From positions 310,001 to 374,000 of the forward strand of contig JAAMXY010000040.1 in NCBI GenBank assembly GCA_019677205.1: a stretch of DNA of 64,000 nt, read 5' to 3'. Position 1 is the stretch's first letter, and each line of letters opens with the position of its first letter. Both the position numbers and the translations under genes were made by a program. Positions 1 through 64,000 of the stretch are shown here, piece by piece. The notes beneath the pieces were generated by a model. It had not been told where the DNA came from, searched no databases, and saw only the letters and a program-made list of their open reading frames with translations. The DNA comes from Pinguiococcus pyrenoidosus (lineage: Eukaryota; Sar; Pinguiophyceae; Pinguiochrysidales; Pinguiochrysidaceae).

Positions 1-51
1 ATCAGCCAGCATTCCACCGCAAACGCGACTCGGCAGCAGGCCACGACTTAC

Positions 52-2060
52 CGGTATAGGACGCCCTCACCGTCGCATTCCCCAGCGCATGCTGCCACTG
101 CAGTCGTCTGTGATTCGTCGCATCGTCGTAGTACTCTTGGAATATGCCCACACATCGTGCCATCTCCGGCGGCAAGGTGATGTCCACGGCCGTGTGAGAT
201 GGCCAGTACCCGGTGGTAAGCACCTGGGCGAGCGGCAGAAGATGAGCTCAGAGCCTGGGACATGGATCGGCCGTGGCAGGCCGCGCAGTGCCGCACCTGG
301 ACGCTAAACTCGAGCTCCGCTTCTATGCTTTTATCCTGCAAGTAGATATCAAACTTCGCTCGCTGGTCGTCGCCAATGGACAAGTCATTGAGCATTCCTT
401 CCATCTTCCCGGTGAACTGAGCTCCGCAGGTAAGCTTGAGCTTGCTGATCATCATCCTTTCCCAGTCGTCGGAGGCAGAGCGCTGATAGAGAAGCCGCTT
501 GGACAGCTGGTTTCTGTAGATGTCCCCGAACAGATCCTTCTCCGTGAGGTATCCAAAGAGCCTCACCAGCTTGGTCAAGCCTTCTTCTACTTGCTCATCG
601 GACATCTTCTCGCCGCCCGTCTTCAAGATGCGATCGCAGTAGGAGCACAGAAGCGCCGCCGTCTTGTGCTTCCCGACGTCGCGGTTCACCACTTCGACAA
701 ACGCGTCCTTCATGGCCTTCTGGAACAAGCTATGGCCGCAGAACTGCTCCTGCATCAACTGCGTGTACTTGTTGTGGAGGTCGAGGAGCGCCTTGACGAA
801 GATATGATCCTGGCTGGGGTCCTTGTCGCTCTCTTCGATGCGAGCCCTGCGTGCGCCTACAACTTCCATGCCCTCGTCCTGAATGTGCTGCCTTACGAGC
901 TCCGCCATGGGGTCCAAGCCATCGGGGACCTTTCCGAACGCAAACCCCGGTTAAGACGCAAGAACTCCCTCCGAAGGCCAGTTTTGCCGTTTGCCCTCGT
1001 ACCTGTCCGAAGAGCGTGAACATTCGACTGAGGTCCTCCAGTCGATTATTTGCCAGGAGCGCACGGCAGCCGCTGCCCTCTTTTTCGAGGAGCTGTTGGC
1101 CCGGCGTCTTCAGGAGCTCCGTCTCCACCACTCGGAGCAGGCCGTCTTTGGTACTATTGTTGAGATACTCGGTCACCCGCTTGGTCTCCGCACGCAGCGC
1201 CTCCTCCGTCCTGATCAGGTACGTCGGCGTCGACTCCGAGTCGAGCCATTCGGACGCTTTCATCCGGTAGTAGCGGGTGGTGCTCTCCAGGAGTTGCTCC
1301 TCGAAGTCCCCCGTGTACACATCCAGGGTCGCCATTCCAATGTCCTCCAGGAGGCTGATGCAATCGCGCACTCGCTGCTTATCGATGATGCCGCCCTCGC
1401 GCTCCTTGTTGATCTCGGCTAGGAGTGCGTCCACCACGCGATCCTTGACCACATCGTAGACGATCGTCTTGAACTTGGTGATCCCCGAGTTCACCAGTGG
1501 GGGGAGGTTCTCGTGGTGCACGTAGTAGCGATCCAGATACATGAAGAACTTCCGCATCCAGCTGTTCATGATCTTATGATTATTCCACCGGTGCACCAGC
1601 TCCGTGAGGATGAAATCATTGTTCTTGCTCATGATGGCGGGGAGGACCGTGTGCGAGAGGTAGTTCTCGATGACCTCTCCATGCCTGAAGCAAGGAGAAC
1701 GCGTCAGATGCCACGCGGCGGCTGGAGAAGACCAGCGTTTCCAAACGGAAGCATCCTGTACCTCTTGTACAACTGCTCAGAATGATTGTACGGCTGCCGC
1801 TGGACGCACATGTTGTAGCATGTCGTGTAGGTGTGGATGTATTCCGCGTTGGAGAACTACGCAGCCACGGATTCGCAGATGAGCCACGCGCTTGCGCCTT
1901 CGCAACACCCCACTTTTCCTGCTTTCTCTGCAGATGGCGTTCTGCTCACCTTGTTCTTCCCACTGAAATCACTGTTCAGCATGTCCTCGAGCACATCGAT
2001 TGCTTTCGGTTTGATTTCGTTGTCCCAGCCGTCGTCCAGGCTTATGGTGGTATTGCTCAT
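52..2060 (-). CDS. Cullin (CUL1-like), 3' end beyond window
   Basis: Scaffold of a cullin-RING E3 ubiquitin ligase. I read five exons on the minus strand: 2060-1950, 1856-1762, 1684-1003, 929-297 and 223-52, all with GT-AG borders and matching phase; the gene continues past base 1. The start ATG at 2060 gives MSNTTISLDDGWD. Later segments match cullin signatures: YTTCYNMCVQRQPYNHSEQL in the N-terminal helical repeats, the cullin-homology stretch with YRNQLSKRLL, and TTGYWPSHTAVDITLPPEM. The closest recalled match is plant/animal CUL1, the SCF scaffold. The C-terminal winged helix and NEDD8-acceptor lysine lie outside the window. The family call is secure; the CUL1 subtype is inference. Confidence 0.93.
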
Positions 2061-3415
2061 CTTCACCCAGGTAACTGCTCTCGCAGAGCGCCGCCAGAGG
2101 ATTCGCAGACCTGTGCGGATCGTCCGGCCGTCAGCGGCAGGGCGGGTGCGGGTGCGGGGAGGCCCGAAGGGCCGGTCCGTATTTCCCAACGACCGACATC
2201 CGAATGCACTCTAGTTTTCCCTCGGGCAACAGACCCGGAGCTTTCCATCGACTCTGAGGCGCTCGTCACAAGACTCAATCAAGCTCTATGACGGCTCGGT
2301 ACGAATCCGAGTGCGTCCACAGAGAGACTCCGTTTTCGCAACGCGTCCGAAGAGTTCGAAACAAGTCGCAATCCTTTCAAGCGGCAAGAGGCGCACCTGA
2401 GACGCCCTCTTGCCAGCGGAGTGCGCAGGTAGTACCTTGTAGAACGCCTGCCAGCAGCTGGACCACTTGTCGGGCGAACGCCGACAGAAATCGAGGCGCA
2501 CACAGCGCTGATGGCAGAGCTCCCTCGGCGCCGAACAGCAATTTTAAAAGAAGATTGTTTGGATCTCGACACCCTTGATCAGCCGGCAGAACCCATTGCC
2601 AAAAAAATGTGACAGACAGATGCTTGGGTTCGAAACAGCCTGGATGCGGGTTCCTGTGGCCTGCAGCTTTCGAGGGCGCAAGAGGAGCCGTGTCCGCGCC
2701 CGCGGATGCGTTGGGCGCGCCTTCGGTTCTTGTAGACGATTTCACCTCCGTGACAAGGGTACGCTTGCATCTGCACCGGGAAACGCTGTGGTCCAACGGG
2801 CCTGAAATTCTGGACGGACGCGGGTGCTTGAGCCGGTGATCTCCGAGACATACGGTGGCAGTGAAGGGACTTTGAGTGAAGGAGGTCATGCAACGCTTCT
2901 TTCCTATGGCACTTAAGGTGAAGGCCTGATCCACGGGCGAATCGAGATGTGCTGGCGTTGTCCCAGCCAGCGATGTTTTGCGGCACATGCGAAGCTCAAG
3001 TGCTGCGGTATCTTTGCCACAAGGAGATGAACATGGCCTGGAAGCAAGCAGCAACCACCGCAGATCAACAACGGCGACGTTCCTAGCTTGCAACCACAAG
3101 CTCGGGTCCATGGAACGTGGGAAAGGTTGCCGTCGTCGCCGAAGAACTTGCGTTCGGAGCAGCCCCATCCAGCGAAGTGGGAACGGGGCCGTTTTGGCTC
3201 ACGCGCGCCTTCTGGAGTCGGCTGCATGGTGAGGAAGCGGCGCAGAGACGAAGGTCCGCAATGCTGGTACCCATCTTGTAGCTGGTTATCATGCTCGAAG
3301 AGCTGGAAGGCTTGTACTGCTTGAGAGAGAGTCTAGCAGCTTGCACCTGAACAACCTTTCCTCGGGCACACAGTGTCTGCTTCTATGTACACGCAGCCCC
3401 TGAGACCAATCGAGC
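2061..3415. other. Intergenic, no gene recognised
   Basis: This 1.35 kb lies between the cullin start and the 3' end of the MSH1-like gene. Open frames such as the minus-strand one at 2377-3168 lack ATG-anchored domains and read like random GC-rich sequence. No RNA gene or repeat was recognised. Confidence 0.5.
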
Positions 3416-6400
3416 CTATCTAGCGAATCTGTAGTGTGCGCCGTCAGCGCTGCTTCGCAAGGGAAAGCGCTCCCGAGCGAGTGCACGAATTAAGGTGGAC
3501 TCGGTCTCACGCGCACGGGACTTGTTGGGCGACACCAGATACGCACATCGCAGTATCTGAGCTCCTCCTTCCTGGCTCCGCTTCACCGCCTTTCGATGCT
3601 GCTCCAATCGCTGTCGAAAGCTATCCGTCTCTCCGACGTAGAGCCACTCGGTTTGATATGCGTCGCTCTGCTTGCCTGCGCCGGCCTTGCTGCGCAGCTC
3701 GAGAATGTACACGACCGAGACCGAGTCAACGCTCACGGGCGGACGATACTGATCTTCCAGTAGAACGAAGCTCTCGCTGGCTTCACCCACTTCGCACGAG
3801 CCCACTTCTATGGCCCTCTCCAGTGTCTTGGCCAGCGCCGTATCTGTATTCACATTCGCGTTCGCGTACGCGTTCACTCTTGCCCTTGCAGCGATCTCTT
3901 GTGTCCGAGACGACCATGCAGGCCTTGTCGATTGTGATTCTGTCGCACCAGTGCTCAAGAGAGCCTGCGCACGGTCAAGAATCACTTCTGGAATTCCGTA
4001 TCTACTCGCGGTCACCTAGGGAATAAGAACCAAGGTTGAGAACTTGTGGGATGCCGCTGGACTAGCAAGTCATGGGCAGCCGAGCTCACCATTGCGAGGC
4101 TATCACGACAGATCCCCGGCTCGACCTTGTAGGTCCACTCCACACCGTGCGGGTTACTGTCGGAGCCTTGAACCCCCATTCTCATACAGACGACTCGCCC
4201 ACCGTCCACCGGGCCCGGTTCCTCTGGTGCATCGTGTGGCAAGCAACTCAATGGAAGTTCAAACATCTCGAAGAGGTGAGTGGCGAAGATGCCACTCATG
4301 CCTTTCGCACACATGTCCTCCAAGATCGCCGCCGCCAGAGCCGCGCCTAGAACCATGGGGTTAGGGTGGTCGCTGCCTACGGGAGCCGTCGGCATCCCAG
4401 CGGTCTCACCGTCCCGGGAGCTAGTCCCTCTTCCTAGCTCATCGACGGCTACCAATGACTTCGCGCCGCAGTCTCGAAGGAGGCATCTACCATCAACGCC
4501 ATTGTGAGAAGGCTGACGATCCGTTTGTACGCCAAACGAGGAGACGTACCGCATGTCTTCGCATTCAACTGCCCAAGCGCTCTTGCCCTCGCTGGGGGCG
4601 TCGTGAGCAGCTCCCCGAACGAAGAAAGCATCGTACCAAGGTACGTGGCCGGCTCTTGCGGGGATGCAGAATCCACAATTGGCTAAGATTGCCGACATCA
4701 TGACGCTCCGCATCAGGGTGGACTTGCCGGACATGTTCGGAGCAGTCAAGAGGGCGAGGTTCCCGCTTCGGAGCACGATGTCGTTCACAACGGTCTCCCC
4801 AGCGTGTATCCCGCGACTCAGCCTCGAGAAGGAGCCCGGCATTGCCATCCAGAATGGCGCCACGCCTTCCAGTGAGAGAACGTGCGCCCCTTCGACTTCC
4901 AAGCTGGAGCTGGGCAGCGTGGGGACGCACCAGTCCTGCCGGACCGACGCCTCCGCGTGCCCGATTGCCGCGCCGAGGACAACTGCCCAGTGAGCGCTTA
5001 CGACCAGGAGAGGAAGATGATCGGCCAGCCGGAGCGACAAACTCTTGAGAAGCCGCCTCGCTTCCCCCTCGCAGTCTCCGGCAGCGGTTTTGTAGGTTTG
5101 CAAAGCTTCCTCGATGCGTTCCGTCGTCCATCGTGACGATATCGACTTCCCCTTCCTGTCCCGCGGATGCTTGAAATTCTTGCGTCGGTCTTTCGGCATG
5201 TCGCTGGGGCTGGGAATCTTCTTCAGCGCAATGAGGACGTTGATGTGGTCGAAGGAAAGGAAGTCTTCGTAGCCCTCTGGAACGTCCTCTCGAACAGCGT
5301 CGCAGAGCGTTTGCGCCGCTGCGGCGAGCTTTGCCAAGCTCTTGGCCATGTCCGGGTGCTCTGGGTTGGCAATGCCTCGAAACATGAGCTCACACTTCTC
5401 GAATAGCTGGGAAGGCACACACCCATTGGGGTCGGCGAAGTCTGTAGTGGTGGGGGTCTCGACGACTGCGTCGCGGATTGCCTTCAGCACTTCGTGCCCT
5501 TGAGACACCAACTCTGCGACAGGCATCTCGAGGCCGCTTTCGTGTCCCGCAACCCGATGCAGCGGAGCTAGCATTGGATCATACTGGCCTGTGCTGGACT
5601 CGAGCAGTTGCAGCAGACCTTCAAGGCATTGAGCAATCTCCCGATAGAGCGGTGCATTTCCCTCTCCCGAGGCAATCATCGCCACGATTTTTCCCGTCGG
5701 TATCGCGCGCAGCTGTGGCAATGGTGTCGAATCGAGCTCGCCGCCTGGCAAGAGGACGCCCACGAGGGACTGAAAGTCAACGGCAATCGAGGACGGCGGT
5801 GGCCTCCAAAGCCAGCTGCGCACGAACTTCTTCTCGCAGGCCAGGGCATTCGGTGGCAGGACGAAGGCAACTGGATCCGGCACAACCGCCGAGGGCAGTA
5901 CTCCCAGCTGAGCGGCCGTGCTCACATGCAAAGGCCTCGGGCGGGCATCCGATGTGCAAGACTGGGAGTCCGGACCGCCGACGGGTTCGTGACGCCGGAC
6001 AAGGCGAAAGGAGAGTGGGTCCATATCGAGACTTCCGCACACCTGCTCCACAAACACGCTTGCAAGCTCTGCGTCATCGTCAGAAGGGCTGCTCGGCGCC
6101 TTTAGAACCTGGACGTCGTCCGTCCACCACCAGAGATGATCTCTCTTGAAGCTTTGCCACCACGCCACATTTTCAGAGGTCGACAAGCCCGGGTTTCCCA
6201 AGAGAAGCAGCGAACCGCTGGCGCCCTGGTCTGCGACGCAGGCACGCAGCTCCTCGACTCGTATTCCTCTGTGCACATGGGCTTCCCGGGCGTCCAGACG
6301 CACCTCCACCAGATCCACGAAACCGCCGTCCTGGCGGTGCGTAGGAGGAGCTTGCTGCCGAGGATTCAGATCGACCCGGAGGCCCCAAACCGGTAAGTTT

Positions 6401-7668
6401 TGCCTCCACTGGACGTCGTCCGTGGTCAAGGCCATGCCGTACAGGTACGTGGACGAGCTGGGGGACACCACTTGTGCAAGGATGCGATTCTTGATCTTCC
6501 CGTTGCCGGTTCCACTGGTGCTCTTCTGCGGCAATGCGCCATGCCCAGCGGCAAGGCCATACGTGCCCCACAGCGGCTTTCGAACTGGCGAGGTCGAGTC
6601 GCGCATCTCGACGTCGGCAGCCTCCACGAACACGGCAACGGTGAAGCCTGCGGCGGTGAGGCTGTCCAAGGTTTGCTGGATGTTCCGCAATGGGCATCCC
6701 GCCCGAGCTCTGCCTCCCATAGGATTGAGGCCCGCATGCTCCACCAAGAGCAGCGCATCGGCGCCGAAGGCCTCGAAGAACTCTCCCACTTGCACCAGCA
6801 ACACCTTGAACAGCGGAATGGATATGAGGAAATTTCCACGCACCGGGAGACTCGTCTTTCGACTACACAGGACTGCACGGTACCTTCTCAGGATGCTCCC
6901 GCTTCTGATGCAGCACCCAGTTGAGCAACGTGCCTTCCTTCTTCAGTAGATTCGTGCCGCTGGGCACTGACGAGGTCGCTCCCCTCCGCCAAATCTTCGA
7001 GGGTGGCGGTTGGAAAGCCAGCTCGTTCTCCGCCACCAGCTGGGGCAACAGCTCCAGTGCACTGTTCCGCTGCATGCTTGCCAGCCTCGGGATCCAGCAA
7101 GGGTGGAGACAGCCTTGCTGCAGCTCCAGCAATGTGTCTCGATGCGGCACATCTTCTGGGATCGGGCACTCCGCCATTTGCGCGACGTCCAGCAACGCTT
7201 CAGCCGGCGCAGGCTCTTCCAGGGGGAATTCGTCCGGGAAGTTCAGCCTGGAACGCGCCCTTTCGCCGAAGTACTGCATGGCGGCCTGATCATAGGCTCT
7301 AGCGGCGGCCTTTGCGTCATCGAAGGTGCCAAGCACTTTTCGCTGGCCTTGAACGGTGACTTGCGCCGCAAATCTCCTGCGGAGGACTTTCGATTAGTCT
7401 GTTTGTCTAGCGCAGGAAGGCCACTTTACATCGTCCTGTACCCATTCGCTCTCCCGTAGACGCCCCGATACGCGTCTCTAGGAGCATCAGGCCCTCGACT
7501 GCCTTGAGCTCGTACAAGCGACGCTGCCCGGGGGCGGCCGGCATGGAAGCACTTGGGCCTCAGCGGTCTGAGCGGGGAAGTCAACGCCCGTGCTTGGCGC
7601 GAAAAAGAAGTTGACGCTCGAAGCATCCCATGCAGTGCCAAGAGCCTCAGGAGGGTGCGCCGCACCAT
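3416..7668 (-). CDS. MSH1-type MutS with N-terminal AP2 and C-terminal GIY-YIG domains
   Basis: Predicted organelle mismatch-repair or recombination-surveillance protein, about 1302 aa. Exons: 7668-7442, 7376-6884, 6804-4550, 4486-4410, 4346-4090 and 4015-3416; all phases close. Residues 1-60 are rich in Arg, Ser and Ala with no acidic residues, so probably a targeting presequence. An AP2 domain follows (about 67-125): YRGVYGRANG, then RFAAQVTVQGQRKVLGTFDD, AAARAYDQAA and RLNFP. MutS domain I begins near 240 with VLLVQVGEFFEAFGADALLL (mismatch-reading F-x-E). RPRPLHVSTAAQLG is typical of plant MSH1. The ATPase has Walker A TAPNMSGKST and Walker B VAVDELGRGT. The C-terminal GIY-YIG domain shows VYIL, WLYVGETD, an Arg and ETESTL. 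AP2 and MutS regions share exon 2 in one frame, so the fusion is read directly. Organelle targeting is inferred; mitochondrion versus plastid is undecided. Confidence 0.9.
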
Positions 7669-8253
7669 GCCAAACTCTGGTCGGCGCGAAGAAAGCCCGC
7701 AATCTCCGAGGAAGACGGAACGGACTTGCAACGCAAAAAGGCGCGAAAGTTGAATCCGAAGAAGGGTGCGAAGGTGTCCTCACTTAAATCCCGTCAAACT
7801 GTGGTGACCAGCACTTTTCCCCCGCGTATCTTGCGCCCATGCAAGATCTCCGCAGTCCCGGCGCCAACGATCGCGCAGCCTGGGCGGCTCAGGCGCGCAG
7901 CCTCCAACGCTATCACCTCTGCGTCCTGTGAAGGGCCGGGTATCCCGCGCGGAGCAAAGATCGCCGCTCTCAGCCGCTGATGGTCCATCCGTCACACGGA
8001 CCTTTGCGTGGTCTTGCTGCTTTCTCAAGTGCTCAAGCTTCCGACCTTTGCCTAGTGGAGCGAATGACAGCCCCACAGACTGGAGCGGATGTGAGGTGTC
8101 GGTCAGCAGTGCAAGGGGAGACGCGGGAGACGCGGATGAGGCGTGCGGGAAAGCTTGGTGGTGTGCTTGAACGATAGATCCTTCTCTGTGCCATCTATGC
8201 AGGAGACGGATACTACGCATGCCTATCCTTACACGCGACCTACATCTACGCTT
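7669..8253. other. Intergenic, upstream of MSH1-like gene
   Basis: Nearly 600 bp between the MSH1-like start codon and the UNC119 stop, both genes on the minus strand. It should hold the MSH1-like promoter and the UNC119 3' end. I see no coding signal or repeat. Confidence 0.4.
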
Positions 8254-9648
8254 TTAATAGTAATCTTCCTCCTTCGACCATGCAACGTCTTTTGACGACG
8301 CTTTCTCCCCTGTGTCCTTGTAGTAGTCTGCGTCGTCGTCCTCGTAGTACTTATCACTAACACCTGCATTCGAGCACAAGCCAAGTTTAGTTAAGCCAAG
8401 TTAAGTTAAGCCAAGTTAAGTTAAGCCAAGCCAAGATGAGGAGAGCTTGTCCTACCTTTGCCAGGTGCACCTTTGATCCCTCTTCCCTTGGAGCCACGGT
8501 TGTAGATGGAATACGACTTTGCTTGTGCCCCGTCTTCCCGAATATACTTGTAGGATGCCTTGTTATGCATGATCAGCCTGTCGTTGGCGAAGTAGAAGCT
8601 GTCTGACTTGGTTTCATAGGGATTGTTGATCATGTCTTCGACTGGCGCGCAGGAGACGGCACTACGTTAGAGGCGGGCACGGGCTCGAGCCCCTCCTCGA
8701 AACGACCGAGGCACTTACTGAGATCTTCATCAAGCCCTGGCACGGCGTAGACAGCTTCCCACTCGTTTGTAGAGCCCGGGATGCAGAACCCGAAAGTAAA
8801 ATCGTAGCTCTTGACCAGGCGGTTGCGGAAGTAGTGCCGCTCGATCATCCGGAAGTTGTCGATCTCCCGGTTCCCTACGCTGAACACTAGACTGCAGGGC
8901 AGGAAGAAGGCAAAGCAAAGCTTGAGCCGCTGCCCTGGAAGCGGACGGCAGGGCCGGGTTTCACGTACTTCGTGGAGATGACAGGCATGCGGAGGACGTC
9001 CTCGCTGAAGTTGTATCGGATGGTGCGCAGACTGTCGGGGTTCGCGGGATCGATGTCCATTTCCATCCCCTGCGTCCCACGCGATGAGCCACGCTCCCGG
9101 GCTTGCTCCCGCTGGAGCAAGCTCTCCGTACCTCTGAGGGCCCCTCCATGTCTCTGCCAACGTGGAAGATGCGCATCTTGGTGTCATAATCCGAAATGTC
9201 GAACGACAGGAAGTCGACGCCGAACACGTTCGCACCGAGAGGACACAAGAACCCTGTTCCAAGGAGGGCGCATCAGTCACAGCACGTCATCCCAAGTTCC
9301 ATCTGCTTCGGCATCGCCCTGATATCTCGCGCCACCAGCCGTCTGTGCGGTCTCCGCAAGCGCGTATCCTGAGGTGGCTTGCTTGGATCACCTCCCCCCC
9401 CCCTCTCCCAGATTCTCCCCTTCTGCTCAAGCGTCATTCTCGCGCCTCACACGCCACATCTGCACCCTGCAACTTCACCAGCTCCTCTCGAAAGCACGCC
9501 GAAGGGAGCGGAAGCCGAGATTGCAGGACTTGGCGGTAGGAAATGCGAGGAAACACAGCCTTTGTGGCGTTTCGTACGATGCATCCTCGTTCTCACCATC
9601 TGTGGGTCGCGTGAGCCTCAGCACGTCTTCTGGACGCACATCTGCCAT
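8254..9648 (-). CDS. UNC119/PDE6-delta family lipid-binding chaperone
   Basis: UNC119 proteins carry myristoylated cargo, including ciliary proteins, in a beta-sandwich pocket. Exons: 9648-9597 ([18 protein letters not shown]), 9253-9132 ([19 protein letters not shown]), from 9111 ([15 protein letters not shown]), about 8895-8719 ([20 protein letters not shown], nearly identical to UNC119), 8641-8456 ([18 protein letters not shown]) and 8363-8254. The last exon adds an acidic, tyrosine-rich tail, [14 protein letters not shown]. The junction between the third and fourth exons, near 8893-8940, has no good GT donor in the right phase. It may be non-canonical, or the sequence may contain an error. 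All other junctions close in frame. An UNC119 gene fits, but does not prove, a flagellated cell. Confidence 0.9.
8380..8435. repeat. 15-bp tandem repeat in last UNC119 intron
   Basis: About three imperfect copies of CCAAGTTAAGTTAAG lie inside the intron between 8456 and 8363. They make up most of this short intron. Confidence 0.85.
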
Positions 9649-10293
9649 GGCACCGGATCGCTCGAGGCAAGTCTGACGATTCGGGGCCAGGAAATCAAGT
9701 GGAGCCGCAGCCTCGCTGTGCCGCACTTGAAACAGTCCTACGCTGCGAAACAGGCGCCAACTTGGGGAGCACCGGACACTGGACCGCTACCGTTGCATTG
9801 CACGGCGCTATTCTGCTGTAATACCAACCACGCCGAACTGTCTTGAAGCCACTGCGTGGGACCCTGCTCATTGATTGAACCGTCTGCAGGTTCTTGGACC
9901 GATGCTCGGATCGCGCTCCATCCCCGTTTTCATCCGTCTTCAAAAAGCGAAACCGCCGGTATTCGCGCACAAGCCCGAGCAAAGATTCTCCCTATCTGTG
10001 TCGCGCCGGCGGGATCCACTCCCGGAGGTCTGCCCAGGCCAACGGTGATCTGCGGCTGCTGCTCGATGGCACTTTTCTTGAATTTCCTCAGCTGCTGCTC
10101 AGCTGAATAGGCCTGATCTGCAACGCCCCTTCAAGACCGAAGATGTGGGTCAGACCGCAACAAACCAGAAACCAAACATCGGCGAACCTCGCGCGCCCCT
10201 TCGGACGTTGGATTGCGTTGCACTTGCATTCGCTATCCCGCCGCCTCGATTCCTTCTCGAAGCTCCCAGTACATTAATCGTACTCCATCCGCC
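9649..10293. promoter_or_regulatory. Head-to-head intergenic region, UNC119/selenoprotein
   Basis: This stretch separates the divergent starts at 9648 and 10294, so it should hold both promoters. No gene or clear motif was recognised. Confidence 0.4.
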
Positions 10294-11070
10294 ATGAAGC
10301 TCGGCGGAATCGTCGCTCTCGCGCTTCTTCTGGTGGCCGCCCCCGCGGTACGACGTGCCTTGGCTGTTTGACGAGCAGCAGAATCAAATAGACTCTCGTC
10401 GACTGCGCCGATCCACGGCGATTTTCGGTCCTGGCTTGTGTCGCGCTGGCTGACGTGTCATCCACGGCTGCGCCTCTCTTAGGGCGCGCTCAAGGGCGTG
10501 CTGCGCACCTGCAGCGGATGAAAGCTGAACAAGATGCCGGGCGTGCGGACCTTCGTGAAGGAGGTAGCGTGCCCAAAAGCCTCGCAGAGCACAAAGAGCC
10601 AGTGGCCTCTGAACTTGTGATTCGCGGCCACAGCCCGGCTTTGTTGACACCTATGAAGGCGTCGAAGTAGACTTTGTCCGAGGTGGGAGAACCCTGGCAG
10701 CAAAGCTCGTTAGCATGCCCCCCCCTTCCTAAACCGTCCACGCATCTCGTAGGCCACGTTCCCACTCTCATCATCCAGGACGATGAAGGTGAGCACAGCA
10801 TCTTCCTTGCCGTCCACCGTCTCTCCGGCATTGATGCGCGGGTGCTTCTTGGTCTTGTCTGATGTCGGATCTTCTCTTGCGCGCCGCAGGAAATGAGATG
10901 GAGCGTGTGGAGCTGGACAAGGCCTACACCACGGGTAATCCACAGCGGATGTCGCGGCTTCCTGACCTCTTCTCTCTAATCACCCGAGCTCGTGCTGCGC
11001 AGATGATATGCACAAGCTTCTGCAGGAGAAGGGCTTTGCGCAGGCGGTGGCCGCTGGGGGAGACTTGTAG
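10294..11070 (+). CDS. SelM/Sep15-family selenoprotein with in-frame UGA (Sec)
   Basis: Predicted thioredoxin-like ER-lumen redox protein of 110 aa. Six exons: 10294-10347, 10483-10563, 10634-10682, 10753-10788, 10890-10934 and 11003-11070; every phase closes. Exon 1 is a signal peptide (MKLGGIVALALLLVAAPA). Exon 2 reads LRTCSG, then TGA at 10519-10521, then KLNKMPGVRTFVKE. This places Sec in a C-x-x-U motif like the CGGU of SelM and aligns with the UKLNRL region. The rest fits the family: YEGVEVDFVRG, PTLIIQDDEGNEMERVEL and MHKLLQEKGF, ending at TAG. Reading through TGA is required for the frame to join both sides, and a candidate SECIS lies about 50 nt beyond the stop. SelM and Sep15 cannot be separated firmly. 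Its short exons (36-81 nt) make it easy to miss. Confidence 0.9.
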
Positions 11071-11632
11071 GATTTGCATGTCTTTGGGACGGCGGGCCGA
11101 GAGTCGGGCCAAGAGATCTCGAGGGGAGCGTATGAAGACGGTGAAAGGACAGCTCGTCATGCCACAGTCTGACAGCACTCACGTGATCACGCGGCCCGGA
11201 TCCTCGGCGCAGCGTCGCAAGAAGCAAGTCGACAAACGAGATCAAGTATGACGATTACGACGATGGTCCTGGTGCTTTCCATCTACCTCTGCGCTTTCCA
11301 CTTCGTACTCCTCTGTTCACCGGGCACAACCTCCTCCCCATCTCGACAGCGTCTCCTCCCTCACCTATTCTCCGTCGCTCACAACCGCAGCGGCGCCCGT
11401 AAGGATTCGCTCGGTTTCCTTTTCGCGTGGTTTTTGCGGCTTGCGGCTTGATTGCGTCCGCTCTTCCAGGATCGAAAGTGAACACACAATATCGCTTGCG
11501 ACGCCAGCTCAAGAAAGCCGCGAACTGCGCGCCTTTTTGGTTGGATTTGCGCCAAGTTGCTTGGACTTGTGGGCAGACGCTAGTGGTGTCCATGCGGCTC
11601 AGCTCAAGCATCTCAAGGTCGGCAGCGGACAC
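11071..11632. other. Intergenic, selenoprotein 3' UTR and NPRL3 upstream
   Basis: It contains the SECIS candidate and the upstream region of NPRL3. An open frame runs into NPRL3 from about 11441 without an ATG before 11633. I see no separate gene. Confidence 0.45.
11121..11182 (+). promoter_or_regulatory. Candidate SECIS element in the selenoprotein 3' UTR
   Basis: Pairing by eye: helix I, 11126-11131 with 11175-11180 (one mismatch); the AUGA motif at 11132-11135 opposite UGAC at 11170-11173 provides the tandem G-A pairs; helix II, about 11136-11143 with 11163-11170 (one mismatch); unpaired AAA at 11144-11146; then a 3-bp stem 11148-11150/11156-11158 with a 5-nt loop. This matches a type II SECIS, although helix II is shorter than usual. 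No folding program was run. Confidence 0.6.
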
Positions 11633-13858
11633 ATGGACACGGAACGGGTCGTCGGTGCGGCGTTCTTGGTGGACGACGTGCGCTTCGGGCGGCAGCTGGT
11701 TCTGAGGTATCCAGGCAGCTCCGCCTCTCTCCTCGCGGGCAGGAGGAAGGCCCATGACCTGTCGGAGCGCGTATGGCGTCAGCAGCCGTCGCTGCGGCGC
11801 GGACTTGAGAAGTTTCTGGCGTTTTCTCCCAAGGCCCTCGCGAACTTCCTGCGCCCGAAGACCCAGATCTGCGGAAAGATCCTGCGGATCCGAGTTGGGG
11901 GCCTCAGCTTCGTGAGCCTGCCGACCATGCTGCCGCCCGGGGATGCCGGGGGAGACCTGGTCTTCGTGAGTCTCGTGCTGGTGTTCAGCCAGGCGCTGGA
12001 AGGCGACGCCAGAGAGATCCGCAGGCCGACTGACACTGAAGTCGCGGAAGAAGTGCTCACGAAGCTCACGGACGAATGGCTTGCTCGCGAGGCCGCGGAT
12101 GGGTACTTGTCTCGAGAAGTTCGGAAGCTGCAGGCGCTTCGGGAGAAGTTTCGCCAAGGGGGCTTCAACTACGTGGTGCAGAATCCGGACTCCCGCACGG
12201 AGGAACTGCCGCCCCCGGCGCCCATGCTGCGGCAGCTTCGAGGGCGCCACTCGGTCAACAGCGTCGCCTCCTCCAGAGAGTCCGGTTTCGACGGGGACCA
12301 GGAGTCGTCCTTCAGATCGCATTTTACGGACGTGAGAATGGCAAGCTCCTCTCGGGATACGGTCGACGAGACCGAGTCGTGGGGCTCGAGGGAAGCGTCC
12401 CGCAGCGGCGCGGCGCGAAGCGAGGCCAATGCTGGCGTTCCTGAGGGGAAGCGGGACGGCGGCGCCACCCATGGGGAGTTGGATGGACCGGGGAGTGCGT
12501 CGGACCCCGCTGATGCGTCCATGCAAGATCTGCTGGATCTGATGATGGAGAGAAGCACCTTCGCCAACGAGATCCGCGTGGCCTTCCACGGCATCTTCGA
12601 TGGACGCTGTCCCTTTCAGATCTTTGTGGACGGGGTGCACGAGATCTGCATCTGTGATGCGTTCATCCCCGTGGACGATAGCCTCTTTCCGTCCCTCGCG
12701 CAAGGCGAAGGAAGCTCGCATCCGTGGCTAGCGGACGAGGAGGAGGACTTGTCCGACGTGGCTTCCCTGGGTCTTGGCTCAGTTCGTTCTCTGGACCAAT
12801 CGGGCGGAGGCGTCCTTGGGCTGCGGCCGTTTCAGTCCATTCTGCTGCTCGACCCTGACGAAGTGGCCTCCAGGATTCCCTCCGACGCGCCGGAGCTCCT
12901 TCGAGAAGTCGTTGAGCGCCAGGCGACACCGGTCGCGAGCTTCGGTCTCCTTGCCCAGGAGCTGCGGGTGCCCCTGAGCCGCATCTACAGTGTCGCCGAA
13001 CATCTCGTCCACTGGGGCGAAGCGCGGATCGTGAATACGTTGACGTTAGACACGTGCTTCTGCATCGGTCCGGAAGTGCCCGTGCGGGAGGGCATCTTCG
13101 CTAGGGGCGGTGACATGGATCAACGCTTCAAGTGTCAGTTCCCGGATCCGTCGGAAACGTTGCTTGGCATGCTCGCTTGCTTCCAACCTGGAGCAAGCCT
13201 TCGGAAGATCATCAAAGGCGACGAGGCACATCGCGCAGATTCCATGGAGCCGGGCGAAGCGACCATGGAGAAGGGCGTGAGGGGAGGAACGTACGATGAA
13301 GCCTTCGCCTACGCAATCTGGGGCCTGCGGCAAAGGATTCTTGTTCAGTTGAAGCAGTACGTGGTGCTCGCACCGAAGTTTCGGGAGGCTCTGTGGGACA
13401 AGGAGGAGGCGGAGCAGAGAAACGCGATCCGTCCGAAGGAGCTGCTGGTACCGCCCACCCCAGGAGCCTCAGTTGACGATCCCATGCTTGATTGGGGGCA
13501 GTTCAACTCTGTCAGTTCCGACATGTCCATGATCACTCTTGCCAATGCTGACGAGGTCCCGTCCAGCCTCGCCGTTCAGGACGCGGCCCGGACGAATGGC
13601 GGGTTCTCAGAGGTGCAGCGATTCTACGCCATGAAGATGCTGGACGACGCTCTGGAGCTCGTACCCGGAAACGCCTTGGCGGAGAGATCTCTTTCCTTGC
13701 CCAAGAAGTGCGTATCCCGTCTCATGGACGCGGATGAGGCGTCACAGGGGCGACTCTTCGTGGATGAATTGTGCTACGAGCTGGACGTGGACACATACGA
13801 CGTAATTCACGTTTGTGAGAAACTACCCGACGTGTTCGGGCTTGTTGTCATGCGGTGA
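11633..13858 (+). CDS. NPRL3-like GATOR1 subunit
   Basis: GATOR1 is a GTPase-activating complex acting on Rag GTPases to damp TORC1 when amino acids are scarce. This single-exon gene encodes 741 aa. The ATG at 11633 was chosen because the protein then starts like NPRL3: VGAAFLVDDVRFGRQLVLRY corresponds to the longin-domain start ending in LLFRYP. Further matches are ICGKILRIRVGGLSFVSLPT, the second roadblock-like strand with VFVSLVLVFSQAL, and the AEHLVHWGEARIVNTLTLDT winged-helix region. A long acidic, Ser-rich insertion fills about residues 190-330. The gene is larger than human NPRL3 (569 aa). Assignment rests on motif order and spacing, not a computed alignment. Confidence 0.8.
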   Translation: MDTERVVGAAFLVDDVRFGRQLVLRYPGSSASLLAGRRKAHDLSERVWRQQPSLRRGLEKFLAFSPKALANFLRPKTQICGKILRIRVGGLSFVSLPTMLPPGDAGGDLVFVSLVLVFSQALEGDAREIRRPTDTEVAEEVLTKLTDEWLAREAADGYLSREVRKLQALREKFRQGGFNYVVQNPDSRTEELPPPAPMLRQLRGRHSVNSVASSRESGFDGDQESSFRSHFTDVRMASSSRDTVDETESWGSREASRSGAARSEANAGVPEGKRDGGATHGELDGPGSASDPADASMQDLLDLMMERSTFANEIRVAFHGIFDGRCPFQIFVDGVHEICICDAFIPVDDSLFPSLAQGEGSSHPWLADEEEDLSDVASLGLGSVRSLDQSGGGVLGLRPFQSILLLDPDEVASRIPSDAPELLREVVERQATPVASFGLLAQELRVPLSRIYSVAEHLVHWGEARIVNTLTLDTCFCIGPEVPVREGIFARGGDMDQRFKCQFPDPSETLLGMLACFQPGASLRKIIKGDEAHRADSMEPGEATMEKGVRGGTYDEAFAYAIWGLRQRILVQLKQYVVLAPKFREALWDKEEAEQRNAIRPKELLVPPTPGASVDDPMLDWGQFNSVSSDMSMITLANADEVPSSLAVQDAARTNGGFSEVQRFYAMKMLDDALELVPGNALAERSLSLPKKCVSRLMDADEASQGRLFVDELCYELDVDTYDVIHVCEKLPDVFGLVVMR

Positions 13859-14022
13859 GCTGAGCCAGCCTTTCCGAAGGTTAGCAGGAAGCGGACTTGG
13901 TCCAGGACGGCGACGGCGCAAGGAACCGATCTACCAGTTTGTCCAGCTGCTGCATATGATGGCCCATCCAGGCAGTGCTCCATCAGGTCGCTTCAAAATT
14001 GTGGTAGAGGGGCGCTATCGTG

Positions 14023-14892
14023 CTATGGATTTGCTTGCTTCCAGGACGGCTCTTGTCTCCTGGATTGAAAGAAGGCCTTGACCATCTGGGAGCACTCGCC
14101 TGCCATGAGTCCGCCGACGACTTCTACGCGGTGGAAGGGATGCTGCAGGCCTTCCTGGGCCTCTTGGAGGTCGATTCGGGAGCCGAGGGCGCCTTGGCAC
14201 GTTCGTCGGATAAGCCACGACACATATGCGCTTCGGAGCGAGCGGGAGGCGCCACCCTACCTAGTCGGTCGTTGCGGCAGCCGTAGACCACGGCTCGCAA
14301 GCGGAATTGCTGCGCGGCGGCGAGACACATGACGCACGGCTCCATCGTGACGTACAGATCGCAGCCGTGGAGGCGCCAATTGCCGAGCTGCGGATAAGAT
14401 CGCAAAAGGATCAGCATCGGCGCTGCGTCTCGGGGTCGGCTCTCGCATGCTGCCGCTTCGAAAAAGCTTCAGAGAGTCGACAGAATCCATCCTTCTTCCC
14501 TTCCAAGCACTCAGAGCATTCGCTGCTGGGGAGTCCCCAGAACGTCAAGGGGAGCAGAGCGAACGCACCTGCTTCGCCGCGGCGCGCATTGCGGCTATCT
14601 CCGCGTGCGCGGACGCGTCTCTCTCCTGCTCCACCTGGTTCCTCCCCACCCCGATCACACGGCCGTCGGGCCCGAGGACCACGGCTCCGATGGGCACCTC
14701 CCCCTTGCTAAAGGCCTTCGTTGCGTGCGCCAGGGCCAGTTTCATCGCAAAACGCTTGTCCAGCAGCTCGCTTGTGACAGATGGATCCAGCGTTGCGCGT
14801 AAAGAGAGGCGCCGGAACGCCGCCCGCGCGCACACGGGCGCGTGCTGTAGCATGAAGAGAGACAGGCCCATGAGAACGAGGGCACGGGCCAT
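14023..14892 (-). CDS. Plastid-targeted tRNA adenosine deaminase (TadA-like)
   Basis: TadA converts A34 of tRNA-Arg(ACG) to inosine; this copy is predicted to act in the plastid. Exons: 14892-14569, 14387-14261 and 14192-14023, phases closing, 206 aa. Residues 1-24 form a signal peptide (MARALVLMGLSLFM) followed by ARAAFRR, a bipartite presequence with Phe near the cleavage site. The catalytic deaminase shows GEVPIGAVVLGPDGRVIGVG, the zinc and catalytic site HAEIAAMR, then TMEPCVMCLAAA (PCxxC). The C-terminal part HPFHRVEVVGGLMAGECSQM and FFQSRRQE matches the bacterial TadA end. Cytosolic eukaryotes use ADAT2/3, so a bacterial-type TadA fits an organelle origin. Confidence 0.92.
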
Positions 14893-15549
14893 GGCGAAGG
14901 CGTCAAGATCGGCCAAAAGAGGCGAAAGGCAAAGTCTGGCCTCGGACTTCACTCGTGAGCGTCTGTCACAACCCTGTTCGTTCTCCAAAGCTTCTTTCCA
15001 TCTCTCACCCAAAAGCGTCAAAAGCGTTGATTTGAACGACGATTTGAACGATTGCTCTCTTTCTCATAAACAACATCCCCGGATCATCGCCTGCTCGTGG
15101 CTCTTTCGTGCTTTCTCTGGACCGACTTTCTGGACGAGAATACTTCGTTCTCCCATCCATGGGTTGTTGCAGAACGTCCAACGTCCGCTCGAAGAATCTG
15201 AAGGCACCGTGCTGTCAAAGCCTGATCGACGAGGGAGGGAAGATTCGTGGCCAACTTCAGGAGGCTTCTCGAGCTTCTGCATTCGCTTTTGCATTCGCTT
15301 TTGCATTCGCTTTTGCATTCGCTTCTGCATTCGCTTCTGCAAGAGGATGAGATTGAGCATGAGCTTTTGCCATCGGTATCACCGAGGGTCAAAGCGGTGA
15401 CAGCATGTATGGGCAAGTCATCGAGAGAGCAGTAGGACACAATCAATCCTCGTCGACGTGCCTCAACCACAGCACCTCTGTGTTACGCTTTCTACCAATC
15501 AATACCCATGCGATGTCGTGACTTCCATCAAGTTTGACGTTGCTTATAC
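14893..15549. other. Intergenic with tandem repeat
   Basis: This lies upstream of TadA and at the 3' end of the 7TM-RGS gene. A possible alternative last exon of the RGS gene is discussed in that entry. Otherwise it holds only the 12-bp repeat. Confidence 0.4.
15275..15341. repeat. 12-bp tandem repeat (TGCATTCGCTTT)n
   Basis: About five and a half copies of a 12-bp unit, with C/T variation in the last copies. A multiple of three keeps frames open through it and creates artificial FAFAFA or SECK-like peptides, which I do not believe. Confidence 0.95.
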
Positions 15550-17970
15550 TCACACCATATTCTCGGCTTCTTCAAGCTTCTCTGATTCCTGCCGGGACAG
15601 CGAGTCATCCCCGGGAGAGTCGACGGAGCTTCGGAAGCTCTCATCAATCCGTTCCAGCACCGTCCTGCCCATCTCGGCCTCCTCCACGTGGGGATCATGG
15701 GCCGCGGGGGGCAGTGCCGGGTCTGACTCCGCAGGCGCCTCGGGCTCGGCGGCTGCGGGCTCACCGGAGAGATTCAGGAAGGGGACCCAGCTCATCGAGG
15801 ATCGTGGCCTCGACTCCGCCGGCTCGCTGTCTCTCTTGGCCGACTGCTCGCCGGCCGGCTTCGGCGGCACCACGGGGTCCGAGCCGGCCCTCGCGCGGCG
15901 TTGGTCCATGCTGGCGACGATGGCGATGAAATCTGCGGAGGTCCGAAGCTCGTCCGCCAGGTTCTGGAACAGGAGGTCCTTCATCTCATTAAAGGCATCG
16001 TCGAAGATGCAGCATCTCTTTCTATATGACGTGGCCATGAAGCCGTCCAGCGAAGCCACACTCTCTCGGATCTTATTTTTGGTGCGGATGGACAGGTTGA
16101 CTTCCTCCTCGGTGCCTTCGTCCAGGAACGTCCGGATGATGGCCGTGCAGGAGTCGTACTGCGACTTGGCATCCGTGAAGGTGGACGTCTTGTACAGGCG
16201 CGCGGCCTGGCAGAAGCGGACGAGCTCCGTGCACCTCCTCTTCTCGGCCACGTCCAGAAGGACCGAGAGGAGGGCGGTCGAGTCGAAGATGTCCTCCACC
16301 GAGATCACGACGGTGCTCTGCGGCTGCTGCATCGTGAAGAAGTTGCCCGTGGCCACCCGGCGATTGCCATCGAAGGTGATGCGAATGCAAGGGCCGCGCC
16401 CGGTCTCCATGCCCACCGACGTGCGGGGCGACTTCCTCAGGAGCTTCGGTGAGATATCGGAGTTGCGGGTCTCCACCGCCGCCTCGGTGTTGGCTGCATC
16501 CAGGACGAGCCTGCGGGCCGACGGAGTCATGTGCAGCGTGGAGAGGGATCGCCGAGCCCGGGTGCCGAAGGTCCAGCTCTGGTACATGTCTTGGGTGCCG
16601 ACGCTGCTCGGCGCATCGCTGGCGTCGTCGTTGATCGAAATCGGCTCGACGGGCTCCACCCGCTTCGGCTGCGCCTCTCTGTCTCCTTCCACCGGGTTGA
16701 AAAGCTTCGAGAGCTGACTGCTCAGGGCGCGGAGGGGCCTCCCCACGGGGGCCGACTCGGCTGCCCCCCCGGACGGCGTCGCACCCTTGGGCTTGCTGGC
16801 CTCGTCGTCCTTGTCGCCTGCCATGGGCTGGCCAGGCACGCTCTGCGGTCGCCGCTGCAGGGTGACCATGGGCGGGTTGCCGTCCGGCGCGTGGGAGAGG
16901 CGGTCCGACTTCTTGCCGTGCTGCTCGGTGTGCTTTTCGGTCCGTTCGGAGGGATCGGCCTTCTCCTCCTCCTCCAAGGTACGGGCCATTTCTTCGCTGG
17001 ACAGCACACTGTCCAGCGACTTTCCGTAGCCGGGGTTGGCGACGTCGAAGCTCTCCCGGTGCGGCGTGAAGCGGTAGTAGCCGATTTCCTCCGAGCCCGT
17101 GGTGGAGGCCGTGCCGCGGCGCGCGACGCCAAGGCAGCTGGTGGAGATGTTGTGCGTCCAGTCCGACGAGGCCTGACTGCTGTGCGTCTCTCCGGTCTCC
17201 ATGTCCGAGCCGCAGACCGCCACCTCGCCGGCGACCTTCCTCATCCTCCACAGCATCAGGGCTTTGGTGTATCGCATCCGCGGCGGGCCGAAGACCACCA
17301 CCTGGAACGTCATCATCAGCACCCAGAGCACGTGCAGTCCGCCGCTGTTGGCCTCCACGGACTGCCCGGTGCCCCGCAGCACCCCAAGGAGCACGAAGTA
17401 CAGACTGCCGAACACGAGCCAGGTGGCCGCCGCCAGGCGGAGCCTGACTTTTTCCTCCAGCGACACGCGACTGCCCACGACTCTCCACAGGAGCCCGGCC
17501 AGGGCCGCCACGCCGAGCAGTCCCAGCCAGAAGAAGTCGCCCACGTCGACCACGACGCAGTCGTGGGTCTCGGAGACGCCCAGCACGCGCAGCGCGATGC
17601 CCAGGAGCAGGCCGCCCAGCCCCGTGAGCAGGGACACCAGGAGGTAGGGCTTCTCGCTGGCCTCATCTTGGCCCTCTTGGCCCCTCTGGCGCAGATGCAA
17701 GGCGAGCAGGAAGGCGAGGAGGAAGCTGCGGGGCACTGCGAAGAAGCGCAGGCCCACAGACAGCACGGAGCACACGGCTTCCGGCAGCTCGGCGGCCGCC
17801 TTGAGCTCCAGCAGGGCAATGGCGAGGCTGGAGAAGCCCGCTGTGAGCACGACGAGCGAGCCCAGCTTGTCCGGCCTGCTCCACGGCCTCCACACCGCAT
17901 TGCAAGCGAGCTGCGTGGCCACGAGCGCCGCGCAGCTGGCGAAGGCCGCCCAGTGGAACAGCGTCTCCAT
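15550..17970 (-). CDS. Seven-transmembrane protein with C-terminal RGS domain
   Basis: Predicted plasma-membrane regulator that speeds GTP hydrolysis on G-alpha, with the topology of plant RGS1. 806 aa from the ATG at 17970; an upstream in-frame GTG is not needed. About seven hydrophobic segments occupy residues 1-240 (for example ETLFHWAAFASCAALVATQL, KPYLLVSLLTGLGGLLLGIA, HVLWVLMMTFQVVVFG). A 250-residue low-complexity cytosolic linker follows. The RGS domain is at about 560-690: SVEDIFDSTALLSVLLDVAE, RFCQAARLYK, AIIRTFLDEGTEEEVNLSIR and FDDAFNEMKDLLFQNL. The tail is acidic and Pro-rich. The frame ends at a TGA inside ATGGTGTGAGT, which could be a donor. A last exon at about 15444-15475 (VLWLRHVDED) is then possible. 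No ligand can be inferred. Confidence 0.8.
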   Translation of the reverse strand: METLFHWAAFASCAALVATQLACNAVWRPWSRPDKLGSLVVLTAGFSSLAIALLELKAAAELPEAVCSVLSVGLRFFAVPRSFLLAFLLALHLRQRGQEGQDEASEKPYLLVSLLTGLGGLLLGIALRVLGVSETHDCVVVDVGDFFWLGLLGVAALAGLLWRVVGSRVSLEEKVRLRLAAATWLVFGSLYFVLLGVLRGTGQSVEANSGGLHVLWVLMMTFQVVVFGPPRMRYTKALMLWRMRKVAGEVAVCGSDMETGETHSSQASSDWTHNISTSCLGVARRGTASTTGSEEIGYYRFTPHRESFDVANPGYGKSLDSVLSSEEMARTLEEEEKADPSERTEKHTEQHGKKSDRLSHAPDGNPPMVTLQRRPQSVPGQPMAGDKDDEASKPKGATPSGGAAESAPVGRPLRALSSQLSKLFNPVEGDREAQPKRVEPVEPISINDDASDAPSSVGTQDMYQSWTFGTRARRSLSTLHMTPSARRLVLDAANTEAAVETRNSDISPKLLRKSPRTSVGMETGRGPCIRITFDGNRRVATGNFFTMQQPQSTVVISVEDIFDSTALLSVLLDVAEKRRCTELVRFCQAARLYKTSTFTDAKSQYDSCTAIIRTFLDEGTEEEVNLSIRTKNKIRESVASLDGFMATSYRKRCCIFDDAFNEMKDLLFQNLADELRTSADFIAIVASMDQRRARAGSDPVVPPKPAGEQSAKRDSEPAESRPRSSMSWVPFLNLSGEPAAAEPEAPAESDPALPPAAHDPHVEEAEMGRTVLERIDESFRSSVDSPGDDSLSRQESEKLEEAENMV

Positions 17971-18924
17971 CGCAATCAGTCCCGCATCCACGGCGAACAC
18001 CGGTCTCTCGCCGCCCAACGCCGGCCCGGATCGCCTCGCACGCCGCGCCACTCGCTTCCGACTGCCTCTGAGAGGCGCCCCGAAGCCGGCGGCTGGCGTT
18101 GGCCGAGCTGCGGCAACGCTCCTCTCCGACTGCGGCGGAAGTATGCGGCGCCGCGATGCTTTGATCCAACGGAGCGACGGCTTCTGCGGCTGTGGGATAG
18201 GAGGATTCGGGAACGTGGCCGGTGGTTCGTCTTCCGAGCCGCGTTTTCAAAGTCAACAGGGTGTACTTGTGGACGTTCTGCGGTCCTCTTGGGGACCCTG
18301 TAGCACACCATCTGAGCGAAGCTTCGACCGATCCCGAGGGAATCCGGCCGATCGGGCCAATCATCGAGGCCGAAGAGGGGAGAATTGAGAATTGCGAGAA
18401 ACATGAAACACGGAATTCTTACCCTTTGGCCAATGGGGGGACAGTGGGTCTCCACCTTCGACATTAGTGCCACAACTCGAATCGTTGCCTGCGTCCAGCT
18501 CGCATTCGGTCTCGCCTCCTGCGCCAATGGTGGTCACGCCGCCCTTGATAGCTTCGGAACTCTTCCATGCGTTCGAAATGTGGTGTGCCAGCGTGCGTTT
18601 GTCTGCCGCATTGTGCGTGGGGTGTAAGCGTAACGGCACCACAATTTCCCTCTGTGTACCGTGCGGGTGGTTCGAAGGTGGTGACATGTGAGATTGTTAG
18701 TGTAGTGAGGTGGGTGAGATGGGTGAGATGGGTGAGATGTGTGAGATGTGTGAGAGAGGGTGAGATGTGTGAAATGTGTGAGAGAGGGTGGTGACATGTG
18801 AGATTGTTAGGAATCCCAAATCCCAAGTCCGTCCGGAACGGAGGCGTAAGTTATGAAGGTTTTTGGGGTTTCGGGCAGGGAGGGACGAGGGACGCAAAGG
18901 AGATGGGATGCAGGTAACTTCGTA
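17971..18924. other. Intergenic, RGS promoter side and DnaJ 3' side
   Basis: Nearly 1 kb between two minus-strand genes. The proximal half is GC-rich with no credible gene. The distal half has the GTGAGAT minisatellite. Confidence 0.45.
18678..18810. repeat. GTGAGATG-type minisatellite flanked by a 23-bp direct repeat
   Basis: Imperfect copies of GTGAGATGG/T and GTGAGAGAGG run between two identical copies of GTGGTGACATGTGAGATTGTTAG, at about 18679-18701 and 18787-18810. On the minus strand they read as TCTCACC runs. Confidence 0.9.
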
Positions 18925-20742
18925 TTACGCCTTGTCACCTCTGCAAGTTTTTCAGGAAGAACAACAACAACAAAGAAAGCATGAGCATGCGCCATGAGAT
19001 GGGAAGACCGCATCATGCGCACACAGACGACGCACCTCAAATCGGCTAGCTTGCGCAGGAGCTTCTTTTCGTCGTTGGAGAGCCGATTGGGGATTTCCAC
19101 CTAGGATCGAATACCGCGATTAGCCCGATCCGTCCGGTCCCAAAGCGGTTGGCCGGTGCCACTGTCCGCACTTCCATACCTTCACGAGCACGTAGTGATC
19201 GCCGCGGTCCTGCTCCCTTCCCAGAGCTGGAGCACCGCGGCCGCGGATGCGCAAGCGGGTGCCGGGCTGCGTTCCCGCCGGCACGTCAATGTCCACCTTT
19301 CCATCGACCGTGTCGACTCCAATCTGCCGTCCCAAAATGGCGTCGATGTAGCTGATTCTCTGGACGCTGCTAACGTCACGGCCGTCGCGCTCGAAGCGGG
19401 CGTCCGGCCGCACGTCCAGGTAGATGTACAGGTCGCCGGCGGGTCCACCTCGGCGACCGGCATCGCCCTCGCCCTTCACGCGCAGCTTGTTGCCAGGGCT
19501 AACGCCGCAGGGAATGTTCACCTTGACGCTCTTCGACTTCTCCTGCACCCCCTGGCCTCCGCAGGACGGGCAAGGTTCGGCGATGATCTCCCCACTGCCG
19601 CCGCACGCCGGGCAGAGGGTCTGCATCTGCATCGCTCCGAAGGGCGTCCGCGAGACTTGCGTGACCATCCCCGTGCCGCCGCAGGTCCCGCACGTCGTGG
19701 GACCGGAACCAGCCTTCGCGCCGCTTCCGCCGCACGTGTCGCACGTCTCCGTGTGCCGAATCTGCACGCTCTCTTCCCCTCCAAAGACCGCCGTCTGCAC
19801 CGATGTGTCGTGAGCACCGAGAGGTTCAGACGGAGAGTGAGAATGCCGCATCGCTTCGAAAAAGCCAGCGCCAGCGCCAGCGCCAGAGGTGCGGGGTGGA
19901 AGTAGCTCACCTTGAAGTCGACGGTGAGGTCGACGCGAAGGTCATCGCCGGCAATGGGACCATTGGCTGCCCTCCTGCGCCCGCCAGCTCCGCCGCCCAT
20001 GCCTCCTCCCACGTTGCCGCCAAAAAACGAGTCGAAGATGTCGCTCAGGTCCACATTGACGCCTCCTCCATAGCCACCGCCGCCTGAAGGGAAGTTGGCA
20101 GGGGTTTTCGTCGTCCAGCAGTCAGCCGGCTTCTGTAGCTGCCGCAGCGCACTTCGCCCTGGCGCTCCGTACCTTCGAAGGCCGCTTCTCCGAACTGATC
20201 GTATCGCGCTCGCTTCTCGGGATCACCTGCATCCGGTAGGAGGATTCCGCGTGAGAAATCTGAAAGCACGGGGGGTGAAGCGCAAGCTCGCGGAAAGCTT
20301 CGCGTACCAAGAATCTCGTAGGCTCGCTGGATTTTCTGGAACTGCTCGGTCGCCTCCGGTGAGTCATTTACGTCGGGATGGCATTCGCGCGCCTTCTTTC
20401 GAAACGCGCTCTGCACCCACAGCAAGCAAGGGAATCGCACCGGGAAGGGTTGAGAGACAGAGCGCAAACCTGGGGCTGAGAGCGCCCTACCTTGATCTCC
20501 CGGTCGTCCGCCGAGCGCGTCACCCCCAGGTCGGTGTAGTAGTCCATGCGCATCATCCGCGCAAACCTGTCCAGCACTTGCCACTTCAGCAGGGAAGCAC
20601 TCCGACGCCTCGCTGCGCGCTCATCGCACCTGCGGTTGCCAGCGACACTGGGCGTGTTGAACTTTTTGTGGACGAAAGCGTCGCTCAGGGCGAACAAAAG
20701 GAACAGAAGCGCCGCGGCGCCGCTGCGCACGAGCCGCTGCAT
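18925..20742 (-). CDS. Plastid-targeted type I DnaJ (Hsp40)
   Basis: J-protein co-chaperone of plastid Hsp70/DnaK. Seven exons: 20742-20491, 20410-20308, 20226-20173, 20083-19911, 19794-19180, 19100-19036 and 18940-18925; phases close, 425 aa. The last exon is only 16 nt (GDKA and stop). The start MQRLVRSGAAALLFLLFALS is followed by DAFVHKK: signal peptide plus Phe at the cleavage point. J domain: DYYTDLGVTRSADDREIK, then KKARECHPDVND with the HPD triad. A Gly-rich linker follows, then four zinc-binding repeats (CDTCGGSG, CGTCGGTG, CPACGGSG, CPSCGGQG), and a C-terminal substrate region with GDLYIYLDVRPDARFERDG and DIDVPAGTQPGTRLRIRGRG. It is a full-length DnaJ of bacterial type. Confidence 0.95.
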
Positions 20743-21406
20743 TGTAGAGAAGCCGGAGGCGCAACGACGTGGAAGTCTGGCGGCTGCCCAACGAAGCTGA
20801 CGGCGGAAAAGCTGCGCTGCGCAGCCTACGTGGAGTCGTCTTGAGCGACTTGAAACCTGAGGAGTGAGCTGTACTCCGGAAGCCCGCAAACGATGCGGGC
20901 TGGATTGGTGTCGCGCGCAGGATAGATGGGGGATCGTCGCGACACAACACCGGTCTCTTCCGGCGAATTCGAGAAACTCGACAGGCTGCCAACAAATTTC
21001 TATATTTTCAAATACGTATTTAATACGTAAAAAGTTACCATAACCGACTCGGATTGGTTGCTGGAGAGGCGATCTCCAACTCCTCCCGAAAATACGCGCA
21101 CGTAAGAGTGAAAGGTACCGTTGACTATGGGCTTCGCTGGCCAGTCGCGGAGGCGGAGCTGAGATCCAATGATGCCATCCTAGAGCGGTACATGGCCGAC
21201 GCTTTGACAGACGCCCAGAAGGCGGATCTTCCGACCGTTCGTTCTGCAGCGGAACAAAGATGTGCCCGTGTCTGTAGCATGGAATAGAATAGCTGTGGAA
21301 GGATGCTTGGTGGAGCCGTCCAGCGCCTCTTGGCAGCCGCGAAGCGCCTCGGAGTCTGTAGACAGGCCGGGGGGGGGGACGTAGCGCCCATTCCGCACTG
21401 CTGCCG
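20743..21406. promoter_or_regulatory. Head-to-head region DnaJ/OSCA with AT-rich patch
   Basis: Divergent promoter region between starts at 20742 and 21407. An AT-rich island at about 20998-21046 stands out in the GC-rich surroundings. A run of nine Gs occurs at 21371-21379. Confidence 0.55.
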
Positions 21407-23968
21407 ATGTCCACGGCCGACGCGGCCGTGAGGGGAGTGCCGCTGCAGGCGGACAAATCGCAGGTACAGTGCACGGCACTGGCCCCAGGCCCAAGCAAGC
21501 TCTCTCGCCAGCAAGCAAGCCGAGGCTGACAGCAGTGGAAGGATGGCAGCCCCGCGAAGAGCGCCAGGGAGCCCAAGTCCCTGGAGAAGTCGCGGGAGTA
21601 CTGGCGTAGCTTCGTCCTGCCCCGGTGGAAGTGGACTACCGTCACGCTGCCGGACGGCAGCTCTGTTCGGCGACGCCACAAGTGCGAGCAGGGAGAGGAG
21701 GGGGGAGAGCTGTACGACGTCTGGGCCACTCCGTTTCAGGACTTGGGCGACTTCGGCATCGGCGTGGGCATGTACTTTGACTCCCTCGTCATGGTCGGCG
21801 CCGCGATGTTCCTCATCGGCTTTGTGAACGTCGCGCCCATGCAGTACTTCGCCAGCGACGCCTACCGCGGCGACGCCTCCCAGGACATGCCCTTTCTCCT
21901 GCGCTGGTCCGCAGCTTGCAAGGACGAGGCGGTGTGTCTGGACCCCAGCTGCGCAGAGGTGGTGCAAGACGCCTCGGTCTGCCCCTTTGACGATCTGCTG
22001 GCGTGGACGGATCTGGCCGTCCTGCTCGCGCTCTGCGTGGGGATGATCATCAAGTCCTGGCACCAGGCGAAGCAAGTCGAGCAGCTCGACGAGTCGGAGC
22101 AGACGGCGCAGGACTACAGCATCGTCGTTCATGACCCGTCGCCCGACTGCACGGACCCCAAGAAGTACGAGGAGTTCTTCCGCGAGCGCTTTGGCCCCGT
22201 TCGATTCGTCACCGTGGCGAGGCGCAACGGCCGACTGATCAAGGCGCTGGCTCTACGCCGCCATTGCCGCGACAGAGCTCAGAATCTGTCGGAGCAAAGC
22301 AAGGCGCACCAGGAGCGCGTCGGGGCGCCCTGGTGGCAGCGACCGCTGCAGCTTCTGGGCTTCCACCGCGACGCCCGGTACTGGACTGCCTACGGAGATC
22401 AGTTGTCGGAGCAGATCGACGAGCTCCTGCGAGAGGAGACGGTGCACGAGCCCTGCAAGATCTTCGTCAGCTTCGAGACCGAGGAGAGTCAACGCGAGTG
22501 TCTCCAAGCGATGACCGACGGCCTCCTGAATGTCGTGCTCGACGAGGACGTCACCTCCTGCGTTACCGGCCACCAGGTGGGCGACGAGTACCTTTGGACG
22601 AACTCGGACGGCAGCAAGAACCGCCTCTTCGTAGAAGAAGCTCCCGAAGCCAATGACGTGATCTGGGCGAACCTGGAAGTCTCGCTGCACGAGAGGCTCC
22701 TGGACTTGGTGGTCGGCTTTGGCCTGTGCGCGGCGCTGTTGATTGGCGTGTTCTTCAGCATCCTGGCGCTAAGTCGCAACGAGGAGTCCTTCTCTGTGGG
22801 GCTCTTCATCTCCGGAGCGAACAGCTTCTTGCCGATCTTCCTCAAGGCGATCAACGAGCAGGAGCGCCACCTCACGGAGGGCAGCAAGCAATCGTCGCTG
22901 CTTCTGAAGCTGGTGGTCTCGCGATGGATGACCACCGCGCTCATTCAGAACATCATCACGCCGGTCGCGGACACCGTGGCGCCCGACACGGTGGCGCGCA
23001 TCCGAGACATCCTCATCGCGGATGCCTTGGCCTCGCCGGTGATTCGCCTGCTGGACGCCCCCGGCCGCTTCGAGCGCCTCATCCTGTCCCAGTTCGCCTC
23101 GACGCAGAACGAGATGGACGCGCACTTCGCGGGCAGCCAGTGGTCCCTGGCGGAGCGCTACACGGACATGACCAAGAGTATCTTCGTGGCCATGTTCTAC
23201 ATGACGGTGTTCCCCATGGGCGTGTGGATCACGTCGCTGGCCATGGTGTCCAACTTCTGGGTGGACAAGTACTGCATCCTGCGCGTCTGGGCACCGAAGC
23301 CAGCCCTGGGCGGGCGCATCACGCAGCTCAATCGCACCTACATCGCACTGGCGCTCTTCGTGCACTTCATGACGGCGCTTCACACCTACGCAGCGTGGCC
23401 GTTTGACGGCTTCCAAGCTACCGAGACGCCGATCGAGGTGGACGCGGCGGACGACACCAATCGGGAAGTGACGTATCGGCGAGTGGACATTCCGGACCAT
23501 AAGACGTCTGCCAAGTGGTTCCTGCTAAGCGACGAGGACTTCATGACGGAGGAGCAGAGGGAGGTGGTCGACGTGTTCAACGTCATGACGCTGCTGTTCT
23601 TCATTCTCTTCCTCATCATCTACTTCGGCGACGAAGCAGTGCTCAGCGTCAAGGCGCTGCTGCGCGGCAACTACAAGCCGGTGGGGCAGTCGCAAGGCAT
23701 TCCGCACTCGACCCTCAAGGGCGACCAGGCGATCGACGCGTACACGCCCGTGGTGGACGTCGAAGGTTACAAGTATCCTCTTCTCGTGTGCGAGCTCAGC
23801 TTTCCTCCCGATCACCTCCCGTTCACGGTCCCCGAGGGAGACTTGGAGGAGCTCAGCCTGTGGGCAGATGTCTGTGATCCGCAGAGACCTCGGGGATCCG
23901 CCCGGCACAAGGACTGCTTCTCCGTCGTGGCGCACTTCGATTTGCCGCCGCAGGTGACCCAAGTCTAG
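21407..23968 (+). CDS. OSCA/TMEM63 (CSC1-like) membrane channel homologue
   Basis: The family comprises mechanosensitive or osmosensitive cation channels of the TMEM16 superfamily. Two exons, 21407-21463 and 21536-23968, phase 0 junction, 829 aa. The start ATG gives MSTADAAVRGVPLQADKSQ. Hydrophobic segments at about residues 95-120 and 175-200 precede the cytosolic domain (YSIVVHDPSPDC and FFRERFGPVRFVTVARRNG). The family hallmark EAPEANDVIWANLEVSLHER comes just before the pore helices. Membrane segments continue through LVVGFGLCAALLIGVFFSIL, IFVAMFYMTVFPMGVWITSL and MTLLFFILFLIIYFGDEAVL. The sequence diverges from plant OSCA, so the channel role is inference. Confidence 0.75.
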
Positions 23969-24915
23969 CTCGTCGGCGGGAGTTCTAGGCGCGACCGCGA
24001 CACTTCAGGCCTCCCAATGTCGTTGTCCCGCCAGCGGGCCTGCGCGCCTTGCTCTGTCACAGGTGCTGAGCGCGGATAGGCGCGAAGGCGATGGGTGGTC
24101 CTCTTCCGCACGGATAGAAGCATCCTAGACGTGGACATGCGCGTCGCTTTGCATCTCTGTTGCTGCAGGCACCAAGGCCCGGCGTCCGGAGCGCCACGGG
24201 ACGGGGATTCTGTGGCTCTTCATGGAGGCATGATCGAGTCCAGCTTGGCTGGTACGCGCAGGTTTGGGGGAACTGGGAGCAAAGTTGCTTGCAACGGGGA
24301 TGAGGAACGAACCTAGATGAGGAGGTTGGCAACCTCACTAGTCCGCAGCAGGGCATGGCTTGGCCTCCCGAAAGGATTGAATTGAGCAGTTCTTCCAATC
24401 GTGCAGCTCGTCTCCTGCTCAATCCAGGTCACGCACGAAGCATTTCTTCCGCTTTCCTTCCAGCAACGCATGCCAGCTTCTGTGGCATGCGGCGGAGCTT
24501 GGACGAGTCGTTGTTCTTGTCTCACGTCGAAGAGAATGCTGACCAAGCTACTGGCGATGCGCAGGGGCTGCTCTGCCAACGCACTCAACGCGACGTGGTC
24601 GTTCACACGCGTCTGGCCTTACCTCGTCAGACGCCTCTTAAAAATGAAACGGTATCTAAAAGCGGCCCTGGGCCTTGATATCTCATAGTCTTGGCGAGAC
24701 CTGCTCGCTGGTTCGTGTAGCACAAGATCGCACTTTGCCTAGACTTCATCTCAGGCTTTGGAGTTGTTCTCGATCTGTTGCGTACTGCCTCGCCGCCTCG
24801 CCCCGAAAATCTCGTGAAACCCTCAAAAGCTTGTCCGCCTTCTCAACGCGGTGTCAGTTCCAGCGAGAAGCACGGCTGCTGCTCTCTGAACGAAAGGAAG
24901 AGGAGCAGCCGCCCT
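23969..24915. other. Intergenic, tail-to-tail OSCA/cyclin
   Basis: About 950 bp between two facing stop codons, wider than the other tail-to-tail gaps. No domain, repeat or RNA gene was recognised, so an undetected small gene is possible. Confidence 0.4.
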
Positions 24916-25999
24916 TCAAGCAACGACGATGGACTGCGGCTGAGACGGCAGCGTGCCACTGCACTGGCGTTGCAGCGGCCTCTGGGACTTCGTGGCCGTC
25001 TGCGGTGCTCGCTTGGTGGACCGCCTGTCGCCATCGGCGGCGCGATCAAGAGGAAGCTCCACAGAAGCGGCACGGGGAGGAGGTGCCTTCGCTTGCGTCG
25101 CCACCTCGTCGCCGGCCTCCTGTGGAGTGTCCTGCCTGCGCCATCTCTTCCTACCAATGTTTGGATCACTCTGGCGCGTGGAGACCTGCCGAGCAGAGCG
25201 CGACAACGTCAGCAAGCCGATCTGCTTTGCTCCTCCTCGCTGCGGTTGTTTTGGAGGAAGGATGCGGCTTGCACCCTGGCGTCACACATACCTTGGCCTT
25301 TCCAGACGTGGAAGTGGACAGGATCGAGAGGCTGTGCCAGCGCCTCGCTCGGCTGTTGAGCGGTCTGCGCAGCTCCTCGTCGAGGGCCCGCTTGCGCGAG
25401 TCGATGTAGCGCACGGTGGCCTTGGAGAGCAGGCGCCGCGCGCGATTGAAGGCCATGGGATGCACCACGAGGCTGCCGTAGCCGACCATGACAAGGAAGT
25501 GCATCTCCAGGGCGTTGATCTCCCTGAGACTGATGCCGCCCAGGTAGGCCCAGCAGCGGTTGTCCAGGGGCTTGTCGTCGTGCATCTTGTGCGCAAGCAT
25601 CATGGACACCAGGACTGCGCGGTGCACCGAGTAGGGACAAAGGCCGGCGAGGATCTGGGGACTCTCTCTGCTGTCCGCACCGGTCCTGGCCGCCGCGGCG
25701 TCCGGCAGCAGGCGTCGTAGGGCGGCGCTGAGGCGCTCCAGCAGGGCGAAGCCCATGATCACGGCCTCGGGCGTGATTCCCGAGTAGGACGTGAGGCGCC
25801 GGACGTACTCTGCCAGCGTGATGCGCGGGACCTTGGGCCCTCGGAACGGCGTGGACCGCTCCAGGCTCTCTCGCTTCGGAGGGCTCAACGCGGCGCTGGG
25901 GGCGTCGGGCTCCTCCCGTGCCGCCACCGCGCTGGGCTTGGGCCCGACCTTGCCGAAGCGCCGTCTGAGGAAGAACATCTTGTGCGCCTTTCTCTCCAT
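24916..25999 (-). CDS. PHO80/PCL-type cyclin
   Basis: P/U-type cyclins activate Pho85-like CDKs in nutrient sensing or cell-cycle control. The core is one exon, 25999-25292, from the ATG at 25999. Matches to the PHO80 family: RITLAEYVRRLTSYSGITPE, AVIMGFALLERLSAALR, HRAVLVSMMLAHKMHDDKPL, NRCWAYLGGISLREINALE and HFLVMVGYGSLVVHPMAF. A strong donor (AAG|GTATGT) sits just after, and an acceptor at 25240-25241 opens a phase-0 second exon, 25239-24916. That exon codes for a basic, low-complexity tail of 107 aa ending in TGA. The tail is less certain than the cyclin box. Reading through the donor instead gives a stop at 25166. Confidence 0.8.
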
Positions 26000-28303
26000 C
26001 GCGTTGGGCGGGCGGGGTCTACATGTGGCGTTGGCAACGCACAGAACGCGCTCGTGGTCATCGGCCTTGCCTTGGTGAGAGAGGCCTGCGTGAGCCCGTA
26101 CCTGTCGGACGGCGGACTGTCGTCATTGTCCTTGCGCGCGAAGAGGCCCTCCTGCTGCAGCAGCAGCACCTGGCGCGAAGAGAGCGACGTGAGGTGTCCA
26201 TTGATTGACGTGTTTGAAAGGCTGACAAGCGCTGGAGGCAGTCAACGCACCAACTGCGCTCCCACGACTTCTGCGGTGGGCGCCACTGCTGGGCACGGTG
26301 CCTCTGCGGCGGGGCTGGCGGAGCCGGAGGCGTTGCCCATGTTGTCTGGCGTCGCGTGGAGCTCCGAGTGCTGACACATGCTATCGAGATGGTTGTCTTC
26401 CCCCCAGCCTCAAGGCAGTGGTGAAGAGCTTCGACGGGCCCCCTCTGCGCCTGAACACAAGACGACTCGTCCGCGCGTCAACACGAAACGGCCGTCCAGC
26501 TGTGGAGCTGTGCTTGCGCAGCGGAGCTGGCGTGGGAGGCGCGTGGACACTCGCGATAACCGAGGGTGAAACGGCGGCAGACAGCACTGAACAGCTGAGA
26601 GGGGAATTCGGACTTCACTCCGCCAGGAAAACGCTTTGGAAAAATCGGCGGGGGGCCGTTCCGAAGTGCTCATTGGCTGCAGCCGAGGGGCTGTTGTGGT
26701 ACGCTGCACCGAGACGACATGGCTGAGTGCACTATCAAGCGAAGTCAATCGAAGCACCCTCATCAGCAGCCAATGGGCGGGACGTCGTGGAGAATGGAAA
26801 TTGCCTGCACCCAACCGCGTCCGCAGATCGAGAACGACGCTTGTGCTATGCCCCCGCAGCTCCTGCAGAAATGACATTTTGCGTGGCAAGGCTTGGCGGG
26901 GATTGGTGGAGCTGTCCCGCGTGGCGACTACATGAAATCCGCACGTGGTTTCCCGCCAAGCATTGCTCAATGCGAAGAACGGCCACGCAATGGGAAGCTT
27001 CTCGAACTGCGAAGCGGCAACCGGTGCATAGGCAGCCACTCACCTCTACGGAAGGCCTCCTTCGGCCGGTTGCCGTCCAGCTGCTGCTGCCACGCACGGG
27101 CCTTCCCAAGGGGCAGAAATCGAATCCTTGCTTGGCCAATCTGATCCCTAGCTAAGCGTGATACCCCGAAGAGCCTTCTTCGCCGGAGCGCCGGCATCCA
27201 CGGTCCGCCTTCACGAAGCCAGCTGCCCACAACACTGCCAACGAAGGCCTCAGAGGCACGCACTGAAACGCGAAAAAATTGCTGATCAGAGAGGAAGAGC
27301 GTAGCGATTTGAAGAAGCGCTTTGATGCAGAGGAATTCTGAGGCAGCATTCCAGCCCTTCGTCACGTGCGTCACCCGTTCAAAGAGGCAGCTAGCGTCGA
27401 CTCGCACGCGCGCTGCCTGGCTAGTTAGCTATTGCTTCGCTCACGCCACAGGCGCGCAACATCAATACATCAATACTTGCATTCATTTCTGTTTCCGCTC
27501 AATTCCACCCCGCAGTAGGGCTTGGTGAATGGGCCTGAAGAGCGCTGCTGGCGCCTCTCAGAAATCGGGGCAACCTGTGGCACGGAAAGGTGCACCGGAT
27601 CAAGCAAGCGGGGGTTGAAATGCAAAGGGCGGGAAAAGCGCCAAGCGCCGGGTTGCCTCGCGACCCATTACTTCTCCATCCGATAGGCATATTGAAAACA
27701 TACACTTCTATCTCGGACCAATCGTTTGACGGAAGAGGGTTTCTCCGAAGATGTTTTTTTGGCGCCTATCTTCATCATCGAGGGCGCGGGGGATTCAGAA
27801 TATTTCAAAGCTCAAAGCTTTGCCGTCCACCCAATCACCGACCCCCGGTGCTCTAACGGTCAGGATGGGTTTGTCGACATCGCTCGACCGTCTGGTATCC
27901 TTCGCGAAGTTGGGGGCAACAAGCGGAATCGCACAAACGCCATCCAACCAATCGAACCTTCAACTCCGGAGAATCGCGTGATACTTCAATATTCAGCTAT
28001 GACAGAGCCTCTCCAATGGCTCAATTGTCTGGAGGGTCGCGGCGGCGTAGCGGCACCAAGATCGGGCACAAGGGCGTAATAGGGCGCGTCGCCAGTGGCT
28101 CACGCGCTCTCGTGGCGAAACTCATCGTTTCCGTCGCCGTCCAGAAGCCGGACCCAGCTGCGCGAGGAGTTGTGGCGAATTCCGCGTGGAAAAGCGCGCG
28201 AAAAGCTGTGCTGCTGTCGAATTCGACGTCGGCTCAAGAAGAGCGCCGTTTTCTCCGGAAAGCTGCGATTCGCGTCCTTCTCGAAGGAGGCCCGGCCTTC
28301 GCA
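26000..28303. other. Long head-to-head gap, cyclin/exportin
   Basis: At 2.3 kb this is the longest gene-free stretch. Open frames on both strands (for example minus 26410-27039) show no domain or codon pattern like the neighbouring genes. E2F-like motifs are seen at about 26949-26959 (TTTCCCGCCAA) and 27627-27645. CCAAT boxes occur near 26771 and 27718. It could hide a small multi-exon or RNA gene. Confidence 0.4.
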
Positions 28304-28501
28304 ATGAGTCTAGAAGAGGCGGCGAAGAGGCTGGTGGACTTCTCTCAGCCCTTCGATGTCGCTTTGCTAGATCAGGTGAGTCGAAACCAAGAAACAGAGA
28401 CCGCTGCTTCTCGGACGCGCGGCCGTCGCACCGAAGAAGGTGCCATCCCAACTGCGCCCGAGCGAGTGCAGCATTACACAATATGGTTGCGCTGAGGCCT
28501 C

Positions 28502-28542
<41 letters not shown>

Positions 28543-31500
28543 CCTAATCCTTGGCTTGAATGCGAGGGAGACGGGAGGGTCCGAACGCGACCAGAAGTGG
28601 AAGTCGAGCTCACGCCGCTTGTCGTCGCTTATAGATTCTCAACGTCGCGTTCAACCCTGCGGACCCGAGCTCGCGGGAGGCGAACCACATCGTGATCCAG
28701 CTGCAGCAGCATGAGGGCATGTGGCAGGCGGTGACCACGATCATTGAGCAGGGGAAAAGCCTCGCTTCGAAGATCTTCGCGGCGCAGGTTCTGCAGCAGA
28801 CCATTCAGACGAAGTGGAAGGCCATGCCTGTGGAGCATCGCTCCGGCGTGAAGCAGTACGTCATCTCGGTCATCACGGGGCTGAGCCAGAACCGGGAAGC
28901 GTCGACGGATCAGACCACCTTCCTCTACAAGATGAACCTGGTGCTCGTGGAGATTGTGAAGAAGGAGTGGCCCGAGGAGTGGCCGGACTTCATCCCGCAG
29001 ATCGTAGAGCTCAGCCGGAACAATGAGCAGATCTGCGAGAATAACATGCGCATCCTGAAGCTGCTGAGCGAGGAGGTGTTTCTCTTCGGGGCGGACCAGA
29101 CGTCCACGAAGAACCGCGTCCTGAAGGAGACCTTCAAGGACCAGTTCGCACAGGTCTTCGAGCTTTGCAACTTCATCATGGCGGCGAGCCAGGAGCCCAG
29201 CCTCCTTGTGATGACGCTCAAGACGCTGGGCTCGTTCCTGACGTGGATGGACTCGCGGTACATCTTCGAGTCGCAGCTGGTCCCGCTCCTGGTGAACACG
29301 TACTTCGTTCGGCCGGTCTTCCGCAACGCGGCCCTGGAGTGCATCACCGAGGTGGCCGGCATGAAGGTGGACGGCGTGCAGTTCGACAGCATCTTCCAGG
29401 GCCTCTTCAACGCCATCATGCAGCAGCTGATGGTCATGCTGCCGCCCGACGTGAACCTGCCGGAGGCTTATGAGAGCGCGCCGCAGGAAGACGAGCTCTT
29501 CGTGCGCAACCTGGCGCTGTTCTTCACCACGTTTTTCACGCATCATCTTACCCGCCTGGAGAGGTCCGCAGGCATGCGCGACCTCATCCTGAGAGGCTTC
29601 AACTACCTGCTCGGCATCAGCGAGGTCGACGACGAGGAGATCTTCAAGATCTGCGGCGACTACTACCACCAGTTCGCTCAGTCCCTGTACCACTCGTCCC
29701 TGCGCGACGGCATGCGCGTCTCCGGGACGCGGACGGCGCGCGGCGACATCTACAAGTCGATCCTGTCTCGGCTGCAGAGCATCGTCATCTCGCGCATGGC
29801 GAAGCCCGAGGAGGTGCTGATTGTGGAGGACGAGGCGGGGCAGATAGTGCGGGAGAAGACGAAGGACACGGCGGTGATTGCGCAGTACCAGATGCAGCGG
29901 GAGACGCTGGTGTATTTGACCCACTTAGACTATGAGCGCACTCAGAACATCATGCTGGAGAAGCTGTCGAAGCACGTGGATGGCTCGGAGTGGAGCTGGC
30001 AGGCCCTCAACACCCTCTGCTGGGCAGTGGGGTCCATCTCCGGAGCGATGAATGAGGAGGAGGAGAAGCGCTTCCTCGTGACCGTCATCCGGGATTTGCT
30101 GAGCCTGTGTGAACTGAAGAGGGGGAAGGACAACAAGGCGGTCATCGCCTCCAATATCATGTACGTGGTGGGGCAGTATCCGGGCTTCCTGCGGGCACAC
30201 TGGAAGTTTTTGAAGACCGTGGTGAACAAGCTGTTCGAGTTCATGCACGAGAAGCACCCGGGCGTGCAGGACATGGCCTGCGACACCTTCCTGAAGATCG
30301 CGCAGAAGTGCAAGCGGAAGTTTCTGCAGCTGCAGGTGGGCGAAAGCCGACCGTACATCGAGCAACTGGCGGAGGACCTGCCGATGACCATCTGTGATCT
30401 GGAGCCTCACCAAGTCAACACGTTCTACGAGGCGATCGGGACCGTGCTTAGCGACCGCGGTGCCTCCGTGACGGGCGTGAACCGAGCGGAGGTCCTGGCG
30501 TCGGTGTGCGCCCCGCTGAACGACCGCTTCGCGCAGATCCGGGCGGTTGGCGCAACGAACTCGGCAGCGCTCTTCGAGGTGGTGGCCGCCGAGAAGCTCC
30601 AGAGCTTCTTCCGCACGAACGCGAGCATCTGCTCGGCCGCGGGGTCCATCTACATCTACCAGCTGAGCACGTTCTACATGGACGCGCTGAACATCTTCGC
30701 GGTGTACACCGACCGGATCAACGCCGAGATCCAGTCGAATGGGGAGGTGGCGGTGAGGTATACGCAGTGCAAGGCGCTGAGGAACGCAAGAAGAGAGTTC
30801 GTGAAGCTGCTCACGACCTTCATCTCGTCCGCGGGCGAGCCCGAGAGTGGCCCGGGGGTGCTTCTGGACGTGGTGCTGCCGCAGATGCTGGGCCCCGTGC
30901 TGACGTGCTACAGCAAGAGCGCGCCCGCTGCGCGAGACTCGGAGGTGATATTACTGTGTACAGCTTTGGTGGAGAAATTGTCCACGCACATCGTGGACCA
31001 GGTGCCGCGCATCATCGAGGCGGTGTTCGCGGGCGCCCTGGAGCTCCTGACGCAGAATTTTGAGGACCACCCGGATCTCCGCGTGCGCTTCTACAGATTT
31101 CTGCGCGCGGTGAACTCGAACTGCTTTGGCGCACTCGCCACGTTGCCGGAGGCGCAGGCCAAGCTTGTCATCGACGCGATCCTGTGGGCGATCAAGCACA
31201 CGGATCGGAGCATTAGTGAGATGGGCCTTGAGACCCTGCAGGAGCTGCTGCAGAACGTGCGCACCGCCCCGCAGATGTCTCAGGGCTTCTACCAGATGTA
31301 CCTGCTGATGTTAGTGCAGGAGATCCTGGCCGTGCTGACCGATCGGCTCCACAAGTCAGACTTCCGCTTGCATGCCGCGCTGCTCCGACACCTCTTTCAC
31401 ATCGTGGAGCTCGGGCAGGTGCAGGTGCCGCTGTTCGATACGGCGGCGAACCCGGAGCTCACGAACTCCAAGTTCGTGCAAGACCACACGTCCGCCTTGC

Positions 31501-31775
31501 TGCTCCGGGCCTTCCCGAATTTGAGGCCGGCGCAGGTGCAGCAGTTCATGGCGAATCTCTTCGACATCAACAAGGACCTCGAGACCTTCAAGAACCTGCT
31601 GCGGGACTTCCTCGTGGAGCTGAAGGAGTTCTCCGCGGAGGACAACCAGGAGCTCTATCGCGAGGAGATCAATCTCCAGAAACTGGAGAAGGAGGAGGCG
31701 GAGCGGCAGCGGCGATTGGCAGTGCCCGGACTGGCAAAGCCGGACGAGAGACCGGACGACGACGACGATCTCTGA
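28304..31775 (+). CDS. XPO1: Exportin-1 (CRM1)
   Basis: RanGTP-dependent nuclear export receptor for leucine-rich NES cargo. Two exons, 28304-28375 (MSLEEAAKRLVDFSQPFD) and 28635-31775, phase 0, giving 1070 aa against 1071 in human. HEAT repeats match CRM1 throughout: FAAQVLQQTIQTKWK, KEWPEEWPDFIPQIVELS, NNMRILKLLSEEVFLF, and the NES-groove stretch TVVNKLFEFMHEKHPGVQDM followed by ACDTFLKIAQKCKRKF. The Cys in DMACDTF corresponds to the residue modified by leptomycin B, so sensitivity is predicted. The C-terminus ends in an acidic PDDDDDL. The intron contains a GA microsatellite. The 2.3 kb upstream gap is shared with the cyclin. Confidence 0.98.
28505..28541. repeat. (GA)n microsatellite in the XPO1 intron
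   Basis: An uninterrupted run of about 18 GA dinucleotides lies within the only intron of the exportin gene. Confidence 0.97.
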
Positions 31776-31963
31776 GGCCGCAGCTGCCGGAAAGGATGCC
31801 AAAATGAAGCAAGAAAAGAAGAAAAAAAACCCATGGAAGTGGACGTGCACATAAGACAAGAGCATTTCCCTACCATCTCTTCTTTTCTTTTCTACATCGT
31901 TTATCTTCGCTTTAAGGATCCTGCTCGCTTGCTTCATCTCCAGACTAAGAGGAGGCGCCATGG

Positions 31964-32692
31964 CTAATACAAGGACACGCCCAGCTTTTCTAATGCCGCA
32001 TCCTCGAGTATGGGGCCCTCCACGCGCAACTTCAGACCACACATGCTGGGGGCCCCTCGACTTGATAGAACTAGATCTCGACCCTGCATCTCGGGAAGCT
32101 CCCACTGCGAAGAGGGCTCTTCCCGTGGGGCCGCCGTGGACGCAGCTTCGTTCTCTCCGGTGGCCGCCGTGCTGCTTGACAGGTCCGCCCAGCAGACACT
32201 GTCCCCGTCGTCGGTTCGGAGCGGCTGGGTCTCTCTCTCTTCGCTCGCTTCATTCCCCAGCTGCGACGCGTCGGCCTCCATCCTCTGTCTCTTCCACGAA
32301 GCCGGGTTCTTGGCCGCGCTCTCCGCCCGGGCCGCCTCGCTCTCCGCCTGGATGGCATGTAGCCACTGCGGCGCGATGTCGTGGCGTAGCCTATCCACTT
32401 GGCTGCAGATCTCCGGAGAGGCAGCCTTCCAGGAGCTGCATATCCACTGGTCGCGCAGGATGTGAAACAGCGGCGTGACGACGGACTCCGCCGTGCAGCG
32501 CATTTGGGGTCTGCCTGCCCGGTCACTTGGGACCTCTATCTTGACACCGGTGATGTGCAGGATGACGCCTGCGTACTGCTCGGGAGCGCCGTCCTTCTGT
32601 CGCAGGTACACATCGGCTGTCGAAAGGCGGAAGAGTTCCGTCAGAGGCGCGAAAAGAGCTTCTGTCAACGGAGGGAATTTTGGTTTTGACAC
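31964..32692 (-). CDS. Unknown protein, 5' end unresolved
   Basis: This minus-strand frame encodes at least 242 aa ending at the stop at 31964. I do not recognise the family. The first 130 residues look folded (LTEALFAPLTELFRLSTADV, YAGVILHITGVKIEVP, ESVVTPLFHILRDQWICSSW). The last 110 are Glu/Ala/Ser-rich, ending in GLKLRVEGPILEDAALEKLG. GC-rich third codon positions resemble neighbouring genes. No in-frame ATG starts it: the frame stays open upstream through about 32790. A possible first exon is ATG at 32912 (MSSVLLLSVSN, donor GTAAGC) joined near 32775, but this is speculative. The 3' end is 188 bp from the exportin stop. Confidence 0.55.
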   Translation of the reverse strand: MSKPKFPPLTEALFAPLTELFRLSTADVYLRQKDGAPEQYAGVILHITGVKIEVPSDRAGRPQMRCTAESVVTPLFHILRDQWICSSWKAASPEICSQVDRLRHDIAPQWLHAIQAESEAARAESAAKNPASWKRQRMEADASQLGNEASEERETQPLRTDDGDSVCWADLSSSTAATGENEAASTAAPREEPSSQWELPEMQGRDLVLSSRGAPSMCGLKLRVEGPILEDAALEKLGVSLY

Positions 32693-33668
32693 CGTTTCGA
32701 TCTTCGCTCTCGTCGAGACGCACCATCCCAGTTCGACGCGCTCACGCCGCGGAGCAGAAGCCAGTGCGCGCCACTGCCGCTCTGAAGCGGCGTTCCCTGC
32801 AGATGCGCAGTGGACACGTTGTGAGATCTGCGGATTTCTTCGCTCCCCGGTCTCTCGGCGGACTTCGAAAGAGAAGTGGTGCGCCGCTTACGTTCGAGAC
32901 GCTGAGAAGCAGCACGGAGCTCATGTCACAGGTACCGTCTCGCGCCGTCGGGGTCCTCTTGTCGGCTCACAGCGTCCATTCAGCACGCGTCACCAGTGGC
33001 CCGAGCGCCGTTTGCCGATGATCTTGCGGCGCACGCGAGCGTCAACAACGCTTCGGCGCCTGTAGTTACGGGCCGCAGCATACCACTCTGGTTGTTTGCG
33101 TGTGGAACACGCCCGGACACGCAGCGTGATTGGAGGTGTGGAATGAAGTAATGAAGTTTGCGAGCTTCACTCAATCAAACGATCGCAGGCATTGGCAGAT
33201 TCCGTACTTTGCTGAGGGATTGGACGTTTCTCCTAGGAGATCCGCCAATCCAGACTCGGATCAGTGTAGCAGGCGTATGAAGTTAAAGAACAGCAAGAAC
33301 TCACTGGCACGGTTCGCGAAAGCCCAACCCACTGCTGTCTCAAGTCCGTGGATTTTTTTTGGCACACAAGCGCGCTGAAAAAACATTCTGTGAAATTCGA
33401 CGTACGGGGAGCTAGCTTTCCAATGACCACTGCTTCCGATCCCGAATCCAGTTGGGTTGAAGTAGATCCAGAGAGCATCCTCTTGTCTAATTGGATGACG
33501 CATTTGAAAAGGACGGACGTTGCATACCACAAAGGACAATAGAGGTTTTCAAAAGTATCTAAAATGGCCAATCTCAATTTCTTGAAGAGAAGCTCAAGTG
33601 CGGGCGTCGGTCTCTTCCGGTGCAAATCTCTCGCGTGTCGTCGTCGCTCTCTCCTCTCCGGCCCCAAA
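32693..33668. promoter_or_regulatory. Head-to-head region upstream of PsbU with CCAAT boxes
   Basis: It contains any 5' exon of the unknown gene plus the PsbU promoter. CCAAT or its complement occurs at 33245-33249, 33420-33424, 33489-33493 and 33568-33572. Confidence 0.5.
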
Positions 33669-34338
33669 ATGTCTCGCTTCACCAACCTCGTAGCGCTCGC
33701 ATGCCTGGTGGCCTCGTCCAGCGCCTTCACCATCGCGCGCAAGGGTCAGCTGAGCATGGCGATGGACCGCCGGTCTGCGATCCAGAAGGTACCGCACGAT
33801 CTTCGGATTTGCGCCCGGAGAGCCGCGACCAAGGCCTCCTCAAGTGCGGAAATGGCCCAGCGCGGATCATGCCCTAAAAACTTAATGTTTGGTGTCTTCA
33901 GGCCATCGCGGGTCTGTCCATTCCCGCCGCTGTTCTGAGCTCGGGCACCGCTGCCAACGCCGTGATTGACTACGCCAACCTTCCTTACCTGGGCGGTAGC
34001 GAGAAGGTGCGCGTGGCTTCAAGTTTGCCAGCTGGCAGCCAGTCGAAGCAATTGCACGCACGTGGCTGACGCGTTTCGCTTGGTCGTGACTTGCTCTGCA
34101 GATTGATGTGAACAACGCCAACGTGCGGGTGTACCAGAAGGTCAAGGGCATGTACCCCAATGTGGCTGGCAAGATCGCGTCCCACGGCCCGTACAAGAGC
34201 GTGGCGGACCTGTATAGCATCCCGGGCCTGACCGATGCCGAGAAGGCCGTGATCAAGGCCAACGAGGGCCGCTTCGTCGCCCTCGAGCCCGCCGTGGAGT
34301 ACCAGGTGGACCGCATCAACAACGGTCTGTACCGTTAA
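33669..34338 (+). CDS. psbU: Photosystem II extrinsic protein PsbU, nuclear-encoded
   Basis: PsbU is the 12-kDa lumenal protein that stabilises the oxygen-evolving manganese cluster. Three exons: 33669-33788, 33902-34006 and 34102-34338; phase 0 junctions, 153 aa. Targeting is tripartite. A signal peptide (MSRFTNLVALACLVASSSA) is followed by FTIARKG, with Phe at the cleavage site. Then comes a lumen signal with twin Arg (MDRRSAIQKAIAGLSIPAAV) ending in AANA, suggesting the thylakoid Tat route. The mature part matches PsbU: IDVNNANVRVYQKVKGMYPN, VAGKIASHGPYKSVADLYSI, PGLTDAEKAVIKANE and RINNGLYR. It is the strongest marker here of a red-type plastid. Confidence 0.97.
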
Positions 34339-34919
34339 GCAGCTGCCGTACTCTCGATGGAGTTCGGATGAGCTTTCCCTGGCTGCTCCCTTCCAGTAGC
34401 GGTCAGGACAGCGTGCAGTACGGTCGGCCATGACGAGCGGTAGTGGGCGCTGCTACAGAGAATTGCGAGCTTCTTGTTTTCTCTCCCCGTCCCGTCTTTG
34501 TCGCCTTTGCTCGAGGTCCTGTCTGTTTTCTTGGGGGCGAACCTAAGGTCACAAGCTGGATGCTTGTGACCTTGAGGGGAGGCGCACAGACGCCATCTGG
34601 ACTGGAGCAAGCACTGCAGCGCATGATCGGGGTGGCGTGAAGCGTGGAGCGAGCAGCGAGGAGCGAGCAGCGAAGAGCGAGGAGCGAGCAAAGGGTTGGC
34701 GGCATGATTTTGGCAAATGCATCCGCACCCGCACGCGCTCTCCATTGTCACATCCCCTCCCAAAGGCCAAGCTTTGGAGATTCTTGGGAGTGTCTTCCCC
34801 CCCCCCGAGCATAAAAAACGAAGGACACCGACGCGAACGGGGCAAAAGAAGCTCCTTGAATCCTTCCTCGACATCGCTAAGGAGAAAGCGGAAGAGAGAA
34901 AGGGACGCATCCTCGAGAT
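34339..34919. other. Tail-to-tail PsbU/uS10 gap
   Basis: A 580-bp gap between facing stop codons. A GAGCGAGCAGCGAGGAGCGA-type degenerate repeat runs at about 34646-34692. A run of ten Cs is at 34797-34806. No gene was recognised. Confidence 0.45.
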
Positions 34920-35405
34920 CTAGTCGTCAACATGCTGCACCACTTCCACCTCCACTCCGGGTTCAATAGAGATGGACGTAATCTGCCGCACTTTGTCCTT
35001 GGACGCATGCAAGTCAATGATGCGCTTGTGAATCCGCATCTCCCAGCGATCCCACGTGTTGGTACCCTCTCCGCATGGCGCCTGAGCATTCATTGAAGTT
35101 GAAAGAGCCCGCCAGCAGGCACGTTAGGCCCGGCCGCTTCAAACGCTCTTGGCCGCAAACCCCCCGATCCCGAGAAGCAGGGCACGACTGCGTACCTTGC
35201 GCGTGACAATCCGAAGCTTCTTGGTCGGGAGGCGCACGGGCCCCCGCACCTGCAGCTCCTTCTCCAGCGCTCCGCGCTTGAGATCCGCGCACACCTTCTC
35301 CAGCGCGCGCACATTGCGGGAAGTCAGCGTAATGCGGATGCGCTTGATGGCCCCGTCATCCTCCGGCACGGGCGCCGCGGCGCCGGGTTTCACAAAGTCA
35401 GCCAT
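34920..35405 (-). CDS. RPS20: 40S ribosomal protein uS10 (RPS20)
   Basis: Component of the small-subunit head. Two exons, 35405-35196 and 35081-34920, phase 0, 123 aa. The body is nearly identical to eukaryotic S20: [36 protein letters not shown], then [20 protein letters not shown] and [15 protein letters not shown]. The N-terminal extension [19 protein letters not shown] is typical of eukaryotic copies. Four CCAAT boxes within 350 bp upstream fit a strongly expressed promoter. Confidence 0.97.
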
Positions 35406-36152
35406 GGTCTCTGCGCAGCACGAATCCCGCAAGCCGAGGCGCTCTCGATGGGACTCAAGAGGCGGTAACCTGAGCTTACGCCGCAGTGTCTGCGAAAAAG
35501 CGGGATTTTCCGGGGAAAAGGCCTCATTTGGGACCCAGTAGGATATTTTGAAACATTTGAAGCCCGCGGCCAATGGCGAACCCTCGCGGGCAAGTGCGCC
35601 CGCATGCATGCCTCCGTGGAGTTGAATAAGGCGCGCGCGCCCATTGGCTGGTCCAAATTGAACCGCTGGACCTTGATTTTGCTGCGCCAATCCGCGCGCG
35701 CAGCGGGGTTTTGAAGGGCTCTACTTGCCCAATGCCCGCGCTCGAAACCCGCTGCGCGCAAGTGCTCCTATAAAATGCCCCAGGGTTGAGGCATATCTAT
35801 TGGTGGCGAAAGAAAGCGGAACACTTCAATGCTTTCGCCCTCGCGACGCTTTGGGAGACTCTTCGGCGCTGCGGTTACGCCTCGCTGGTCCGCAGGAAGC
35901 CCCGGGGCCCCAGTGCATGTGCTGTCTGCGCGAGAGGCGCTTCGTTGCGTGTGGCACAGCCGCCGAAAGCCCTGCGCCCCGCCGCCAGACGCAGCTCCGC
36001 GTTTCTTCCGAAGAACAGCGCCTGGGGACGCCGGTCCCGACGTGCGCCAGGACGTGGTAGGTGCTCGCAGGGGCGCGCGAGCTCGGTGGCTGCACGCTGG
36101 AAGGCCCCGCCAAGCTTGGGTGGCTAGGAGACTGACGTCGTTGCGCTGCCAG
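35406..36152. promoter_or_regulatory. Head-to-head region uS10/RRM with four CCAAT boxes
   Basis: CCAAT at 35570-35574, 35687-35691 and 35729-35733, and ATTGG at 35643-35647, are clustered on the uS10 side. The RRM-side half has open frames but no recognisable gene. It may carry a 5' UTR. Confidence 0.55.
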
Positions 36153-37584
36153 ATGGAGAACACAGACGTTTATGTGGGGAACCTCACCTGGGACACCACC
36201 GACGAGGAGCTCGTCGAGTTTCTAGCAGCCGCAGGAGAGGTAGGCCGCTCCTTGCAGCACGAGCGATGCAGAGGGGCCGCGACTGACGAGGGGTTGCTGC
36301 GGGATCTTTGGCTAAACCAGGTTGTCAGTGCGGCTGTTCAGCGGCATGCCGACTCGCAGAGGTCCAAGGGATGGGGGTACGTGCCTCGCAAGTGTCTCTC
36401 CGGCAGCGACCTCGCGGCATCGCTTCGCCGCCAAGGATCCTGCAGCCTTTGCGTACCAACGACCACAGTCGCGCAGCGAACCTCATCCCGCTGACGTTGT
36501 CGGAACGTCTGCACAGATTGGCGACCTACGCGACCTCGGAAAGCGCGGCGCTCGCGGTCTCCCAACTGGACCAACGGGAGCTCAAGGTGCGGCCCGATGC
36601 CAAGCTTGGCAATGGAAGGGATGACGGCGCTGGAGCGGATGGCGGGAAAAGTGGAAGCGGATCCGCCAGAGGCTTAGATACGAGTGCGAAGATTCGCCGG
36701 ACTTCGGAATGGGAGGCTCATGTTCGTCGCGGCTGCCTTGCAGGGCCGGCCGCTCCATGTCCGCTTCGATCGCTCCAAGATCGAGAACATTGGCGGCATC
36801 AATATTTTTGTGGGGAACATTCCCTGGGAAATCACGAGCGAGCAGCTGTTCGAGCTCTTCTACCCTTTTCAGCCCGTGGATGTCCACGTCAAGACAAACA
36901 TGGCCGGCAGGTCTGTGTGTCGCTTTGCTCTTCCGGTGGTTGGTGCCGGCCACCGGAGGAAACTCACGCATCCCTCCTCCGTGGTCTCCCTCTGCGCTCC
37001 AGGTCCCGGGGATTTGCCATCGCAAAGTTTCCGAACCAGGAGCTTGCTGATGCTGCCGTGGCGGCGATGAACGGGAAAGAGCTTCAGGGTCGGCAGCTTC
37101 AGGTGGGAGTCTTTGGGAGCTTGTCCTCCCTGCTTTCCCCTTTGCATGAAAGCGCAGATCGAGGCAGAGCGCTGACGACCTTGTCGCAGGTTCGGGAGGA
37201 CAAGGCCCCGCACGAGAGAGCAGTCGTTGCTCCTCGAGTCTATGTAGGAAAGCTTTCCACCGCGGTCGCTGAGGATGACTTGATCAGCCTTTTTGCGGAC
37301 GTCGGCACGGTGACGGATGTGCGAATGGCAAGGTAAGCTGCTTGTGGCTCAAGGCTGTGCGTGAGGGGAAACGACCCGGCCTCAGACAGCGGCGATTTGC
37401 TCTGATCCCATGTGGTTTCGTCTGTGGCATTGCTCCCCGCAGATACAGCTCTGGCCAGTCCAAGGGTTGGGCCATCGTGACCCTTTCGGCCCCCGAGGAA
37501 GCGCAGCTGGCGATCGAGATGCTGAATGGTAGAGAGATGGACGGCCAGCCCATTGTAGTCCGTGGCGATAGGAAAAGGGTCTGA
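36153..37584 (+). CDS. RNA-binding protein with three RRMs
   Basis: Seven exons: 36153-36239, 36321-36376, 36517-36586, 36744-36910, 37003-37102, 37190-37332 and 37443-37584; every phase closes, 254 aa. RRM1 spans exons 1-3 (RNP2 DVYVGNLTW; the usual RNP1 Gly/Phe core is degenerate, SKGWGLATYA). RRM2 is in exons 4-5 (INIFVGNIPWEITSEQLFEL and RSRGFAIAKF). RRM3 is in exons 6-7 (PRVYVGKLSTAVAEDDLI and SKGWAIVTLS). The protein is almost entirely RRMs with short linkers, as in splicing or nucleolin-like regulators. The exact target cannot be inferred. The seven tiny exons make this the most intron-dense gene here. Confidence 0.88.
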
Positions 37585-38285
37585 TCCTGAACGAAGGCAT
37601 AAAACCGGTGATTGAGTGATAGACCGACCGTGTGAAGGCCCCGAAGGCAGCCTTTTACTGCTTTGACGAAGCGCCCAACAAGCGATGAACCGTCTGCTGT
37701 TAGATGAGGTGACGCTCTCGTGTTCCACAGTGACCTGGTTGCCGCACGGCGTCTGAAGAAGATCTGTGCCTGTGGAAGTGTTTCGTTTTCACTTGCGGAC
37801 GAGCCTCGAGTTTCGAGTTTCGAGTTCCGAGCTTCGCGTTTCTCGAGCGCTCGACGGCCCTCAGGCCGACGATGCTGTCGAGCTCCAGCACTCCCGCATT
37901 ACCACTTGACCCGGTGTGAAGGGCAACATAGCAGCTGAGTCACAAAGCTAAACATGCTGAGGCAGCAAGTTGCTTGCCAAGGCTGTTTCTTCGGGAAGGG
38001 TTCGCTCCGCGTGGCTTCGAAGCAAAAAGAAGAAGGCCTCTCCGCAACCGAATCGCGCATCAATCATAAACGCACGCCTCGACTCTCCGCTACATTCCTG
38101 GTCCATAGTCATCAAGCGACGATCCATTCAAGCGACGATGCACTTCTAGCGATGCAGAAGTAAACCATGAAGTGCTCCTGATTGATCCTCTTCCGCTTGC
38201 TCGTTGTCTCCGCCACAAGAATTTTTCTGCTGCAACTGTCTCGGCGCTGGGAAAGGTCTACGGCAGGCAGGCCCCACCGCCGCGC
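37585..38285. other. Tail-to-tail gap RRM/small membrane protein
   Basis: A 700-bp gap. A GAGTTTC-type degenerate repeat runs at about 37806-37850. No gene was recognised. Confidence 0.45.
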
Positions 38286-38622
38286 TCAGGTCTGTCCACC
38301 GGTGTACTTGCTGATGCGATCTTGCACCTCCTACGAAGGGTCCGGCCACTCGGGTGAAACGTCGTCTCGAAAGTGCGCGCATCTCGTGCTCATCTCACCT
38401 TCTCCATGGCCTTCTCCACCTCTTCCGGCTTGTGCGCTCCAAAGTAATATGCGTAGTCTGTTGGTGTCCGGTCGCATTAGGCTGCAATTCAGAACGGCAG
38501 TCGAATTCCCGCGTCTCCCTTCCACCTTTTCCCGTGCTCTTGTCCTTGATGAACAGCGGCACTGCTGCCAAGGCCAGCATGGCGCTCGTGCCCAGAAACA
38601 CCTTGACCCCCTGGGAACTCAT
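38286..38622 (-). CDS. Small single-pass membrane protein, 66 aa
   Basis: Three short exons: 38622-38526, 38457-38399 and 38330-38286, phases closing. The protein starts MSSQGVKVFLGTSAMLALAA followed by VPLFIKDKSTGK: one N-terminal hydrophobic helix, then a charged helix (YYFGAHKPEEVEKAMEK) and VQDRISKYTGGQT. Size and layout resemble accessory subunits or assembly factors of mitochondrial inner-membrane complexes, but I cannot name a family. Support is clean splicing and GC-rich third positions; the strand fits the alternating pattern. It is too short and split to appear as a single open frame. Confidence 0.68.
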
Positions 38623-39707
38623 GGTATCAAGAGAGGGGGAGGGGCTCCGAAAGGGCGCGAGAGGCCTGGCAAAAGCTCGAAACAAAGCTCTCGAAGCCCC
38701 GCTGGCGCCAACACAGCTGGACAGCTGGCGGAAAGCCGAAGCTTGAGATTTGGAATTGATATCTTTGACATTTTTGGAAATGGGTAAACTGAAATATTCT
38801 GTAACGGTCATCTTAAATTGCTTGCGCAGGAGCGGTGTTGTTTCCCGCCTAGCCTTGGGGGTTTATCGCGCTTAGCTTATCGCATTTTGCGGCCTCCAGA
38901 AAGGGCAAATGCGGCTTAGTTTGGCCCAAATCCGAAGCGTTTGCGGCTTTGTGTGCGACGAGTCAAGCACCTATGGCTTGCAGTGGAAGATATGGCTGCA
39001 AAGCTCTTCTTTGGCATCTCTTCCGTCGTCGAAGGCTGATGAGGCCGGTCTGAAATGCCGACGCACGCCGGACTGATCGTAGAATCGCAAGCGTCTTCTT
39101 GGCGCATCAAGCAATGGCTTCTTCATCGAGGTACTCCTGGAGACGAGGTCGCAGCTTGTACTTCAACTTGAGGCTTCCCGAGGAAGGCAGCTGCCTTAGA
39201 AACCCGTTCGCAAACCTTCGCTGTCGCGCATCTTTCCCGCTCATCGGGCGTCTGCATCCTTCGCGATTCCCCCCGCGTGTTCCGGATGATCCGATCTGTC
39301 CACTCCAAGCCCATCTGCCGCTGAAGCACGGAGAAATAATGCGCAAAATGATGCATGTGTTCGGTGCTTGAAATTGACTGGTGGACGCAAGCTGAAGCGC
39401 TCAGCCGTTTCCGCTTTTAGTCACCCAATACCATGGCGCTGCATCGCATTTGAATGCTGTTTTCGCGTGGGATGCCTTGATTGAGCAGCTCCAGAAAGTT
39501 AGGGTACTGACCACCTCTCCGCTGAATTAAGGCCCCACAATCAAGGGCGAGTCGCCGTGGGGCCAATCGGCGCGCGTTGTCGCGATGCTCTCTCTTTGAT
39601 TTTGTTGTTCACTGCGACGTCGAAGAGGGGTTTTGTGCCGGAGGAGACCGAAGTTTGCGCCGCAGCTTTGGACGAAACCCCATGTTCTGAGCCACGCGGT
39701 CCGCAGC
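38623..39707. promoter_or_regulatory. Head-to-head region, small membrane protein/kinase
   Basis: A 1.1 kb gap with an AT-rich patch at about 38745-38820 next to the small gene and a CCAAT box in GGCCAATCGGCGCGCG near 39560. No gene was recognised. Confidence 0.45.
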
Positions 39708-42700
39708 ATGGGCGCCGGTTCGTCGCTCGCGGCCAGAGAGCCCAGGGCATGGCTGCACAGCCGCCAAGACGCCGCGGTGCGGCCCGAACAGGCGCCCAAC
39801 ATCATGGTCGAGGGCCGCTCTTTGGCGCGCGCGCCGGATCGAGTGGTGGAGGCGGCGCGCGGCCTGCGCGACTCGGAAGACTTCCTCAAGGCGGCGCATA
39901 GCCAGCAGCAGCTGCTGCGCGAGTCGCTCAAGATGGACGACGCCTTGGACGACGAGTACGACGCCAAGAGAGGCGCCAAGCGCTGGACGCGCCAGCAGCC
40001 CGCGCCGCAGAGAGGCAGCTGGACGGCCAACAGCTTAAGCTCCATCGCCACGGATGTGGCCATGCGTAAGATGAAGAACACGCGCTACCTGGGCCTGGGC
40101 CACTTCTCCAACCGCAGCTTCGAAGGCGTCGTGAGCGAAGCGCCCAGTCGGTTGGCCTCCGCCACCACCAGCAAACTGCAGTGGAACCCCAAGACGGACC
40201 GCTTCGAGTCCCTGACGCCGCTGTCCATGGAGACCAACCTCAACCGAGAGCCCTCGATGCGGAGAATCCTGCATGCGCGCCAGGGAGACCCCAAGTACGC
40301 CGCTGGAGAGCGGCAGGAGCAGGAGACCCTCGCCGCCAGGAAGGCCGCATTGGCCCGCAGCGCGCGCCACAGCGTGGAAGAGCCCGGCACCAACAGCCCA
40401 GACAACAGCGCCGACGACATCAGCGTGCTCACGGTCCACACCAACGCCACCGTGCTGCTGGAGCTGGACTACGGCGCCGCGAGAGACGCCGAAGCCGCTG
40501 AAGTCGCCGGCGACACGTCCCCTGGGCAGCCGCAAACAGCACTTCAGACCCAAGCACAAGCGCAGCTGCAATTGGCGGCGGATACGGATCAGTCCAGCAC
40601 GGACAAGAGCCAAGACTCGGGCGCCTTCGCCAGCCCCAAGGCCAAGGCGCTCCGCGAAGACCTGCAGCGATCCAGCTTCCAGGAAGACAACTCGGACCGC
40701 AAACCGCAGCTTCGGCGCAACAAGTCTGCACACCGCACCAGCTCCTTCCGCAACCCGGCCAACGCGCTGAGGGTGGAGGCCATCGAGAACGCGTCGCTCC
40801 GCCTGGACCGCGTCCTCGGCTCGCAGAGCTTGGAAAGCGGCATCACCGCGTCGCAGCAGAGCGACGGCGCCAACGGCGCCCCGCTGGCGTCGCTGGCGTC
40901 CTTGCCGAGGGGAAACAGTCTGAGTAGCATTAAGGTCCCACACTACGTGGACGCACGGGCGAGTGTGGGGTCCCGGAGGCCCAAGCAAAGCCTCACGTCC
41001 CTGGTGAACGGGGACCTCGAGCTGCGGGCACGAGAGCAAAAGGACGCGCCTGCCGTCGGAGACCGGCCGGAGACTTTGAAGAACGATGCAAGTGCCTCGA
41101 CAGAGAAAGCGGCGCAGGAGCCCTGGATGCCCACTGCGCAGACAGCAAAGGATGGCAAGCTGCCGCCACTCCTCGGACACAGCCGCAAGCAGAGCGGCTC
41201 CCTGGGAGACAAGCCCGGCTTCCTGACCTACGTGAGAAAGCTCCGGCCCAGTGACTCCAAGGCCTCGACGCGGCCCGATGACCAGGTCTTCACCGGCGGC
41301 GCCGAAGACGACACCGACAGCAAAGCGCAGCAGCGGCGAAAAGGACCCAGGACTCCGAAGGCGAAGCGGAAGCCCAGGCCGCCAAGCTTCAGCAGCCCGC
41401 GCAGCAATCGCATGCGGCCGCAGGCCGCCAAGCGAGCGGAAGCGCAGCCGCCGCCAAGGGTCCATGTTGGCAACTCTCCTGACGACCTTCGCCCGAAGGA
41501 GAACATCGTGCCGGCCAGGCAGGGCTGTGGTGCCCAGACAGAGCCTCCAAGGTTCAATGTGCCGGGCAGGTTGGCCTCGCTGGCAGCTCAGGGGCACAAC
41601 CAGCTCCGGCAGGCCTCGGGCTTGCCGTTCATCAACCCGGCCTCCAGCACCAGCAGCGGCTTCGCCCCTCCCGTGGTGAAGATCCCGGCGCAGAATCTGC
41701 ACATCGGGATCCCCAGCAGCTCGAGCACGGACAGCGTGCGGCAGCGAGATGGCGTCTTGACCTTCAAGAAGATCCTGCACTCGGAGAAGGACCGAGAGGA
41801 TCACATCGACGAGTACGGCTGGTGGCGCTTCGGCGCGCGCCAAGGAAGCTACTGGAGCTACCACGAGCGGCTCGTGAACGTGAAGCGGCTGGGTTCCGGC
41901 GTCTCCAGCGTCGTGTACAAGAGCTACGATCTGCTCACGCAGCATCTCGTGGCCGTCAAGGTGATCCGCATCGGCGACCGCAAGAATCGCCAGCAGGTGC
42001 GCAAGGAGCTGGAGATCCTGTACAAAACGATCACGGAGATACACAAGCGCTCGCGGAGGAGGCCGTCGCTGAAGCCGCGCATCTCCAACGACCTGGCCTG
42101 GGACTGCGATGCCAGCAACATCGGCGACGAACTGTCCGTGTCCGTCTCGTTCAACAAGGAGGAGGAGTCGTCCTGCGGAAGCGTCGCGTCTCGCCAATGC
42201 GCTGTGAAGAAGTATTGGGACAACCCCGCGCGGCATCTTGTCTCGCTTCTCGATGTCTTTTGCTGTCCGGAGGACAACACCGTCTCCATCGTCATGGAGT
42301 ACGTCAACGGCGGTACGCTGCAAGACGTCGTGGAGCTCGGCGGAGTCTCCGACGAGCGCGTGCTCGCGAGCATCGCCTTCCAGGCGCTAGTTGGGCTTGG
42401 CGCCCTTCACGAGCTGCGGGTGATCCACCGCGACATCAAGCCCGCGAACCTCCTCATCTCCAGGGACGGCCTGGTCAAGATCAGCGACTTCGGCATCTCT
42501 GGAGTGGAAGAAGCGCAGGCGCAGACGCCGAAGAGGAGCAAGACGCGCAGCATGCCATCGCAGTATGCGGCAAAGTACAAGGCAAAGATTGCAGGACAGC
42601 CGAAGGAGAAGAAAAGGCCGCGCAGCTCGGGTGTCGCACAAGTCGAGCCGAATGCTCAGTTCAACGGCTTCGCAAAGGTTGGCACGACGTGGTACATGTC

Positions 42701-43718
42701 ACCAGGTGCGTCCCAGGCTTTGGAGAGGCTTGTCTCATGGGCAGCCAACGAACTGAACGACCGAACGAACGCACGCCTCATCTGAACACAATGCTGGATT
42801 GCTGAACCTTGATCCAACACCACAGAACGCCTTGCAGGAGAGGAGTACGGCTACAACTCGGATGTCTGGGCGCTTGGTCTCTCCCTCGTCACGATTGGTG
42901 AGACTTCCCCAACCTCGTCCCGCAGAGTGCTCGGTCGTTCGACCTAAGCCCACAAACAAAACTCTAAAACGTCTTGCGCAGCTCTAGGGGAAATGCCGCT
43001 GTCGCTCGACCTGAGCTACTGGAAGTTGAAGGAGCGCGTCCGCGATGGTAAGTCTGATGCAACCCACTTCTCCTCCTGGCTGTTGATGTCCCTTACTAAA
43101 AAAGTAAAAAACTCTCCGTGCTCTGTAGGCCCACCTCCCACACTGCCCGAAGACGACCTGCGCTGGAGTCCGGACTTCAAGGACTTCATCCGGCAGATGC
43201 TGGTGAAGAATGCCGTTGATAGACCGGCGGCCGAGGAGCTGCTCCTTCACCCGTTTCTGAGGGTGGCGCGCGAGCAGTATGAGAGAGAAGGTGGGCCCGG
43301 GGTACAGAACCCCTGTCCAGTCGTGCCGCGCGATCTGAAGGTGAAGCAAGCTGCCTTGGCCCATCTGGACGAGATCACGATGGCCATCCGGGAACACTGC
43401 TTCGAGGTCAAGAGCAAGCCGGGCGCTCCTGGGCCGCATCCCAAGCGCCGGAACTTCTCGGTCGACTCCGTGGACCTGTCCCACAGCAATCGCATTCACC
43501 AGCCGGGACAGCTGCTCGACTTTGCCCGCCAGCTCGGCCTCAGCAAGGAAGACGTCCAGAGCAAGCTCCAGGCGGATGGCATCCCAGGACTGGTGGCGCA
43601 GATACGCCCGCTCTGCGAGTCGGATTGGTGCTCCAACAGCACATGTAGCAGTGACAGCGTGTGCTCCCCTCGGCACCAGAGTCTGTCGTATGGGCGAGCT
43701 TCTGAGGGCCAATACTAG
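39708..43718 (+). CDS. MAP2K-like protein kinase with long disordered N-terminus
   Basis: Four exons: 39708-42705, 42826-42897, 42988-43047 and 43129-43718; phases close, 1239 aa. The start MGAGSS fits N-myristoylation. Residues 7-700 are low-complexity, Ser/Ala/Lys-rich, without a recognised domain. The kinase domain starts near 720: Gly loop LGSGVSSVVY, VAVKVI lysine, hinge MEYVNGG, HRDIKPANLLI catalytic loop, DFGISG, then GTTWYMSPERL, which resembles the activation segment end of STE7/MAP2K kinases. Two insertions interrupt it: about 60 residues after the alpha-C region (SVSFNKEEESSCGS) and a basic stretch between DFG and GTTWYMSP. A 150-residue tail follows. Its stop is 18 bp from that of separase. 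Confidence 0.85.
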
Positions 43719-43736
43719 AACGTTGAGATCCTATCA

Positions 43737-46574
43737 TTACCATCTGTCTGGCACCCCGTACACGACGGGGGCAGCGCCTGTCAAGTGACGAAGTTTGCAG
43801 CCGTCCCGTGCCCTCGCCGCCGCAGCAATGATGCTCGCCGGACCGGTGACGTCTCCAGCATCAGGCTGCGAAGCCTCTTCCAAGGCCAAACCGTCTATGA
43901 GCCGGACGGTGAACCCGTCAATGTCTTTATCTGTCACGTCCCACAGGCACGCAGTCACGCACGAGCTTCCGGCGATGAGGTAGTGAAGCAGAAGAGCATC
44001 CGGCTCGAAGCGTCCCTCGTGCCGAACAGCTCCGCTGGAACACCCGATCAGCAAGGCGCATGCGCAGCGCCTGAGCTTGGCGAAGAGACGTCGCTCGGAA
44101 AGAGGCTCTCCGGCACCGTGACCGCTGTACAAGAGCAAGTCACACTCGTCGAGGATGGGGAACAGAGTCTCGGACTTTGCTGATCCGCCGCAAGTTGCCT
44201 CATTCGGCCCAATGCTGCCGCTCCATCCTGGCCCCGGATCGTTCCACCTTGCCGTGCGCTGTGCGTCGAAGTCGAACGCAGTCGTGGGCGCATCGATGCG
44301 CCCGTACTTTGACCGCAGTCTGCTAAGAAGCGTGGCCATTCTCTTGCCCGTGTTGGGCAGGTTCCCTTCCCAGTCCGCAATGACGTGGCCCCGTAGGCAG
44401 CCGAAGGCAGTCCGCGTCGGATCCTGCTGCCGTCGCAGAGCGATGGCGGCCCGGCGGCTCTCGCCCTTCGCGAGTAGATGTTGGACGAAGTCGAGGTGCG
44501 GCACACGGGATATTCTACACCTCGCCTTGCTCCGGAGGCAAGGCAGCGATTCGATGGGGAGGTTTGCCAAATCCTTGCAAAGGGTCAGCACGATCCACTC
44601 GGACGCCTCCACGTCCGGGACCACGCGGCAAAAGACCTCGTCGGCCTCCTTGAGCCAGAAGCCGATGGCCTCGTCGATCTCCTCCCGCTCCTCCCACCAC
44701 TTGCGCTTGCTCGCGTTGCCCTCCTCTGACAACTGCGCCTTGTTCCTGCTCCGAATCTCGTCAAACTCATCGAGAAGATCCGCAAATTCCGGAGAGTAGA
44801 CCGCCGTCGTCGACGGCGCCCGATCTCTTTGGAGCTTCGTGCAGATGAGATGAGCCTTCTCCGTGAACACAAGGCAGACGTGCACCAAATCGGCTGGCAA
44901 CCCCTGAACCATCGCTTGAAGCACATCCACGGACCACGGATAGGAGAAGCTTGACTCCGCATTTGCGGCGTGCGAATCCAGGTGATGAAGTCGGAGACGG
45001 CGGGCGGCCGTCACGCCAACAGCGCCTTGCACCGACGCGGCAACGGACCACTCATGCTCCGGCTCTGGAGACGCGGCATCCGCCGGATCCTGACGAAACA
45101 TCGCCGTCAAGCGCGTCCGCAAAATCTGTGCAGAAAGGAGAGGAGCGCCATCTCGGCACAATCGAAGGGCTCGGCTGCAGATGTTCAAAAAGTCTTCCAC
45201 GCACAGCTGCTCTTCGATCAGCAGGCGCGACGATCGCTTCGCACGTTTCTTCACCATTGCCAACGCTTCCTTGGCCACTCCGACGGCGTCGTCGATCTGC
45301 TTCCGTTGCAGGATCTTCGCGCAGAGCCCCTCCAAGTGGCGAAGGGACGTGTCCTCGGCCTGTGCGGGCCTCAAGAACTCGGGACTGCCACCGCCCGAGG
45401 GGCAGTAGTCGACGATCCGCTGCAGCGCTTCGGCGGCGGGACACGAGCCGAAGCCGAGCCCGAGGCCGAGGTCGAGAAAGTTGTCGTGGGCGACCTTGTA
45501 CGCCAAGAAGTACATGACGTAGGCTGGCACGGCGCTGACAACCTTCTGGTGCTGAATTGCCTTTCCGCAGAGCATCAGGAGCTGAAACATCGTCGTCGGG
45601 AGTTCGTTGCCATCTAGTCCGGTGCGACCGAACGCGTCAGTGAGCTTCTCAAGATTCTCAGCTTCCAGGCTCAGAAGCGTCTCGCAGACGCTCTCGTCCA
45701 TGGGATTCGCTTGATTCGCCGGCCTCTCGCGAAGCTGCTGCGCCAGTTCCGCTGCGATCTCGAGCCGATCCCTCGCAACGGAGAGCGCAAGACGGTATCG
45801 TACCGCCGTGTCGCCCTTCGCTCGAGCCCCGAGGGCCGCGAACACGCTGATCGCGTGGCGTCCGTATGCATCAGCCTCGCGGGGAAAGCCCCCTCTCGCG
45901 CAAGACACGGCGAGTTGCAGGAGCACCCGCGCCAGCAGCTGCATCCAAAACACACTTGGCGCGCCTCCGCTCACGGCTGCCTTGCACTGTGCGAGCGCCC
46001 GCTGCAGTCGCGCCCCTGCCAGCTCTGCGTCGCCACGACACTGCTCGTTTTGCACTTGGCTCAAGAGAAACGCAGCCACCGGCTCCAAAACCTCTGCCGG
46101 CGCCTCTCGCGCGTGGATGTTCACGATGCTTAAGAGCATCGCCGCCACTTTCTGGCCTCCGCGCGTCACCTGAGGAAGCAGAGCAGAAGCGCCGTCTTCC
46201 CCAAGGAGTCGCCTGCGGTGTTCGTGGCTGTACCAAAGCTTGAGGTGGCTCTTCTCCAGATGGGCGGCAACTTCGTGCATGGGCCGCTTCAGCAGCGCGT
46301 GCACCACAAACACCAAGACTTGGAGGGTTCGCTTCCAGATCTCTTCCATCTCCTGCGCGTCTTCCTTGACATCTGAGAAGCGCACGTGACGCGTGAGCAG
46401 AGCCAGATTCGTCCATGGGATGGAAAAAGGCTGAGAAAGCCCTTTTCGCAAGTATGGTGCCGCAAGAAAGACACATCAAGACGCCGTACCATTTGGATCC
46501 GCGTACACTTCGTTCACCATCCGCAGGAGCTCCGCTCCGCGCACTTTATCCAGACGCTTCAGCCTCTGAAGCAT
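43737..46574 (-). CDS. Separase (cohesin-cleaving cysteine protease)
   Basis: Separase cuts the cohesin kleisin to start anaphase. Two exons, 46574-46490 and 46441-43737, joined across a 48-nt intron, 929 aa. The C-terminal C50 protease is clear: catalytic His in LLLYSGHGAGE, catalytic Cys in ALLIGCSSGAV, then HYLIAGSSCVTACLWDVTD, KDIDGFTVRLIDG and GAAPVVYGVP. The upstream 650 residues are helical and poorly conserved, as expected. The protein is small for the family: yeast and human are 1630-2120 aa. An additional 5' exon cannot be excluded, but the first exon begins at an ATG with E2F-like sites upstream. Confidence 0.93.
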
Positions 46575-47064
46575 CTTGGGCAGCGCGCACAGAGACCCAC
46601 GAAAACAAAACGGCAGATCAGCGGAGGAGAGACGCAAAAAAAAAGAGCGCCAAAACGCAAAAGTCGCTGCGGAGTGCAGCACATTTCAACGATCACATCC
46701 TTGGCCCAATCACTATCGTCCATTTCTCCCGCGCTTTTTCTGTCGAGCTATCCAAGAGGAGTTTCGGGAAACCAGCTGTATTACGGATGAATGAGAAGCG
46801 TTCCTGCACTCCCGGCCATCCTATGCGCCTATGCGGAAAAAGAACTTCTCCCGCCAAAATTTGTGCCGCCACCATTGGACTGATGGCGCTGATATGACCA
46901 ATCGCAGCGTCCCTAGCAGCTTCAAAGACGAAAATCCAGAACCCATCCTCGCATGCAATGCGCGAACAAGGACGGCGCAGACAGCAAACTTCAAGCACCA
47001 GTCTGTGTTGGGCGTCACCGAAGTTTGCCGCGTTTCGCCGCCCTCCGGCCCGCTGTGGCCGGCC
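46575..47064. promoter_or_regulatory. Head-to-head region separase/PEX11 with E2F-like sites
   Basis: GCGCCAAAA at 46647-46655, TTTCTCCCGCGC at about 46723-46734 and CCCGCCAAAA at 46850-46859 resemble E2F/DP sites. CCAAT boxes occur at about 46706 and 46897. Confidence 0.55.
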
Positions 47065-48235
47065 ATGGAGGGCCTCTCCGCGCCGCCCAAGTGGCTGAAG
47101 TTCGTGGACGATCCGGTGAGTGCACTTTGGGCCTCTAAGGGGCCGTCGGAGGCGCTCACGCACGTATGCCCTAGGCGCCCAAGCCCACACAACCCGTGAT
47201 TAGCGACCTCGTGCGCACCTGCCAGTCACTCTCAGGCGCGGACAAGTTCGTCAAGACCTTCGGTACGCAGCACAAGTGTACGCTGCGCTGCTTGGTGCGC
47301 CTTTGACGCGGTCTCGTAGGCTACGCCACCGGCTTGCTGGCCTGTGCGTTGCAAGGCTCTTCCAAAGCACCGGCCAAGGATGGCGTCGTCGAAGCGCTTC
47401 GGAAGATATGCGGAGACGTGAGGCTCGCACGCATGGTTTACCGCTTCAACGGGACTGCGAACGCGCTGGAAGCGTACCAAAAGGGCAGCTGGGCAGAGGA
47501 GGACGACGAGGTTGGTATTTTACACACACTCTCTCCCACACACAAACAAACAAACAAGTAAACAAGTAAACAAACAAACAAACAAACACACAAGTGGCTT
47601 GACCTACTGTTCAAACGTCTCAATGCTGCCTTCGCTGCTTCGCAGGACAGCACCAGACAACTCGTGAAGCTCCAAGCTCTTAGCATGCTGGGGTACCATC
47701 CGCTGGAAGTGGTGTACTGGGCTGCGTACGTCGCGCCGCAGATCTTCCGGCTGGGGAACCACGAGTGCCAGCACAAACGCGTGGCGAAAGTGGGCGCCAT
47801 GTCGCGCTGGTTCTGGACGCTCTACGTCGTGCTTGACATCTGCATCACCATGCAGCGCCTGAACAAGCTGCGGCGTCGGCTTCGGGACTCCCTCTACGCC
47901 ACCTCCTGTGGCGCCAACGCGCTTGCGAAGCGGCAAGCGATGAGGCGCAAGGAGCGGCTCCTGGTCCTGCAGCTTTGGCGGGATGTGCTGTACCTGCCGA
48001 ACGCGATCCATCGGTCTTTCCCAAAAGGTAGCGCTTCGCTTTTGCTGGTTGTGAGGTTGCTTCAGCGTCGGAAGGCCGACGGACGCCGGAAATCCCCGTC
48101 GATGAGAAGCTGATCTCATCTCACCATTTCGCCCTCCTAGGACTCCTTCCAGAAAGCTGTGTGCAGCTCTTCGGACTCGCGGAGTCAGTCGTGGGACTCG
48201 TGCAAGCTTGGCCGCAGGCAGGCACGCCCGCCTGA
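47065..48235 (+). CDS. Peroxisomal membrane elongation factor PEX11
   Basis: PEX11 proteins bend and elongate peroxisomes before division. Five exons: 47065-47115, 47175-47262, 47320-47510, 47646-48027 and 48141-48235; phases close, 268 aa. Matches include DKFVKTFGYATGLLACAL, the central LQALSMLGYHPLEVVYWAAY (PEX11 YYPLE region), a WFWTLYVVLDICITM segment and the C-terminal GLLPESCVQLFGLAESVVGL. The third intron starts GTTGGT, a weak donor, and carries a CAAA microsatellite. The N-terminal exon MEGLSAPPKWLKFVDDP is short but its frame joins cleanly. Confidence 0.87.
47523..47594. repeat. (CAAA)n-type microsatellite in PEX11 intron 3
   Basis: Runs of ACAAACAAACAA interrupted by AGTAAACAAGTAAAC lie inside the intron between 47511 and 47645. 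Confidence 0.92.
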
Positions 48236-48462
48236 GCCCTTTGGTCGCATCGAATGAAGTCGGGTTGGGAGCTAGCTGTGCGAAGAGAGCGTCTTCACAC
48301 GAGGGGATCGTGGACATAGGTTCCAGCAACACCATGCCTCGGCGTCACTCGCTGACTAAGAAGAGGGCCGCTTGCTGAGCCTCGAAGTGAATCAAAAAAC
48401 CATACCGTGAGCGTGCATCCAGAACAAATCAACTACAATCAAGGAAACCGTGGCAGTGATTC

Positions 48463-50158
48463 TTAGTCTCTCTCAAAGCCCAGCCTCGTGCCATCCGGCA
48501 GCAGCAAATCCGGATCTCCCTCGTGCCTCGCCAGCATCTCCTCCTCCTCCAGCGTGATCGCCTCCAGCTCATCCCGGACCGCCTTCGCAAGCCGAGCGAC
48601 CTGTCGCCGGGCGAGAGTCGGGTTTGCGAGGCACATGCGTCGGCGCGATCGTGCAGCGCCCTACCTGCGTCCCCCGCTTGGCGCTGACGGGAAAAATCTG
48701 CGGCAGATCGGCAATCTCGTCCGCGCCCTGGACCTTCAGCATCTCCTTGATCCCCCTTCGCAGCTCCTCCAGGCCCGATTCATAGCCTAGACCACATTCC
48801 TGTTAGGGCGGCGCAGGGCGGCGCCATTCGCATCGCTGCGTCGGCAGAGCCGGGAATCGGAAGCCGGGACATACCGTCGACATCTATTTTGTTGGCCACG
48901 ATCATGCACCGCTTGCCCAGCAAGGATGGGCTGTACTGACGAAGCTCGTGTCTCAGGAGCTGAAACTGGGCTGACGGAGGCGGCACCTCCGAGGCCTCGG
49001 CTGGCAACGTCTCGAACTCATGGTACGTGGAGACGTCAATGACGTAGAGCAGAAGCCGGGTGCGCTCGATATGCCGGAGAAAGCTGTGACCCATGCCTCG
49101 GTTCTCGGAAGCGCCTCCAATCAAGCCAGGAATGTCCGCAATGGTGTAGGCTTCTCCGTCTCGGTATCTGCACATTCCCATCAGCTCGAAAGGCTTCAGC
49201 CCCTGCGACTTCCCGGTGGGCGACTCACATGACTGTGCCGATGTTGGGGTGGATGGTGGTGAATGGGTAGCTCGCGATCGCCGGCTTCGCGTTGCTGAGA
49301 CACTTGAGCAAGCTGCTCTTGCCAGCGTTCGGGAAGCCCACGAGCCCGACGTCCGCAATGCTCTTGAGCTCCAAATCCAGAAAGGCCACGCTGCCGCGAG
49401 ACCTAAGAGCCTCACCTCAGCTAGGGAGCGATGTGCACGAGGCGGGCCTGTCTGCCTCACCCGGGACTCTTGTGATTCCGCAGACTCTTCCCCCGTCTCC
49501 CACCAGACTCGATGTCATTGCCCAGACCGCCTCTCCCACCGCGAGCCACGCAGATGGCCGCGTGGTGGGAGTCGAGGTCACCGGCCTCGGAGTACTCCTT
49601 GTCGAAGTCTCCCCAGTCATTCGGCCTCAGCGACACCTTCCGTACCACCGTACCTGCGAAGCAGGCTGCCTTAGCTATGCGTCAAAGAGGCACTGCATGG
49701 AGGCACGTACCCAAGGGCACTTTCACCACGGTGGCTCGACCATTGCGGCCATGCATCTGACTCGATCCTCCATGGTCTCCATCCTCCGCTTTGAAGTGTC
49801 TGGCGGAAACGCTCAGGTCATAGGTTTGCCTGTCGGCCACCAAGAAGACGTCGCCTCCGACGCCTAGCGAGCAGCGATGACACATGGCAGCTTTCGGTGA
49901 GTGCTGTGGCTCATCGACTTCGCCGTATCTTTGTGAGTGCACCTCCATTGCCCCCACAAGGGCGCTTGCGTCCTGCGCCGAAATTCTGTTTGCCAAAGAA
50001 CAAGAAGATTCGACATGAACTTCACTTTGGAAGCTGAAGGAGGCCGCAGCAAGAAGGAAGGGACGAACGTCGAAGGCGATGCACCCGTCTCCACCTCTGC
50101 CGCCCTCCACGCGCAGGCGGACGCGATCTATGAACCTGTGGATTAGGCCACTTAGCAT
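48463..50158 (-). CDS. Obg/CgtA-family GTPase
   Basis: Obg GTPases help assemble the large ribosomal subunit in bacteria and organelles. Eight exons: 50158-50069, 49985-49943, 49863-49711, 49653-49461, 49402-49229, 49167-48875, 48786-48665 and 48600-48463; all phases close, 401 aa. The Gly-rich Obg domain shows [50 protein letters not shown] and [12 protein letters not shown] domain: G1 [16 protein letters not shown]3 [12 protein letters not shown]4 [10 protein letters not shown]5 FPVSAKRGT. The N-terminal lead is only about 12 residues and not a clear transit peptide, so mitochondrial or plastid location is open. Exon 2 is a 43-nt microexon. Confidence 0.92.
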
Positions 50159-50536
50159 GGTGCGCGAAGATCGCTTGGGCCTTGGCGCAGGAGCTGTGCA
50201 AGGGCATACCTGTACGCATCTCTTTTGCCAAAGTTCAGAAGCAAAGAGCGCTTCATTCGGCTGACAGTTGACTGAAGTCGCTCAGAAATTTGGCGGGAAA
50301 GCCGCGATCGTGACAGAACCGACATTGAGGCCTTTCATTATTTTTAAAAACGTTTAATGTTCATTCCATTGGTCCAAGCGGTCGCTTTTGGCGCAGTCTG
50401 TTTAAATTGCACCATATCTGGCTAATGCAATGCCAAAGAGGTCCCCAAACTCAAGTTTGATTTGATCTTTTTCCCGCCAAGCCAAGTCTGTCCGCTTCAA
50501 AAAGCCCCGTTTGGCGCATCTGGACGTCGGCTGAAC
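50159..50536. promoter_or_regulatory. Head-to-head promoter Obg/PAP with four E2F-like sites
   Basis: TTTGGCGGGAAA at 50289-50300 is a textbook E2F consensus. TTTTGGCGC occurs at about 50386-50394, TTTTTCCCGCCAA at about 50468-50480 and TTTGGCGC near 50510. An AT-rich patch at 50336-50366 and ATTGG near 50379 complete it. Confidence 0.65.
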
Positions 50537-53119
50537 ATGGCCGTTCCCAGCACCCCCACAAGGGACTTGAGACTCCCGGTGGAGGAAGTTTTGGACGGAG
50601 GGCTGCCAGACACGGAGGATCTGGCCTTCACGCGCTCCCTCAGTCACTATCTCAACCGCGAGGTGGGTGTCTGAAGGGTGCCGAAGCTGAAACTTGTGCG
50701 CAAAGAGGGCGTTTCAGCGCTCCACGCAGCTTCTGAGACAGCCTTCGGCTGGGACCACTACGTACCGGAGAGCACTTCACCGACCTCTGCACACAACGCG
50801 TGTTGAGAATGGCCCAACCGTAGATTTTTCAGCCAAGAAAGCCGGGATATCTTCGGGTGTGGGGCGGATATTCACAGTTTGCGACGTCCTAGGGCCTACT
50901 GGAGACCGAGGAAGGGCTGGAAGCACGGCGGCGGTGCGTGAGCGAGCTGTCGTCCACCTGCCACAAGTGGGTCGTCTCTGTCGCCGCGGCCAAGCTGGCC
51001 GCTTGGGCGCCCGAGTTGGCGACTCGTGCGCATGCGACGCCTCTCAAGGGCCGTCTGGAGGGCCTGGACCTGCCGGATGGAGGTGGCTGCAAGCTGTGCG
51101 CATTTGGCAGCTTTCGCCTGGGCGTTCATGCGCCGGATTCCGACGTGGATGTGCTGTGTGTGGCGCCGCGCCATGTTACGCGCGAGGATTTCTTCAGCAG
51201 CTTTGTTGGCGCGCTTCTCGGCAATCCCAAGGTCACGGAGGTGCTGCCGGTGCCGGAGGCCTACACGCCGGTGATCAAGTTCCGATTCGGCGGCGTGGCG
51301 GTGGACCTCCTTTTCGTCTCGCTGTGGCGGCATCGCATCCCGCCGGACTTCTCCCCGCTGGCTCCCGACGCACTGGCGCATCTTGACGAGAGGGGGGTGC
51401 GCTCGCTCAACGGTGCGAGAAACGCGGAGATGATCCTTGGCCTGGTGCCCAACCTAGGGAACTTTCAGATGGCGCTCCGAGCACTCAAGCATTGGGCGCG
51501 AGTTCGCGGGATCTACGGCAACGTCTACGGCTTCCTCGGGGGAATCAATCTCGCGATTCTCGTGGCCTTCGTGCAGCAGCGCTTCCCCGAGGCGGCGCCG
51601 TCCAAGATCGTGGCAAAGTTCTTTGAGATCTTCCGGATATGGCGCTGGCCGAACCCCGTGATGCTCACCATTCTCGCGGACAGTCCGACCTTCGGGGCGG
51701 AGCTGCTCGTGGCAGCTTCACCGGGGACGCGACAGGCCGCTGCCGTCGCGCAGGCAGCTGAGCATGTCGTCTGGAACCCAAAGGTGAACCCCCAGGACCG
51801 TGCGCACCTCATGCCCATCATCACGCCGGCGTATCCCGCGATGAACTCGGCGTACAACGTGGGCGAGGCGCAGCGGGCTCGGGTCGCGGCCGAGATCAAG
51901 CGAGGCATCCAGATCATCCGTAGGTTCTCCAAGTCGACAAGCAACGGGCCGGAGGAGCACAGAACTCACAAGGAGGGCATTGAGAATGGCGACCGGGCGG
52001 AAGTGATCATGTCCGGCGCGAAGCTGTGGGACGCGCTCTTCACGCCCGCGGACTTCTTCTATCAGTACGAGCACTACCTGCAGGTGCGAATATCGGCCGG
52101 CACGCGGCAGTCTCTGCAGCCGTGGCTGGCATGGTGCGAGAGCAAGCTGAGGTATCTCGTCCAAGCGTGCACGTCGCCACCGACATACTGCGCCCACCCA
52201 TATGCCAACTTGATCGAAGAGCAACCGCCCACGAGCGTTGGCGTCGCGACGAGCATGTTCATCGGCCTGACCTTTCAGGAGGGCACGACCTCCGTGGACT
52301 TCACCGCCGCGCTGCACGATTTCACGCAGAAAGTGAACGGCTGGGGCGGGCGAGCGCCGGATCACGACCTGATCTTGCAACCGCTGACCTCGAGTGAGTT
52401 GCCGGCCTACTGCTTCACGAAGGCCCCAAGGCATCGACTGTCTGACACCGTGATCAGTCAACCGAATGGCGGTATCGGCAGGCAGCGGCGCAACGGTGAA
52501 GGTCCGCATGACATGCCGCACGACGGCAACGGAAATGCCTCGCAAGCTGCCGCCACCGCTGCCTCGCAAGCTGCCGCCACCGCTGCCTCGCAAGGCGCGA
52601 GCGCTTTGAGTGAGGAAGACCATATGGCTGGCGCGGGAAATGGGGATCCCGCCAGCGGGTTGCCGATTCCACCGCCCGCGATGACGCCCGCTGCAGAGGA
52701 GGTGCCAACAGATGTTGATGAGCAAGGCAGCCTGCAGGAGCAAGGACAAAGCGCAACCCTTGGTGAGGCGGCTCAGCCCGGAGCAGCAGCGAAGATGCAA
52801 CCAGGCGAGGAACAAACAGCAGCGATCATAGACGAGGCAGAGAATAGAGATATAGGGCAGGGCCCTGCGAAAGACAACGGCACAAAGAAAGACCCCCAGC
52901 ATCCCAATGGAGACGCGACGGGAGCAGACCAGAGCCAGAACCAGAACCAGAACCAGGTGCGTTTTCTTGAGCTCCCCCACAAATCTGGATTGCAAGCGGC
53001 GCGTTGCTCAGCCGTTCTTTGTCTTTCTGTAATTCTAGCTACAGCCTGCGAGTGCGCAGGCACGGCCGAAGCCGTACAGCTACGCCGACATTTTGAAGAA
53101 AGGTCGCATGCGACGATAG
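50537..53119 (+). CDS. Nuclear poly(A) polymerase
   Basis: Adds poly(A) tails to cleaved pre-mRNAs. Three exons: 50537-50662, 50893-52956 and 53045-53119; phases close, 754 aa. The first exon carries RDLRLPVEEVLDGGLPDTED. The catalytic domain has GSFRLGVHAPDSDVDVLCVA (GS motif and two metal-binding Asp) and the third Asp in VAVDLLFVSL. The central domain has NFQMALRALKHWARVRGIYG and NVYGFLGGINLAILVAF. The RNA-binding domain includes MPIITPAYPAMNSAYNV and FFYQYEHYLQVRISAG. The C-terminal tail (about 530-754) is low-complexity, with a repeated SQAAATAA unit and NQ-rich end, closing with a basic KPYSYADILKKGRMRR that could act as an NLS. Confidence 0.96.
52536..52600 (+). repeat. 24-bp coding tandem repeat in PAP tail
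   Basis: About two and a half copies of a 24-nt unit encoding ASQAAATA lie in the low-complexity C-terminal part of the poly(A) polymerase. Frame is kept. Confidence 0.9.
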
Positions 53120-53249
53120 GCTGCGATGGATCCGATACGGCCAGAAATGACGAACACGCAGAGCTGGGGTTGAGAACCTCTCTCGTGGCGCCACGGACGT
53201 CTGGCAGGCCACAAACCATATCCCATCCCTATGAGAACGCTGTGAAGCT

Positions 53250-53311
53250 TTCTGAGGCCTTTTGAGACCTTCTGAGGCCTTTTTAGACCTTCTGAGGCCT
53301 TAGGAGGCCAA
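53250..53311. repeat. 20-bp direct repeats in the PAP/SGF29 tail-to-tail gap
   Basis: Repeats of the type TTCTGAGGCCTTTTGAGACC, two and a half copies, lie between the facing 3' ends. Confidence 0.85.
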
Positions 53312-53356
53312 GTTGCGCGACTCGGCAGGACCGATGATATCGAATCATGGCAGCGT

Positions 53357-54166
53357 TCACGAGTTGGCCAGCGGGATGACGTACTGCAGCGGCACTTGCC
53401 GCAGCGGCGTGACGCCGGTCTCGTCCGCATCATCGTGGAAGTGCACGGAGCAGATGCTATTGGTGGTGCTCTGCCCTCCTCGGCGAGGCATCGCCGCGAC
53501 GACGCAGGGGTAGAAGGACGTCGTGTCGGGGTACACGGCGAGCGCGTCGTCTCCCTTCTGCAAGCGCTCGGAGACCCCTTGGCGCAGGACGTGCACCTGC
53601 GCCTCCGACAGCATGAAGCGCTTTTCCTTGTCCTCGATGTCGCACACGTGGTAGAAGCCCGTCTCCGCGCGGTAGTCCAGCACCTTTCCCAAGATCCACT
53701 GGTCTTCCAAAGGATCGACCATCATCGCGACTTCGTCGCCTTTCGCTGCCGTTCCCACGTCGAATTCGCCGCTCTGTCTCAGCTGCTCCTCAAAGGCCCC
53801 CAGCTGCTCGTCCAAGCGAGAGATGAACGAGTCCAGCAGGTCACAGGTCTGCATGGCAATCAGGCGCTTTTCGCGCGTGCAGCCCAGAGCTTCTTTTCGC
53901 TTCTCTTCCAGTTTGGCCAGCGCTTCTGGCTCTTCCACTGCTGCGCGCGCCTCGCCTCCATTGCTCACGCGGTGCAGAAGCTTTCCAGTGGTGTAGTCAT
54001 AGTACTTGCGCTCCAGAGCGCTGATCTCCACGAGCTTCTGCTCCACAGTTTGGTCCAGGTCGCGGATCAGACCCATGCCGCGCTCCAGCTCGAGCGGCAG
54101 CGTGCTCTGCGCCACCTCGATGAAGTCTTCCAGGCGCGTGCCATCCTCTGTGAAGCGGTGGGCCAT
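53357..54166 (-). CDS. SGF29-type Tudor protein with ING-like N-terminus
   Basis: SGF29 is the SAGA/ATAC subunit whose tandem Tudor domain reads H3K4me3. Single exon, 269 aa from the ATG at 54166. The C-terminal half matches SGF29: GDEVAMMVDPLEDQWILGKV, FYHVCDIEDKEKRFMLSEAQ, GDDALAVYPDTTSFYPCVVA, ending QYVIPLANS. The N-terminal 55 residues look like the ING dimerisation helix pair: RLEDFIEVAQSTLPLELERG, LIRDLDQTVEQKLVEISALE. Known SGF29 proteins have an N-terminal coiled coil, but the LPxELxRxxxLIRxLD pattern is the ING signature. The PHD finger of ING is absent. A coincidental coiled-coil match cannot be ruled out without a profile search. Confidence 0.82.
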   Translation of the reverse strand: MAHRFTEDGTRLEDFIEVAQSTLPLELERGMGLIRDLDQTVEQKLVEISALERKYYDYTTGKLLHRVSNGGEARAAVEEPEALAKLEEKRKEALGCTREKRLIAMQTCDLLDSFISRLDEQLGAFEEQLRQSGEFDVGTAAKGDEVAMMVDPLEDQWILGKVLDYRAETGFYHVCDIEDKEKRFMLSEAQVHVLRQGVSERLQKGDDALAVYPDTTSFYPCVVAAMPRRGGQSTTNSICSVHFHDDADETGVTPLRQVPLQYVIPLANS

Positions 54167-54487
54167 GGCTGTTTGAATTTGAATGCGAGGTTTTGGCGCC
54201 AAAAGGAGTGCCTGGGGACGGCGCCTCAAATCAGCTGATATTTTCAAAGTTTTGTATCTCGATGTTTCTACTAATATTTTGATGTGATCTCATGAATTCA
54301 ATTTCCTTATATATTTGAAATTACCACGAGTCAATATTCATTGGTCTATACTTCTGTTAAATGTATTAAAATTTGTGACTTTCGCAATTCATCCATAACA
54401 AAGCATGCATTGATCGACCAACGCAGCGTCTCTTGGGATCGTCGCTCTTTCCCGCGCAAATTCCGGACATCAGCGCCGCATCTCGCA
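54167..54487. promoter_or_regulatory. Head-to-head promoter SGF29/SCO1
   Basis: Perfect palindrome TTTTGGCGCCAAAA at 54191-54204 on the SGF29 side and TTTCCCGCGCAAA at 54448-54460 on the SCO1 side, both E2F-like. An AT-rich island at about 54241-54415 lies between them. Confidence 0.65.
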
Positions 54488-55390
54488 ATGTCTTCCACGC
54501 ACTTCAGCTTCAGGGCGCTCCGAAGTGTCAGGCGACTTGGCCGCCGACCGTTGACGCCGAGAAGACTGTTCTGCAAGGAGAGATCCTCCGCCACAACAGA
54601 GAGTCCAGCGAAGTCCAGCGAAGCGACGGCGGATTCCGCAGGCCGAGGCAGGAAGGTGGACATTCCGAAGACTTTGCCCGTCCAGCAAGTGTCTTTCAAG
54701 GCCCCCACGTGAGTGCGAGGCGGACGAAGCTGCCACCAAGTGACCCCATCTCAAGCGCCGCGCCACAGGTCCCCTATCACATGGCTGAGTTTGGGCATCA
54801 CGGCGCTCATGGGCGGCGGCCTGTACTGGTACTACCTCAGTGAGAAGGAGCGCCAGACCAGGAAGGCCGTTTCGCAGCAGAAGGTCATCGGGAAGGCCGC
54901 GCTGGGCGGACCATTCACGCTGGTGGAGATGAGCGGCCGGCCCGTGACGGACAAGGACTACCTGGGCAAGTACTTGTTGATCTACTTTGGCTTCAGCCGC
55001 TGCCCCGACATCTGCCCGTCCGAGCTCGTGAAGATGGGCGACGTTTTGGACCGCCTCGGCAAGGCGTCGGAGAAGATTCAGCCGCTGTACATCAGCGTGG
55101 ATCCGCAGCGCGACTCGCTGCTGCAGCTCAAGAAGTACGCGGCGGACTTTCACAGAAGAATCATGTTTCTCACGGGCACGCCGGACCAGTGCTTCGACAC
55201 GGCGAAAGTGTACCGAGTGTACCACAACAAAGCCGACGACGTGGACGAGGACAACTACCTCGTGGATCACAGCATCGTCATGTACTTCGTCGGGCCGGAC
55301 GGACAGTTCATCGACTTCTTCACGCAGTCCACCACCGCCGCGGACATTGTGAAGAGGATGAAAGGCCATGCGCCAGAACTATCACCGTAG
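54488..55390 (+). CDS. SCO1/SCO2 copper chaperone for cytochrome c oxidase
   Basis: Inner-membrane copper carrier that metallates the CuA site of COX2. Two exons, 54488-54708 and 54769-55390, phases closing, 280 aa. The N-terminus is a mitochondrial presequence rich in Arg and Ser (HFSFRALRSVRRLGRRPLTP). A single membrane helix follows (WLSLGITALMGGGLYWYYL). The thioredoxin-fold domain has GPFTLVEMSGRPVTDKDYLG, YFGFSRCPDICPSELVKM (copper-binding CxxxC) and the copper-ligand His in LVDHSIVMYFVGPDGQF. Its stop runs into a purine-rich tract. Confidence 0.97.
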
Positions 55391-55675
55391 AAGAAGGAGA
55401 GCAAGAAGGAGGAGAGCAAGACGGAGGAGAAGAAGGAGGAGAAGAAGGAGAGCAAGACGGAGGAGAAGAAGGAGGAGGAGGAGAAGAAGAAGAAGGATAA
55501 GGAGAAGATGAGGTGCACAACCTGTCATTTTTGTCTTCTCCGAGGGATTCCCAGCTCGCCCAGCTTTTCCAGCTCCGCCAGCTCTGCCAAACCTTCCAAC
55601 TCTTCCAACTCTTCCAACTCTTCCAACTCTTCCAACTCTTCCAACTCTTCCAACTCTTCCAACCCTTTAAACTCT
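55391..55675. repeat. Purine tract facing a (TTCCAACTC)n pyrimidine array
   Basis: From the SCO1 stop to about 55500 the plus strand is almost pure GA (GAAGGAGAGCAAGAAGGAGG-like). From about 55593 to 55662 a 9-bp TTCCAACTC unit repeats eight to nine times. The tail-to-tail gap thus gives both facing genes a purine-rich 3' UTR. Confidence 0.9.
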
Positions 55676-57118
55676 TTAGAAGTACTGGGCCTTCAACTTG
55701 TACACCTGCCCCTTGGTGGGATGATGCATCTTATCTGTTACCTCCCTGACGTAGGTGCGGATCTTCTTCGCTATGAACTTGGCCTTGCCCTTGTCTCCCT
55801 GCTGCAAGGCGGCCTCCATCTCTGCCTCGAACGGCATGAGATACTCTTCCTTCGTCACTCCGGAGTGGTACTGCCCATACTCGCGCAGGGCATTGATGAC
55901 CGAGTCCTTCGAGATCTCCCGGAAGCCGGTGAGGGGGTCTACTCTATATGGCGAGCCATCCTTCGGCTCTTCGACGCGGCTTCGCTTGCTATTCTTCTCT
56001 TCCTCGGCGCCCGGAGTTTCTTCTGCGGGCCGTTTCCGCGGATTCGCTGCCTTCGCGGCCTTCGGCGTCGCGGCTTCCTCTGCTACGGCTCCTTCTGGCG
56101 CCACTTCTAGTAGCTGCTCTTCGTCGTCGTCGCCCTGCGCTTCCTCTTCCTCGTCTTCTTCGGACTGGCCCACGAAGGGGTCGTCGTCTGGATCGACGGT
56201 CTCGTCGGCAAGGCCCTCTTCGTCGGCGTTCTCCACTTCATCGTCGGATCCCAGATACACCGGCTTGAAGTCGGTGCCGTCCTCGCCGTAGTCCCCTTCC
56301 TCGTCGCCGTCGTCGTCTAAGAAGTCCTTCATCTTCCGCCCCTGTGCCTCCCGATTCTCCAGCGCCAGGTCCACCTTGTCATGGCGCGCGCCTGCAGTCG
56401 GGTCCTTCCCGACCGTCTCGATCATCTTCCGCTCGCGGAGCAACTTGAACACGTCGCCTTGGTGGCGGTAGGAGATGTCGTTCGCGATGTTGTCCTCCAA
56501 GTCCTCCTCCTCCTCGTCTCCGAGGCTCTTCTTGAGGCGCTCGGCCAGGCGGCTCTTGCGCGCCATCTTCCTCTGCTTCTCCTGGATCAGCCGCTGCTTC
56601 TGCCGGTCCGCGATCTCCTCCAGGCTCTGCTGCAGCTCCTGCTGGCTGCGCTGCGCCCGGAAGATCAGCCAGTCCTGCAAGGGCAGCACGGTGATGCGGC
56701 CTTCGCTCTCCTCGCTGGAGGCGGAGTCGTCCAGCACTTTGGCCGGCTTCTGGATCTTGAACACGAAGAATTGGCCATTGAAGTGGCCTTGGGCCTTCGG
56801 TCGGCCCACGAACTGCCGGGCTTCGGGGCCCAGATGCGGCGCTTTGGCCACCGCTTCCGGCGTCTCTCGCACCAGCCACACTTCCTGCCTCCGGTACGAA
56901 GCCACCCCTCGCGCATGCCAGCGTGGCTTCTCCTCCAGCGCCTCTTCATCCTTGACTTCCTCTCGCATGAGGCGGATCTCCAGCGGTCTGCGCCAGGAGC
57001 GGAAGCGCGGATCTCTTTCGAACTCCGCGAGGATCACGCCGCCGCTGCGTTTGGCGCCCTCCTGCGTCTGCCCGCCCTCCCCGCGCTGCAAAGTGTAGCG
57101 AGCGAACTTACTGGTCAT
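55676..57118 (-). CDS. TFIIF alpha subunit (RAP74-like)
   Basis: General transcription factor that accompanies RNA polymerase II. Single exon. I chose the ATG at 57118 (MTSKFARYTL, 480 aa). An upstream in-frame ATG at 57217 would add a hydrophobic stretch out of place on a nuclear protein. The N-terminal dimerisation domain shows EVWLVRETPEAV, EARQFVGRPKAQGHFNGQFF, ITVLPLQDWLIFRAQRSQQE. A charged helix and long acidic region follow (DDDGDEEGDYGEDG, QSEEDEEEEAQGDDDEE). The C-terminal winged helix matches RAP74: SKDSVINALREYGQYHSGVT, KAKFIAKKIRTYVREVTDKM and HH. Identity rests on this layout more than on high identity. Confidence 0.82.
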   Translation of the reverse strand: MTSKFARYTLQRGEGGQTQEGAKRSGGVILAEFERDPRFRSWRRPLEIRLMREEVKDEEALEEKPRWHARGVASYRRQEVWLVRETPEAVAKAPHLGPEARQFVGRPKAQGHFNGQFFVFKIQKPAKVLDDSASSEESEGRITVLPLQDWLIFRAQRSQQELQQSLEEIADRQKQRLIQEKQRKMARKSRLAERLKKSLGDEEEEDLEDNIANDISYRHQGDVFKLLRERKMIETVGKDPTAGARHDKVDLALENREAQGRKMKDFLDDDGDEEGDYGEDGTDFKPVYLGSDDEVENADEEGLADETVDPDDDPFVGQSEEDEEEEAQGDDDEEQLLEVAPEGAVAEEAATPKAAKAANPRKRPAEETPGAEEEKNSKRSRVEEPKDGSPYRVDPLTGFREISKDSVINALREYGQYHSGVTKEEYLMPFEAEMEAALQQGDKGKAKFIAKKIRTYVREVTDKMHHPTKGQVYKLKAQYF

Positions 57119-57655
57119 GGCGCTGTCTGCCTTATACAACAGCAGGCGCGTTCGTCCAGCGAAAACGGAGCTCCAAAGCACAAAAAGGTACATTACGATT
57201 TTGAAAAGGGATCTCATGCATAAGATTATGAAACAATTTCAAGGATCAGGACAGGATTTTATTTTGGATTATTTCTAGTAAGCTATATCACAGTCAAATT
57301 GAAGTGAAAGAGCGCTAAGCATAGATGGGCATATGGTTGGGTGGACAGAGAGTGACAGATACGGGCCTGAAAGGATCATGTGATCATGTCCACAGACCAA
57401 CTATTTCATACCCATAAAGTGTGTTCACTTTTCCAGAAGAACGAGATTCTTTCAAAAATAATTATCAAAAATATCACAAATATTTTTCAAATACTTCATT
57501 ACATACATCTTTATAACACCAAATATAAAACTATGCCAAACGACAAGCAATTCAAGTACCGAACGGCAAGCCCACGTCCCCCTTCACCGCTTCCAGATCC
57601 TGCGGCGGACCCCTCGGGCGTGGAGAGGCCAAGTCGCTCTCAGTGCGCAGCCAGC
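57119..57655. promoter_or_regulatory. Head-to-head region TFIIF/CacyBP with AT-rich island
   Basis: About 57222-57540 is strongly AT-rich, the longest such patch here. An upstream in-frame ATG at 57533 would extend CacyBP by 41 residues without a match to the family. Confidence 0.6.
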
Positions 57656-58629
57656 ATGAACGACGCACTCGTGGTGAATCTGCGAGCAGATCTGCAGGAG
57701 GCTTCCGCGTTGCTGGAGCAGGCCAATCGGCCCAGAGTCAAGGCCCGGCTCAATGCCTTGGTGGCGGAGCTTCAGGAAGAGCTGGACTCCATCACCGCCG
57801 GCCAGGACATGCGTCCCGCCGCCGAAGCTCCGATGCAGCCGGCGGTAGTGGAGCAAAAGACGTCCGGCGGCGAAGTCCACAATTGGCAGCTGCTGGACTA
57901 CGGCTGGGACCAAGGTGCGGCTGTGGGACAGAGACACTTGGAGAGGAAGACCGCGGACGGCTTGTTGGAGCTCCTACTCCCCCAGCATGCGCATGCGAGC
58001 ATGCGGGGGCAGATCGACGTTGGCAACGTTCACACACTTAGGACTCGGCGGCACGAAACGATTGCAGGCCTTCTCACGCGTGTGTTTCTCGTCGGTCGTG
58101 GTCTTCTGGAATGTAGGCGAGTACAACACGCCCTGGGTCAGGATCTACGTGACTTTGGAGGGCGTCGGCCAGCACAAGGAAGGGGTCAACTGTGAGTTCA
58201 CTCGCGACTCCTTCGATCTGAAGATCCAGAACGTGGGTGGGACCAACTACCGCCTGTTCAAGGACAAGCTAGCCCACGAGATCGTCGTGGAGGAGTCCAA
58301 AGGTACCGCCACTCCCGCCGCGCCGTACGGCGCCGCTGAACGGTTTCCTGACGCCAGCATTGTCCCTTGCCGCAGTGGTGGTGAAGAGAGATCGTCTTGT
58401 GGTCAAGCTGCGCAAGAAGCCGACGACCTACGGAGGCTTCGACCACTGGTCCGAGCTGGTCGCGAAGCGCAGCAAGAAGACCATGGACAAGGATCCCAGC
58501 ACGGGCATCATGGATCTGATGCGAGACATGTACAACGACGGCGACGACAACATGAAGAAGGTCATCGGGGAGGCGATGATGAAGGCGCAGTCCAACCCGG
58601 GCGACCGCGGACTTCCACAGGATCTCTGA
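57656..58629 (+). CDS. CacyBP/SIP-like CS-domain protein
   Basis: Calcyclin-binding protein links Siah1 and Skp1 in ubiquitination and binds S100 proteins in animals. Three exons, 57656-57914, 58117-58302 and 58376-58629, phases closing, 232 aa. N-terminal helices (LVVNLRADLQEASALLEQAN) resemble the Siah-interacting region. The CS (p23-like) domain reads LLDYGWDQ, then GEYNTPWVRIYVTLEGVGQH, CEFTRDSFDLKIQNVGGTNY. The SGS-like end has TGIMDLMRDMYNDGDDNMKK, matching the CacyBP C-terminus. Siah1 partnership in this organism is inference; the cullin at the window start belongs to the same general pathway. Confidence 0.9.
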
Positions 58630-58711
58630 GATTCGGTGGCGTAGCCATAGACCAGAAAGTTCGTCGGGTTTTGGTAGTTTGGCATTCACAGACATGCTTC
58701 GTGGCGGTGGG

Positions 58712-59346
58712 TTAGCCCCACTCTTCCCAACCTTCCAGATCCTCATCTTCTTCTTCCTCTTCTTCGTCTTCTCCGTTCTCTTGCTCCTCTGCTTCACCAG
58801 CCTTGCGGCTTTGCGCTTCGAGCTCCGCGACCCGTCGGACGAGAGAGGCGTTGCTCTGCCTCAGCTGTGCGATTTCTTCGTCTTTGGCAGCGATCTGCGC
58901 CTCCATTCGTCGGAGTCTCTCGCTCAGTTCCTCGATTCTCTTGACATCCTCTGCACGTCTCTCCGGCGCAGCGAGCTCCTGTTCCACTTGCGCGGCCTGC
59001 GCGGTCTCCACAACCTCTGCAGGCGCAAGGTCCTCTTCTTTCACTTGATCCTCCTCGTCTTCGTTGTCGTTGTCCCAGCCAAGCTCCACGGGATCTTCGT
59101 CTAGATCGAAAGCCAGTGGAACTTGACTGCTTGGCTGCTGCGGTGCCTGGGGTGGCTCTTGTTGCTCCTGTTGCTCCTTTTGCTGCTTCTCACCCTTCGA
59201 AAACACCTTGTCACTCGAGCTTAAGTCATTTCAGAATTCCCGCGAATGTGGCGCACCTGCGGGATCGCAGTGGATATCGCCTCTCGCGTGTCAGTCTGCA
59301 CCACGCTCACGAACTCCTTCAGGTCTCGAGACAACGCGCCCCACAT
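58712..59346 (-). CDS. Acidic coiled-coil protein, unknown
   Basis: Two exons, 59346-59257 and 59206-58712, across a 49-nt intron, 194 aa. The N-terminal exon WGALSRDLKEFVSVVQTDTR resembles the start of BSD-domain proteins, but no BSD core is seen. The middle is Gln/Pro-rich and acidic (AFDLDEDPVELGWDNDNEDE). A coiled coil runs from about residue 110 to 165 (RIEELSERLRRMEAQIAAKD). The end is Glu-rich with EGWEEWG. Function unknown. Its stop is 82 bp from the CacyBP stop. Confidence 0.72.
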
Positions 59347-59727
59347 CCTTGCGTCGTCTGCGCGGCGTTTTGGCGCCGGAAACTCGAGAAGAAGAAGGAG
59401 AACTCTGGGAGGGAAAAAGGAGAAACAATAGAAGTTATATTATTAAATATTCTACTATGTATTTTCAATATTTGAATATTTTTCGTTGGCTGTCGTTGGG
59501 ATCATGATTCGAGAGATCATAAGAACAGCTCCTCGACGCGACGGAGTTTTTCGAAGTTCCGCGGGACAAGAGCCACAGTTTAAGTCGCACCGAGCGGCAG
59601 AGGAGCCGAAGCTGTGACTCATCCGGTCCTTCTCAATCGTCCATCTCCATCCATGAGCTCGAAGAGGATAGAGTGGCGTCTCATTGCGTGGTAGAGAAGC
59701 GGGACGCGGCGCCGAATCCATTGCAAC
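59347..59727. promoter_or_regulatory. Head-to-head region with AT-rich patch
   Basis: GTTTTGGCGCCGGAAAC at about 59367-59383 (E2F-like) and an AT-rich patch at about 59428-59482. Confidence 0.55.
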
Positions 59728-60195
59728 ATGAGCGCACTCGTCGACAAAGCGCATCTGAAGACCAAATCAGAGACAGTGTCGTGCATGAAGCGTTCTGATC
59801 ATCCGTTGCTGGCAAGCAAGCATCCTCTACGGCCGTCGAGTGAGCGTCTGCAAGCTGCAGAACGGCGCCGAGCCAAGCTCCAGTTCGAGCGCTGCTGTCA
59901 CGCCGAAGACGCTGCGCAGCAGACTGACAAGAAGCTAAAGGCCGCGAAGAAGAGCCGTGCGACGAATGAAGCGTCGCTTAAGCATCGCATCTCAAAGAGT
60001 AGAGAAGCTTCCACGGAGTCAGCTCGCAGACGACGACTCCGCCGGAACGTGGAAGAGGCTGAGACGCGAGTTCGGGCGCTGAAGCGCATCTTGAAGCAAC
60101 AGCAGCAGGCAGCGGCCCGTCGGACGTGGAGCATCTACCGAGCAAGACTGAGAGCGCAAGGATACGTAGAGGAAGGACGGAGCCCGTATTTCTGA
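59728..60195 (+). CDS. Small basic helical protein, unknown
   Basis: Single exon, 155 aa from the ATG at 59728. Highly charged: ERLQAAERRRAKLQFERC, TDKKLKAAKKSRATNEASLK and RRRRLRRNVEEAETRVRALK predict a long helix or coiled coil. The end is YRARLRAQGYVEEGRSPYF. No family recognised. It fits the alternating strand pattern and its frame is clean. Confidence 0.65.
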   Translation: MSALVDKAHLKTKSETVSCMKRSDHPLLASKHPLRPSSERLQAAERRRAKLQFERCCHAEDAAQQTDKKLKAAKKSRATNEASLKHRISKSREASTESARRRRLRRNVEEAETRVRALKRILKQQQQAAARRTWSIYRARLRAQGYVEEGRSPYF

Positions 60196-60262
60196 TGTGC
60201 TGTAGACGTCTGGGCGCCAAAAGGAACCCGTTCAGCAAAGTTCTGAGTCTCGCGCTGTTGCA

Positions 60263-60352
60263 CTCTCTCGCTCTCTCCGTCTCGCTCTCTCCGTCTCGCG
60301 CTCTCTCCGTCTCGCGCTCTCTCCGTCTCGCGCTCTCTCCGTCTCGCGCTCT
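60263..60352. repeat. 16-bp tandem repeat (CTCTCTCCGTCTCGCG)n
   Basis: About five copies lie in the tail-to-tail gap just before the 3' end of the next minus-strand gene. Confidence 0.93.
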
Positions 60353-60384
60353 CGCTTTCTCCCTCACATTGATGGACCCGTCGA

Positions 60385-61309
60385 CTACTCCACCTCCGCC
60401 ATCGCGGCAGAATCTTCCTGGCCGACTTGCTCTTCGCAATCTGTCTCATACGGGTCGATAGTGACGCTGATGTTGTAGCTGTCTTTCAAGACTTGCTTCA
60501 GGTGACGGAGCTGGCCGTAGTATTTCCGCTTCAGCTCCGTCGCTCTCGCTTTCTCCGCTGCTGTGCTCTCTGCGTGATGTTGAGTGGCAGCGAGCTCCTT
60601 GTGCAGATCTGCCACTTCCTGCGCGTGGGCAGCATCTCTCGAGGTCTCTCTCTCACTGCGCTCCTCCTCCGGAAGGAACGCGTCGAAGTCGATCTCCACA
60701 TCTCGCGGCTTCAGAAGCTGCGAGTCAAAGTCGTACACCTGCAAGAAGAAGTGGTGTGTGCGCTCTGCTGCGCTGGACATGTCATCCAAGTTCTTCTGGA
60801 GCTTCTCTTGGTACGCGCGACGCGCGTCGCTGAGCTGGGTCTTCATCTTCTCGAAGTTCTCTTCGTAAGTCTGAAGGCGCGTCCGATTGCTCTGGATCTC
60901 GGACTGCATGCTCTGCACTTCCTGGCTCGCGATCTCCAGCTGCGTGTTGGCCGTGCTCAGCTGCTTTTCTTTCTACGCCACAGCACAGGAGCATGAGACA
61001 GGATCGGCTGCGCAAAGCATGCTGCACAACAACAGCAATAGCCACCTGCGTCTAAAGGATCCTCACCTCCAAGATCACGGCGGAGAGATCGTTGAATCGG
61101 TTTTGAAGCTTCTGCAAGTTGTTGTCCGCTTCGTCGCGCCGATATTTCTCAAGTCGGACTGCCTGCGCGAGCTCCGCATTCTCTTTCTGAATGCGGCTGA
61201 ACTCGTCGAGGATGTCGGAGAATCCACTCTCTCCTCCTTCCGTCGGCGCATCTCGCACGCGTTTCTGAGGCTGCGCCCTCGAGGCTTGGAACGGAAAGCC
61301 GGAATGCAT
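60385..61309 (-). CDS. Coiled-coil protein, unknown
   Basis: Two exons, 61309-61067 and 60972-60385, phase 0, 276 aa. The first exon has GFSDILDEFSRIQKENAELA and RRDEADNNLQKLQNRFNDLS. The second begins KEKQLSTANTQLEIASQEVQ and continues helical to KRKYYGQLRHLKQVLKDSYN, with a short non-helical loop (HHFFLQVYDFDSQLLKPRD). It looks like a structural or microtubule-associated coiled coil, but no family is recognised. TTGGCGGGAAA occurs about 145 bp upstream at 61453-61463. Confidence 0.75.
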
Positions 61310-62338
61310 GTGAATCCAAGGCTACCGCTAGCAAACGCTCTGTAGCTGGTAGGAAGTGAGCAGCGAGACGACAGAGCTGCGGTGGGTGCGGTTCGTGCAA
61401 GTATCGGAGGCGTTGGTCTTTGATGCTTGAGCTTTGATCGTTAAACTCCGTGTTGGCGGGAAACAAATCGGATCTTTCGGATCTTCTTTCAACGGAAACG
61501 ACCGTTCCAATCAATGTCCAGACGTTCTTAAAATTGAATGACTATCTATATTTTATATAACAATTATTGAAATTAGTGACAACGGACCTTTCCAGTTTTT
61601 TTTTCCATTTCAAGCGCTCCGGCAGCTAAGCTTCGACTTCACTTGGCTGCACCGCAACAAGTCTGAGCTGATCAGCGCTCAAAAGCCGAAGGTGCAAAAT
61701 CTCTTGACACGGATGCGAAGCCATCCAGATGTAGCAGAAAAAAGCAGAACCGTGCTTTTCTGAACCAAAACAACAGAAGTCTTTACATATATGCTGCGGA
61801 ATTCAATACTCTACGCCGACACCAAATCAGACGAGTCTTTGGCCCAGGCAGGGCAGCAAGCCCGACATCCCAAATGTGTGCTAGGCAGCACATTGACTCT
61901 CTACGGTTCTCCTGCAGAGACGCACCCTCGCGCAGTCTTGGCTTCAAGAAGCAACGCCGCAGCTTCCATACACCTCCTGCGCCCTGCGTTCGAGCGTCAC
62001 ATCCGTCCTCCTTCCTTCATACAGAATGCAGCGAAAAATGCGCCAAAAAAAAGTATGCTCATCGAGCCATAGAGAACGCCAGGCTCCCGTTGGAGCTCTG
62101 GCTATCGCTTGTCAAAACCCAGCGCAGTGGATAGTGCGGATGCCTTCTGGCGTAGGTGGATCCCAAAGTTCCAACTTGATCATACCGTTCTGTCTAGGGA
62201 AGCCATCCGCTCTTGACGCTCTCATCTTACTGGTAGCGCCGGTCCATGCTACTCTGGGTTGTTTCACTTCTCTTTTAGGTCGTCCACCGCCAACTCCGAG
62301 AAAGCCAGAAGCACGCCCCGTCGATCTCCGTGTTCAAG
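61310..62338. other. Intergenic, AT-rich patch, no gene recognised
   Basis: About 1 kb between two minus-strand genes. AT-rich at about 61525-61610. Short open frames show no domain. This gap ends the alternating strand series. Confidence 0.45.
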
Positions 62339-63124
62339 CTAGTTGCGGAGGGAGGCAATGCGCGCCTGTAGATGGCCCACCACGAGGTCAAGCGCCGGCT
62401 CATTGACGCCGTTGGGAATGAGCATGTCCGCAAATGCTTTGCTGGGCTCTACGAACATGTCGTGCATGGGCCGGACCGTTTTCTGGTACTGCTCGATGAC
62501 ACCGTCCATGTCGCGGCCTCTCTCCTCGACGTCCCTCCTCAGCCGCCGGATGAAGCGGATGTCCGCCGCCGTATCCACGAAGATGCGAAGATCCAGCAGC
62601 TCGCGGAGCCTGGGATCCGTGAAGAGCAGGATGCCCTCCACGACCACCACGGGCTTCGCCGCGCAGCGGATCCAATCGAGCGTGCGGGTGTGCGTGGTGA
62701 AGTCGTACGTGGGCACCGCCACGGCTTGGCCGGAGCGCAGCTCCACGAGATGCTGCACCAGCAGGTCTGTCTCCAGCGAGTCCGGGTGGTCAAAGTTCTG
62801 GTTGCTGCGCTCCGCCATCGGCAAGGCGCTCAGGTCCTTGTAGTAGGAGTCGTGCGCGATGTGCAGCACCGTCTGGGGGCCCAAGCGCGACACGATGGCC
62901 TCTGCGAGGGTGGTCTTGCCACTGCCGGTGCCCCCGGCAATGCCCACAATGAATGGCCGTTGGGAGCAGTCGTCCAGCAGCTGCACGCCGGCCCAGCTGC
63001 GGTGGCGTAACAGCTCTTCCACCTGGACTTTCGGACCCGCAGGGGCCTGCTTCGCCACCGTAGAGCCATAGCAAGGCGCCGCTAGCGCCAGCACTAGCAA
63101 AATGCGCAGGACCGTAACCATCAT
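62339..63124 (-). CDS. Uridine/cytidine kinase with signal peptide
   Basis: Phosphorylates uridine or cytidine in pyrimidine salvage. Single exon, 261 aa. P-loop FIVGIAGGTGSGKTTLAEAI, HDSYYKDL, NFDHPDSLETDLLVQHLVEL, PTYDFTTHTRT and VEGILLFTDPRLRELLDLRI are the uridine kinase signatures, followed by FIRRLRRD (lid) and the family C-terminus. The first 22 residues (MMVTVLRILLVLALAAPCYG) are a predicted signal peptide, unusual for a cytosolic salvage enzyme. No Phe at the cleavage site is seen, so whether it goes to the plastid, the periplastid space or the secretory path is open. Confidence 0.94.
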   Translation of the reverse strand: MMVTVLRILLVLALAAPCYGSTVAKQAPAGPKVQVEELLRHRSWAGVQLLDDCSQRPFIVGIAGGTGSGKTTLAEAIVSRLGPQTVLHIAHDSYYKDLSALPMAERSNQNFDHPDSLETDLLVQHLVELRSGQAVAVPTYDFTTHTRTLDWIRCAAKPVVVVEGILLFTDPRLRELLDLRIFVDTAADIRFIRRLRRDVEERGRDMDGVIEQYQKTVRPMHDMFVEPSKAFADMLIPNGVNEPALDLVVGHLQARIASLRN

Positions 63125-64000
63125 CTTTTGGAATCAGATGCGCTTATCGGCCAATATCCCGTAAGCAGCAGAGGCGTTCTGCGGACCAGGCTGACTCTCT
63201 CTCGCCAAACAACGGCGGCCACTGCGCGCTCTGGGATTGGCTGGATCGTTTCGAAAACACATGTTCATCGGAGCAGCCAATCCCTGGGCGGCATCCGCAG
63301 CTTTGTCATATTCATGCGGGCGTATTTCATGATCTGGCCAATCGTGGAGCGCGATATTGACGTAGTTCCAACGTGAGCCAATCGCCGTCCATGTTCTTCC
63401 TTGCCCGCTTCAAGTTCTGGGAGCTGTGGTCCGGGATGGTCCGGACCGCCTCATCCCTCCTGTACAGTATTCATTTTCCTAAAATATTTAATATTTCATA
63501 ATAACCGAAATTTGCCTTTTGGCAATGAGAATTGAAAGAATTGCGTCTTTTGACAGAATCGCTGCGCCGCAAGATCCGTAGGTACGTTGCGGACGGATCT
63601 TTTCTCCACTTTTCGAGCCGTCAGTCTTTACAAGCATGTCGCTAACGGGCACGCAAGAAGAAAGACACGGGGGTTTCCTGCGCGCACCTCCACTTCCTCA
63701 GCTATGAACTACTCCACCTTCCGTGATGTTTAAATGCACAAGACGCGCTAGCGCAGCTGTTCTTATGCTCGCTTGCGTCTCCTTTGCTGTTTTTCCTGCG
63801 TGCTTCGCCAAAACTTGGGCCATTGTTGCAAGCACGAGCAAGTACTGGCTGAACTATCGACATCAAGCGAACGCGCTCGCGATGTACAGCGTTCTTCGGC
63901 GCTTTGGACTTCCGGATTCCCGAATTGTACGTTTCTCTCTCTCTCTACCTCTCTTTCCAAATGAATGCCTTGATTTTAGTTGCCCTCTCAAAAGTCTAAG
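63125..64000. promoter_or_regulatory. Upstream of uridine kinase: five CCAAT boxes
   Basis: CCAAT at 63151-63155, 63277-63281, 63338-63342 and 63378-63382 plus ATTGG at 63236-63240. An AT-rich patch lies at about 63470-63512. No gene was recognised to the end of the window. Confidence 0.5.

Follow-up and report, generated by a model that had tools for sequence, protein, structure and literature searches.

A predicted plant-type MSH1 with an AP2 domain ahead of MutS domain I in Pinguiococcus pyrenoidosus and other lineages

Results

The window analysed here, a 64-kb stretch of Pinguiococcus pyrenoidosus DNA that belongs to a 23.7 Mb assembly and lies in a contig of 378,666 bases, carries a gene for a predicted plant-type MSH1 protein with an AP2 domain ahead of MutS domain I. 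To judge from the predicted proteins, the fusion is not unique to this alga: AP2 also lies ahead of MutS_I in Tribonema minus (P0022) and in two metagenomic proteins, P0023 and P0052.

Gene model

The gene occupies positions 7668-3416 of the minus strand (the strand of all features of the gene given below), and the model that we rebuilt from the sequence has six exons and encodes 1302 amino acids. By the predicted splice sites all introns are of the GT-AG type, there is no internal stop, and the start is the ATG at 7668, the first in-frame one past the upstream stop. Exon 1 (7442..7668) encodes the N-terminal extension and the first AP2 strand, and exon 2 (6884..7376) holds in a single frame most of AP2, the linker, a W..L..SA..LLPQL block and the start of MutS_I. 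The MutS core as far as the Walker A region is in exon 3 (4550..6804), the Walker B region, VAVDELGRGTS, in exon 4 (4410..4486) and the ATHL motif in exon 5 (4090..4346), while exon 6 (3416..4015) encodes the end of MutS_V, a linker, the GIY-YIG region and the stop. The original prediction, one gene for a presequence, AP2, MutS with Walker motifs and GIY-YIG, was borne out by this model; its placement of AP2 and the start of MutS domain I in one exon and frame (7376-6884) holds for most of AP2, the first strand being in exon 1.

Intron 1 (7441-7377) can be drawn with two donors. The one adopted, GTACAG, ends exon 1 at 7442; the alternative, GTAAAG, would end it at 7430 and give a protein of 1306 amino acids, four residues longer, with AP2 still in frame, and the AP2-MutS fusion is kept under both. 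Pfam scored AP2 at 29.8 bits with the 7442 donor (first 302 residues) versus 21.2 bits with the 7430 donor (whole 1306-residue protein), and our own AP2 profile at 62.2 versus 54.2 bits. The 7442 donor leaves AP2 free of the four-residue insert and aligned without a gap to that of P0052 (GRANGRFAAQ vs GRANGMFAAH).

MSH1 identity

On its sequence, the predicted protein is a plant-type MSH1. The whole-protein MSH1 profile, built without the window protein, gave 866.8 bits versus 146.1 for MutS1 and 101.9 for MutS2, and in a tree with MutS1 rows the protein fell on the MSH1 side. Both MutS_I with Phe-x-Glu and MutS_V with the Walker motifs were found by Pfam and alignment. MutS domain I (residues 230-322, 6559..6916; PF01624, E 1.3e-7) contains the Phe-x-Glu motif as GEFFE and is split by intron 2 (6883-6805). 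Domain V, the ATPase (residues 925-1123, 3956..4752; PF00488, E 1.1e-36), extends over exons 3-6, with Walker A as APNMSGKS (4720..4743), in which A, P, N, S, G and K were invariant in a three-row alignment.

The MSH1-type GIY-YIG region (residues 1179-1301, 3422..3790) reached E 0.0044 and 17.7 bits in Pfam, below the cut-off of 22.6. However, when a profile was made from 16 MSH1 relatives with the window protein left out, the C-terminal 140 residues gave 88.7 bits, the best of 200 shuffles giving 2.7. VYIL, LYVG, R and E are kept, and none of the active-site residues Tyr, Tyr, Arg and Glu is lost. Comparison of this domain with PDB sequences returned no GIY-YIG protein and mainly spurious PPR matches. 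The profile matches that the original prediction had looked to were thus obtained outright for MutS_V and MutS_I, and for GIY-YIG with our own profile but not at the Pfam cut-off; its identification of an MSH1-type MutS with GIY-YIG and AP2 was right.

The AP2 domain

The AP2 domain (residues 66-123, 7235..7473) is split by intron 1. Its match to PF00847 is significant (E 7.3e-7), as had been anticipated, yet at 29.8 bits it stays under the curated database cut-off of 33.3. In a phmmer search of PDB chains with the longer exon-1 variant, the AP2 matched ERF096 (E 2.7e-9), WRI1 (2.5e-8) and ATERF1 (7.5e-5). An AP2 profile from which the window protein had been left out picked out clearly one of the 1355 six-frame open reading frames of the window (7393-6866, minus strand, 56.3 bits; the next gave 7.1), and with it the N-terminal 160 residues reached 67.3 bits, where the best of 1000 shuffles gave 13.4.

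Among the window protein and its AP2-bearing relatives, the three pairs compared were identical at 33/58, 26/56 and 30/56 positions of AP2, whereas the N-terminus and linker were 24-34% identical and the MutS_I region 56-67%. For the window protein and P0052, AP2 identity was 57% and that of the flanks 34% and 27%. By these alignments AP2 is a conserved island, more alike than its flanks. The AP2 of P0052 was modelled with local confidence in the AtERF1 fold, a predicted three-stranded sheet and helix. A Foldseek search with the P0052 model listed MutS alone among the best 50 of 126 rows, and AP2 chains were found in a second look by VIA-align.

Of the eight residues through which ERF-type domains contact DNA, only three are kept in the window AP2, counted on the AtERF1 residues that we take to read the GCC box. 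On the same assumed list, the Arg and Trp contact positions are mostly replaced, which is not what is expected of a GCC-box binder, and the contact positions vary among the MSH1 AP2 domains themselves. Since most of the GCC-box residues are lost, we regard AP2 as probably adding a DNA contact that would not be of the GCC-box type.

Genomic setting and N-terminus

The gene adjoins cullin, GMP-PDE delta and NPR3 genes in the 378,666-base contig and is therefore nuclear. The assembly also holds 29 matches to light-harvesting genes, an rbcL contig, which we take to be red-type (form ID), and a cox1 contig. The mitochondrial cox1 (L029, G000:C741, ORF 1456-3708) is split by an intron, and the frame continues from the exon into a reverse transcriptase/maturase-like stretch that we judged by eye to be of the group II type. 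AT skew was highest, among the 16 4-kb blocks of the window, at 40001-44000 (+0.187).

MutS_V matched at eight places in the assembly: the AP2-MSH1 gene, five loci and one split locus best matched by the MutS1 profile, and one best matched by MutS2. An AP2 search of the assembly gave no match at E 0.001, and at E up to 10 at least two loci, the AP2-MSH1 gene and a tandem-AP2 gene, L002; this count is a lower bound, as a domain split by an intron readily escapes such a search, and the second AP2 of L002 went unlisted. L002 (G000:C134, 855-1720, minus strand), the only other AP2 locus found, carries AP2 twice, as plant tandem-AP2 regulators do.

Residues 1-65 (7474..7668) form an Arg-rich N-terminus of presequence-like composition, with 12 R, one K and no D or E in the first 60 residues. 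In this respect it resembles the presequences of mitochondrial proteins. Complex plastids use hydrophobic signal peptides, and the N-termini of P0023, P0052 (read from a chosen inner Met), P0001 and P0029 are more hydrophobic than that of the window protein; because of this, the target organelle may differ between members.

AP2-bearing relatives and family distribution

Protein searches returned 63 proteins, so that 64 proteins were scored with the window's, and 34 were taken as MSH1-type by clade. The first of these searches, in which 8000 candidates were scored, missed the AP2 relatives; a query of residues 60-330 brought up P0022 and P0023, and an alignment query, likewise with 8000 candidates scored, P0052. 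Further AP2 members must surely exist beyond those listed. AP2 was found in at least four of the 34 MSH1-type rows (the window protein, P0022, P0023 and P0052), and the identical four of the 64 proteins stood out with AP2 profiles built without the window protein, without P0023 or without both. The other 30 rows gave no AP2 match, an absence that is not firm for rows whose N-terminus is incomplete, such as P0036 and perhaps some more.

P0022 is Tribonema minus JKP88DRAFT_308923, named 'AP2/ERF domain-containing' in UniRef, and its model begins inside AP2. The deposited model contains several near-identical repeated segments and looks like an assembly or annotation fault. P0023 and P0052 are metagenomic predicted proteins, each with AP2 and MutS_I in one protein; P0023 has 1286 residues and comes from contigs of at most 4307 bases. 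The highest identity to the window protein was that of P0052 (42-44%). All three relatives end short of the GIY-YIG domain, owing to short models or contigs, and among the AP2-bearing rows GIY-YIG is seen beside AP2 only in the window protein.

The original prediction knew of no MSH1 with AP2. The databases contain P0022, P0023 and P0052; as for the literature, our full-text search of open-licence papers found no description, which is no proof, and two papers that treat the distribution of MSH1 do not mention AP2 in their main text (PMC12292046, PMC10250338). A further hit, PMC4501334, was set aside, MSH1 having matched through a journal DOI only.

In viral contigs (IMG/VR) 11 loci matched in MutS_I, and their fetched stretches held no open reading frame with a full MSH1 match and none with AP2. 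These loci (L016-L026) have open frames, eight of the 11 being 578-688 residues long as far as the sequence reaches, with a terminal MutS_I-like stretch. No relative came from a second viral scan or from one prokaryote genome scan (query of the P0031-P0040 type, two short patterns each), which does not imply that viral or bacterial MSH1 is absent.

Phylogeny and origin of AP2

A quick tree comprised the 34 MSH1-type rows and four MutS1 rows, and a careful tree 22 of the 34 (P0002, P0031, P0032, P0035, P0038, P0040, P0042, P0046-P0049 and P0051 being left out). In the careful tree the window protein grouped with P0052 (89/97) and the Tribonema protein with P0024 (94/85), both being joined by Chrysoparadoxa (97/97), and P0023 was unplaced. 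By path length P0025 was nearest to the window protein, followed by P0052. Forcing the four AP2 rows into a single clade cost 50.5 log-likelihood units and was rejected (AU p 0.0017), a test to be read with P0052 37% filled and an odd composition in P0022, P0023 and P0052. Thus, mapping AP2 on the MSH1 phylogeny, as the original prediction had suggested, placed it in four of the 34 rows, which do not form one clade.

P0024, which reaches GIY-YIG, gave no AP2 match. The distribution requires at least three changes on the tree, with gain and loss indistinguishable, and AP2 may either be old in the group and lost several times, or have been taken up more than once. We lean towards an old AP2 with losses because it holds the identical place in the protein. 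The window AP2 is 58.7% identical over 46 residues to that of L002 and 57% identical to that of P0052; these values are about equal, and the domain is too short for a tree to name its nearest source. Copying from L002 together with the intron was rejected, the L002 intron lying, by eye, some four to six codons earlier.

A possible different module in the Nitzschia clade

The Nitzschia-clade MSH1 proteins have no AP2, and in some of them the corresponding place ahead of MutS_I is taken by a stretch that resembles the thumb of DNA polymerase I. The matches are weak: PF00476 gave E 9.6e-6 in P0025 (residues 122-185; below its cut-off) and 0.013 in P0029 (72-141), and the Pfam scan found no PF00476 match in P0001 and P0034, although the N-terminus of P0001 aligns with the stretch of P0025 and P0029. 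Searched by itself against the PDB, the P0025 stretch matched DNA polymerase I (E 0.0038). A profile of P0025, P0029 and P0001 matched 32 PDB sequences up to E 1 (best E 0.021), 30 of which are named DNA polymerase and are near copies of each other. The relationship to DNA polymerase I is suggestive only. It is conceivable, if rather doubtful, that the MSH1 N-terminus in red-type-plastid algae is a socket for exchangeable DNA-contact modules, which would set the DNA structures or the organelle served: AP2 in P. pyrenoidosus, Tribonema and two metagenomic lineages, the thumb-like stretch in the diatom clade of Nitzschia and nothing recognisable in others.

Discussion

MSH1 is one of the main causes of the low mutation rate of plant organelle genomes, and to our knowledge it is unsettled how it finds its targets in organelle DNA. 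Two papers describe plant MSH1 as lowering organelle point mutation and suppressing small-repeat recombination, and the proposal is that it causes breaks at mismatches, which are then repaired by recombination (PMC12292046; PMC12225983). One of them places plant MSH1 in the organelles and lists MSH1 in Viridiplantae (CHM/MSH1), protists, some Gammaproteobacteria and nucleocytoviruses (PMC12292046).

The interpretation that we somewhat favour is that a nuclear gene encodes, in a photosynthetic alga with a red-type plastid, a plant-type MSH1 that enters an organelle and uses the AP2 between its presequence-like stretch and MutS domain I as a second DNA contact. For the window copy the mitochondrion would be a more likely destination than the plastid. 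There the MutS part would recognise mismatches or recombination intermediates and the GIY-YIG domain would cut, while AP2, on a tether of about 45 residues to the conserved block ahead of domain I, would add a second contact with duplex DNA. Such a contact could raise the residence time of MSH1 or bias its loading site, and its DNA preference would differ from that of plant ERF proteins, which read the GCC box. AP2 may, as the original prediction proposed, steer MSH1 to organelle DNA.

Alternatively, AP2 may be a passenger, kept for folding or protein contacts, that neither binds DNA nor affects the site of MSH1 action. We consider this unlikely, though deserving of attention: most ERF DNA-contact residues (as we assume them) are replaced, AP2 went unmatched in 30 of the 34 MSH1-type rows, some of them partial, and P0024, which is related to the Tribonema protein and extends to GIY-YIG, does without it. 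On the other hand, each of the three pairs showed higher conservation in AP2 than in the flanks, and the predicted fold of the P0052 AP2 has local confidence. AP2 could also serve as a sequence-specific address that binds a motif of the organelle genome, an origin or a repeat, and loads MSH1 there. The AP2 domains of plant transcription factors bind defined motifs and the fold is kept in the P0052 model; however, with contact positions varying between MSH1 AP2 domains a common motif is not expected, and we judge this reading improbable.

We give very little credence to a nuclear role in which AP2 would bind the protein to chromatin. In plants AP2 belongs to nuclear transcription factors, and the same assembly has a tandem-AP2 gene; against this, the N-terminus is presequence-like, the assembly has separate loci matched better by the MutS1 than by the MSH1 profile, and plant MSH1 is organellar (PMC12292046). 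An artefact in which adjacent AP2 and MSH1 genes were joined by eye is very unlikely, because Tribonema minus (whose UniRef name agrees), P0023 and P0052 show AP2 ahead of MutS_I: AP2 is split by a predicted intron, the model rests on predicted splice sites, and the three relatives are predictions too, but exon 7376-6884 carries most of AP2 and the MutS_I start in one open frame, P0023 (1286 residues on contigs of at most 4307 bases, with little room for introns) and P0052 each join both domains, and this exon and the domain order in those two proteins argue against two adjacent genes.

As some algae have MSH1 with AP2 and their relatives gave no AP2 match, nature supplies two forms of the repair protein to compare, one with this domain and one lacking it. 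If the organelle role that we favour is true, a domain of the plant transcription-factor type has been put to work in organelle DNA repair.

The window protein resembles plant-type MSH1 in the order of MutS_I, MutS_V and C-terminal GIY-YIG and in the signature residues, and differs in having AP2, which is absent from the 10 rows of the green clade. P0022, P0023 and P0052 share with it AP2 ahead of MutS_I within an MSH1-type protein, while GIY-YIG, included in the window protein, lies beyond their ends. Nitzschia-clade MSH1 proteins (P0025, P0029, P0001) likewise have an extra module between leader and MutS_I, but a different one, with a weak polymerase I thumb-like match and no AP2. Compared with AP2/ERF factors (AtERF1, 1gcc; ERF096, 5wx9; TEM1; WRI1), the MSH1 AP2 has the sheet and helix (as predicted for P0052), the YRG start, AARAYD..A and the LNFP end; the window AP2 differs by a shorter turn, by replacement of most ERF DNA-contact residues and by its fusion to a repair protein. 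AP2-bearing homing endonucleases, too, combine AP2 with a nuclease domain, and the window protein resembles them in that combination; it differs in that Pfam scans of it found no HNH nuclease of the kind that marks AP2 homing endonucleases, its nuclease being a GIY-YIG that is separated from AP2 by the MutS part.
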